Source: an uncultured OM182 clade bacterium
GTDB taxonomy: Bacteria > Pseudomonadota > Gammaproteobacteria > Pseudomonadales > Azotimanducaceae
Direction: 5' to 3'
Length of the DNA stretch: 64,000 nucleotides
Assembly: GCA_905182025.1 (NCBI GenBank)
Contig: CAJJAA010000023.1
Span: 80,334 to 144,333, forward strand
Part shown: piece by piece, positions 1 to 64,000 of the stretch
Layout of the letters: every line of letters starts with the position of its first letter
Numbering within the stretch: position 1 is the stretch's first letter
Made by a program: the position numbers and the translations under genes
The notes under the pieces: generated by a model
Told to the model about the DNA's origin: nothing
The model's input: only the letters and a program-made list of their open reading frames with translations
The model's database searches: none

Positions 1-577
1 ATTGGCACACGTTGTACCGATGACAGTCCGTTGTATGGTCGTTCACCATGCCCGTTGCCTGCATAAACGCATAACAGATCGTCGTACCCACAAACTTGAA
101 ACCGTCCTTCTTAAGCGCCTTTGCCATCAGGTCTGATTGCGCAGTGCTCGCGGGTACATCCGCCAAGGTCTTGAAGGCGTTGATAACCGGACGTCCACCA
201 ACGAATCGCCAAAGGTAGTCGCTGAAGCTGCCGTGCTTATCGACCATCTCCAAATATCGTTGCGCATTCCCTACTGCACTATTGACCTTGAGCTTGTTCC
301 GCACGATACCGTCATTCTCTAAAAGTGTAGCGATTTTTTCTGAATTATAGAGAGCCACTTTAGTTGGATCTAGCTGGTCGAAAGCTTGCAGGTAATTTTG
401 ACGCTTTCTCAAAATGGTAATCCAACTTAAACCCGCCTGAGCGCCCTCTAGAATAAGAAATTCGAACAGTTTATGGTCATCGAAGACGGGAACACCCCAC
501 TCTTCGTCATGATATTGCCGATAGAGAGGGTCGTCACCACACCAGCCGCAGCGGTTTAAGTTAATTGTCTTTGTCAC
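1..577 (-). CDS. tag: DNA-3-methyladenine glycosylase I (Tag), 3' end cut by window edge
   Basis: Manual minus-strand translation from GTG at 577: [52 protein letters not shown]..., with TDCHRY near the window edge. Open to position 1; absent from the ORF track. Confidence 0.93.
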
Positions 578-665
578 CTTTCCTCTCAAATTTTTTGATC
601 AAATTCATGAAACGACTAACCATCAGGTATACTTACGCACTTTTTCGCTGAGGACACCAGTTCCA

Positions 666-1595
666 ATGAGCAGTATCACTTTTCAGGACCTGATTTTAAC
701 TCTCCAAAACTATTGGGCGAGTCAGGGCTGTGTCCTCATGCAACCGTATGATATGGAGGTGGGAGCGGGTACGTTCCATCCAGCCACATTCTTACGATCG
801 ATCGGTCCAGAGAATTGGCGCAGTGCTTACGTACAGCCATGCCGCCGCCCTACGGATGGCCGCTACGGCGAAAACCCGAATCGCTATCAGTATTATTACC
901 AATTTCAAGTGGCGTTAAAGCCATCACCAGACAATATTCAGGAATTATACCTCGACTCTCTCCGTTTGTTAGGTATCGATCCGATGGAGCATGATATACG
1001 TTTTGTCGAAGACAATTGGGAGTCGCCCACGCTCGGGGCTTGGGGCCTAGGCTGGGAAGTCTGGATGGATGGCATGGAAATCACTCAGTTCACCTACTTT
1101 CAGCAGGTAGGGGGTATACAGTGTTACCCGGTTACGGGTGAGATTACCTATGGTTTGGAACGCTTAGCCCTTTATTTGCAAGGCGTTGAGGACTTTCGAG
1201 ATCTCGTTTGGAGCAATCATGAGGGTAACATCGTCACCTATGCCGACATATTCCACCAGTATGAGGTCGAGATGTCAGGATATAACTTCGATCACTCAAA
1301 TGTAGACGCACTTTTTTCGCAGTTCGATTTCTACGAATCGGAAACCAAACGGTTGCTTGAAGTTGAACTACCGTTGGCAGCTTATGAGTTTGTGATGAAA
1401 GCATCCCATAGCTTCAACTTACTCGATGCAAGACATGCTATTTCAGTGACGGAAAGACAGCAATACATTCTGCGCGTTCGCGCTCTTTCTCGAGCGGTTG
1501 CTCAGGCTTATCTTGAATCGAGAAAACATCAAGGCTTCCCGTTGGCGGACCCTGACGTTAAGGAAATTTTCATGAAGGAGGTTCTCAATGACTGA
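666..1595 (+). CDS. glyQ: Glycyl-tRNA synthetase alpha subunit
   Basis: 309 aa, [40 protein letters not shown]. Confidence 0.98.
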
Positions 1596-3651
1596 AGTTA
1601 CGCATGATGACCTCTTGTTCGAAATTGGCACAGAAGAATTACCGCCAAAGGCGCTAAGCAAGATGCTCCGTAGCCTAGAACAGGGCTTTACAAAGTCCCT
1701 GAATGAAGCGCAGTTAGGTTTTGATTCCGTCAAAGGTTATGCAACCCCTCGCCGCTTAGCCATTGTCGTCAATAACTTAGCCGCTGCTCAATTAGATCAG
1801 AAAATTGAGAGGCGCGGTCCTGCACTTGCTGCGGCGTTCAATCAAGACGACACGCCATCAAAGGCGCTACTAGGATTCATGCGATCCTGCGGAATAGAAG
1901 ATCCGTCATTGCTAGAAAAGCAAGAGACTGAGAAAGGCACCTGGCTGATTTTTAGACAACAAAAGTCAGGCGCAAAAATCGAAGAACTATTACCCAAAAT
2001 CATCGCGCAAAACTTAGCGGGTTTACCTATTGATAGAAAGATGCGTTGGGGTACTAGTCGAGAAGAATTCATAAGACCTGTCCATTGGCTAGTCTTGCTC
2101 TACGGTGAACGGGTATTACCCGCGAGCGTTTTCGGTATCCCATCAAGTAATCAGACGAAAGGGCATCGCTTTATGTCATCAGGCGACATTCAGTTAAGCA
2201 CCGCCTGTGGTTATGAATCGAAACTTGCTGACGCAAACGTGATCGTTGACTTCGAAAAAAGAAAGTCACTGATCCGGGATCAACTCAAACAGATTGCCAC
2301 TGAACAATCTGCGACAATTGTCATCGAGGAGTCCTTGCTTGATGAGGTTACTGCGCTCGTAGAATGGCCAGTCGCGTTGATCGGTAGTTTCTCTAAAGAC
2401 TTCCTAGAGGTTCCTGAAGAAGCGCTTATTTCAGCAATGCAATCACATCAAAGATACTTTCACCTTGTTGATAGTACAGGCGCCTTGATACCTAAGTTCA
2501 TCACGGTAGCAAACATCGAAAGTACGACGCCGCAATCTGTTGTTCGTGGTAATGAACGCGTCATTGCGCCTAGGTTGGCTGATGCGCGGTTTTTCTTCGA
2601 ACAGGATAAAAAGACGTCGCTGTCGAGCAAACTTAAACGTCTCGAACAAGTTGTTTTTCAATCTAGCCTTGGTACCTACGCAGAAAAAGCGAGTCGCATA
2701 TCGTCTTTAGCCGCTTCAATAGCGACAACCATAGGTGCCGATCCGAAGATAACAGCGAAGGCAGGTTTACTCTGCAAAGTCGACTTAGTCACTGATATGG
2801 TCAGTGAATTCCCAGACCTGCAGGGCATAATGGGCGGCTACTATGCTGATTACGACAGTGAAGACAAAGGCGTAGCAACAGCGATTACAGAACATTACTT
2901 GCCAACGCAATCAGGTGGCGACTTACCTAAAACATTAGAAGGTCAGTGTGTTGCGATTGCAGATAAGTTAGATACGCTAACTGGATTATTTGGTATCGGA
3001 CAGCCACCGACAGGTTCCAAAGACCCCTATGCGCTGCGGCGACAAACATTGGGTATCGTAAGAACCTGCATTGAGAACGCCCTACCTCTGCGACTTAGTG
3101 ATATTGTTAGCATGGCTAATAAGGCTCATAATAAAGACTTCGGTTCCGCGCCCGTCATTGCTTACATGATTGATCGAATGGAAAACTGGTATCACGAAGA
3201 TGGCATCCCAAGTGACTGCTTTAACGCAATAAGGAAAAGTAATAGCCCTATAGACGATATGGCAGAGGCGCACCAGAGGTTAACTGCTCTACAAGATTTT
3301 CGGGGACAGACGGAGTGTCAAAGTATCGTCGCGTCCAACAAGCGTATAGCGAACATACTAAAGAAAGTGGACAGCAAAGAAGTAGAAGAAGTTGATACGT
3401 CATTGTTCATCGATGACCAAGAGCATGTTCTGTTTGAGGCTCTCGGTAACCTTGCGGTAGCACTGTCCAAAACCGATTCGGCAAAGGATAAGTTGTTCTT
3501 GTTGGGACAATTGCAGGCACCGATTGACGCCTATTTTGAAGCTGTCATGGTAATGGCTGATGACAAGAAAATACGCCATAACCGGTTAGTTACATTGGCG
3601 GAAACACGAAGGTTGTTTCTCGATGTCGCAGATTTCTCTTTGCTCCAGTAA
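1588..3651 (+). CDS. glyS: Glycyl-tRNA synthetase beta subunit
   Basis: 687 aa, [15 protein letters not shown]; overlaps glyQ by 8 nt. Confidence 0.98.
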
Positions 3652-3712
3652 CGGCTTTGCCTGGTGCATTAGTTTCTTATCGACACTCCAACACGTCGGG
3701 AGATTGAAATAA

Positions 3713-4264
3713 ATGTTGATTGTGATCCTTGATAGAGACGGCGTCATTAACTTTGATTCAGATAATTACATCAGAGCAATCGATGAATGGCGCCCGATTC
3801 CCGGTAGCATAGAAGCGATTGCGCGGCTGTTCAAAGCTGGATACAGCATATATGTAGCAACGAACCAATCTGGCCTAGCGAGAGGTTTCTTCTCGTTAGA
3901 AGATCTCCACATGATGCACGAGAAGCTAGAATCTTTGGTTTACGCGGCTGGCGGTGAAATTTCTGGTATCTATTTCTGTCCGCATCACCCTGATGATCAT
4001 TGTGATTGTCGTAAACCCAATGTCGGGCTTCTGCAAAGAATATCACAACAAAGCAATGACTCCCTTCAAGGGTGCCCTTTCGTTGGGGACTCTCTTTCTG
4101 ATATTCGCGCGGCGAAAGCTTACGGGTGTAAGCCCGTACTCGTCGAAACAGGCAAAGGTCAGAAAACCCTCTCTCAACTAGACGAAAGGATAGACGTATT
4201 TCAAAATCTTGCCAGCTTTGTTGATTCTCTTCTAAACAGCACGCCAACTAACACGCACAAGTAA
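3713..4264 (+). CDS. gmhB: D-glycero-D-manno-heptose-1,7-bisphosphate 7-phosphatase (HAD family)
   Basis: LDRDGVIN, ATNQSGLARG, CPHHPDDHCDCRKPNVGLL, VGDSLSDIRAA motifs. Confidence 0.93.
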   Translation: MLIVILDRDGVINFDSDNYIRAIDEWRPIPGSIEAIARLFKAGYSIYVATNQSGLARGFFSLEDLHMMHEKLESLVYAAGGEISGIYFCPHHPDDHCDCRKPNVGLLQRISQQSNDSLQGCPFVGDSLSDIRAAKAYGCKPVLVETGKGQKTLSQLDERIDVFQNLASFVDSLLNSTPTNTHK

Positions 4265-4297
4265 ACAATGTTGCTGGCGCATTTCGGAACGAGATAT

Positions 4298-7804
<3,507 letters not shown>

Positions 7805-7808
<4 letters not shown>

Positions 7809-8923
7809 AACTTCATTGGCATAACCACATAAACAGAATCATCATCTTGCATCTCTTCTAAAAGCGCACTGCTGTTCGAATCTGCTAATGTGAGCTTTAC
7901 TTTCTCACCTTGAAGTACACCCAACACATCCTGCAAATACACGACGTTAAACCCAACCTCTAGTGCCTCCCCTTCATAATCAACCACGACGGACTCCTCC
8001 GCTTCTTCCTGCTCAGGGTTGTTGGCTGAAAGTTGAAGCACACCTGAAGACAAATTCACACGTATACCGCGAAACTTCTCATTTGAAAGAATTGCTGTTC
8101 GGCTAAGTGCTTGACGTAATTCAAGCCTATCGGCGATGACAGTCTTATTGCCGTTTTTAGGTACAACACGGTCGTAGTCTGGAAATCGTCCATCAACCAA
8201 TTTAGTCGTAAAAGTAAAATCATCTGATTCTGCACGGAGATGGTTGGCGCCAATCGTGATTTGCACGTCTCCGTCAAGTTCGTTTAACAGCCTCTGCAGC
8301 TCTTGCACACCCTTGCGAGGCACAATCACCTGCTGAACACCTTCGCACTGAGTGTCGTGCTTAAGGCTACTCATAGCCAGCCGGTGACCATCTGTTGCTA
8401 CACAGCGGATGTGTTCCTCGGCCATTTCAACCAACATGCCATTTAGAAAATATCGAACGTCTTGTTGTGCCATTGCGAAACCGGTTCGATCGATGAGTCG
8501 TTTGAAGGCTTTACTATCCAAAGTAAGCGTTACTTCAGAGGCAGATATATCAACCGAAGGAAAATCGCTTGCAGGTAGTGTTGACAGAGCAGACCGAAAG
8601 CGGCCTGACTTTATTGTCAACCTTTGGTCCTTAAGACTCAATTCAATCTCGGCTCCCTCAGGGATCTCTCGACAGATATCCATAAGCTTCCGCGCAGGAA
8701 CTGTGACTTCCCCGGATTCAGCATTTTCCAATGCGATACGTCCAACCAGCTCAACTTCCAAATCGGTGCCCGTAATAGAGAGTTGGTTTGAATCAATATT
8801 TAACAGTACATTTGATAATACCGGTAATGTCTGTCGTTTCTCGACCACTCCCGCAACTTGCTGGAGAGGCTTAAGAAGCGTCTCTCGGTTCACTATAACT
8901 TTCATACTAAACTCATTCCTCAA
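7805..8923 (-). CDS. dnaN: DNA polymerase III beta sliding clamp, canonical copy (start probably 8905, MKVIVNRE)
   Basis: DVRYFLNGMLVE, VATDGHRLAMSS, KLVDGRFPDY, ILSNEKFRGIRV, NNPEQEEAEE, C-terminus VVMPMKL. Confidence 0.97.
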
Positions 8924-8971
8924 TTTACTTATAGTTAGCGCTTACTATCGCTATGTTCCTTTAAAACAGAA

Positions 8972-10078
8972 CTACAACATCATTGGGCTTACCACAAAGC
9001 GTGACTGGTCGTCCTCAGGATTTGTCATCAAAACAGGACTATTGTGGTCACTCAACTCTAGCCTTACTTTCGTACCGCTCATTTTTTGCAGTACATCGAG
9101 TAGGTAGCTGACATTAAAACCAATTTCTAAATCTTCGCCTTCGTAATCTACCGACACGACCTCCTCCGCCTCTTCCTGCATTGGGTTGTTGGCTTTGAGT
9201 TGCAGTTCACCTTTAGAAAGACAGAGTTTCACATTGCGGTACATTTCGTTAGACAATATTGCAATTCGACTCAACGTGTCTTTTAACTCAAGTCTGTCTA
9301 ACAACAAAATTTTGTCGCTGCCAACAGGAATGGCGCCTGTATAATCTGGATAACTGCCATCAATAAGTTTAGTCGTAAAATTCGCGCTGGCGCCCACGAC
9401 GCTTAAATGATTTGGCGACATCAGCAATGACACGCTTTCGTCCTTAATATCCTTAAGTAGTTTCGATAATTCTAAAACACCCTTTCTAGGAATGATGTAC
9501 TGCTTCACCTCGAGCTCTTGTTGTTCTAGCGCGCGCTCTGCAATGGCCAACCTTTGCCCATTGGTTGCAACAGCACGAAGAACTCCATCGCCAAACTCCA
9601 ACAACATGCCATTAAAGAAATATCGAACATCCTGCAACGCCATGGCAAAACTGGTACTTTCAAGCAATTCTCTAAACTCTATCACAGGCACATCGAGCTG
9701 CATTGCAGCAGAATCCAACTCGACCTTCGGGAAATCTATTGCTGGCAACGTTGCGAGATGAGATTTAAACCGCCCGCTTTGAAGCGAAACCCTGGTGCCT
9801 TCCAACGCGACATCCACAACCGCCTGACTCGGCAGGCTCCTGCAGATGTCGAAAAGTTTTTGAGCAGGCACAGTCACCTCACCTGAAACGGCGTTAGTCA
9901 GATCTGCAATTGATACCGACAGCTCTACTTCCTGATCTGTACCCGTCAGTGTCAATTGACCCTCTTTGACGACACAAAGGATATTTGCCAAAACAGGTAA
10001 GGTTTGCCTACGCTCGACCACACTCGTAACCAGCGCGAGAGGCGATATTAAAGCCTCCTTATCTACCGAAAATTTCAT
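8972..10078 (-). CDS. Second, diverged DNA polymerase III beta sliding clamp paralog
   Basis: 368 aa, full-length beta-clamp: ERRQTLPVLANIL, SGEVTVPAQKLFDICR, DVRYFFNGMLLE, VATNGQRLAI, ILSNEMYRNVKL, C-terminus VVSPMML; collinear with the adjacent dnaN. Confidence 0.95.
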   Translation of the reverse strand: MKFSVDKEALISPLALVTSVVERRQTLPVLANILCVVKEGQLTLTGTDQEVELSVSIADLTNAVSGEVTVPAQKLFDICRSLPSQAVVDVALEGTRVSLQSGRFKSHLATLPAIDFPKVELDSAAMQLDVPVIEFRELLESTSFAMALQDVRYFFNGMLLEFGDGVLRAVATNGQRLAIAERALEQQELEVKQYIIPRKGVLELSKLLKDIKDESVSLLMSPNHLSVVGASANFTTKLIDGSYPDYTGAIPVGSDKILLLDRLELKDTLSRIAILSNEMYRNVKLCLSKGELQLKANNPMQEEAEEVVSVDYEGEDLEIGFNVSYLLDVLQKMSGTKVRLELSDHNSPVLMTNPEDDQSRFVVSPMML

Positions 10079-10094
10079 CTAAAAACCCTGTTTC

Positions 10095-11435
10095 TTATGC
10101 CGTAAGTATTCGTAACAAATTATTATAATCTTCGCGTATATCTCGTATTTGCTCCCGTAACTCTTCTACTTTACGGCATGCGTGCAAAACGGTTGTATGG
10201 TCCCTGCCACCGAACGCATCGCCAATTTCCGGAAGGCTATGGTTCGTTAACTCTTTAGAAAGCGCCATCGCGATTTGTCGCGGTCTCGCTATTGAACGCG
10301 TCTTTTTCTTCGAATGCATGTCACTAATACGTATATTGTAATGCTCTGCTACCGTTTTCTGTATATTTTCAATCCCTACCTGCCTATCCTGGATCGCTAA
10401 CAAGTCTCTAAGCGCTTCTTTCACAAGACTCAGGCTAACTTCTCGCCCTGTAAAGTTAGCATTGGCATTTACTCGTTTTAGTGCGCCTTCTAGTTCTCTT
10501 ACGTTTGAGCGAATTTTCTCCGCTATAAAGAATGCAACCTCATGGGGTAAAACCGTGCCGTACTCCTCGGCTTTTTTCATCAAAATAGCGACTCTTGTCT
10601 CAAGTTCCGGCGGCTCCAGTGGCGCCGTCATACCCCAAACAAAACGACTTTTTAGCCTTTCCTCCAACCCGTCGATTTCTTTCGGGTACCGATCACACGT
10701 TAGAACGATCTGACTACCATTCTCTTGCAGTCGATTGAATACGTGGAAAAATTCTTCCTGCGACTTTACGCCCTTCGCAAGAAATTGAATATCGTCCATC
10801 AAAAGCACGTCAACGCTTCGATAACGCTGGGTAAAATCTGACATCGTGCCGGTCTCGATGGCCTTCACCATCTCCTCCATAAACCTCTGAGAGTACAGAC
10901 AAGCCACCTTCAAATGCGGGTGCTTCTCCAGGATCGCATTACCCACCGCATGCATCAAATGCGTTTTACCTAGACCTACGCCACCGTACAACAAAAGGCA
11001 TTTAGAGTCTTTTCCGACACTGTCGCTGATTTGCACCGCTGCTGCTCTTGCGAACTCGTTTGAGCGGCCTTCAACAAAATTATCGAAGGTGCAATCTGCC
11101 TTTAAATCGGCCATAGCGTAGAAGTGATCGCTCACTTTTGGCTTGCTATCCTTTACAGATCTGCCCGTCTGTGACGCGGCAATTTCTACATTCGTGCCAA
11201 TTTCAAGACTCACAGCTAGGCCTGCCTTGGATTTTACCAGCGCCTCAATGCGCGGCATAAAATCACTTTGAACTTGATCTCGAATGTAACGATTAGGTGC
11301 GAGTAGTCGCACGCCTTCCGCAGAAGTCTGTACCTGAAGCGGACGAATCCAAGTGCTATACTGCTGCGAAGATAACTCATCTTCTAGACTCGACAAACAT
11401 TGCTGCCAGACTGTATCGCCCACGGGTTCCTCCAC
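10095..11435 (-). CDS. dnaA: Chromosomal replication initiator DnaA
   Basis: [33 protein letters not shown]-terminal [16 protein letters not shown]. Confidence 0.98.
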
Positions 11436-12001
11436 AGTGACTTGTTAGGAAAAATTAGATAATTCTTCGTAGTTATAGACTAAAAGCGTCTAAATCTTTG
11501 CAGAGCATAGTACCCCTATTCCCATCTTCACGCCAACTATCCACAGCAAAAAAACAATTTAAAACCACTTATATTTCAAGCATTTAGATTAACAACCGGT
11601 TAACAACCTAAGGGTAACCTGTGGATAACTTGTGAATAAAATCGCCTAAAATCGGTCAAAAAAAATCCCTGTGGATAACTCACTAAAACATACCCAGCTT
11701 GCCCACAGCCTGGCGACAACTGATACATCTTCCAACAACAGCCTTATCCTGCCGCTAACCGATTGAATACATACAAATTAAAACACTTCTCCACAGATTC
11801 CTTCTTCTTAATAACTAGTAACAATAATAACTTTTATATATATATACATACTTATATATTAAGCGCTCTACCAGACACCGTCACTTCATCTGAGATTTTC
11901 GCGGCAATGATATAACCTAAATGAGAAATTGACTCATAACCCGTAAATCATTAGAATCCCCGCTCTTTTTTCCGCCCTTTAGAACTATTTGGTAACTCAT
12001 C
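11436..12001. other. oriC: oriC / dnaA-rpmH intergenic origin region
   Basis: DnaA-box matches: TGTGGATAA at 11620-11628 and 11670-11678 (TTATCCACA, minus), TGTGAATAA at 11631-11639 (TTATTCACA, minus); one-mismatch boxes ctatccaca 11537-11545 and ttctccaca 11787-11795; AT-rich tract 11808-11860; conserved dnaA/rpmH context. Confidence 0.88.
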
Positions 12002-12136
12002 ATGAAAAGAACATTTCAACCTAGTGTCATCAAGCGAAAGCGCTCACACGGTTTTCGATCAAGAATGGCCACGAAGAACGGTCGTTTGGTATTAAAGCGC
12101 CGCAGAGCTAAAGGCCGAAAGGTTCTTTCTGCATAA
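12002..12136 (+). CDS. rpmH: 50S ribosomal protein L34
   Basis: Manual translation [44 protein letters not shown] (44 aa), too short for the ORF track. Confidence 0.98.
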
Positions 12137-12159
12137 GCACGTACGCAAACCTTCGATCT

Positions 12160-12534
12160 ATGCCAGATCAGAGTTTCCCCGCATATCGTAGACTGCTAAC
12201 CTCCTCTGAATTCGATACTGTGTTCAAGGATAATCACGTCCGGGTAAGTTCTCCCGAGTTCTTGGTTCTCGCTGCGCTGACAAATCTTCCTGCTAGTCGG
12301 CTCGGCATGGTTATCGGCAAAAAGAACACTAACCAAGCAAACGATCGAAATAAGATCAAAAGAGCCATCAGAGAGACATTTAGAAAAAATTTTCCGCATC
12401 AACCCTCAGTAGATGTCGTTATAGTATCTCGCAAAGCGGTTGACCCTGAGTTTCCGACAAAACTGAACACCATACTCGACGAGATTTGGTCGAAACTAAG
12501 CAGAAAAATATCGACCAAGGTAGACAATGGTTAA
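12160..12534 (+). CDS. rnpA: Ribonuclease P protein component
   Basis: RLGMVIGKKNTNQANDRNKIKRAIRETFR; follows rpmH. Confidence 0.95.
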   Translation: MPDQSFPAYRRLLTSSEFDTVFKDNHVRVSSPEFLVLAALTNLPASRLGMVIGKKNTNQANDRNKIKRAIRETFRKNFPHQPSVDVVIVSRKAVDPEFPTKLNTILDEIWSKLSRKISTKVDNG

Positions 12535-12754
12535 GAACATACTCATTACCATTATTAGAACTTACCAACTTAGTTTCAGCTATTTTGTGGGAAGAAGCTG
12601 TCGTTTCTACCCCTCCTGTTCCGAATATACAAAACAAGCTATTGAGCTCCACGGATCTGCCAAAGGATCTTTGCTTGGGGTCAAAAGAATATGTAAATGT
12701 CATCCTTTCCACGAAGGTGGTATCGATAACGTTCCCACTACCGATTTACGATAG
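12527..12754 (+). CDS. yidD: Membrane protein insertion efficiency factor YidD
   Basis: IRTYQLSFSYFVGRSCRFYPSCSEYTKQAIELHG; between rnpA and yidC. Confidence 0.95.
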   Translation: MVKNILITIIRTYQLSFSYFVGRSCRFYPSCSEYTKQAIELHGSAKGSLLGVKRICKCHPFHEGGIDNVPTTDLR

Positions 12755-12766
12755 GTTTAGGTAACA

Positions 12767-14452
12767 ATGGATTTTCAACGGATTTTAATACTTGCTGGCT
12801 TAGCTGTTACAGCCTACATGCTGGTATTGGCGTGGAACAACGACTACAACCAGCCTGGTCAAACTGATCTTTCTAGCACCTCGGTTAATCAGGTTACCTC
12901 GGGACCCGACCCGGTCGTTCCTCAAATATCAGGCACTGAATCAGAATTCATTCCAACCTTAGATTCAGCAGTCGGTAGCGCTGTTCAGATGAACGCTACT
13001 GACTTTGGTCAAACTTCAACAAACCAAAAACTCGTCCGCGTTGTAACGGATGTACTTGTCGTCGAAATCGATGTTGTCGGCGGGGATATTAAGAAGTTAT
13101 CACTGCCTGCTTTTCCTATAGCGCTCGACAAACTTGACGAACCCTATGTACTCCTTGACCCGCGTAACAGTTACTCGGCACAGAGTGGACTGATTGGTGA
13201 TAACGGCACCGATACCGCAGCGGGTAGACCTACCTACAGCGTTGATTCGGACTTCTACGAACTTGATCAAACGAAGGACACGCTCACTGTTGATTTGGTT
13301 TTAGAACAGTCGCAGGGCGTAACAATCACTAAACGTTTTACCTTCAGACGCGCAGACTACCTCATTGATGTTGAATACATTATCAACAACCAAGCCAGCA
13401 CTGATTGGCGCGGTGCCTTGTTTACACAGATTAAAAGAGACAGTGCGGTACCGGTTCTATCTGACGAATCTGGCATGGGTATGCAACCCTACGTTGGTGG
13501 AGCGACATTTCAGCAAGAGGGTCCCTACACCAAATTAGAATTCGATGACATCGAAGAAGAGTCCTACAAACATAAGGTAAACGGTGGCTATATGGCCATG
13601 GTTCAGCATTACTTTGTTAGTGCTTGGGTACCAGGTGACCTTAACGCCTACACATACCAAGCGAGAAAACTGACTAATCAGGATTCCTATTTGTTTGGTT
13701 TTACCGGCCCATTAACGTCCATCCTGTCTGGCCAGGAAGGATCAATGACTGCTAAATTCTATGCCGGTCCGAAGGACCAACATACTCTGGAAACTATTTC
13801 GACCGGACTCAACCTAACGATTGATTACGGTTTCTTATGGTGGCTGGCGCAACCGCTATTTGATTTACTCACTTTCATACATAGCTTTGTTGGCAACTGG
13901 GGTGGGTCGATAATTATTCTGACCATTATTGTCAAATCTCTCTTATATCCTTTATCCGCGGCCAGCTTCAAGTCGATGGCGAAGATGAGAAAACTCCAGC
14001 CTGAAATGGCGAAACTGAAAGAAAGGCATGGAGACGATAAGCAAAAATTTTCCCAATCAATGATGGAATTGTATAAGAAAGAAGGTGCAAACCCACTTGG
14101 TGGTTGTTTACCCATGCTCTTGCAAATGCCTGTTTTTATAGCCTTGTACTGGGCTCTCATGGAAAGTGTTGAACTAAGACAAGCGCCGTTTATTCTATGG
14201 ATAGATGATTTGTCAGCAATGGACCCGTATTTCGTTTTACCGATATTGATGGGTATTTCGATGTTTCTCACGCAGATGATGCAGCCTGAACCACCTGATC
14301 CTATTCAGGCTAAAGTGTTTAAACTTATGCCAATAATGTTCACTTTCTTCTTCCTATGGTTCCCGTCTGGCTTAGTGCTTTATTGGTTCATCAATAATTT
14401 ACTCTCAATTCTCCAGCAGTGGTTTGTTACTCGGCAAGTCGCGAAGGGCTGA
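12767..14452 (+). CDS. yidC: Membrane protein insertase YidC
   Basis: MDFQRILILAGLAVTAYMLVLAWN; GGSIIILTIIVKSLLYPLSAASFKSMAKMRKLQPE. Confidence 0.98.
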   Translation: MDFQRILILAGLAVTAYMLVLAWNNDYNQPGQTDLSSTSVNQVTSGPDPVVPQISGTESEFIPTLDSAVGSAVQMNATDFGQTSTNQKLVRVVTDVLVVEIDVVGGDIKKLSLPAFPIALDKLDEPYVLLDPRNSYSAQSGLIGDNGTDTAAGRPTYSVDSDFYELDQTKDTLTVDLVLEQSQGVTITKRFTFRRADYLIDVEYIINNQASTDWRGALFTQIKRDSAVPVLSDESGMGMQPYVGGATFQQEGPYTKLEFDDIEEESYKHKVNGGYMAMVQHYFVSAWVPGDLNAYTYQARKLTNQDSYLFGFTGPLTSILSGQEGSMTAKFYAGPKDQHTLETISTGLNLTIDYGFLWWLAQPLFDLLTFIHSFVGNWGGSIIILTIIVKSLLYPLSAASFKSMAKMRKLQPEMAKLKERHGDDKQKFSQSMMELYKKEGANPLGGCLPMLLQMPVFIALYWALMESVELRQAPFILWIDDLSAMDPYFVLPILMGISMFLTQMMQPEPPDPIQAKVFKLMPIMFTFFFLWFPSGLVLYWFINNLLSILQQWFVTRQVAKG

Positions 14453-14460
14453 GAAATTAA

Positions 14461-15846
14461 GTGGCTACCGATAAACTAAAATCGGACTCACCCAAGGCAG
14501 ACACTATTGCCGCGGTAGCAACCCCTAGTGGTAGAGGTGGGGTTGGTATCGTTAGAGTTTCAGGACCCTGCGTCACCGAAATAGCAGAACAGATTATCGG
14601 CGGACTCCCACCGGTAAGAAAAGCCGTCTATAAAAATTTTTTAGACCAAACCGGAACGATCGTTGACCAAGGTTTGGCGCTCTTCTTTAAGGCACCTAAC
14701 TCATTCACTGGAGAAGATGTTCTAGAGCTTCAGGGCCATGGTGGTCCAATTGTGATGGATATGCTTTTGACAACTGTGCTCACTGCCGGAGCTCGACAAG
14801 CCAGGCCCGGCGAGTTCTCTGAGCGTGCTTTTCTGAACGATAAAATTGATCTCTCCCAAGCTGAGGCTATCGCCGATCTTATTGACTCGTCGAGTCAACA
14901 TGCTGCTAGAGGAGCAATGCGATCCTTGCAGGGCGAGTTCTCCAATATTGTTAGAGAACTTGATAACACTGTCGTTGAGCTTCGGATGTATGTTGAAGCA
15001 GCGATTGATTTTCCTGAAGAAGAGATTGATTTTTTGTCCGATGGCAATCTCGCTAAAAAATTGCAGGAAACAAAAAATGTATTTGTTCGTCTGATACAAC
15101 AAACCAAAGAAGGGGCGCTGCTACGCGAGGGTGTATCTCTAGTGCTTGCCGGTAAACCTAACGCGGGCAAATCTAGCTTGATGAACCAACTCTCTGGTCG
15201 GCAATCATCAATCGTTACCGCTATCGAGGGCACAACCCGTGATTTAGTGAACGAGCATATACAGATTGATGGAATACCTCTTAATCTAATAGATACCGCT
15301 GGGCTCAGACCGGCAACAGACGAGGTGGAAGAGGAGGGCGTCAGGCGCGCGTTGGCGGCAGTCGAGTCAGCAGAAGGTGTTTTACTTCTCATTGATCTCG
15401 CGATGGGAGATTGGCGAGACCAAGCGCTAAGTTTACTTGCTGAGTTGCCGACACTTGAATCGACTAAAGTGGTTGTTGTACTCAATAAACAGGATCTCGT
15501 TTCTCGTATGGATGAGGTATCAGAAGATTTTATTTATCCCGTTGTCCGAATTTCTGCAAAAAATGGCCAGGGGATCGACGAATTACGATCCTCTATTAAA
15601 AGTACTTTTGGGATGGGTATCTCAGAGGAGGGTGTTTTCATTGCAAGAACCCGGCACCTCGAAGCATTATTGCTCGCCCAGCAGCACCTATTAGAGGGTA
15701 TCTCGCAGTTGGAAGAAAATCTCGCTGGGGATCTTCTGGCAGAAGAGCTACGCTTAAGCCATCAAAAACTGTGTGAGATTACCGGTGAGTTTAGTAGTGA
15801 CGACTTGCTGGGAAAGATATTCTCAAGCTTTTGTATTGGAAAATAG
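14461..15846 (+). CDS. mnmE: tRNA modification GTPase MnmE (TrmE)
   Basis: TIAAVATPSGRGGVGIVRVSG; GKPNAGKSSLMNQLSG; C-terminal FSSFCIGK; GTG start. Confidence 0.98.
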   Translation: MATDKLKSDSPKADTIAAVATPSGRGGVGIVRVSGPCVTEIAEQIIGGLPPVRKAVYKNFLDQTGTIVDQGLALFFKAPNSFTGEDVLELQGHGGPIVMDMLLTTVLTAGARQARPGEFSERAFLNDKIDLSQAEAIADLIDSSSQHAARGAMRSLQGEFSNIVRELDNTVVELRMYVEAAIDFPEEEIDFLSDGNLAKKLQETKNVFVRLIQQTKEGALLREGVSLVLAGKPNAGKSSLMNQLSGRQSSIVTAIEGTTRDLVNEHIQIDGIPLNLIDTAGLRPATDEVEEEGVRRALAAVESAEGVLLLIDLAMGDWRDQALSLLAELPTLESTKVVVVLNKQDLVSRMDEVSEDFIYPVVRISAKNGQGIDELRSSIKSTFGMGISEEGVFIARTRHLEALLLAQQHLLEGISQLEENLAGDLLAEELRLSHQKLCEITGEFSSDDLLGKIFSSFCIGK

Positions 15847-15982
15847 ACCTTTTAAGTTATGTTTTAGCTAGCACGTGTTATTTTTCTAGGAATCGTCATG
15901 TTGCCGCCTAAATTAGAGATACATAGACAAATACGGCACCATCCGTATACTTGCCCACCCAATTTTAAACGATCTGTGTTAA

Positions 15983-17860
15983 ATGGATTATCCGAGAAAA
16001 TTTGATGTAATCGTCGTCGGTGGCGGACATGCTGGCACAGAGGCTGCTTTGGCATCGGCGAGATCGGGTGCCGCAACCCTGCTGGTTACCCAGAGTATTG
16101 AGACGCTTGGTCAAATGTCGTGTAATCCGGCGATCGGCGGTATCGGTAAAAGTCATCTCGTTAAAGAAATCGATGCTTTAGGTGGCGTTATGGCGCAGGC
16201 GGCCGATTTCGCAGGGATACATTTCCGCGTCCTAAATTCCCGCAAAGGCCCAGCTGTAAGGGCGACCAGAGCACAATCGGATCGCCAACTGTACCGTCAA
16301 GCGATTCGACGTTTCATCGAAAACCAAGAAAATCTGCAATTGTTCCAACAGTCGGTCGATGACTTAATTGTGGAAGGCGACCAAGTGAGAGGCGTTGTTA
16401 CAAGTGGTGGCGTGCGTTTTAGAGCCCCCAGCGTGATATTGACTGTCGGTACATTTCTTGGCGGCATTATCCATGTTGGTATGCAAAAACAGCCCGGTGG
16501 TAGAGCGGGGGATGCGCCCTCAAACCGACTTTCGGAGAGACTCCGCGAGATGCCATTCACAGTGGATAGGCTCAAAACAGGTACACCTCCAAGAATTGAT
16601 GGTCGAACTGTCAATTATGACGGACTGGAAGCTCAACCAGGCGATGATCCAAGACCTGTGATGTCCTATTTGGGTTCGAGGCAAGACCATCCAGAGCAGG
16701 TGAATTGCTTTATAACCCACACCAGCGCGCAAACACACGAAATTATACGAAACGGCCTGGACCGTTCACCACTTTTTACTGGCGAAATAGACGGCGTTGG
16801 CCCGCGATATTGTCCGTCGATAGAAGATAAGGTCGTCAGATTTGCTGACAAGGATTCCCATCAGATATTCATAGAGCCTGAAGGGTTAAATAGCTATGAG
16901 CTATACCCGAACGGCATATCCACAAGTCTACCGTTCGATGTGCAGATCGATTTAGTGCGCAGTATTAAGGGCTTTGAAAATGCCGACATCACTCGCCCCG
17001 GTTACGCCATTGAATATGATTATTTTGAACCGAGGGATTTGAAGTCTTCGTTGGAAACGCGTTTTATTGGCGGCTTGTACTTTGCCGGACAAATTAACGG
17101 TACGACCGGGTATGAAGAGGCCGCTGCGCAGGGTTTGTTGGCGGGAATCAATGCCGCGAGAAGAAGTAAAGATCTTGAAAGTTGGTGCCCAGCAAGAAAT
17201 GAAGCCTATATTGGCGTGCTTGTCGATGACCTTATTACCATGGGTACCAAAGAACCTTATCGTATGTTCACGAGTCGGGCGGAGTACAGGTTGGTATTAA
17301 GACAGGACAATGCTGACCGAAGGCTGACGCCTGCTGGCCGCGAGCTAGGCATTGTTAATGATCAGCGTTGGCAGCGTTTCACAGAGAAAAGTGAATTAAT
17401 TGATAAGAGAAAAGAAGCGTTGAACAGCCAATGGGTCCAACCAGGGGACGATATCGAAAGTTATCTTGGTCAGGCACTTAATCATGAATATAGCCTCTCT
17501 GAACTGCTTAGACGACCTAAAGTAAACGTGGACTCGTTGCTTACGGCTGTCGGTATCGATTGGCCAGACCGTGAAGTCAATGAACAAATAGAGATCGACC
17601 TAAAATACGAAGGTTATATTAAGCGTCAGTTAGAAGAAGTTGAGAAGGTCAGTAGCCAGCACGGCGTCATCATTCCAGAGGCATTTGATTACTCCGTCGT
17701 CGGAGGATTATCAAATGAGGTACAGCAGAAGCTGACAACAATTAGGCCGGAGACTATTGGGCAAGCCAGCCGAATATCAGGTGTCACGCCCGCCGCAATC
17801 TCTTTGCTGTTAATCTTTCTGAAGAAGTATTCACAAACTCGATCTCGCCAAACAGGGTGA
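15983..17860 (+). CDS. mnmG: tRNA uridine-5-carboxymethylaminomethyl modification enzyme MnmG (GidA)
   Basis: [59 protein letters not shown]. Confidence 0.98.
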
Positions 17861-18471
17861 TCGACACAAAGATTATAAATGCAGGTCTGGTTACTCTTGG
17901 CTTGAATCCGTCCGATCTCGGCAAAGATCTGGTTCGCTACCTTGAGCAGTTAGCCAAGTGGAATCGGGCTTTTAACCTGACGGCTATTCGAGAGCCGTCG
18001 ATGATGGTCACTCACCATATATTAGACTCACTGTCTGTGTTGCCATACGTTAAAGCCGACAAGATGCTAGATTTCGGTAGTGGAGCTGGCTTACCTGGTA
18101 TTCCCTTAGCGATGGCAAAACCGGACTTGGCGATGGTACTGCTCGACAGCAACAGTAAAAAGACGCGGTTCTTGCAACAAATGGTCATCGAACTGCCGTT
18201 GCCAAATTGTCGGGTTGTTCACGCGCGAGTGGAAAACTACGACGAAGTGTTCGAACAAATCGTCTGCCGAGCATTTTCATCCCTTGCAGACATCGCGGCA
18301 AAAGCGGCACACTTGCTCACCGCCGATGGAGAGATTTTGGCAATGAAGGCTCAACTCAACGATGATGAGTTAAAACAAGATTTGGGTGCCTTTGAAATAG
18401 CGACCGTACAGAAATTGGACGTGCCATACCTCAATGCAGATCGTCATCTTGTTACATTGAAGAAACGTTAA
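17857..18471 (+). CDS. rsmG: 16S rRNA m7G527 methyltransferase
   Basis: [42 protein letters not shown]; overlaps mnmG. Confidence 0.96.
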
Positions 18472-18483
18472 GGAGCGAACCCT

Positions 18484-19302
18484 TTGGGTAAAGTGCTGGC
18501 AATTGCCAACCAAAAAGGAGGTGTAGGAAAAACGACAACGAGCGTTAACCTCGCGGCTTCGCTTGCGGCAACCCAAAGAAAGGTACTGCTGATCGACCTT
18601 GATCCTCAAGGCAACGCAACCATGGGTAGCGGCGTAGATAAAAGTGACCTACAAGTATCCGTCTACGATGTCCTTGTCGGCGACAAGACTGTTGTTGAAT
18701 CTATCGTAGAAGCTAAAGCCTGTGGCTATGATCTGCTTGCGTCAAATATTGATCTAACAGCAGCGGAAATCGAGCTGATGGACCTCGACAGACGAGAATA
18801 CCGTCTACGTGATGGTCTTAGTGGTGCAAAAGAGAATTACGATTTCATTATTATAGACTGCCCTCCGTCGCTGAGTCTGTTGACGATTAATGGGTTAGCG
18901 GCAGCAGATTCGGTTGTCATACCGATGCAGTGTGAATACTACGCTCTGGAGGGCCTGTCCGCGCTAATAGACACAATTACGCGAATTATTGAAAAAGTGA
19001 ATCCGACCCTTGAGATCGAAGGTATCGTTCGAACCATGTACGATGCGCGCAATAGCCTGACACGCGATGTTTCGAAGCAGTTGGTTGATCACTTTGGCGA
19101 CAAGGTTTATCGAACCGTTATACCAAGAAATGTTAGGTTAGCGGAGGCCCCAAGTTATGGTCTACCCGTGCTTTACTACGATAAGCAATCGAGAGGCGCC
19201 AAGGCTTATTTAGCATTGGCTGGAGAAATTAACCGTCGATACGATAGCAGTCCCATGGCGCAGCAAGAGCCGGGCGCAGACGAAACGGGAGAACAACAAT
19301 AA
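18484..19302 (+). CDS. parA: Chromosome partitioning ATPase ParA
   Basis: KVLAIANQKGGVGKTTTSVNLAASLA, IIIDCPPSLSLLTINGL; TTG start. Confidence 0.96.
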   Translation: MGKVLAIANQKGGVGKTTTSVNLAASLAATQRKVLLIDLDPQGNATMGSGVDKSDLQVSVYDVLVGDKTVVESIVEAKACGYDLLASNIDLTAAEIELMDLDRREYRLRDGLSGAKENYDFIIIDCPPSLSLLTINGLAAADSVVIPMQCEYYALEGLSALIDTITRIIEKVNPTLEIEGIVRTMYDARNSLTRDVSKQLVDHFGDKVYRTVIPRNVRLAEAPSYGLPVLYYDKQSRGAKAYLALAGEINRRYDSSPMAQQEPGADETGEQQ

Positions 19303-20171
19303 TGGCAACAAAGAAAAGAGGCTTGGGTCGAGGTTTAGATGCTTTGCTTGGCGGCGACTCGAGAAAAACCGTTACCGAGCCGGTATCTAACGGACTCGCC
19401 GAGATACCTGTCGAATGGATCCAACCTGGTAAATACCAACCCAGGAGAATCATTGATGACGAAGCGTTGCAAGAACTGGCCGCATCGATTCGAGCTCAAG
19501 GCGTTATGCAGCCAATCGTGTTGCGTTCGGTTGGAGAAAATCGGTATGAAATTATTGCCGGTGAGCGTCGTTGGCGAGCAACACAACTTGCTGGCTTGGA
19601 TAAAATACCCTGCGTCATAAAAGAAGTGAACGATGAAGCCGCAGTGGCAATGTCCCTCATTGAGAACATTCAGCGCGAAGACCTTAACCCGATGGAAGAA
19701 GCGCTTGCTTTGCAGCGCCTCATTGAAGAGTTTGATCTCACACACCAGCAGGTAGCCGAAGCAGTGGGTAAGAGTCGTGCCGCGGTCAGCAACTTTTTAC
19801 GTTTGATCAACTTAGCGCCCGAAGTTACTCAAATGTTGGTGCATGGTGATATTGAGATGGGGCATGCAAGAGCCTTACTGTCACTCACGAACGATCAGCA
19901 AGGCAAATTGGCACGTGAAATTGCATCTTCTGGACTAAATGTTCGGCAGGCTGAAGCGTTGGTGAGAAAACTCACGAGTGGCGAAAAGCCACTGTCGCAA
20001 GCCAAGAAGGTCGATTCAGACACCAAACAACTCGAAAACAGATTATCGAGCAATCTTGGGCAGCCTGTTGAGATTAAGCATACGATAAAGGGTAGAGGAA
20101 AGTTGGTGATTAAATACAACAGCTTGGACGAGCTAGATGGCGTCTTAAGTCGATTTGGCGACCTAGGTTAG
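19302..20171 (+). CDS. parB: Chromosome partitioning protein ParB
   Basis: KRGLGRGLDALLG; IVLRSVGENRYEIIAGERRWRATQLAGL; ENIQREDLNPMEEA. Confidence 0.97.
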   Translation: MATKKRGLGRGLDALLGGDSRKTVTEPVSNGLAEIPVEWIQPGKYQPRRIIDDEALQELAASIRAQGVMQPIVLRSVGENRYEIIAGERRWRATQLAGLDKIPCVIKEVNDEAAVAMSLIENIQREDLNPMEEALALQRLIEEFDLTHQQVAEAVGKSRAAVSNFLRLINLAPEVTQMLVHGDIEMGHARALLSLTNDQQGKLAREIASSGLNVRQAEALVRKLTSGEKPLSQAKKVDSDTKQLENRLSSNLGQPVEIKHTIKGRGKLVIKYNSLDELDGVLSRFGDLG

Positions 20172-20231
20172 AAAAAAGTGGCCTAACTTGCAAAAAACAC
20201 CAAAAAAAAGCCGATTTTCTAGCAGTTCAAG

Positions 20232-20260
20232 TTGAAGGCGCATATTGAACTCTCTATACT
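20232..20260 (+). promoter_or_regulatory. Candidate sigma70 promoter of the atp operon
   Basis: TTGAAG (20232-20237), 17-bp spacer, TATACT (20255-20260), in the parB-atpI gap. Confidence 0.55.
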
Positions 20261-20428
20261 CTGCGCCCGAGCCGGACAGGGCATTTTCAACAAATCATAA
20301 TTTTAGTTGATGAGTCAGTTACTACTCGTAATGCGTCAGAGATTGGAAGTCACAGAAGTGGAAGTGTAAGTATCCGCATCAAAAGTCCAATTTACCGAAT
20401 TGTTTTAGCACAGCTTGTAGGAACAGTT

Positions 20429-20797
20429 TTGCTGGCAGCTGTGTGTTTGGTTGTTAGTTGGGAAGCCGCATATTCGTTTTTGTTTGGCGGTTTGACTTGT
20501 GTTTTACCAAGCTTGTTTATGGTTTGGCGTGTTAATCGACCGGAGACCGAGCCGGGTTTAGCGCTGAAACACATGGTCAGAGGCGAACTCGGCAAATTGT
20601 CGCTGACATTTTTGATGTTCGTGATGGTTTTTTACTGGATAGAGCCGTTGCGTATTGGCTTCTTTTTCAGCGGTTTGGTATTAGGTATGTTTTGTAACAT
20701 CTTGATGCCTCTAATAGAAATCAGATACAAATTGTCTAGCGATTTACAAAACGCTAAGCAAGAGAAGAAGTCGGCAGGCACACCGACGCTCGATTAG
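20429..20797 (+). CDS. atpI: F0F1 ATP synthase subunit I; annotated TTG start is probably internal
   Basis: Membrane protein with FGGLTCVLPSLFMVWR, directly before atpB; upstream in-frame sequence SIRIKSPIYRIVLAQLVGTV looks coding. Confidence 0.8.
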   Translation: MLAAVCLVVSWEAAYSFLFGGLTCVLPSLFMVWRVNRPETEPGLALKHMVRGELGKLSLTFLMFVMVFYWIEPLRIGFFFSGLVLGMFCNILMPLIEIRYKLSSDLQNAKQEKKSAGTPTLD

Positions 20798-20879
20798 ACT
20801 CGAGCAAAATGGTCCAAGGTTGTCTAGTCAATCCACAGGATGTCTAGAACCAATATAAATAGAGACTAATAGAGTTTAA

Positions 20880-21728
<849 letters not shown>

Positions 21729-21779
21729 TTTAGGTAAATTTTTTGTAAATTAAATTTTGACGAGCAACATTAGGAGTAA

Positions 21780-22010
<231 letters not shown>

Positions 22011-22047
22011 TTCGCAAGCTATCATTTCCCAATTTTAGAGGTGAAGT

Positions 22048-22518
22048 GTGACAATTAATCTAACCATGCTAGGCCAGCTTATTTCCTTTGTGCTGTTTGT
22101 CTTGTTCTGCATGAAGTTTGTCTGGCCCCCAATAACGCAAATTTTGCGTGAAAGGCAGGCGGCTTTAGCAGAAGGTCTTGAAAAAGCCGCTGCTGCAGAG
22201 AAGCAACTGGAAGAAGCGAATAACGTAGCTGAAGCTGAGCTCGATGACGCGAAAAAGCAATCTGCAGAATTGATTGCACAAGCGCGAAACAGAGCCAGCC
22301 AGATTGTCGAAGAAGCCAAGACGACCGCTCAAGAAGAGGCAGACCGAATTAAGGTAGGCGCTCAGGCCGAGATCGATCAAGAAATCAATCAAGCAAGAGA
22401 ATCGCTTCGATCTGAAGTCAGTGTTCTTGCAATTGAAGGCGCTGAGAAAATCTTGGAAAGCAGCGTCGATAGACAGGCTCATGAACAAATGCTGCAGAAA
22501 ATCGCCGCACGACTGTAA
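22048..22518 (+). CDS. atpF: F0F1 ATP synthase subunit b
   Basis: [28 protein letters not shown] followed by a long coiled coil; GTG start. Confidence 0.96.
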
Positions 22519-22589
22519 GTTCGATAAGCACCCGCTTTTCAATTACGTCAATAACGGACGTGCAGAAGAAGTGGGTTAAAAGGTAAACA

Positions 22590-23132
22590 ATGGCAGAATC
22601 AGAATTAACAACGGTAGCAAGACCCTATGCTCGAGCAGCTTTTGCTCAGGCATTGGGCGAAGCATCAGGTCTTTCGAACTGGTCAAGAATGCTTGGCGTG
22701 TTGGCCGCTGCTGTTCAACAGGATTTGGTGAAAGTTGCACTTGATAATCCCAAGCTAACGACCGAAGACGAAGCATCATTAGTGATACAGGTTCTAGGTG
22801 ACGAGCTGACGGATAAGGGCTGCAATTTTGTTAACGTTTTAGCCGATTACAATCGAATTTCCTTGTTACCTGTTATTGCTGAACTCTATGAGATTCAAAA
22901 AGCCAATCACGAGAAAACAATTGAAGTCGAAATCACCAGCGCTTACGAAGTTGACGAAGCGGCCCAACAACAGTTGAGCGACGCGCTGAAGCAAAAACTT
23001 CAAAGAGAGGTCAATCTCTCTACGACAGTAGATCAATCACTTATCGGTGGTGTGATCATCCGAACAGAAGATACCGTTATTGATAATTCTGTTCGCGGCA
23101 AGCTTGAAAAACTGTCACAAGTACTTAATTAA
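22590..23132 (+). CDS. atpH: F0F1 ATP synthase subunit delta
   Basis: TVARPYARAAFAQAL; VDQSLIGGVIIRTEDTVIDNSVRGKLEKL. Confidence 0.97.
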   Translation: MAESELTTVARPYARAAFAQALGEASGLSNWSRMLGVLAAAVQQDLVKVALDNPKLTTEDEASLVIQVLGDELTDKGCNFVNVLADYNRISLLPVIAELYEIQKANHEKTIEVEITSAYEVDEAAQQQLSDALKQKLQREVNLSTTVDQSLIGGVIIRTEDTVIDNSVRGKLEKLSQVLN

Positions 23133-23159
23133 TTTTAACCATTCCTTGAGGAACGGAAA

Positions 23160-24704
23160 ATGCAACAACTGAACCCTTCCGAAATTAGCGAGATTATCAA
23201 GCAACGTATTGAGAAGCTTGATGTCTCTTCTGAAGCGCGAAATGAAGGTACGATCGTCAGTGTTTCTGACGGTATTGTGCGTATTCATGGCTTAGCCGAC
23301 GTTCAAAACGGCGAGATGATCGAGTTTGAAGGTAACCTCTTCGGATTTGCACTCAACCTTGAGAGAGACTCTGTAGGTGCCGTTGTACTAGGCGACTACA
23401 AAACTTTACGAGAAGGTCAAACAGCAAAATGTACTGGCCGAATCCTTGAGGTGCCCACGGGCGACGAAATGCTAGGACGCGTTGTTGACGCATTGGGTAA
23501 CCCAATCGACGGCAAAGGCGCGATTAACGCCAGCTCAACATCACCGGTAGAGAAGGTTGCGCCAGGTGTTATTGCGCGAAAGCACGTTAACGAACCGGTT
23601 CAAACTGGCTTGAAGTGTATCGACTCTATGATCCCGGTTGGCCGTGGCCAGCGTGAATTGATCATTGGTGACCGTCAAACAGGTAAAACAGCCATTGCGA
23701 TCGACGCGATCATTAACCAGCAGAAGTCTGGTATTAAATGTGTCTATGTCGCAATCGGACAGAAGTTTTCTTCCGTCGCAAACGTGGTTAGAACACTTGA
23801 AGAGCATGGCGCGATGGAAAATACCATTGTCGTTGTTGCCGGTGCTGCAGACCCAGCGCCTATGCAGTACATCGCACCTTACTCAGGTTGTGCGATGGGT
23901 GAATACTTCCGCGACAAAGGTGAAGATGCGCTCATTATTTATGATGACCTGACAAAGCAGGCCTGGGCATATCGACAGATTTCACTATTGCTTAGACGTC
24001 CGCCAGGCCGCGAAGCTTATCCAGGTGACGTTTTCTATCTTCACTCTCGATTGCTTGAACGTGCTGCACGTGTAAACGAAGATTATGTCGAAGCAGAAAC
24101 GAATGGTGCCGTTAAGGGTAAGACCGGTTCGTTAACAGCTCTACCAATCATTGAGACTCAGGCTGGTGACGTATCGGCATTCGTACCGACCAACGTTATC
24201 TCAATTACCGATGGACAGATATTCCTGGAGTCCGACAAGTTCAACGCTGGTGAACGACCCGCAATGAACCCGGGTATTTCAGTATCTCGCGTAGGCGGTG
24301 ATGCGCAGGTTAAATTCATGTCGAAGATTTCTGGTGGTATTAAGCTGGCTTTAGCGCAGTACCGAGAACTGGCTGCTTTTTCACAGTTTGCATCCGACCT
24401 TGATGACGCAACACGTCGTCAGCTAGAACACGGCGAACGAATTAATGAGTTGATGAAGCAAAAGCAATACGCTCCTATGAGTGTTGCTGAAATGGGTATT
24501 GTTTTATTTGCGGCAAACGAAGGCTATTTGCAGGATGTTGAAGTAAGCAAGGTATTGGATTTCGAATCAGCGCTTGTTTCCTACATGAACTCCGAGCACG
24601 CTGCGTTTATGGACGACGTAAATACTAACGGCGCCTATACACCAGAAGTTATTGAAGCAATGAAGAAGGCTTTGGATACATTTAAGTCAACTCAGACCTG
24701 GTAA
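23160..24704 (+). CDS. atpA: F0F1 ATP synthase subunit alpha
   Basis: [36 protein letters not shown]. Confidence 0.99.
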
Positions 24705-24722
24705 GAGGGTAACGAGAATACT

Positions 24723-25583
24723 ATGGCGAATGCCAAAGAACTCAGAAAGCAAATAGGCAGTATCAAGAATACGCAGAAGATTACCAGCGCCATGGAAATG
24801 GTTGCTGCTAGTAAGATGCGTAAAGCGCAAGAGCGCATGTCGAAAGGTCGCCCCTATTCTGATCACATTAGAACCGTGATCGGCCATGTAGCTATGGCTT
24901 CACCAGAATATCGCCATCAATTCATGATTGAGCGAGAAGTGAAGCGCATCGGGTACATTATTGTGACGACTGACAAAGGTCTTTGTGGCGGTTTGAACAT
25001 CAACCTGCTCAAAACCACGGTTAAAGACATAAAAAATTGGGTTGATGACGGCGTTGAAGTTGATTTGTGTCTTATCGGTAATAAAGGCGCGCAGTTCTTT
25101 AAGAGTTACGGCGGCAATGTCGTTGCAGCAAGTAGTCACGTGAGTGAAACGCCTCAAATGAGTGACCTTATCGGTAGCATTAAGGTGATGCTTGACTCAT
25201 TTGAGCAGGGTAGTATCGATAAGATTTATCTGTCGAATAACGTGTTTGTAAATACGATGACACAAAAGCCTACAATTAAGCAGTTGGTACCTTTAGATGC
25301 AGAAGATGACGGTGCAGAACGTGCGCGTTGGGACTACATCTACGAGCCAGATGCGAGACAATTGATCGAAGGGTTAGTCACTCGTTACCTTGAATCTCAG
25401 GTATATCAAGCTGTTGTAGAAAATGTTGCCTGCGAACAAGCGGCTAAAATGATTGCAATGAAAAGCGCGACCGATAACGCCGGTGATTTGGTTGATGAAC
25501 TGGAACTTGTTATGAACAACGCAAGACAGGCTGCGATCACACAAGAATTATCAGAAATTGTCAGTGGTGCAGCGGCCGTTTAG
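24723..25583 (+). CDS. atpG: F0F1 ATP synthase subunit gamma
   Basis: [32 protein letters not shown]. Confidence 0.99.
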
Positions 25584-25621
25584 ATAACGCCAAAGCGTCA
25601 TACATTAAAGTTTAAGTTTAA

Positions 25622-27010
<1,389 letters not shown>

Positions 27011-27082
27011 ATAGAGTGTTTTTGTCCAAAAGAAGTATTTTGGTACGCTAAAAAAGCGCACCTGAAAAGAGGTATTTGGGAA

Positions 27083-27496
27083 ATGGCGGCGACGGTACAT
27101 TGCAGTATTGTTAGCGCAGAGAAAGAAATTTTCTCTGGTCAAGTGGAGATGGTAGTTGCGTCTGGCACGATTGGCGAACTGGGGTTTTATCCAGGCCATA
27201 CGCCTTTGTTGACAGGTGTTAAGCCAGGTCCAATTCGATTGAAGCTAGAAGGCGGAGAAGAAGAAATCTTTTTTGCTTCAGGCGGTTATATCGAAGTACA
27301 GCAAACATCGATCACTGTGCTCGCAGATACTGCGTTGCGTGCGGATGATCTTGATGAAGCAGCGGCTCAAGCAGCGCAAAATAAGGCCGAACAGGAACTT
27401 GCTGATAATCGCTCGGATATCGATTTTGGACGTGTCCAAGCGGATATTCAGGAAACTGCAGCGATGTTGCGGACGATTCGAAAATATCGAAAGTAG
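27083..27496 (+). CDS. atpC: F0F1 ATP synthase subunit epsilon
   Basis: CSIVSAEKEIFSGQVEMV; GELGFYPGHTPLLTGVKPG. Confidence 0.97.
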   Translation: MAATVHCSIVSAEKEIFSGQVEMVVASGTIGELGFYPGHTPLLTGVKPGPIRLKLEGGEEEIFFASGGYIEVQQTSITVLADTALRADDLDEAAAQAAQNKAEQELADNRSDIDFGRVQADIQETAAMLRTIRKYRK

Positions 27497-27540
27497 TTCT
27501 GCTAAGAAAGCATCTAATTGGTGAACCAACCAATGAATAT

Positions 27541-27567
27541 AAAGGTAGCGCGAGCTACCTTTTTTTT
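27541..27567 (+). terminator. Rho-independent terminator of the atp operon
   Basis: AAAGGTAGC-GCGA-GCTACCTTT stem with GNRA-type loop, followed by a T tract. Confidence 0.9.
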
Positions 27568-27697
27568 GCCCGTAAATTACGCACCGATCTTTGATAGGTA
27601 AGCCAAAAGTTTGCCGCTAGCGAAAGGACTAAAACGCTAAAAGGTGTCATCAAATTGACAAAGCGCCCATATCTTATCAAGTGAGCAGCGGGTTAAA

Positions 27698-29083
27698 ATG
27701 ACGTCGAAGAGGAGAGTTGAAGACATGAATAAAGCGATCGAAGTATGCATTCTTGCCGCCGGCAAGGGTACACGTATGAAGTCCAGTAAACCTAAAGTGC
27801 TGCACCCGATTGCGGGCCGGCCAATGCTGCGACATCTTGTTTCGACCGTTCAATCGCTAGGCATCAATAACGTTCACGTGGTTGTCGGCAGCGGCGCTGA
27901 TGAAGTAAAAAAATCGTTTCAAAATGATGACATAGATTTTGTACTTCAGCTGGAACAAAAAGGCACCGGCCATGCCGTCATGCAGGCTCTACCGCATTTG
28001 GATGAATCTAAGCGTGTGCTTATCCTGTTGGGTGATGCGCCTTTACTGAAAGCTGAAACGATTGAAAAAATGCTTAAATGCGAATGCGATTTAGGCGTGC
28101 TGACAGTGATTCAAGCCAATCCATTCAACTACGGACGGATCATCCGCCAGCACGACCAGATTATTGAGATCGTTGAAGAGAAAGACGCGGGCGACGAGCA
28201 ACGTCAAATTAGCGAGGTCAATACGGGCGTTATGATTGCAGACGTAAAAAAACTGTCTCGCTGGCTCGATAGAATTACACCGGAGAACTCGCAGGGCGAG
28301 TTGCTGTTGACTGACATTGTTAAAATGGCAAATTCGGATGGCGACGTTGTTAAAGGCATCGTCGCTGCAGATCCTATCGAGGTTCAGGGTGTTAACGATT
28401 TCGAACAACTGTCGCAACTAGAGCGATACTATCAAACGACTATTGCAAAGCAGTTGATGCAAGGTGGTGTTCACCTTATGGACCCGAACAGAATTGATGT
28501 CCGTGGTGACTTGAAGGTGGGGGCGGATTCCACAATCGATATAAACTGCATTTTTGAGGGCAACGTGTCTTTAGGTTCTAATGTTAGGGTTGGCGCGAAT
28601 TGCAAAATCATCGACAGTACAATTGCCGATAACGTTGAAATTAAACCCAACAGTATTATTGAGGGGGCATCACTCGAGGCGGGCTGTAGTGTCGGACCAT
28701 TTGTCAGGTTAAGACCCGGCGCGCAGTTAGGTCAAGATGTAGCGATTGGTAACTTTGTTGAGGTCAAGAAAACAACGCTTGGCAAAGGTTCAAAGGCAAG
28801 TCACTTGTCCTATTTGGGAGACGCCATTATAGGCGCGGGCGTTAATATTGGGGCCGGAACAATTACCTGTAACTACGATGGCGTGAATAAACACATCACT
28901 GAAATACAAGACGATGTGTTTGTTGGCTCTAACACGGCATTAGTTGCTCCTGTTGTTGTTGGACAAGGCTCTACCATTGCGGCCGGTTCCACGATAACAA
29001 AACAGATAGATGCTGATTCTTTAGCGATCGGTCGGGGTCGACAAAAAAATCTATCCAACTGGAAAGGGCCGAGGAGCAAATAG
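27698..29083 (+). CDS. glmU: Bifunctional GlmU (start likely 27725, MNKAIEVCILAAGKG)
   Basis: LAAGKGTRMKSSKPKVLHPIAGRPML; C-terminal left-handed beta helix; NFVEVKK...HLSYLGDA. Confidence 0.97.
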   Translation: MTSKRRVEDMNKAIEVCILAAGKGTRMKSSKPKVLHPIAGRPMLRHLVSTVQSLGINNVHVVVGSGADEVKKSFQNDDIDFVLQLEQKGTGHAVMQALPHLDESKRVLILLGDAPLLKAETIEKMLKCECDLGVLTVIQANPFNYGRIIRQHDQIIEIVEEKDAGDEQRQISEVNTGVMIADVKKLSRWLDRITPENSQGELLLTDIVKMANSDGDVVKGIVAADPIEVQGVNDFEQLSQLERYYQTTIAKQLMQGGVHLMDPNRIDVRGDLKVGADSTIDINCIFEGNVSLGSNVRVGANCKIIDSTIADNVEIKPNSIIEGASLEAGCSVGPFVRLRPGAQLGQDVAIGNFVEVKKTTLGKGSKASHLSYLGDAIIGAGVNIGAGTITCNYDGVNKHITEIQDDVFVGSNTALVAPVVVGQGSTIAAGSTITKQIDADSLAIGRGRQKNLSNWKGPRSK

Positions 29084-30910
29084 ATGTGTGGCATTGTTGG
29101 CGCTATAACGCACCGTCCGGTTGGCAGCATTTTACTCGAAGGCTTACAAAGGCTTGAGTACCGAGGCTATGATTCCGCTGGATTTGCGGTTCTTGATGCC
29201 GCAGGCTCGATGCGGAGACTGCGCCGCGTCGGCAAAGTACAGGCGTTAAAATCAGCTCAAGCTGAAACGCCACTCAATGGTGTGGTGGGTATTGCGCATA
29301 CTCGCTGGGCAACACACGGTAAGCCGACGGAAGAAAATGCGCATCCGCATACGTCTGGTTCGTCGGTAGCCGTTGTTCACAACGGTATCATTGAAAACCA
29401 TGCGGTCCTTCGAAAAACCCTTATAGGTGCTGGATACACCTTCGAGTCTGACACGGATACGGAAGTTGTTGCGCATCTCGTCGATCAGAAAGTAAAAGAA
29501 AAAAACGATTTACTTGAAGGCGTCAAGCTAGCGCTGTCACAACTTAAGGGTGCCTATGCTATAGCCGTACTCCATAAAGACTATCCCGATAGAATCATCG
29601 CCGCCCGCGTTGGCAGTCCATTAGTCGTTGGTCTAGGTTTTGGTGAAAATTTTATTGCGTCAGATCCGCAAGCGCTTCGTCCGGTCACAGACCGGTTTAT
29701 ATTTCTAGAAGAAGGCGAAATGGTCAGCGTTACCTGTGATGAAATATCAATTTATGGTGTTAATAGCCTATCTGTCGAAGCGCGTACCATTCAACTGGAT
29801 CGCGAGAATGATGCGACGGATAAAGGCAACTATCGTCATTATATGATCAAAGAAATCAACGAGCAGCCAGATGCTATTCGCGCAACACTGGAGGGTCGAA
29901 TAAGCGACGACCATGTTCTACCGAATATTTTTGGTGTCGGTGCTGATGAATGTTTTGCTAACACCGAGGCAATACATATCGTCGCCTGCGGTAGTAGTTT
30001 CTACACGGGCTTAATCGCTAAATATTGGTTTGAAGAATATGCAGGGCTACCCTGTCAGGTCGAGATCGCGAGCGAATTTCGTTATCGAACCGTCGCTGTA
30101 CCTAAAAATACATTGCTAGTAACAATTTCCCAGTCTGGTGAAACGGCAGATACACTCGCGGCATTAAGGGAGGCCAAAGGCCGCTATATAGCGAGCTTGT
30201 GTCTATGTAACGTGCCGAATAGTTCTTTGATGCGTGAGTCGGACTACAGTTTACTGATCAAAGCAGGACCAGAAATTTGCGTCGCATCAACGAAAGCGTT
30301 TACAACGCAGTTAGCAGACCTCTTACTGTTGGTCTTAGCGATTGGTAAGTACTGCGGTCTAGATGAAAACCTGGCGAGAGAATTGACCGCCGCCCTGCAG
30401 GGCGTCCCGGCTCTGATCGAGGCCGCGCTAAAAAAAGATACAGAGATAGCGCATCTTGCTGAACGATTTGTGGATAAAAATCACGCGCTTTTCTTGGCTC
30501 GTGGATCGCATTACCCGGTTGCGATGGAAGGGGCTTTGAAACTTAAAGAAATCTCCTACATTCATGCCGAGGGTTATCCCGCTGGCGAACTCAAGCACGG
30601 TCCGTTGGCTTTAGTTGACGATGACATGCCTGTTGTTGCGGTTGCGCCGAGCGATGACTTACTTGATAAAGTTAAGTCTAATCTTCAGGAAGTTGCGGCA
30701 AGAGGTGGTCAGTTGTTGGTGTTTGGCGATGAACATAAGTCGCAAGAAATTGACGCACAGGATCTCGTACTCATGCCTAGTTGCCATCCCAGCGTGTCGC
30801 CGATTCTATACACGATACCAATGCAGTTACTCTCATATCACGTCGCGGTTCTTAAGGGCACCGATGTTGATCAACCTAGAAACTTAGCTAAGTCTGTCAC
30901 GGTCGAATAA
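29084..30910 (+). CDS. glmS: Glutamine-fructose-6-phosphate aminotransferase
   Basis: MCGIVGAITHRPVGSILLEGLQRLEYRGYDSAG; PRNLAKSVTVE C-terminus. Confidence 0.99.
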   Translation: MCGIVGAITHRPVGSILLEGLQRLEYRGYDSAGFAVLDAAGSMRRLRRVGKVQALKSAQAETPLNGVVGIAHTRWATHGKPTEENAHPHTSGSSVAVVHNGIIENHAVLRKTLIGAGYTFESDTDTEVVAHLVDQKVKEKNDLLEGVKLALSQLKGAYAIAVLHKDYPDRIIAARVGSPLVVGLGFGENFIASDPQALRPVTDRFIFLEEGEMVSVTCDEISIYGVNSLSVEARTIQLDRENDATDKGNYRHYMIKEINEQPDAIRATLEGRISDDHVLPNIFGVGADECFANTEAIHIVACGSSFYTGLIAKYWFEEYAGLPCQVEIASEFRYRTVAVPKNTLLVTISQSGETADTLAALREAKGRYIASLCLCNVPNSSLMRESDYSLLIKAGPEICVASTKAFTTQLADLLLLVLAIGKYCGLDENLARELTAALQGVPALIEAALKKDTEIAHLAERFVDKNHALFLARGSHYPVAMEGALKLKEISYIHAEGYPAGELKHGPLALVDDDMPVVAVAPSDDLLDKVKSNLQEVAARGGQLLVFGDEHKSQEIDAQDLVLMPSCHPSVSPILYTIPMQLLSYHVAVLKGTDVDQPRNLAKSVTVE

Positions 30911-33124
30911 ATGGATGTCTCACATATTCTTGACGGGCTTAACGACCCCCAGCGTCATGCGGTTACCGCGCCTCTAGGCAGTTACCTGATTTTGGCAGGG
31001 GCCGGTAGCGGTAAAACTCGTGTTTTAACGAATAGAATTGCCTGGTTGATTCAAACGGAAGGGGCCTCTCCCTACAGTGTTCTCGCGGTGACTTTCACTA
31101 ACAAAGCTGCGGCAGAGATGCGTTCAAGAATAGAATCTTTGCTTGAGATGCCTGTGCGCGGTATGTGGGTTGGAACTTTTCACGGTATCGCACATCGATT
31201 ACTACGCACACATTGGCAGGAAGCCAAACTACCACAGAATTTTCAAATCCTTGATGGTGACGATCAGTTGCGCTTAGTCAAACGCATCATTGCTAACCTT
31301 GATCTAGATGAGAAGAAATGGCCGGCGCGCCAGGCAGTCTATTTTATTAATGGCCAGAAAGATGAAGGCTTGCGTCCGCACAACATTGAAGATTTCGGGG
31401 ATCTCTATCTAAAGACACATTTAGAGATATATCGTGCCTACGAGGATGCATGCCAACGCGGCGGCATGGTCGATTTTGCTGAATTACTGCTGCGAGCACA
31501 CGAGCTTTGGTTGAACAATCCTGAGTTGCTTGCTCACTATCAGCGCCGCTTTCAGCATCTGTTAGTCGACGAGTTTCAGGATACCAATACAATTCAATAT
31601 GCGTGGATCCGTGTGTTGGCTGGAGGTAAAGATAATATCCTTGTGGTTGGTGATGACGACCAGTCGATATATGGTTGGCGAGGCGCAAAAATTGAGAACA
31701 TTCAAAAATTTACCTCGGATTTCCCTAACAGTGAAACAATTAAGCTCGAGCAGAACTATCGTTCAACCGGGACGATTCTAAACGCGGCGAATGCACTCAT
31801 TGATAAGAACCCCGGCCGTCTTGGCAAAAATTTGTGGACCGATAGTGGTAATGGCGAACCGATAAGTCTTTATGCCGGATTTAACGAGATTGATGAGGCA
31901 CGGTATATCGTATCGCGCCTAAAAGACTGGTCTAACCAAGGTAATCCCTACAAAGAAGCAGCCATTCTCTATCGATCAAATGCGCAATCCCGTGTCTTGG
32001 AAGAGGCCCTTTTGCGCTCGCAAGTCCCTTATAGGATCTACGGCGGACAACGATTTTTTGAGCGTGCAGAGATTCGAAATGCACTAGCCTATATGAGATT
32101 GATCAGCTTTCGAGATGCCGATGCATCGTTTGAACGGGTAGTGAATACGCCAACCCGTGGTATAGGTGATAAATCTGTCGCAATGATTAGAAATGTGGCT
32201 CGAGCAGAAAATATATCGATGTGGCAAGCGTCAACCAAATTGCTATCAGGCGGTTCGCTCAAGGGTCGAGCAAGTAACGCGATACAAAGTTTTCTTGATC
32301 TCATCGAAACAATGGACAAAGCGACAGAGGAGAGTGACCTGCCGACACTTTGTAGTGTTGTTATTGAACACACCGGTTTAAAAGCATACTACGAACGGGA
32401 AAAAGGTGAACGTGGCCAAGCGAAAGTTGAAAACCTAGAAGAGCTGATTACGGCCGCGCGCAGCTACGATCCCGAAGAAGTGCATAGTTTTGATGCAGGT
32501 GATGGTGGTGAAGAAGATGCCGCCGCCGAGCAAACCGTATTGGATCAGTTTCTCGGTCACGCAGCGCTAGAGTCCGGCGAAAGTCAGAGTGATCCGCATC
32601 AGGATTGCGTCCAAATGATGACGCTACATAGCGCTAAAGGGCTAGAGTTTCCGTTGGTGTTTTTGTCCGGTCTAGAAGATGGACTGTTTCCTCATCAGAT
32701 GTCGATGGACGAACCCGGCCGATTAGAAGAAGAACGTAGGCTTTGTTACGTCGGTATCACGCGGGCGATGAAGCAACTTTATATCACTTACGCAGAATCT
32801 AGGCGTATAAATGGCAGCGAGACATATAATCGCCTATCGCGGTTTGTCACAGAGATTCCAAAGGATCTGATTCAAGAGATACGACTTAATACTGTCGTAA
32901 CGAAACCCGCTTATGCAGCGCCAGTCCAACGCAGCAGACTTTTACATGGTGACGTTGAAGGGACAAACCTTAAGCTGGGGCAACGAATCGCTCATTCGAA
33001 ATTTGGTGAAGGGGTTATCCTCAATTACGAAGGCGAGGGTAAGCAGGCCAGAGTGCATGTTAACTTCGACTCTGAGGGAAGCAAATGGCTGATGCTTTCT
33101 TATGCTAACCTCCTGCCGATGTAA
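30911..33124 (+). CDS. uvrD: UvrD-family DNA helicase (helicase II)
   Basis: ILAGAGSGKTRVLTNRIAWL; LVDEFQDTNTIQY; VGDDDQSIYGWRGA; C-terminal SKFGEGVILNYEGEG. Confidence 0.94.
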   Translation: MDVSHILDGLNDPQRHAVTAPLGSYLILAGAGSGKTRVLTNRIAWLIQTEGASPYSVLAVTFTNKAAAEMRSRIESLLEMPVRGMWVGTFHGIAHRLLRTHWQEAKLPQNFQILDGDDQLRLVKRIIANLDLDEKKWPARQAVYFINGQKDEGLRPHNIEDFGDLYLKTHLEIYRAYEDACQRGGMVDFAELLLRAHELWLNNPELLAHYQRRFQHLLVDEFQDTNTIQYAWIRVLAGGKDNILVVGDDDQSIYGWRGAKIENIQKFTSDFPNSETIKLEQNYRSTGTILNAANALIDKNPGRLGKNLWTDSGNGEPISLYAGFNEIDEARYIVSRLKDWSNQGNPYKEAAILYRSNAQSRVLEEALLRSQVPYRIYGGQRFFERAEIRNALAYMRLISFRDADASFERVVNTPTRGIGDKSVAMIRNVARAENISMWQASTKLLSGGSLKGRASNAIQSFLDLIETMDKATEESDLPTLCSVVIEHTGLKAYYEREKGERGQAKVENLEELITAARSYDPEEVHSFDAGDGGEEDAAAEQTVLDQFLGHAALESGESQSDPHQDCVQMMTLHSAKGLEFPLVFLSGLEDGLFPHQMSMDEPGRLEEERRLCYVGITRAMKQLYITYAESRRINGSETYNRLSRFVTEIPKDLIQEIRLNTVVTKPAYAAPVQRSRLLHGDVEGTNLKLGQRIAHSKFGEGVILNYEGEGKQARVHVNFDSEGSKWLMLSYANLLPM

Positions 33125-33220
33125 ACAAGTTAACCCGTTGTGTTGAGTTGGGTGGGTTAACAACGGCTCAATTTACTGAGACGAAATCAACCAGACACGA
33201 AAAATAAGAATCTGAATGAG

Positions 33221-34318
33221 GTGTATATGTTTCGACTATTGATGATAGTTGTTGTGCTGCTATTGGCAAGTTGTGGCGGCGAACAGCCAGATAGTAACGA
33301 TACCGGGGTAAAACCAACCGCAAAAACCTTTAAGTGGCGAATGGTAACAACTTGGCCAAAAAATTTACCTGGCATGGGACTCGCTCCGGAAACCTTCGCG
33401 AAGATGGTTAACATCATGAGTGATGGGCGGCTAACCGTTACCGTTTATGGCGCGGGAGAAATTGTACCGGGTTTTGGTGTTTTTGAGGCTGTGTCATTAG
33501 GCAATGTTGAAATGGGCCACGGTGCTGCTTATTACTGGAAAGGTAAAGTGCCCGTCGCACAATTCTTTACCACTGTACCTTTTGGGCTTACTGCGCAGGA
33601 AATGAATGGATGGTTGCACCACGGTGGTGGTATGGCGCTATGGGAAGAACTGTATGCACGCTATGACCTTGTCCCCATCGCTGGAGGCAATACCGGTGTT
33701 CAAATGGCCGGCTGGTTTAACAAAGAAATTAATAGCCTTGATGACATCAAAGGTATAAAGATGCGTATTCCTGGTTTGGGTGGAGAAGTCTTCAACCGTG
33801 CCGGTGGTTCAGCCATTAATTTGCCAGGTGGTGAAATATTTACCAGTTTGCAAACCGGTGTTATTGATGCGACGGAGTGGGTTGGTCCATACAACGATCT
33901 CACTTTCGGGCTGCATCAGGTTGCAAAATACTATTATTACCCGGGCTGGCAAGAGCCAGGTCCAACGCTTGAGTTCATAATCAATAAAGACGCCTATGAA
34001 CAATTGCCACCTGACCTAAAAGAAATTGTGAGAGCAGCAGCTCGAACTGTGAATGATGATTTACTCTCTGAGTACACGGCGAAAAATAACGCCGCACTTA
34101 AAGAATTAGTTGAAGTACATAATGTTGAACTTCGAAGGTTGCCCGACGATGTACTAGCGGCATTAAAAATCATCTCAGAGGAAGTCATCGCTGAGATTCC
34201 CGGTGACGATCCTTTAGCCCAGAAAATCTACAAATCCTATATCGAGTACCGAGACAGTATTGAGAGCTATCAAGACATTTCGGAGCGCGCATACATTAAT
34301 GCACGTGCGGCAGACTAG
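33221..34318 (+). CDS. TRAP transporter solute-binding protein, TakP-like, predicted lipoprotein
   Basis: Lipobox VLLLASC; WVGPYNDLTFGLHQVAKYYYYPGWQEPGPTLEFIIN. Confidence 0.88.
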   Translation: MYMFRLLMIVVVLLLASCGGEQPDSNDTGVKPTAKTFKWRMVTTWPKNLPGMGLAPETFAKMVNIMSDGRLTVTVYGAGEIVPGFGVFEAVSLGNVEMGHGAAYYWKGKVPVAQFFTTVPFGLTAQEMNGWLHHGGGMALWEELYARYDLVPIAGGNTGVQMAGWFNKEINSLDDIKGIKMRIPGLGGEVFNRAGGSAINLPGGEIFTSLQTGVIDATEWVGPYNDLTFGLHQVAKYYYYPGWQEPGPTLEFIINKDAYEQLPPDLKEIVRAAARTVNDDLLSEYTAKNNAALKELVEVHNVELRRLPDDVLAALKIISEEVIAEIPGDDPLAQKIYKSYIEYRDSIESYQDISERAYINARAAD

Positions 34319-34327
34319 CTTAGAGAT

Positions 34328-35698
34328 TTAACGAGCGAATAATAGATTCGGCAACCAGGTAGCCAGCGCCGGTTGCCAGGCGAGTAGCAGCAACATCAAA
34401 AGCTGCATACCGATGAAGGGTACAACACCCTTATAGATATCGAGCGTTTTAATTTCCTGTGGTGCTACGCCTCTTAAATAGAACAGGGCAAAACCAAAGG
34501 GTGGCGTTAGAAAAGAGGTCTGCAGATTAATGGCAATCATCACGCCGAGCCATATTGGATCAAGGCCCATCGCCAATAGCACAGGCCCTACGATTGGAAC
34601 GACGACAAATGTTATTTCAATAAAATCTAGAATGAAACCCAGCAGAAAAATTACCAACATAACAACCAAGGTCGCCATGACAACGCCGCCGCCCATCTTA
34701 TCAAACAGCTGGTGAACTAAATCTTCGCCTCCAAAACCTCGAAATACTAACGAAAATATTGAGGCGCCTATAAGGATAAAGAACACCATCGAAGTTGTCT
34801 TTAGGGTCGACTTGCCAATCTCTAGGATTTGCGATGAGTCCAACGAGCGATTTGAAAGCGCTAGTAGCAGTGCACCGGCTGCCCCAACGCCAGCCGCTTC
34901 CGTTGGGGTCGCAATACCACTCAATATCGTACCAAGTACCGCGCCAATCAGTGCCAGCGGAGGCAGGATGCTTGATATCAGTTCCGTGAGAGTTACCGGC
35001 TTGGTTTCCTTTGCAGGCGGAACCCATTGCGGCTTAAAGATAGCCAAGCAGACGATATAAATTAGGTAAAAGCCAACGAGTATTAGCCCCGGTATTATTG
35101 CGCCGGCAAAGAGGTCGCCAATTGAAATCGTTTTTGGATTGAAGATACCTAAACTTAGTTGGGCTTGCTGATACGCGTTAGATAGAACATCGCCTAATAG
35201 TACTAGCGCAATTGAAGGCGGAATAATCTGACCTAAGGTTCCCGTTGCGCAAATGGTACCGGTGGCAACGGACGGGTGATAGTTCGACTTAAGCATGATA
35301 GGCAGTGACATTAAACCCATCGTCACGACCGTAGCGCCAACAATCCCAGTACTGGCAGCCATCAACATTCCGACAAGCGTTACGGCGATACCCAAACCAC
35401 CGGGTAACTTGCCAAACAGCCGACCCATAGAATCGAGCAGCCGCTCGGCAATTTTGGATTTCTCCAATATGACCCCCATGAGAATAAACAGCGGTACGGC
35501 TACGAGTGTTTGATTACTGATGATGCCGAACAGCCGATTTGGTGTCGCGAGCAAAAAACTGGCATCGAAGGTACCGCTGATGATTCCGAAAGCAGCCGCG
35601 ATAAGTGCTGTTCCACCGAGCGTTAGTGCAACGGGATAACCCAGTAGCAATATACAGAAGACCGCACCGAACATGATGAGCGCAGCATACTCACCCAT
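34328..35698 (-). CDS. TRAP transporter large permease (DctM family)
   Basis: 456 aa multi-TM; VPLFILMGVILEKSKIAERLLDSMGRLFG; PPSIALVLLGD; DFIEITFVVVPIVGP. Confidence 0.94.
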   Translation of the reverse strand: MGEYAALIMFGAVFCILLLGYPVALTLGGTALIAAAFGIISGTFDASFLLATPNRLFGIISNQTLVAVPLFILMGVILEKSKIAERLLDSMGRLFGKLPGGLGIAVTLVGMLMAASTGIVGATVVTMGLMSLPIMLKSNYHPSVATGTICATGTLGQIIPPSIALVLLGDVLSNAYQQAQLSLGIFNPKTISIGDLFAGAIIPGLILVGFYLIYIVCLAIFKPQWVPPAKETKPVTLTELISSILPPLALIGAVLGTILSGIATPTEAAGVGAAGALLLALSNRSLDSSQILEIGKSTLKTTSMVFFILIGASIFSLVFRGFGGEDLVHQLFDKMGGGVVMATLVVMLVIFLLGFILDFIEITFVVVPIVGPVLLAMGLDPIWLGVMIAINLQTSFLTPPFGFALFYLRGVAPQEIKTLDIYKGVVPFIGMQLLMLLLLAWQPALATWLPNLLFAR

Positions 35699-36278
35699 TT
35701 GCTTGACCTGGTGCTGGCGTTCTATTGTCGGTTGATCGATTGTTGCTTGGCGCTATTGGGTATAACAAGATGCAGAGGCTTTTCAGCAACTCCGAAATAC
35801 CTTGTAGAATGATAAAAATGGCGGTGATTGGAATGAGTGTTTTGAGTAGATAAAGCCCGCCAAGCCCTCCTGCCTCGGCAGATGATTCTCTTAAAGACCA
35901 TGAAAAAGCCACATAGTCATAGCTAGTCCATAGTATAAAAAGCGCCAATGGAAATAAGAACAAGAGTGTGCCAATCAAATCGACAACCGCTCGATAGCGC
36001 GGTCCGAATCTTTGATAGAGAATGTCAACACGGACGTGCCCACCGAGATTCATTGTGTATGCGATGCCCAACAGTAGCGTTGTACCATGGAGATACATCA
36101 CCGATTCTTGAATTTGAATGGCGCCGACGTTAAACAGATAGCGAGCAATAACCACAGCGCAGGTGAGAAGCATCATTACAAGCAGAAAGGGCGCAACAAC
36201 GCTACCCGTCCAGAGACTGATACGATCGATGACGATTATTGCCTTGTTAGCGACGTGGTAAAATGTAGCCAATCCCAA
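35691..36278 (-). CDS. TRAP transporter small permease (DctQ family)
   Basis: Four predicted TMs, MYLHGTTLLLGIAYTMNLGGHVRVDILYQR; 8-nt overlap with the DctM gene. Confidence 0.93.
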   Translation of the reverse strand: MGLATFYHVANKAIIVIDRISLWTGSVVAPFLLVMMLLTCAVVIARYLFNVGAIQIQESVMYLHGTTLLLGIAYTMNLGGHVRVDILYQRFGPRYRAVVDLIGTLLFLFPLALFILWTSYDYVAFSWSLRESSAEAGGLGGLYLLKTLIPITAIFIILQGISELLKSLCILLYPIAPSNNRSTDNRTPAPGQANG

Positions 36279-36347
36279 ACTCCTCCAGAACCTGCGGCAT
36301 AAATTTCAAATCACGAAATACTAACATGCCTGCAAGTCGAGTATTCG

Positions 36348-37253
36348 TTACTGGCTGCCTTGATCCGCAGGAAAGTTTGCGCTGTCCTGTCCTGGCTGCA
36401 CAAAACGGCTAAAAGCGGCGCTTAATGTTTCGTACACGGGTCGCTTGTCACCAAGTTCACGGCCATCGATCATCGCGACGGGAATCAGTTCAGCACCCGT
36501 ACCTGTCAAAAAGCATTCATCAGCTGTGTACAGATCATATGGCGCTAGTAGCGATTCGGATACGGGTATGCCATGCCGTGTGGCCAGTTCAATGATCGCG
36601 TTTCGTGTTATCCCATCAAGAGCACCCTCACTTGTTGGTGGTGTTTGCAGTTGACCATTCTTGACAATAAACACATTGTCCGCCGTACCTTCTGCCACGC
36701 GACCGAGGCGGTTGAGTAAAATTGCTTCGTCAGCGCCAGCGACATTAGCCTCTTGTCGGGCAAGAATTTGCGTCAAATAATTCAGGCTCTTTATGCGCGG
36801 GTCGAGTTCATCGCTGCTCATGCGCCGCGTGGATGCAATAATCACTCGAGCGCCGGCATCTCTTATGTGGTCTGGGATCATGCTGAGTTCTGCGACGATG
36901 ATGATCGTTCTGGGTGAATGGCAATTAGCAGGGTTCAAACCTAAATTTCCTACACCGCGGGTAACAATGAGGCGGATATATCCATTCGACAATTTGGATG
37001 CCTGAACTGTTCTGTATAGCGCCTGCTCCACCTCCGATCGAGGCATTGGCAGAGCAAGGTCAATCGCCCTGGCGGAATCCTCTAACCTTCGTAGGTGAGC
37101 ATCCAATTTAAAGATCTTTCCAGCGTAAAACCGTAGGCCTTCGAAAACACCATCGCCGTAGAGTAAACCATGATCCATAACGGAAATGGTGGCGTCTTTT
37201 TCCTCGCATAATTGTCCATCAAGGGAAAATGCTTGCATATCGGACTTCCTCAA
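36348..37253 (-). CDS. PLP-dependent class IV aminotransferase (branched-chain / D-amino acid type)
   Basis: VMDHGLLYGDGVFEGLRFYAGKIFKLDAHLRRL; IKSLNYLTQILARQEA; AEGTADNVFIV. Confidence 0.92.
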   Translation of the reverse strand: MRKSDMQAFSLDGQLCEEKDATISVMDHGLLYGDGVFEGLRFYAGKIFKLDAHLRRLEDSARAIDLALPMPRSEVEQALYRTVQASKLSNGYIRLIVTRGVGNLGLNPANCHSPRTIIIVAELSMIPDHIRDAGARVIIASTRRMSSDELDPRIKSLNYLTQILARQEANVAGADEAILLNRLGRVAEGTADNVFIVKNGQLQTPPTSEGALDGITRNAIIELATRHGIPVSESLLAPYDLYTADECFLTGTGAELIPVAMIDGRELGDKRPVYETLSAAFSRFVQPGQDSANFPADQGSQ

Positions 37254-37295
37254 TTCATATATTTTTGGCCAGCCTAAGGACTGACCGTCTATTTT

Positions 37296-38192
37296 TTAAC
37301 TATCAGCGTTGAATACATCTCTGAGTTTTTCATACTGCTGTCCAAACCTTGCTAGCATTGCGGGTTCAAGGAAGCGAGTGACCTTGGTGATGTAAACATC
37401 ATGTTTTACGTAATCTTCAGCGACGGTAACGAATGCAGTATTTTTCGACCATGAGGCATCAACACCGCCTGCTTTCTCAAAATTGGCAATCAGTACGGCA
37501 TTGCTATCGGTGACAAGGGTTAACCCTCTGCCGCCTTTTTCCTCGTAGAGTGTTTTCTCTTCAGGGTGATGATAGGTGGCGCCGATATTTCTCGTTGGCT
37601 TTCCGAAATGTACCAAAGCGATTTTGATACCGCGTGATTCAGCTTTTAGTAACGCCTGCTCTAACCAATCAAGTTCTTGCGGCCAACAGGATAAGAGGAT
37701 GTTAGTTCGGCTTTGCCTCACCATTTCAATCGCCTTGTTCTGGATTTGATTTTCATCCGCGAGTGGCCAAATGAAATCGCTTGGGACCTCGTGAGTGATT
37801 TTCTCTAACAGGGGCAATAGCTGGCTTGTTTGAGAAACAGCGGATTCTCGTATCTGCTCTGAGAAATCATAAGGGTGCAAAGCGACGTACTGTTGACCGT
37901 GTTCCGTAGCCGATAGGGTAGGCTGGACGATTCCTTTTGACATCAAACGGTTAAGCGTTTCGTAAATTTTTGAGGACGGCACAGTCGATTGTTTGGCGAC
38001 CTCATAGGCTGTAGCGGGCTGACAGGCCAATAAACCAAGGTAAGTTTTTGCCTCATAAGCTGTAAAGCCGAGCCTTTGAATGATGGCTATTGCTTCATCT
38101 GTTTGTTGCATTGTTTGTTTCGCTCTGGACATCTTGGTCAAACCAAGACAGCTTTTCTCGTTTTGAGGTGAAGTGGACTCGCTATTTGCCAC
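37296..38192 (-). CDS. TrmB-like transcriptional regulator (start possibly 38132)
   Basis: N-terminal wHTH: LGFTAYEAKTYLGLLACQPATAYEVAKQSTVPSSKIYETLNRLMSKGIV; C-terminal TrmB-type effector region. Confidence 0.85.
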   Translation of the reverse strand: MANSESTSPQNEKSCLGLTKMSRAKQTMQQTDEAIAIIQRLGFTAYEAKTYLGLLACQPATAYEVAKQSTVPSSKIYETLNRLMSKGIVQPTLSATEHGQQYVALHPYDFSEQIRESAVSQTSQLLPLLEKITHEVPSDFIWPLADENQIQNKAIEMVRQSRTNILLSCWPQELDWLEQALLKAESRGIKIALVHFGKPTRNIGATYHHPEEKTLYEEKGGRGLTLVTDSNAVLIANFEKAGGVDASWSKNTAFVTVAEDYVKHDVYITKVTRFLEPAMLARFGQQYEKLRDVFNADS

Positions 38193-38223
38193 TCGCCGCT
38201 GCTGATTATTCTTAGGTGCTACC

Positions 38224-38275
38224 TTAGTAACTCTTTTAGTAACTCTTTTGTTAACTACCCTAGTAGTTACTAAAG
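38224..38275. promoter_or_regulatory. Candidate operator upstream of the TrmB-like gene
   Basis: TTAGTAACTCTT at 38224-38235 and again from 38236; inverted copy AGTTACTAA at 38265-38273. Confidence 0.45.
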
Positions 38276-38384
38276 AAAGAAACGCATCGTAATGAATAAT
38301 TGAATGCTATTCAAGGATGCTCCAGACATAGCTCAATTCTTGAAGGCAGCTTAGGCTTTAAGGGGGTGCTAGTGTCGTAGGGCG

Positions 38385-39263
38385 CTAAACCAGGCTGTAA
38401 TGAGTGACGATACTGAGAAAAAGTGCGGCGCCTACCCAATGGTTGTTAAGAAAAGCCTTAAAACAGTCCGCGCGTTCGCGGTCTTTGATCAACCACTGAT
38501 GATAGATAAACAAAAGGCTCGCGATCAGCATGGCGAAGTAAAACGGCCAGCCAAGGTCTAATTGTCGATTAATCATGAACCAGGTAAACAGACAGAGAAA
38601 TTGCAGCATACCGATCATGAGCTTATCCATATCGCCGAATAGAATCGCGGTTGAACGCAATCCAAGTTCGAGATCATCGTCTCGGTCGACCATTGCATAC
38701 TGCGTGTCATAGGCGACGGTCCAGAACACGTTAGCCAGAGCAAGTAGCCATGCGATATGAGGAATTTCATTCAAGACCGCCGAAAATGACATGGGTATAC
38801 CGAACGAAAAAGCGACGCCAAGTACAAGTTGAGCCAGGTGAGTGTGCCGCTTCATAAAGGGATAAACCCCGCCAACCATCACAGCGCCTGCAGCGAGGCT
38901 AAGGGTCAGGCCGTTTGTCGACAAAACAATTAAGAGTGCGAGAAAAAGCAGTGCCGCCAGCAAGAACATCGCGTCTTTAGTGGATGCAACGCCGGTGGCG
39001 AGAGGCCGAGCCCGAGTACGTTTAACGCGCCCATCGAAGTCTTTATCGGCAATATCGTTGATGATGCAGCCTGCGGATCGCGTCAATACGGTACCGACAG
39101 CGAACACAAACAACAGATGCCAGCCAGGGAAACCTTCAGCCGCAATCCAAAGCGCTGTTAAGGTTGGCCAAAGCAGTAGATAAATACCGATAGGCTTGTC
39201 CAAACGGGCAATCTGAATGAGCGCTAAGCCCTTCGGGTAGGCGGTGGCGATTTTCTGCAGCAT
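38385..39263 (-). CDS. ubiA: 4-hydroxybenzoate polyprenyltransferase
   Basis: RLDKPIGIYLLLWPTLTALWIAA; RSAGCIINDIADKDFDGRVKRTRARPLA; YDTQYAMVDRDDDLELGLRSTAILFG. Confidence 0.97.
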   Translation of the reverse strand: MLQKIATAYPKGLALIQIARLDKPIGIYLLLWPTLTALWIAAEGFPGWHLLFVFAVGTVLTRSAGCIINDIADKDFDGRVKRTRARPLATGVASTKDAMFLLAALLFLALLIVLSTNGLTLSLAAGAVMVGGVYPFMKRHTHLAQLVLGVAFSFGIPMSFSAVLNEIPHIAWLLALANVFWTVAYDTQYAMVDRDDDLELGLRSTAILFGDMDKLMIGMLQFLCLFTWFMINRQLDLGWPFYFAMLIASLLFIYHQWLIKDRERADCFKAFLNNHWVGAALFLSIVTHYSLV

Positions 39264-39397
39264 GATTGTTCCAAGACCTGTAGATTTGTGTCGTGATTCT
39301 ACTATTTCAGGTAGTATACGTGGCTTTATGGATGCTTCGAAAGGTTGAAGTCATCTTGAATTTAATCAGTTCTGTCTAAAGTATCGGTAGTTTTTCA

Positions 39398-39562
39398 ATG
39401 AAGAAGTGGCAATGTATTGTATGTGGTTTTATCTATGATGAAGAAGAGGGTTTACCTGACGAAGGGATCGCAGCAGGGACTGCCTGGAATGATATTCCAG
39501 AAGATTGGGTCTGCCCAGAATGCGGCGTCAGTAAAGAAGATTTTGAAATGGTAGAAATGTAA
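39398..39562 (+). CDS. Rubredoxin
   Basis: Manual translation [54 protein letters not shown] (54 aa), two CxxCG motifs; too short for the ORF track. Confidence 0.97.
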
Positions 39563-39595
39563 AAACGATCTAGCAACTAACCAACAGGTACTCCT

Positions 39596-40864
39596 ATGGC
39601 TTCATCGAACCTGACACGCAATATTCTCATTGGCATGGGACTCGGCATTATTCTGGGTTCGATTGTCCATTCGTTGGATTTAGCGGAAGGTAACCCGATG
39701 GATGTCTATCTTATTGATGGGCTATTTGATCTAGGTGGACAAATATTTGTCTTGAGTCTGAAACTGTTGGTTGTACCTCTGGTTTTTGTCTCCTTAGTTT
39801 GCGGCGCGAGTAACTTGGGCGCAGGTTCAAGTATGGGGCGCATCGGTTTAAAGACCATTACGCTTTACTTGTTTAGCACCGCCATTGCCATTTCTATCGC
39901 ACTAATTGTTGCGTCTATTGTTGACCCGGGTGTTGGTATCAACCTACCGACAACCGCTGAGTATGTTGTAAAGCAAGCGCCTTCGCTAAAACAAGTGCTC
40001 GTTAACATCTTTCCTTCCAATCCAATCAAAGCGATGTCGGAAGGCAATATGCTGCAGGTCATCGTCTTTGCCATTCTTGTCGGTATAGCGATAACAAAAT
40101 CCGGCGATCAGGGTCTGCGTGTCAAAGCGCATCTAGACGATTGGAATGAGATTATTATGCGGTTAGTAATGATGCTCATGTCCGTCGCCCCAATTGGTGT
40201 TTTTTGTCTGCTGATCTCGTTGTTCTCCAATATGGGTTTTACTGCCATTTCTGACTTGATTAAATACTTCTTAACCGTTGTTGCAGTATTGGCTATTCAC
40301 TACCTAGTAACCTATGGCTTGATGATTAAGTTTATGGCCAAGCTTGACCCGTTGGCCTTCTTTAAGAAGATGGGGCCGGTTATGGCTTATGCCTTCAGCA
40401 CCTCCTCCAGCAACGCAACGCTACCGATGACGTTGAGTACGGTAGAAAAGAAAATCGGTGTTAAAAATGAAGTCGCCTCTTTTACCGTGCCGCTAGGCGC
40501 GACTATCAATATGGATGGCACTGCGATCATGCAGGGTGTTGCGACGGTCTTTATTGCTCAAGCCTTCAATCAAGACATCGGCTTTGCAGGGTATGTCATG
40601 GTGATATTGACTGCAACTCTTGCATCGATTGGCACGGCCGGCGTACCGGGCGTTGGCCTAATTATGCTTGCGCTGGTATTGCAGCAAGTCGGCTTGCCCG
40701 TTGAAGGCATTGCTCTCATTATTGGCGTTGATCGATTGCTTGATATGATGCGTACCGCTGTCAATGTTACCGGTGACGCGACCGTCTCCGCGATAGTGGC
40801 GAGAAGTGAAGATAAGTTTGATCTTGATGTGTTCGAATCTACGGACGACGCGATAACACGTTAA
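39596..40864 (+). CDS. Dicarboxylate/amino acid:cation symporter (DAACS family)
   Basis: AFSTSSSNATLPMTL; PLGATINMDGTAIMQGVATVFIAQAF; DRLLDMMRTAVNVTGDA. Confidence 0.95.
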   Translation: MASSNLTRNILIGMGLGIILGSIVHSLDLAEGNPMDVYLIDGLFDLGGQIFVLSLKLLVVPLVFVSLVCGASNLGAGSSMGRIGLKTITLYLFSTAIAISIALIVASIVDPGVGINLPTTAEYVVKQAPSLKQVLVNIFPSNPIKAMSEGNMLQVIVFAILVGIAITKSGDQGLRVKAHLDDWNEIIMRLVMMLMSVAPIGVFCLLISLFSNMGFTAISDLIKYFLTVVAVLAIHYLVTYGLMIKFMAKLDPLAFFKKMGPVMAYAFSTSSSNATLPMTLSTVEKKIGVKNEVASFTVPLGATINMDGTAIMQGVATVFIAQAFNQDIGFAGYVMVILTATLASIGTAGVPGVGLIMLALVLQQVGLPVEGIALIIGVDRLLDMMRTAVNVTGDATVSAIVARSEDKFDLDVFESTDDAITR

Positions 40865-40869
40865 CTAGG

Positions 40870-42936
40870 CTAAACTTGGGAAAGTTTCTGCGGCGACATT
40901 AACCAGCGTTCCATGAGTGCTTTGGCGGTTACTGGATCATGTTCTAACATTGTATCCGCCAGGGGTCGTATCTCCGTGAGCATGTGACTGTCTCTCACCA
41001 AATCAGCTAGCTTGAATTCTACGGCGCCGGATTGCCTGCTGCCAAACATTTCTCCGGGTCCGCGGATCTCCAAATCTCTCTCAGCGATGAAAAAACCATC
41101 CTGACTTTCACGCATCACATTTAAACGCTCCTTAGAAGTGATCCCAAGGGGCGGATGATAGAGGAGTAAGCAGAAGCTTTTGTTGGTGCCTCTACCAATA
41201 CGACCGCGTAGTTGGTGCAGTTGCGCCAGGCCTAATCTTTCAGAATTGTCGATTACCATCAAACTGGCATTAGGTACATCAACGCCAACTTCTATGACGG
41301 TTGTTGCGACTAATAAATTTAGCTTGCCTGTCTTAAACAGATTCATCACGCTCGCCTTATCGTCGGGCGTCATGCGTCCGTGTACTAAGCCGATCTTTAA
41401 ATCGGGCAGGGTTGCGGTAAGTTGCTCTGCAGTGGTTTCTGCCGCCTGGCATTGTAAAACCTCCGACTCATCAATCAGGGTGCAGACCCAATAAGCCTGA
41501 GCACCTTGGCTACAAGCTTGTTCTATATGGGAGACGACTTCTTCTCGGCGACTATCAGCGATGACGGATGTTGTAATGGGTGAGCGACCGGGAGGTAGCT
41601 CGTCAATGACAGAACAATCCATATCCGCATACATACTCATGGTCAGGGTTCTGGGAATCGGTGTTGCTGTCATAACCAACTGATGAGGCAAGAAGCCATC
41701 GTCTTCGCCCTTCTGCCTAAGTGCTAAACGTTGATGGACGCCAAATTTATGTTGTTCGTCAATGATCACTAAACCTAGGCGATGAAAATGCACATCTTTC
41801 TGAAATAGCGCGTGGGTGCCTATAACGACCTCGGCACGGCCAGAGGTGATAAGCGCGAGTTGTTCCTGACGTTTCTTCCCCTTCAACTTACCCGACAGCC
41901 ATGCGACTTGCAGACCGAGTGGTGCTAACCAGTTCGTAAAGTTATTGAAATGTTGCTCCGCAAGAATCTCGGTCGGCGCCATGATCGCAGTTTGCATATC
42001 ATTCTCAGCCACATGTATCGCAGAAAGTGCGGCGACAATAGTTTTTCCAGAGCCAACATCGCCCTGCACCAAACGTAACATTGGGGCGGTGCCCATCATG
42101 TCTGTTGCAATTTCATCTGCGACCTTGACTTGCGCCCCGGTCAGCGTAAAACCGAGGCCCGCTATGAGCTGTTGATATAGTTGTTTTGGCTGACCGAATT
42201 TTCGCCCTTTCAATTTCTGACTTTCTCGTCGAATCAATCTTAGGGTTAGATGATGCGCTAACAGTTCTTCAAAGGCGAGGCGTTGCTGGCTAGGGTGCAT
42301 GCCCGTTCGAAGGGCTTCAATATTTACGCCCGGCGGCGGACTGTGTAGAAACTTGACGGCACTATTGATATCCGTTCCGGACAGCGCGGTGTAGTCCTGT
42401 CCTAGAGGTTTAAGTACTTTGCCCTGCTCCATAATTGCTAAGACTTGCAAAGCGAGATTTCGCAGCCTGGCTTGAGTAATACCCTCTGTGACGGGATAAA
42501 TGGGCGTCAGAGACTGTTCTAATGGTCCGGGGTTTGCCGTGTATTCCGGGTGGTAGATTTCGAGACCGGCGGCGCCGCGTCGAGCCTCACCGGTGCATCT
42601 CAGAAATGAGGCATTTTTCAAGCTTGTCTGTTGGGGTTTCGAGAAATGAAAGAATCTTAGCGCAATGGTTCCCGTAGAATCTTGGAAGTGTGCGAGCAGG
42701 CTTCTGCGACGGCCGAAGGCGATATCACAGGCGACGACCTTACCTTCGATCACGACACTATCGCCAGCCTGAATTGCACCAATAGGCGTGACCTTTGTTC
42801 TATCCTCGTATCTGAAGGGTAGGTGAAAAAGGATATCTTGCAGATTATGAATACCGAGTCTGGCCAGTTTTTGGGCGAGAGCGGGACCTACTCCTTTTAA
42901 TGAACTAACATCATTTTGATCGAGCCAGTCGCTCAC
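40870..42936 (-). CDS. recG: ATP-dependent DNA helicase RecG
   Basis: LKGVGPALAQKLARLGI; LVQGDVGSGKTIVAALSA; DEQHKFGVHQRLALRQKG; QLRGRIGRG. Confidence 0.98.
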   Translation of the reverse strand: MSDWLDQNDVSSLKGVGPALAQKLARLGIHNLQDILFHLPFRYEDRTKVTPIGAIQAGDSVVIEGKVVACDIAFGRRRSLLAHFQDSTGTIALRFFHFSKPQQTSLKNASFLRCTGEARRGAAGLEIYHPEYTANPGPLEQSLTPIYPVTEGITQARLRNLALQVLAIMEQGKVLKPLGQDYTALSGTDINSAVKFLHSPPPGVNIEALRTGMHPSQQRLAFEELLAHHLTLRLIRRESQKLKGRKFGQPKQLYQQLIAGLGFTLTGAQVKVADEIATDMMGTAPMLRLVQGDVGSGKTIVAALSAIHVAENDMQTAIMAPTEILAEQHFNNFTNWLAPLGLQVAWLSGKLKGKKRQEQLALITSGRAEVVIGTHALFQKDVHFHRLGLVIIDEQHKFGVHQRLALRQKGEDDGFLPHQLVMTATPIPRTLTMSMYADMDCSVIDELPPGRSPITTSVIADSRREEVVSHIEQACSQGAQAYWVCTLIDESEVLQCQAAETTAEQLTATLPDLKIGLVHGRMTPDDKASVMNLFKTGKLNLLVATTVIEVGVDVPNASLMVIDNSERLGLAQLHQLRGRIGRGTNKSFCLLLYHPPLGITSKERLNVMRESQDGFFIAERDLEIRGPGEMFGSRQSGAVEFKLADLVRDSHMLTEIRPLADTMLEHDPVTAKALMERWLMSPQKLSQV

Positions 42937-43319
42937 TCGACCGCCAATGACACCATTGCGTCAATCTCAACATTGACTCCCTTGGGTAGCGCGCTCACCT
43001 CGACTGCTGCGCGGGCAGGAAAGGGCTCTGGCACATACTCACTCATTACCTCATTGAGAATCGGGAAATTTTTCAAATCGGTAAGATAGATATTCAGCTT
43101 CAGCGCGTTGGAGAGGTCGGTTTGAGCGGCTTCGCAGATGGCAACAAGGTTGTCGAATACGCGAACTATCTGAGCGCGAATATCGCCAGACTGAATCTCC
43201 ATGGATACAGGGTCAAGCGGTATTTGTCCGCTAATATAGAGCACGCCCTGATGTGTGACTGCCTGAGAATAGGTGCCAATAGCCGCTGGCGCAGCACTTG
43301 TAGCAATGACTTGTTTCAT
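42933..43319 (-). CDS. ridA: RidA family enamine/imine deaminase
   Basis: AIGTYSQAVTHQGVLYISGQIPLDP; PARAAVEVSALPKGVNVEIDAM. Confidence 0.95.
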   Translation of the reverse strand: MKQVIATSAAPAAIGTYSQAVTHQGVLYISGQIPLDPVSMEIQSGDIRAQIVRVFDNLVAICEAAQTDLSNALKLNIYLTDLKNFPILNEVMSEYVPEPFPARAAVEVSALPKGVNVEIDAMVSLAVE

Positions 43320-43328
43320 GTCTGCGTC

Positions 43329-45437
43329 CTAACTTCGTGTTCTTGTTAGCTTGTTGATACCGCGATGAGTACGTAAGCGCTTGATGACTCTCGCTAGATG
43401 CACTCTACCTCGTACCGAAAGTACGATATTTACGGTGGATAATTTGGCATCTCGGTCAACCATATTAATCCTTTCAATGTTTGCGTCGGCACTGGTGATC
43501 GTGGAGGCGAGGCTTGCGACAATGCCCTTTTCGTTTTCCAGTTCAATACGCAGTTCTACGGAGAAGTCTTGATCTACATTCGGGTCCCATCTAACAGACA
43601 TAATTTCTTCAGGCTTTTCTCGTAGCTCAAACATATTTCTGCAGGTTTCTGTATGAATCACAATGCCTTTGCCGGCGCTGATATGGCCGATAATTGGATC
43701 GCCCGGAATGGGGCGACAGCATCTTGCATAAGTCACAACTAAACCCTCACTACCCATGATCGCAAAAGGTTGGTGGTTGGGCGGCTGGTCGGCCATGTCC
43801 TCTCGGTTGGCTAGCAGTGAGCGGGTAATCACATAGGCCATTTGATTGCCTAAACCAATTTCCTCAAGCAGATGATCGAAACTTTCCAAATGTCGATCGG
43901 TCAAAACCTGTTGAAATTGTTCCTCAGTGATATCTTTAATGCTGGAACGCTCAATATTCAATGTTCTTTCCAACAGCCGCTCGCCTAACGAGATAGATTC
44001 GCTGCGCTGCTGTGTTTTCAATGCGTGCCGTATGCTGGTTCTTGCTTTGCCCGTGATCACAAACCCAAGCCAAGCTGGATTGGGTTGGGCGCCGGGGGCA
44101 GTAACGATCTCCACTGTTTGGCCACTTTCCAAGCTGGCGCTTAATGGCGCTAAGCGTCGGTTGATGCGTGAAGCAACGCAGGTGTTGCCAATATCGGTGT
44201 GAACCGCATAAGCAAAATCAATCGGTGTGGCGCCCTGTGGCAGATCATAAATTTGACCCTGCGGAGAGAAGACATAGACTTCGTCCGGGAACAGATCGAT
44301 TTTCACGTTCTCAATAAACTCTAATGAGTTGCCCGCACTTTGCTGTATGTCCAGCAGACCTTTCATCCACTCTCTCGCGCGTTCGTGGTTACCGCTGGTG
44401 GTGTCTTCACTTGATTTATAAAGCCAATGACCGGCGATACCATTGTTAGCGATTTGCTCCATCTCGTGGGTGCGAATCTGAATTTCTATTGGAATACCGT
44501 GCATACCAAAGAGAGTCGTGTGCAATGACTGGTAGCCATTGGCTTTGGGTATCGCAATATAGTCTTTGAAGCGGCCTGCAACAGGCTTATAGAGATTGTG
44601 TATTGCGCCAAGAACGCGATAACAGGTGTCTACGTTTTCGACAATTATCCGAAAAGCATAAACGTCCATGATCTCAGCAAAGGATTTTCGTTTACTGCGC
44701 ATCTTGTCGTAGATACTGTAGAGGTGTTTTTCTCGACCGATGACAGCGGAGGGCATTTCCTCCCGTTCCAAACAGGTTTCAATTGACACCAAAATCTTGC
44801 TGACAATTTCTGTTCTATTGCCGCGGGCGCGACGAACGGCTTTGTCTATCATGCTTGAGCGCAATGGATACATCGCCCGAAAGCCTAGCTCCTCGAGTTC
44901 AACCCGAATGGTATTCATACCTAGGCGGTTAGCGATGGGTGCGTAGATTTCTAGCGTTTCTTTGGCGATGCGGCGACGTTTGTCGCCGTCCAAATGTCCT
45001 AGGGTTCTCATGTTGTGGAGACGATCGGCAATCTTCACAAGGATGACCCGTATGTCCTTCGCCATAGCGAGGGTCATTTTTTGAAAGTTCTCAGCCTGCG
45101 CTTCTGCGCGAGACTGGAACATGCTGACAAGTTTACTTACGCCGTCGACCAAGTCGGCGACTTCTTCGTCAAACTCTTTGGCAATCAGGTGCTTTGGTAC
45201 GCCCGTATCCTCAATAACATCATGTAACAGAGCGGCCATAAGACACTGGTGATCCATGTGCATGCTGGCGAGAATTTCTGCAACGGCAAGGGGGTGTGTA
45301 ATGTAGTCTTCGCCGGATTTGCGTTTTTGCCCTTCATGAGCTTCGCGGGCGAAGTAATAGGCTTTTTGAACGAGTTTAATTTGATCTTCATCCAGATAGG
45401 ATGAAAGCTCATCAGAGAGCGACTCAATCGTTAACAA
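43329..45437 (-). CDS. spoT: Bifunctional (p)ppGpp synthetase/hydrolase
   Basis: AHEGQKRKSGEDYITHPLAVAEIL; LLHDVIEDTGV; TGS and ACT domains; next to rpoZ. Confidence 0.97.
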   Translation of the reverse strand: MLTIESLSDELSSYLDEDQIKLVQKAYYFAREAHEGQKRKSGEDYITHPLAVAEILASMHMDHQCLMAALLHDVIEDTGVPKHLIAKEFDEEVADLVDGVSKLVSMFQSRAEAQAENFQKMTLAMAKDIRVILVKIADRLHNMRTLGHLDGDKRRRIAKETLEIYAPIANRLGMNTIRVELEELGFRAMYPLRSSMIDKAVRRARGNRTEIVSKILVSIETCLEREEMPSAVIGREKHLYSIYDKMRSKRKSFAEIMDVYAFRIIVENVDTCYRVLGAIHNLYKPVAGRFKDYIAIPKANGYQSLHTTLFGMHGIPIEIQIRTHEMEQIANNGIAGHWLYKSSEDTTSGNHERAREWMKGLLDIQQSAGNSLEFIENVKIDLFPDEVYVFSPQGQIYDLPQGATPIDFAYAVHTDIGNTCVASRINRRLAPLSASLESGQTVEIVTAPGAQPNPAWLGFVITGKARTSIRHALKTQQRSESISLGERLLERTLNIERSSIKDITEEQFQQVLTDRHLESFDHLLEEIGLGNQMAYVITRSLLANREDMADQPPNHQPFAIMGSEGLVVTYARCCRPIPGDPIIGHISAGKGIVIHTETCRNMFELREKPEEIMSVRWDPNVDQDFSVELRIELENEKGIVASLASTITSADANIERINMVDRDAKLSTVNIVLSVRGRVHLARVIKRLRTHRGINKLTRTRS

Positions 45438-45491
45438 GGACTGACCCCTAGTATCGACGTTACCGCTCTCCCTGGCTGAGTTTGTGGCGAA

Positions 45492-45791
45492 TTAGAATTC
45501 TGGGTTAGATTGCTCAAGTCCATCTTTCGGGGCTTCAATGATAAGGGATTCCACCTCTTCGGGTTTAATGGTGTCATCGAGAATACTTGCGTCAATAAAT
45601 CCTTCAGCAATTTCTCGCAGCGCTAGAACAGTTGGCTTGTCGTTTTCGATCGGAACCATCGGCTCTTTGCCTTCGATTGCAATTTGTCGCGCCCGCTTAC
45701 TGCTAACCATAACAAGTTCAAAGCGGTTTTCTACATTTTCTAGGCAATCTTCAACGGTAACTCGTGCCATTTGTCTTTCTCCAGTGTTCAT
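45492..45791 (-). CDS. rpoZ: RNA polymerase omega subunit
   Basis: [30 protein letters not shown] (start probably 45770). Confidence 0.96.
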
Positions 45792-45883
45792 ACCACAGCC
45801 AAGGGATGCCGGGACTGTATCGAGCCGCGCAGTTTACCGAAATATGTTGTCTAAAAACAACAGCATAGCCGTATTTATATCAC

Positions 45884-46531
45884 TTATTGTCGGTCTGCGG
45901 GTACAAGCTCGGCAATTAACGAGGCTAATCGAGGTACTTGAACCTTTAATTGGTACTTTTCGCTGCTCGGATCTTTAACTACAATAACGTGAATCTCACC
46001 TAAGGCAACATCAAAGTCATCATTGACGACCAAATAATCAAATTCATGAAAATGAGACATTTCGCTGAACGCCAAGTCCATTCGATGGGCAATAGTGGCT
46101 TCATCGTCCTGACCTCGGCCCACAAGTCTCTCTCGCAAGGTTTCCAGGGACGGAGGTAGAATAAAAATGGAACGAGATGCGGGCATGCGTTGTCGAATTT
46201 GTGCTGCGCCTTGCCAATCGATCTCTAAGATTAAGTGACAACCTGAATCGAGCGATTGGTTGATCGCAGCCATACTGGTGCCGTAAAGGTTGCCGAACAC
46301 TTCTGCGTATTCAAGGAATTCGCCTTTTGAGATCATCGCCTCAAAGCCTGCGCGATCAACAAAATGGTAGTTAATACCGTCTTTTTCGTCGGGGCGCTGC
46401 TTACGTGTGGTGTGTGAAACCGCGACTTTGATGTTCTCATTGGCATCAACCAGCGCTTTGACAAGACTGGTTTTCCCCCCTCCCGAGGGTGCCGCAACGA
46501 CATACAGATGACCTTTGTATTTCATATTCAC
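45884..46531 (-). CDS. gmk: Guanylate kinase
   Basis: YVVAAPSGGGKTSLVKAL; SHTTRKQRPDEKDGINYHFV. Confidence 0.97.
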   Translation of the reverse strand: MNMKYKGHLYVVAAPSGGGKTSLVKALVDANENIKVAVSHTTRKQRPDEKDGINYHFVDRAGFEAMISKGEFLEYAEVFGNLYGTSMAAINQSLDSGCHLILEIDWQGAAQIRQRMPASRSIFILPPSLETLRERLVGRGQDDEATIAHRMDLAFSEMSHFHEFDYLVVNDDFDVALGEIHVIVVKDPSSEKYQLKVQVPRLASLIAELVPADRQ

Positions 46532-47382
46532 TCGATATTCTGAATCTGCTCACGCATCTGTTCGATGATGACTTTAAGTTCAACTGCTTGAATGGACGTA
46601 TTGGCCGCGACAGCTTTGGACGATAGTGTATTTGCTTCGCGGTTCAACTCCTGCATGAGAAAATCTAAACGTCTTCCACTTGGCTCATCGGATGCAAGTG
46701 CGCCGCGAATTTCCTCGATATGTGTGTCAAGTCGATCCAGCTCCTCAGCAACATCGCCTTTTTGTGCTAGATAGACGAGTTCCTGTTCGAGTCGATTTTC
46801 ATCGGCGCCACTCGACAGCTCGGACAGCCGATCGAGAATTTTTTGCTTCTGACGGGCGGCTATAATGGGTACTTCGCCTCTAACCACAGCAACGATAGCT
46901 TCGAGTTCAGTCAGCTTCTCGAGTATTATTCGGCCGAGCTCTGCTCCCTCTCTGGCACGCATGTCAATTAAAGACACTAGCGCTTCTTCAAAACCGAGGT
47001 TAACGCTTGATGCTAGTTCCCCTAAGTCCACTTGCTGCTCTTGTAGAACACCTGGCCAACGAACAAGGTCAATGATATTAGCCGAGTTTTGCATACCCGC
47101 GATACTTTCGGCGCGCTTAACGACCTCGATTAGCTTTAAAAGTTGAGGTTCATTCAGAGATAGGGCTTCAACGGTATTTGACTCAGCCTCAACTTTGAGT
47201 AGACAGTCTACTTTGCCTCGCTTCAAGTGTTTCTTCAGCGCGGTCCGAAGACCTACTTCAAGGGATCGCAATCGTTCCGGCATTTTGATTGTTACATCAA
47301 GATAACGATGGTTAACGGAGCGTAGCTCCCATGAAACCGATTCTTTCTCAAGCCGGGTGAAGGCCGTCATACTTTTTGTCAT
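46528..47382 (-). CDS. YicC family endoribonuclease
   Basis: SMTAFTRLEKESVSWELRSVNHRYLDV; GRRLDFLMQELNREANTLSSKA. Confidence 0.95.
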   Translation of the reverse strand: MTKSMTAFTRLEKESVSWELRSVNHRYLDVTIKMPERLRSLEVGLRTALKKHLKRGKVDCLLKVEAESNTVEALSLNEPQLLKLIEVVKRAESIAGMQNSANIIDLVRWPGVLQEQQVDLGELASSVNLGFEEALVSLIDMRAREGAELGRIILEKLTELEAIVAVVRGEVPIIAARQKQKILDRLSELSSGADENRLEQELVYLAQKGDVAEELDRLDTHIEEIRGALASDEPSGRRLDFLMQELNREANTLSSKAVAANTSIQAVELKVIIEQMREQIQNIE

Positions 47383-47511
47383 GCTGGGTCCGATAGTAAG
47401 ATTCAGAGTCGAACAAACCCAGCATAATTATGATGGGTTGTTTGAGGTTAATTTTTCGAATGCCAAGTATAATGAAATTTGACAGTCAATTTCAGTAACT
47501 GAGGATAAAAC

Positions 47512-48222
47512 ATGGGATTTGAACGACCCGCCGGACGACAACTAGACCAAATGAGACCAGTGACGATCGAGCGAGGCTTTACTAAGCATGCCGAAGGCTC
47601 GGTATTGATCTCTTTTGGTGATACACGAGTCATCTGCACCGCCAGTGTTGATTCGGGTGTGCCTTCGTTCTTGAGAGGCAGCGGCCAGGGGTGGATAACG
47701 TCTGAATATGGCATGTTACCCAGATCAACGAATACACGTATGGATCGTGAGGCGGCGCGGGGTAAACAAGGCGGTCGAACGGTTGAAATTCAACGCTTGA
47801 TAGGTCGATCGCTACGCACCTGTGTTGATATGAAAAGCCTCGGTGAATATACCGTTCGAGTCGATTGTGATGTGATCCAAGCTGATGGCGGTACGCGAAC
47901 AGCATCAATTACAGGTGCTTGCATCGCACTTTACGATGCAATGTTAACCATTAATAAAGTAGCCGCATTCAAACAGTTTATTGGCGCAGTATCGGTTGGA
48001 ATTGTTGAAGGTTCACCCCTTCTCGATCTCGAGTACATTGAAGACTCGAACGCTGAGACAGATATGAATGTCATCATGTCCGAGGAAGGTAAATTTATTG
48101 AGGTACAGGGAACAGCAGAGGGCGCCCCTTTTAGTCGTGACGAACTAAATGAAATGCTTGGCCTGGCAGAAAAGGGTATTGCAGAACTCGTTGTGGCGCA
48201 GAAGACTGCGCTGGGTCTGTAA
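47512..48222 (+). CDS. rph: Ribonuclease PH
   Basis: [58 protein letters not shown]. Confidence 0.98.
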
Positions 48223-48224
48223 CA

Positions 48225-48875
48225 ATGCTAGCTGACTATCAACGGGCCTTTATTGAACTGGCCATATCCTGTGACGTACTCAAGTTTGGAGAGTTCACGC
48301 TCAAATCAGGCCGTGTCAGTCCGTATTTTTTCAATGCGGGGGGATTTGATAATGGCGATGCTTTGCATCGCTTAGGTGGATTCTATGCCGATGCACTGCA
48401 AGCATCAGGCATTAAGTACGATATGCTTTTTGGTCCGGCTTATAAAGGTATACCGTTGGTGTCAGCGACGAGCATTGCCTTAGCGGCTCAGTATAAAAAA
48501 TCTGTGCCCTACGCCTTTAATCGAAAAGAAGCGAAGACGCACGGTGAAGGTGGCCAGATCGTCGGCGCTGATTTGGCCGGCGACATTATCATTATCGACG
48601 ATGTCATTACGGCCGGCACAGCTATTCGAGAAGTAATGGATATATTGCAACAGACCTCAGCCAAGCCGGCGGGAGTAATGGTGGCAATAGATCGACAGGA
48701 AAAGGGTAAAGGTGAACAATCTGCGATTCAGGAGGTTGAAAGCGAGTATGGTATCTCTGTCGTTAGCATCGTACAGTTACAGCATGTGGTGGAATATCTG
48801 AAAGAAACACAAACCTATTCTCAATTCATATCACCGATTGAGGGCTATCGTCGGAGCTACGGAACTGATATATAG
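48225..48875 (+). CDS. pyrE: Orotate phosphoribosyltransferase
   Basis: [37 protein letters not shown]. Confidence 0.98.
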
Positions 48876-48880
48876 TTAGC

Positions 48881-49591
48881 ATGCACCAGATAAAATCAAA
48901 AACGAGGTTGTTAGCAAAGTGGACCAAGCTTGGTTGCGAGCGAGCGATCAGCAACGTTTTGATATTAAGTTTACGTCCATTGCTCGTTGCGATGTCTGTC
49001 TTGGTCGTTTATTCCGCTGATTCATACGCCGAACTTTACAAATATATGAATGAAGATGGCGTCACCGTGCTCGATAGTCATGTTCCTGCGCGCTATGTCA
49101 AAAACGGCTACACCATACTGAGCCTCGATGGCCGTGTCTTGGAAATCGTGCCCCGTGCGCTCACAGATGAGGAGATTCGGGTAAGAGATAGGCGACTTGC
49201 TGAAGATAGACAATCTGAGCGACTCGCGCGTGAACAAAAAATTGCTGATCAAAACCTGCTAAGAATTTACAGTACGCCCGAAGACGTGATCCGCGCGCGT
49301 GATACCAAACTTGCGAGTATTGAGGGTTTTATCAATACCAGTCAGACCAATCTAGCGCGACTCGAGTCTCAAAAACGCAACATGGAATCACAGCTTGCAG
49401 ACATCGAGCGTTCAGGCGGAACAATTTCAAAAGAAAGGATCAGCCAGGTCCGAACGATTGAAAATAGAATCAGACAGAGTGAGCGCGAAATAAAAGCTAA
49501 GCGGGCCGAGAAGGAAGCGTTAGCTGCGTCATTTTCCGCCGATTTAAATCGAGTTCGTGAACTTTACGACACGCTTAGCACCCGGCGCTAA
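48881..49591 (+). CDS. DUF4124 domain protein with signal/anchor and coiled coil
   Basis: AELYKYMNEDGVTVLDSHVPARYVKNGYTIL. Confidence 0.82.
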   Translation: MHQIKSKTRLLAKWTKLGCERAISNVLILSLRPLLVAMSVLVVYSADSYAELYKYMNEDGVTVLDSHVPARYVKNGYTILSLDGRVLEIVPRALTDEEIRVRDRRLAEDRQSERLAREQKIADQNLLRIYSTPEDVIRARDTKLASIEGFINTSQTNLARLESQKRNMESQLADIERSGGTISKERISQVRTIENRIRQSEREIKAKRAEKEALAASFSADLNRVRELYDTLSTRR

Positions 49592-49656
49592 CAATCTTGC
49601 GACTCATGCTCTAAGCTCGTTGTTAAGCGTGAACAGGCGATGCCAGCGACTAACTT

Positions 49657-53773
<4,117 letters not shown>

Positions 53774-54348
53774 TCGTGAATTCAGCTTGAACGACGGGAA
53801 CGAGAATCATTTGTGCGATTCGATCACCGGGATTGATTGTAAAACTGCTTTGGCCTCTATTCCAGCAAGACACCATGAGCTCTCCCTGATAGTCCGAATC
53901 GATCAAGCCAACCAGATTTCCGAGAACAATACCATGCTTATGACCAAGACCTGACCTTGGCAAAATCATTGCTGCGAGGCTCGGGTCCTCAATAAATACT
54001 GAAATTCCGGTAGGGATCAACACAGTGTCTGTAGGCTCAAGGGTGAGTTCGCTTTCAATACACGCCCTTAAGTCGAGACCCGCGCTACCTTCTGTCGAGT
54101 AGGCCGGTAACGGAATTTTGTCACCGATCAATGGGCTCAAAATCCGTAATTGAAGTTTTTTCATTGGTCAATCACTTCTGTTGTTAGGAGGTCTCGAAAG
54201 ACCAAAATTATTTTTATGAATCGGCAGCTTAAAGCAACATTGATTCTTTTTACGCGTTGTTCATAGCAATCGTTGTTATCCGCCGTGGTAAGACCACAAC
54301 AGACTTTATCAATTCCTTAGTCGTTGCTGTGGTGATCACGACTTCGCA

Positions 54349-55566
54349 TTAAACTTTTTGTGCATCAAGCTGTTTAGAGACATGGTTCACTATTTTGGCT
54401 GCGATGTTTCGTTTTGACATAACAGGTAAATCAGATTCACCGTCATTCCAAACAAGTGTAATCCGGTTGTTATCGCTGTTAAAGCCGATGCTCGAGTCAG
54501 CGACATTGTTAGCAACAATTAGGTCGAGTTTTTTTCGTTGTAACTTGAGTCTTGCATGACCCAGTAGATGTTCAGTCTCCGCTGCAAAACCAACACAAAA
54601 GGGTCTTTTGGACAAAGCAGCGACACTGGCAATAATGTCGGGGTTTTCGATTAGCTCGATCGTCATTGTATTTGAGTCTTGAGTCTTCTTGAGTTTCTGC
54701 TCAGATTGCATCACTGGCTTAAAGTCAGCGACAGCTGCCACGCCAATGAAAACATCACAGTCAGCTATTTCTGACATCACTGCCGCGTACATATCGTCGG
54801 CACTAACTGTATTAATCGTTCTGGCCCGGTCTACCGGGTCAAGATTCGTTGGGCCGGAAATAACGACGACGTCGGCGCCTGCCTCAACAGCTGCTTCGGC
54901 GAGTGCGTAACCTTGTTTGCCAGAACTATGGTTGCTGATGAACCTTACCGGGTCTATGGATTCTCTAGTTGGCCCAGCGGTGATAACAACTTTTTTGCCT
55001 GTTAGCTTTTCACTGGGGAAAATTGAGATCGTGCGTTGCACTATTTGGTCGACATCTAGCAATCGGCCTTGTCCCGTTTCGCCGCAAGCTTGTATTCCCT
55101 CAGCAGGACCCATAATGAGTACTTCGGATCGTTCCAGTTGGGCAATATTCATTTGGGTTTGTGGGTTCGACCACATCGCCTGATTCATTGCCGGTGCTAT
55201 TGCTATGTTTGTTTCGGCGGCCAGACAAATGGTTGTTAATAGATCGTCACCGTGACCGCCACAAAATCTGGCGATGAAATCTGCGCTGGCGGGCGCGATC
55301 AATATTAGATCCGACCAGCGCGCCAACTCAATATGACCCATAACGGATTCGGTTTCGGCATCTAACATGTCGATGTGCGTTGGATGCCCAGATAGGGCTT
55401 GCATGGTCAAAGGTGTAATGAACTCTGTCGCAGCCCTTGTCATAACGACACGTACGTCAGCACCTTGGTCTTGTAATCTGCGCACCAAATCTGCGGCCTT
55501 ATACGCAGCTATTCCGCCGGTCACACCGAGAAGTATTCTTTTGTTGACTAAGTTATTGATGGTCAC
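54349..55566 (-). CDS. coaBC: Bifunctional phosphopantothenoylcysteine decarboxylase/synthase
   Basis: RILLGVTGGIAAYKAADLVRRL; APAMNQAMWSNPQTQMN; AGPTRESIDPVRFISNHSSGKQGYALAEAA. Confidence 0.97.
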   Translation of the reverse strand: MTINNLVNKRILLGVTGGIAAYKAADLVRRLQDQGADVRVVMTRAATEFITPLTMQALSGHPTHIDMLDAETESVMGHIELARWSDLILIAPASADFIARFCGGHGDDLLTTICLAAETNIAIAPAMNQAMWSNPQTQMNIAQLERSEVLIMGPAEGIQACGETGQGRLLDVDQIVQRTISIFPSEKLTGKKVVITAGPTRESIDPVRFISNHSSGKQGYALAEAAVEAGADVVVISGPTNLDPVDRARTINTVSADDMYAAVMSEIADCDVFIGVAAVADFKPVMQSEQKLKKTQDSNTMTIELIENPDIIASVAALSKRPFCVGFAAETEHLLGHARLKLQRKKLDLIVANNVADSSIGFNSDNNRITLVWNDGESDLPVMSKRNIAAKIVNHVSKQLDAQKV

Positions 55567-55774
55567 TTTTCTCTCGCATCGATACTTCTGACAGGCAATG
55601 ACCTACATCTTAGAAAAAAAGCACCTACACCCGACAAGGCGGGTTGCGCACAGACGTGGTTACATCTTCAGAACAGGATTGGGGAATAACAATACCACTG
55701 AAGTATTTCCGGTGTAAGTGATTATTCACTCTGTAGTTGAGGTATAGCCCAATTGACCTCTACCGATTATACCC

Positions 55775-55955
55775 GGTGACTGCGAGACGCATGAAAGCGT
55801 TAAGCCTGTAAGCCGCTAAATCAATAAACCGGCATGATTGAGCATTGACCACGAAGGCCAATCGGCGCATAGCCAAAAAGTGCGGTGAGAAATCACCGTA
55901 AGAAAGTCCGAAATCAACGTACGACGCAAGGTCAGGCGAATGTCAGGCGAGAGGT
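55775..55955 (+). ncRNA. Candidate structured RNA segment upstream of radC (identity unknown; possible group II intron 5' relic)
   Basis: Perfect CGGTGA-GAAA-TCACCG hairpin (55883-55898), imperfect ATTGACC/GGCCAAT hairpin, and a GTCAGGCGA direct repeat in a roughly 400-bp gap without a credible ORF. Confidence 0.35.
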
Positions 55956-55967
55956 ATAAGAAACCAA

Positions 55968-56633
55968 ATGAATTGGCTTAAACGAGACGGCCCCAGGGAA
56001 AAATTGCTGAAACATGGCTCTAAAGCCCTTACTGACCAGGAGATACTCGCCATATTTCTACGTACTGGCACGCGGAAAAAAGGGGTCATGGCGTTATCGA
56101 GAGAGCTTATTGAGACCTTTGGTGGGCTGCGAGGTCTGCTTCAGGCTGATCAGGCAGAAATTCTGACCGTCAATGGTATTGGCGAAGCAACCTATGTTCA
56201 GCTAAAGGCTGCTTTGGAGATGACAGAGCGTTATATCGAAACGGGGTTGCAACGCGGTGATGCGCTTTCGGATCCCATTATGACGCGGCGCTATCTGAAG
56301 AGTAAGTTGAGGAACTATGATCGAGAGGTGTTTGCGTGCCTCTATCTTGACAATCAGCACCGATTGATTCGTTATCAAGAGCTGTTCTTTGGCACGATTG
56401 ATGGTGCCAGTGTGCATCCGCGCGAGGTCGTCAAAAGTGTCTTGGTTGAGAATGCTGCAGCTGTAATTTTCGCTCACAATCATCCTTCGGGTATTGCAGA
56501 GCCGAGTCAGGCTGATGAGCGGATAACCCGACACCTTAAATCCGCACTAGCGTTGATCGACGTTAGGGTGTTGGATCATATGATTGTAGGAGATAAAGAG
56601 GTTGTTTCTTTTGCCGAAAGAGGCCTTCTATAG
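55968..56633 (+). CDS. radC: RadC family JAB-domain protein
   Basis: [50 protein letters not shown]. Confidence 0.96.
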
Positions 56634-56861
56634 GTTGGTTGCAAAGGCCTGTAGACCATTCGCCGGTCTCTGCAGACAGCCGCGCGCGAGAATTTATATT
56701 TGAATCCCACGCCGGCTTCTGGTATAAAGCACGGCTCTCGATATGACTGGGTCACGGTACATATTATTAATGTGTTAACTGGCCTGCTCGGACGAACAGA
56801 ACAACGCTTCATTTAAGAAGTGCAAATCAGCGGATTAATCAAGTAAAAAAAGGCAGTCGAC

Positions 56862-57098
56862 ATGGCCAGAGTATGTCAAGTAACGGGTAAACGCCCAGTT
56901 ACTGGAAACAACGTTTCACACGCAAATAACAAGACGCGTCGTCGTTTTGTGCCGAATATACATGATCACAAGTTTTGGCTGGAAAGTGAGAGCCGATTTG
57001 TGAAGCTACGTGTATCAGCGAAAGGTATGCGTATTATTGATAAGAAAGGCCTCGAAGAGGTCATTACAGATATTCGATCTCGTGGCGACAAGGTGTAA
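56862..57098 (+). CDS. rpmB: 50S ribosomal protein L28
   Basis: [32 protein letters not shown]. Confidence 0.98.
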
Positions 57099-57114
57099 AC
57101 AGGAGTAACTTGGA

Positions 57115-57270
57115 ATGAGAGACAAAATAAAATTAGTTTCATCCGCGGGTACTGGTCATTACTATACAACGACCAAAAACAAGCGAACGATGCCTGAGAA
57201 AATGGAGATCAAAAAATTTGATCCTGTGGTTCGTCAGCACGTGATGTATAAAGAGTCGAAGATTAAGTAA
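57115..57270 (+). CDS. rpmG: 50S ribosomal protein L33
   Basis: Manual translation [51 protein letters not shown] (51 aa), too short for the ORF track. Confidence 0.98.
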
Positions 57271-57346
57271 ACCCTTAATCTGGGACGTTTTGAAAACATC
57301 GACGAGAGTCATGTTCTGAAGAGTGTCCTGATCGACTAAGTAATAG

Positions 57347-57379
57347 AAAAAAACCGGGCCTATCAGCCCGGTTTTTTTT
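57347..57379. terminator. Bidirectional Rho-independent terminator between rpmG and hyuA-like gene
   Basis: AAAAAACCGGGC-CTATCA-GCCCGGTTTTTTTT; U tract in both orientations. Confidence 0.92.
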
Positions 57380-59318
57380 GCAACAGCAAATTTCCTTTTA
57401 CATCTATTTCGGCTTCCCAATGTTGCTTCACGTAAGTCGTCGCATGCTGCTCGAGAATCAGTAATGGGCCGCTACAAACTGACCCTGACGCCATTGCGGA
57501 TCGGTGTTTGTAAGGAATCCTCCAGCTCTGTGAATCTGAGAGGTTTGGCTCAGCAAACCAATCTGGCAACTGGATTGGTTCTCGTTGCGCTTCAATGTGC
57601 GATCTTAAATTAACAACTTCAATAGGCAAGTCGAGTTGATGGCCATACTGACGTTGATGTGATTGATGAAAACTCACCTCTAGATCGGATAGTGATTCAT
57701 AGGGAATATTAATAGTGTGAGTTTGGCCGAGGTAACGCATATCAAGGCTACGATGCTCGCTCATCTCGGTAACATCCTCTTTAGCAAGATCTTGCTTTGC
57801 TTTGAATTCCAGGGCTTCGAATGCATACGCGACCTCAGCGCTTCGTAAAGCTGAAAGGATAATTCGATGGGTTTGAATCAGTTCGCGACCGGGTTTTGTT
57901 GTTAGCATTCCAAAAGCAGATAATACGCCACCGTGAATGGGTACCGCAGCCTTCGTCATACCAAGCGACTCCGCCAAATCGCAAAGGTGTAACCCTCCAG
58001 CGCCGCCGAAACAAACGAGGGCAAACGCTCGTGGGTCATGCCCTCGCTGAACTGAAATCACACGCAAAGCCTGGCTCATATGTTCATTAGCCAATGCGAG
58101 GATACCGCTGGCAACTTCATTTAGGGAGCAATCTAGCTGCTGCGCAAGACGGCCAAGCGCGAGACCTGCCGCATCTACGTTTAATGGCAATTCACCAGCG
58201 AGCTTGGGACTTGGCCCCAAGCGGCCTAGCCAAAGGTTAGCATCCGTTACCGTCGCGTCGGTTCCGGCGTTGTCGTAGCATGCAGGGCCAGGGTTCGCGC
58301 CTGCAGAGTCCGGCCCCACTTGCAAAAGCCCGCCTTCATCAACATAGGCAATCGAGCCGCCACCGGCGCCAATCGTGTGTATATCTGCCATGGGAATCGC
58401 AACGGGGTAACCGGCGATGGTGCCGCTGTTTGTGAGCTTGTACCGCTGCTCAATCAATGCAACGTCCGTTGATGTTCCCCCCATGTCGAAGGTAATGAGG
58501 TTCGGCTGTTGCATCAAGTTTGAAAAATATTGGGCGGCAGCGAGTCCGCCAGCCGGACCCGAGAGGAGCAAATTAACGGCTTTTGTGGCGGCAAGATTTG
58601 CATCAATCGTTAGACCCGAAGATTGCATAACGGACAGCGTTGATGGCGATACGTCTTTGATTAACGCATCGAGGTATCGTTGTATGATCGGACCTACGTA
58701 AGCGTTTAGCCAGGTTGTCATACCGCGCTCGTACTCACCATACTCTGGCAAGATATCTGAAGATCGCGAAACAAAATATTTGTCTTTGAAATATTCTTCA
58801 ATAAGAATTTCGTGTTCGCTGGAGAGAAAGGAAAAGAGCAGATTGATTGCAATCGCATCAGGGTTGCTCGCTTCAATTTCGATTGCCAGCTGTTCTAACG
58901 CGCCGTCAGCAAGTTGTTGCGTTATCTTTCCTGTCGCATCAACCCGGGCTTCAATTTCAAATAGAAAATCAGGGTCTAAGTCGATTTCAGGCGCAGCGGG
59001 TCTCAAATTGTAAAGGTGTTGGCGTGTTTGGCGACCTATTCGAATAACATCTTTGAGCCCTTTGTTGGCAACATAAGCGGTTTTCACGCCTTTGCCTTGC
59101 AACACAGCATTGGTCGCCACAGTTGTGCCGTGGACGATGACGAGTTTCCCCTGCGCCATCGCAGAGGAGAGCCCCATGGCCCTGATACCCTTAAGTATTG
59201 CTGTCTGCGGCTCCTTCGGAGATGAGAGCGTTTTGAAGACGCTGAGTCGATTATCATCAATACAGACGAAATCAGTGAACGTACCACCCGTATCAACACC
59301 GAGATAAATTGTATTCAT
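57363..59318 (-). CDS. Hydantoinase/oxoprolinase family protein, HyuA-like
   Basis: MNTIYLGVDTGGTFTDFVCIDDNRLSVFKTLSSP; VIRIGRQTRQHLYNL; TFDMGGTSTDVALI; GAGGGSIAYVDEGGLLQVGPDSAGANPGPACY. Confidence 0.95.
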   Translation of the reverse strand: MNTIYLGVDTGGTFTDFVCIDDNRLSVFKTLSSPKEPQTAILKGIRAMGLSSAMAQGKLVIVHGTTVATNAVLQGKGVKTAYVANKGLKDVIRIGRQTRQHLYNLRPAAPEIDLDPDFLFEIEARVDATGKITQQLADGALEQLAIEIEASNPDAIAINLLFSFLSSEHEILIEEYFKDKYFVSRSSDILPEYGEYERGMTTWLNAYVGPIIQRYLDALIKDVSPSTLSVMQSSGLTIDANLAATKAVNLLLSGPAGGLAAAQYFSNLMQQPNLITFDMGGTSTDVALIEQRYKLTNSGTIAGYPVAIPMADIHTIGAGGGSIAYVDEGGLLQVGPDSAGANPGPACYDNAGTDATVTDANLWLGRLGPSPKLAGELPLNVDAAGLALGRLAQQLDCSLNEVASGILALANEHMSQALRVISVQRGHDPRAFALVCFGGAGGLHLCDLAESLGMTKAAVPIHGGVLSAFGMLTTKPGRELIQTHRIILSALRSAEVAYAFEALEFKAKQDLAKEDVTEMSEHRSLDMRYLGQTHTINIPYESLSDLEVSFHQSHQRQYGHQLDLPIEVVNLRSHIEAQREPIQLPDWFAEPNLSDSQSWRIPYKHRSAMASGSVCSGPLLILEQHATTYVKQHWEAEIDVKGNLLLQKKPG

Positions 59319-59429
59319 AAACTATTCATCGAGACAGATGCCGCAAGGTAACCGAGACACGCACAAATTGCCATGCTGTAAAGGGATGAATATGATGTGC
59401 TCCCCCGAATTACTGATGTGTTACTAACA

Positions 59430-60242
59430 ATGCCAGAACTACCAGAAGTAGAAACGACGCGCTTGGGCATTGTTCCCCATGTGACTCATCGGCAAGTGGT
59501 GTTGGTGCATGTCAGACAACCTAGTCTAAGGTGGCCTGTATCTGAAGACCTGTCTCAAAGTTTAACCGGCAGCGTTATTACCGCTGTTAGCCGCAGGGGC
59601 AAGTACCTGTTATTTGAGACGCGATCAGGTCGAATGATGATTCATCTGGGGATGTCGGGCTCGCTGCGTATTGTTGATGCAAAGACGCCTATCGAAAAAC
59701 ATGATCACGTTGATATCGGTTTTGATGATGGCAGTTTGCTGAGGTATAGAGATCCCAGAAGGTTTGGTTCAATTTTTTGGTTACACGACACGCAGGGTCA
59801 CGCATTGATTGACAAGCTGGGTCCAGAGCCGTTGTTAGACGGGTTTGATGGTAATTACCTCTATGAGCAATCGCGAGGTAAGCAGGTTGCTGTAAAGCTG
59901 ATGATAATGAACGGTGAGGTTGTCGTCGGCGTCGGCAATATTTACGCGAATGAAGCGCTATTCGCTGCGGGTATTAAGCCAGACAGGAAAGCGGGATCAA
60001 TTTCTAAAAAGCGCTATGAAAAGCTTGGATTAGAGATCAAATACGTTCTCGCGAAAGCGATTGAGGCGGGCGGCACGACGTTAAAGGATTTTGTGCGTGA
60101 AGATGGACAGCCGGGTTACTTCAAGCAAGAGCTGAAAGTCTACGGCCGCGGCACTGAACCCTGTGTCAATTGCGGCAGTGTTTTACGAGAAAGTAGACTT
60201 GGGCAGAGAGCAACGGTTTTTTGCACTAAATGTCAGACCTAA
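59430..60242 (+). CDS. mutM: Formamidopyrimidine-DNA glycosylase (ORF track start 59397; MPELPEVE start preferred)
   Basis: [26 protein letters not shown]-terminal zinc finger [11 protein letters not shown]...FCTKCQT. Confidence 0.97.
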
Positions 60243-60462
60243 TGGTTACAAACTCGTCTCGAAGCCGCGGTTTGACTGACGTTGCAACGCATCTGAAACA
60301 ATTTGAATTAGCGTAAGTTTCCGCTTACCCTAGGTTTATCATATATTTTACGGTTTAGGTGCGTCTGCTTACAATCGATTACGGCTGCTTAAAGGGCTGT
60401 GAGAAAGCTTAGATTGAATGCCAGAGAGTCAATGGTGTAACTAAATCAACTCGGAGGAAAGG

Positions 60463-60780
60463 GTGGTGAGAAAGCAATTTAAGATGTCATTGGCGCTTTT
60501 GGTGCTATTACTCGGCAGTGCAAATTCGGTCATAGCAGCGCAGGTAGAAGAAATTCCCGGTGCAGGCGCGATGGCGCTCGATCTTGTTGTTGCGAGACCG
60601 GTCGGCTTGGTCGTTTTTGGCCTGGGCTCCGTAACCTACCTTGCGACGCTGCCGTTCTCACTGCTAGGCGGCAATGCCGGTGATGCGGGTAAGGCACTTG
60701 TTGTAAAGCCGGCTCAGTCCGTTTTTGTTCGGTGCTTGGGATGTCGTACACCGGGTCGAAAAGTCAAAGTCGCCCAGTAG
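60463..60780 (+). CDS. Small exported/membrane protein of unknown function
   Basis: 105 aa: signal peptide ending SVIAA, then ARPVGLVVFGLGSVTYLATLPFSLLGGN. Confidence 0.7.
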   Translation: MVRKQFKMSLALLVLLLGSANSVIAAQVEEIPGAGAMALDLVVARPVGLVVFGLGSVTYLATLPFSLLGGNAGDAGKALVVKPAQSVFVRCLGCRTPGRKVKVAQ

Positions 60781-60784
60781 GGGT

Positions 60785-61261
60785 TTAAGCAATCTTGCCG
60801 TCTGCGAGTGCTTGCGCGACGGCAGGATGTACAAATCGCTTTACATCACCCCCATAGGCTGCGATCTGGCGAACGAGCGTAGAAGAGATGTATGAGAACT
60901 CTTCCGCAGGGGCAAGGAATATTGTCTCCAGACCTGGCTGAAGAACTCGATTCATATTTAGCATCTGGAATTCATATTCGAAATCAGTCACGGTTCGAAT
61001 ACCTTTCAAAATAATCTCCGCGCCAATTTCCTTAGCGAATTCTACTGTCAGGGTATTGAAACCTACAACTTCAACATTTTTGATGTAGGACAGCGCTTCT
61101 TGAGCCAGTTCAATGCGCAATGTTAACTCGCCAGGGCTTTTGTGAGGGCTAGTCGCAATCCCGAGAATGACATGATCAAATATTTTTGCAGCCCGCTCAA
61201 CAAGGTCAGCGTGGCCGTTATGAATTGGGTTGAATGTACCTGGGTATAAAACTGTCGACAT
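60785..61261 (-). CDS. coaD: Phosphopantetheine adenylyltransferase
   Basis: [41 protein letters not shown]. Confidence 0.98.
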
Positions 61262-61404
61262 TTTATCTTCACTCCGTCGTATCCGCTTTGATTAGCTAAT
61301 CTGCTGAATCGTTTTTGAACACGTACTATAAGTGCCTTAAGTTAAGAGAGGCGCCAATAATACATGACGAAAATGCCATGAACACCCTTGAATCAAAGAT
61401 AGAA

Positions 61405-61986
61405 TTAGGGTTGGCATATGAGTCCGTAGTGGACAGCCCCGGATTTCTTCTGTCTGTATACCAACCAATGTTGCTCAGAGCCTTCGCCAAGGTCGCCTTT
61501 GGTGAGCGGATTTGCTGATTCAAAATAGATGAACCCTTTCGATTTCAGAAGTTTTTGTTCGTCTATAATCTGCAGGCATTTACTCAGGTAGTCGCTCGAA
61601 AACGGCGGGTCAAGGAAGATAATATCCCAAGCTTGGCCGGTTTGTGCGGCGAGCCAAGCGATCGCGTCAGATCTGACGCAATGCCAAAGTTTGGAATCGG
61701 CTTCCAACGTGTCTAGATTGGATTTGATTTGACGCAACACTTGCGCTGAGGAATCAACAATAACGACATCCTTCGCGCCGCGTGATAGCGCCTCAATACT
61801 CAAGGCACCGCTGCCGGCGAAGAGTTCGAGGCAACTTGCACCTGCGATATCAAGCGAAAGCCAGTTAAACAATGTTTCTCTTACTCGATCGGGACTTGGT
61901 CTAACCGCATCCTCGATAGCGAATTTAATCTTACGACTACGCCACCTGCCGCCGATAATGCGCAGAGAGCCTGACATGCTACTCAT
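61405..61986 (-). CDS. rsmD: 16S rRNA m2G966 methyltransferase
   Basis: LRIIGGRWRSRKI; RPSPDRVRETLFNWL; CLELFAGSGALSIEALSRGA; IIFLDPPF. Confidence 0.97.
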   Translation of the reverse strand: MSSMSGSLRIIGGRWRSRKIKFAIEDAVRPSPDRVRETLFNWLSLDIAGASCLELFAGSGALSIEALSRGAKDVVIVDSSAQVLRQIKSNLDTLEADSKLWHCVRSDAIAWLAAQTGQAWDIIFLDPPFSSDYLSKCLQIIDEQKLLKSKGFIYFESANPLTKGDLGEGSEQHWLVYRQKKSGAVHYGLICQP

Positions 61987-64000
61987 TCCCCTTTGTTCGT
62001 CGTTGTCCTTGCCCAGGCGCCAAACTGTGATAAGCGATGAACAAGGTTGAGAACAGTCCTAGCAATAAGAGAATGGCGCTTGAGGGATAGCTGGCCAGCC
62101 GTGGTTCGATCACAATGTCGTGCGTCCCCTTGGGGATAACAAACCCCAAAAGCCCGCCGTAGGCGGGGTAGGTATCGAGCTGAACAATATTATTAACGCC
62201 GATGGCAGTTACAAGAAGCTGCTTTGAAAAACTGGTCGCTACAGTCGTCGGGCAAGTCATTGTTTGATCCAAAACTTTCACAGAGAGCAAGTTGCCCTCC
62301 AATTGATGAGTAAAACTGCTGAACGGCAGTTGCATGCATTGTTTGGTTGGAGCAGCGAATTCATTGCTAATGGGTGCCTCAGTATCGTAGCGGTACTGCG
62401 ACTGCTTTATGCTGTTAGTTAAGCTTTCAGATCGCATCAGTTCTGTTCGCATATCCGTTAAGCTAACAAACGTTTTTGTTTTGTTGCTTGCCCAAATAGG
62501 CCCAGGTGTTTCATCGAGACGTGTTGTAAAAATTTGATTGCCATCGATCTGAAGTTCGCAGCAAATGTTGTAGAGCTGCTGAACTATTTCAAAACCTGCC
62601 TGCCCTGGACCAAAGTTAAAAAAGGCTGTGGTTGGTCTGTAGGGTAGATTCATCATTGCTTGAACAGTTTCTGAAAAGCTACGTAATGGAAATCCGTAAC
62701 CGTTAATGGTTTGCAGTTCGCCCACGCTCGAAAGTAATAGCCCATTGCGAGAAACGTTAATCGCAATCCTGTTTAAAGGTTGTCCAAGTTGTGTTTGCGT
62801 TTGTTTGGCAAGTTCGCCGACCTGCTTGTTCGAATTAAGATTGGGCTCAATTCCGGTGACAAAATTTATCTCCTCGCGAAAGGCTAGCAGACACAAAAGG
62901 CTTATGATAAACAAACCATTACGCCCTATTGGCTGATTGCGTGCCAGAGCAAATAGGCTGAAGACCACAACGCAGATGAGTGCTAACTCTTGTCCGAGGG
63001 GTGGCAGGTTATAGACGATGGTGATCGTGATCAGCGTTGTTGCTATCCAAATTTTGAGCTTAGCACTGTCTTGATCGCTTGCTTGATCAGGGGGCCGCCT
63101 GTCTTCGACTCGGTTGTAGCGGTGAATGTCTTTCAATATATAGCCGCCAACTAGACTGGACCAGAGCACCATGACCGGGATAATGCTGCGCATGGGAACC
63201 CTGAAATCCTGTAAAAGCGGGAAAATTAGCAGTAACCAGTTGGCGAGAGGTTCCAGCCGACTGCTTAATACGAAACACAGAAATATTGACCCTGCTAACC
63301 CCAAAACAACGAGAAATCGACGGGTCAGCAACAAGTACATGCTCGAGATTATTAATGGACCGAGTCCGTAGCGTATCTCATGGAGATAGCTTGCGGGTCG
63401 AGTGGCTATTGGGTCGTAAAACCAGAACAGTGACGTAAACCAATCATCCAGTGTTGAGATAAGATAGCTGTAGATGGCGGGGTTCTGACCGATACTTCGC
63501 GTGGAATCGTCACTCATTGCGAAGGCAATCATCTCCAATAATACCGGCGCAGCAAGAAGGCAAGCTAGAATCACCATTGCAATCATTGTCAGCATTGTTG
63601 AGAAATGATTTCGCCAGTCGGGCATTGATTCTTTACTAGCAAAGAAACAAATCAGTATTGGTAGCGAGAAAAAGAGGCTGTATATAAGAATCTGGAAGCT
63701 TGGGCTACATAGCGCATGTACTAGCGCAAGCATGATTACCGAAAAAGTCGTGAAAGATAATCGCTGATTTTTATGGCACTGCCAGAACGCAATCAGAGCC
63801 TGAACGAAAAGCATACCGAGTATCAGGTTGAGGTGCCCTTCATCAACCCGGTAGGCCATCAGTGGGGCGAAACCCAATAACAGGCAACAGGTAATTGTTC
63901 CGGTAATTTGTTTGTACTTCCATTCGAATGCACCAAGACCTGCAAAAGCATTGACTGACTGCACCGCAAGGAAGCAAAAAAACCATTGAATCACAATGAA
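61979..64000 (-). CDS. Large polytopic membrane protein, YfhO/GT-C-like, probably truncated at window edge
   Basis: 671 aa in window, many predicted TMs; FRVPMRSIIPVMVLWSSLVGGYIL; probable C-terminal globular part; N-terminus may lie outside. Confidence 0.6.
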   Translation of the reverse strand, partial: FIVIQWFFCFLAVQSVNAFAGLGAFEWKYKQITGTITCCLLLGFAPLMAYRVDEGHLNLILGMLFVQALIAFWQCHKNQRLSFTTFSVIMLALVHALCSPSFQILIYSLFFSLPILICFFASKESMPDWRNHFSTMLTMIAMVILACLLAAPVLLEMIAFAMSDDSTRSIGQNPAIYSYLISTLDDWFTSLFWFYDPIATRPASYLHEIRYGLGPLIISSMYLLLTRRFLVVLGLAGSIFLCFVLSSRLEPLANWLLLIFPLLQDFRVPMRSIIPVMVLWSSLVGGYILKDIHRYNRVEDRRPPDQASDQDSAKLKIWIATTLITITIVYNLPPLGQELALICVVVFSLFALARNQPIGRNGLFIISLLCLLAFREEINFVTGIEPNLNSNKQVGELAKQTQTQLGQPLNRIAINVSRNGLLLSSVGELQTINGYGFPLRSFSETVQAMMNLPYRPTTAFFNFGPGQAGFEIVQQLYNICCELQIDGNQIFTTRLDETPGPIWASNKTKTFVSLTDMRTELMRSESLTNSIKQSQYRYDTEAPISNEFAAPTKQCMQLPFSSFTHQLEGNLLSVKVLDQTMTCPTTVATSFSKQLLVTAIGVNNIVQLDTYPAYGGLLGFVIPKGTHDIVIEPRLASYPSSAILLLLGLFSTLFIAYHSLAPGQGQRRTKGNE

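Follow-up and report, generated by a model that had tools for sequence, protein, structure and literature searches.

Two complete β-clamp genes (dnaN) stand in tandem between dnaA and recF in the window, the whole stretch of 64,000 nucleotides of DNA analysed here. They derive from a single ancient tandem duplication, after which one copy (B) would have served as the general clamp and the other (A) would have been retained as a ring-forming protomer with a rebuilt partner-binding cleft. Bacteria usually manage with one clamp.

Organisation of the locus

The genes follow each other on the minus strand in the order dnaA, dnaN-A, dnaN-B, recF, and gyrB, and the ORF positions bear out the arrangement given in a preliminary description of this DNA. 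The dnaA gene (10095..11435; TIGR00362, 552 bits) is separated by a 16-bp spacer devoid of terminator (10079..10094) from dnaN-A (8972..10078), which encodes the divergent, dnaA-proximal clamp of 368 residues. A second terminator-free spacer (8906..8971), carrying a ribosome-binding-site-like GAGGAA, leads to dnaN-B (7805..8905), which encodes the canonical, recF-proximal clamp. The recF gene (6705..7808; TIGR00611) shares 4 bp with dnaN-B at the stop of the latter, and gyrB (4298..6733; TIGR01059 / NF011501) comes next.

The dnaN-B frame is open up to a TTG at 8923 (7805-8923, minus strand), giving the 372 residues previously reported. Its start is most likely the ATG at 8905, since orthologues begin with MK[F/V]; the GAGGAA lies upstream of this ATG. 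Both clamp ORFs are intact as described and the length of copy A stands, with copy B more likely comprising 366 residues. Likewise, the 16-bp gap after dnaA is confirmed, and with the ATG start the gap between the copies is therefore 66 bp, not 48 bp. The motifs quoted for the two clamps are found exactly as they had been written.

No terminator-like site was detected on the minus strand from dnaA to dnaN-B, which makes co-transcription of dnaA, dnaN-A, and dnaN-B plausible. The minimum of the cumulative GC skew falls near 13-14 kb of the window, just past dnaA (11436-14000), and the replication origin is therefore probably located in or close to the dnaA upstream region.

Both copies are recognisable DnaN proteins. 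They pass the equivalog cut-off of TIGR00663 (363 bits for B and 306 for A, against 137.65), and the three Pfam clamp domains are all present in each. Their full-length identity is 52%, and a genome search identified them as the sole two clamps in the 3.1-Mb assembly. With canonical DnaN (TIGR00663) they share the fold, the three domains, the operon position, the dimer core, and the DNA-contact residues. Copy B also possesses the canonical partner-binding cleft, according to the published residue list (PMC11139829). In contrast, copy A deviates from this list at positions 155, 175, 247, and 362, with adjacent changes at 173 and 241, and lacks E298 and K277. It is therefore filed, from its sequence, as a divergent clamp paralogue and not as a canonical clamp.

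Distribution of the pair

Among 274 evenly drawn Gammaproteobacteria, two clamp matches occur in 10 genomes including that of the window, some of which may represent one gene in pieces. In the window's family, 207 genomes were searched and 185 returned a clamp match, second clamps being concentrated in a few genera. A search of 84,980 prokaryote genomes with two copy A peptides, VATNGQRLA and QDVRYFFN, yielded 42 loci. Apart from one weak match (27% identity), every locus is from a metagenome assembly of Gammaproteobacteria, Pseudomonadales, or Proteobacteria; two are from genomes named K189A clade, which NCBI places in the OMG group of Gammaproteobacteria. From isolate names and the K189A label, the uncultured, pair-bearing group is apparently marine.

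Altogether, the pair is found in about 38 genomes of nine genera. The gene order dnaA-A-B-recF-gyrB is observed in genera g1, g2, g8, g14, g20, g22, g24, g25, and g30, being split across two contigs in g2. The clade belongs to the Pseudomonadales and is known here from metagenomes alone.

Multiple dnaN homologues are known in Oscillatoria, Bacillus, Fusobacteria, and others (PMC8357120). Their genomes likewise encode two or more clamps, acquired by duplication or transfer; the present case differs in that one ancient tandem pair, located at the origin, can be followed through nine genera, with its divergence concentrated in the cleft. Searches of open-licence papers for tandem or paralogous dnaN genes turned up no account of two copies maintained by vertical descent in which one cleft had been rebuilt.

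A second full-length DnaN also occurs as GriR or MypR in producers of griselimycin and mycoplanecin, where it confers self-resistance to drugs acting on the clamp (PMC10817943). Copy A might by analogy be a resistance clamp against a DnaN-targeting natural product. This reading is very improbable: GriR and MypR reside in antibiotic gene clusters near transposases, whereas copy A sits in the dnaA operon at the origin, is inherited vertically throughout the clade, and has neither a biosynthetic cluster nor a transposase within dnaA-gyrB.

Ancestry and losses

The history of the two copies was followed in a careful clamp tree rooted on E. coli, with 28 rows in the A clade and 36 in the B clade, and in a quick tree with all rows. 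In the E. coli-rooted tree, all A copies form one clade (support 100/98), the B copies form another that also includes the single clamps found in these lineages (100/96), and the two are joined at 100/95. A species tree of GyrB, RecF, and DnaA recovers the same clade at 100. The trees show that all copies are explained by a single tandem duplication, ancient and placed in the common ancestor of the clade, with vertical inheritance afterwards. Each copy constitutes a conserved orthologous group, and the pair is neither recent nor, judging from these phylogenies, an artefact; the strain-specific duplication or assembly error that had been considered at the outset is contradicted by them.

Two side observations belong here. 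At the dimer interface, both clamps of the clade have exchanged a Ser and a Phe, with F104/S106 fixed where single-copy relatives have S104/F106; being common to A and B, the change is older than the duplication and agrees with a single ancient origin of the pair. F106 has been described as conserved in the clamp (PMC11139829). In two other genera of the family, single clamps are extremely divergent (L073 from G016, g13, and L074 from G010, g7; Pfam E about 1e-10 to 1e-15), and both lie on very long branches in the clamp tree and in the GyrB/RecF/DnaA tree.

Copy A has no counterpart in g55, g28, two g14 genomes, and three examined g24 genomes. In a fourth g24 genome (G175), the clamp search gave one match. 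In G002, from the window's own genus, A is apparently absent, and the B-type gene beside dnaA is cut by the contig end; the junctions are clean in the other A-less genomes. The g55 and g28 absences represent one or two losses, and, as read from the loci, copy A has been lost at least four times, mostly in small-genome lineages. It is hence dispensable. A-less genomes are smaller (median 2.4 vs 3.5 Mb, p=0.0016, without phylogeny correction).

Selection on the two copies

Copy A is under purifying selection. Between close pairs, dN/dS amounts to 0.03-0.15 for A and 0.01-0.08 for B, far from the value near 1 that relaxed selection would give and that the preliminary description had held out as a counter-sign. 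Copy A typically shows a dN about double the value for B, and the distance to the outgroup is larger for A than for B in 36/36 genomes. The frequent disruption of the second copy, also contemplated at that stage, is not observed: the loci examined showed clean losses and no broken A gene.

These values bear on the idea that A is a redundant copy in slow decay, kept by chance or dosage. Its faster evolution and its repeated loss in mostly small genomes would fit. The low dN/dS, the intact state of A in the loci examined, and the same cleft signature in nine genera speak against decay, which is already largely refuted and retains a very small probability.

The cleft of copy A

The clamp cleft is evolutionarily preserved, and all known partners compete for it (PMC11139829). 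Its residues include 155, 175, 247, and 362, of which H175 and M362 bridge the two subsites; G174 and V344 are the only pocket residues described as not conserved (PMC11139829). An alignment of 38 A copies, 47 B-type clamps, and 50 outgroup clamps (E. coli numbering) comprises 124 positions conserved at ≥90% in B and outgroup. The conserved residue is lost in A at eleven of them, and exactly six are switched and fixed: L155F, D173N, H175Q, F241Y, V247A, and M362S. All six are located in or beside the partner-binding cleft, 173 and 241 adjoining listed cleft residues. Enrichment in the cleft is weaker with the published list (4/6 switched positions, p=0.0025; PMC11139829) than with a wider set drawn up by the analyst (6/6, p=1.2e-5).

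In the window, three minus-strand segments of dnaN-A harbor most of this signature. The QDVRYFFN codons (149-156; 9611..9634) hold L155F, with Phe in 37/38 A copies and Tyr in 1/38. The VATNGQRLA codons (170-178; 9545..9571) hold D173N and H175Q; the Asn is present in 38/38 and the Gln in 37/38 A copies, against Asp and His in B and outgroup. The codons of the SPMML end (8975..8989) place a Ser at the M362 position, as in 37/38 A copies, where all B and outgroup clamps have Met. The copy with the largest number of exceptions to the signature comes from G027, the smallest A-bearing genome found (2.1 Mb). In genus g22 (e.g., L117, L066), clamp A sits on a very long stem branch (0.95) with the signature kept, and Pol II is absent from every genome matched.

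Further changes in A affect S346 (to A/P), K277 (to a hydrophobic residue), G280 (to N), and E298 (to L/Q/M), and small fixed changes, Y278F and V281I, occur in B. Residues 276-281 presumably form the loader-contact loop, as in the delta-beta structure.

The alignment shows a cleft that appears to have been rebuilt once in A and then held fixed. Copy A would hence be specialised in its partner cleft, with an altered partner specificity. The earlier suggestion of a specialised clamp is well supported by the conserved orthologous groups, by purifying selection on A, and by these fixed differences.

Dimer interface and predicted ring formation

Copy A retains, largely or fully, I78, I272, L273, K74, E300, E304, Q149, and K198, as well as most DNA-contact residues. 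The hydrophobic interface core is kept in both copies; in A, I78 is found in 38/38, I272 in 31 (Val in 7), and L273 in 31 (Met in 6). Copy A is accordingly predicted to be a ring-forming, DNA-encircling protomer. Its ion pairing is weakened. Out of the six ion pairs listed in PMC11139829, B-B interfaces have 5.9, A-A interfaces 3.3, and the two A-B interfaces 4.3 and 4.6, and the fewer A-A pairs lead to the expectation of weaker A rings. The same six-pair count reveals no complementary charge pattern between A and B and no excess of A-B pairs, and gives no sign of an interface tuned for A-B pairing.

The window's A and B genes are in frame, and a read-through A-linker-B chain, with stops read as Gly, could therefore be folded. 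The alignment combined in-frame fused rows with single B rows; single A rows, misplaced by MAFFT on the B half, were left out. The fused model reaches a mean pLDDT of 85.6 and a pTM of 0.74 with a disordered linker, values obtained without a homodimer or non-binding control, and is compatible with a defined A-B arrangement. The heterodimeric clamp of the preliminary description is compatible with the retained core and, with the same proviso on controls, with the fused model; it finds no backing in charge complementarity.

Loader and candidate partners

A single HolA (delta) gene is present in every genome where it was found, and nearly all delta sequences read carry an SMSLF motif. With one delta gene, nearly always with this motif, both clamps would share the loader.

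In E. coli, a protomer without cleft is not loaded alone; paired with a wild-type protomer it is loaded and sustains Pol III as well as the wild-type clamp does, and a single cleft suffices for viability (PMC3022782). By analogy with this single-cleft clamp, an A-B ring that is loaded through B would be functional. The proposed ring is its equivalent, with one canonical and one altered cleft; the E. coli clamp, in contrast, is a laboratory construct with a broken cleft, where here the altered cleft is naturally kept.

Copy A could instead form homodimers only, serving one private process such as repair or a mobile-element protein, without any mixed ring. The distinct, fixed cleft of A, its hydrophobic interface core, and its altered loader-contact loop (K277 and G280 in A, against Y278F and V281I in B) would agree with such homodimers. 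They would, however, have the weakest ion pairing, and their ring, both of its clefts altered, would depend for loading on one loader whose delta motif is the usual one. We regard this exclusive arrangement as rather unlikely.

DnaE1, DnaE2, and ImuB are present both with and without A, and the QLxLF-type ends of DinB and Pol II, C-terminal in the latter, are kept in both situations. Comparing A-bearing with A-less genomes, no change of clamp-binding motif was found in DinB (QLxLF-type), delta (mostly SMSLF), or DnaE1 (xDLF). A clear clamp-binding motif is missing in most ImuB sequences. Outside g22, Pol II occurs in 29/33 A-bearing vs 2/10 A-less genomes (p=0.0001, hand count), and a phylogenetic test of this association has three independent pairs only, making significance unreachable. 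Pol II was not accepted as an A-specific partner: genus g22 keeps A while lacking Pol II, and the canonical C-terminal motif is retained. The distributions of ImuB/DinB, DnaE1/DnaE2, HolA, and Pol II give no sign of any A-specific polymerase partner either. The proposal of a repair-polymerase-specific clamp remains unsupported, Pol II and Pol IV having canonical motifs regardless of A.

Hda-model matches are present in 39/39 genomes tested, 12 of them below the curated cut-off, some of these 12 being maybe DnaA only. They are distributed alike in A-bearing, A-less, and outgroup genomes, and the suggestion of an altered RIDA or initiation circuit is left without support. Among Pol II, Pol IV, delta, and Hda, no sign of an A-specific partner was seen.

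In each of the eleven DnaE1 sequences read (L227-L237), from one-clamp and two-clamp genomes alike, the internal clamp-binding motif (G-x-x-D-L-F or D-M-F) apparently has no Gln at its first position. In the window's genome, outside the window (G000:C17:73470-74241), the sole DnaE-type match is split by frameshifts into several pieces and the search yielded no intact DnaE1, where relatives have two intact DnaE genes; the breaks are probably due to assembly errors or missing contigs in this 87%-complete genome.

Canonical motifs kept in all tested partners, and the sufficiency of one cleft for E. coli viability (PMC3022782), would also suit a regulatory or decoy protomer. In an A-B ring, it would remove one canonical cleft and limit clamp occupancy or polymerase switching, with no partner of its own. 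A broken cleft would do for such a role, yet six specific substitutions are held in nearly all of 38 diverged copies, suggesting a binding function; this reading is improbable.

A putative division of clamp labour

In the favoured scenario, held to be fairly likely, a tandem duplication of the ancestral dnaN took place once, in the clade's common ancestor. Copy B would be the general replication clamp throughout, and A should bind the usual QLxLF-type motifs differently, together with some other partner or partners. A mixed A-B ring would be loaded by the single clamp loader via the canonical cleft of B, and A would provide it with a second, non-competing docking site. The A-B heterodimer is tentatively proposed as the most likely working form, and an A homodimer with private partners is a possible one, at a somewhat lower probability. 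It is conceivable, if doubtful, that the pair makes a natural heterodimeric clamp, in which one protomer contributes the universal cleft, used in loading and replication, and the other an orthogonal cleft reserved for a dedicated partner.

Heterotrimeric PCNA of Crenarchaeota (PMC4894655) offers a likeness in working, with paralogous clamp subunits in one ring. It is not related in this sense, and the bacterial heterodimer is only proposed here.

The clade suggests a naturally divided clamp labour. It represents a natural test of the need for two clefts per ring, of how partner specificity is encoded, and of a division of labour between clamps as in some archaea. Antibiotics that target the cleft could meet a different response from a second, different cleft. 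If true, the heterodimeric clamp would be to bacteria what the hetero-PCNA toolbelt is to archaea.
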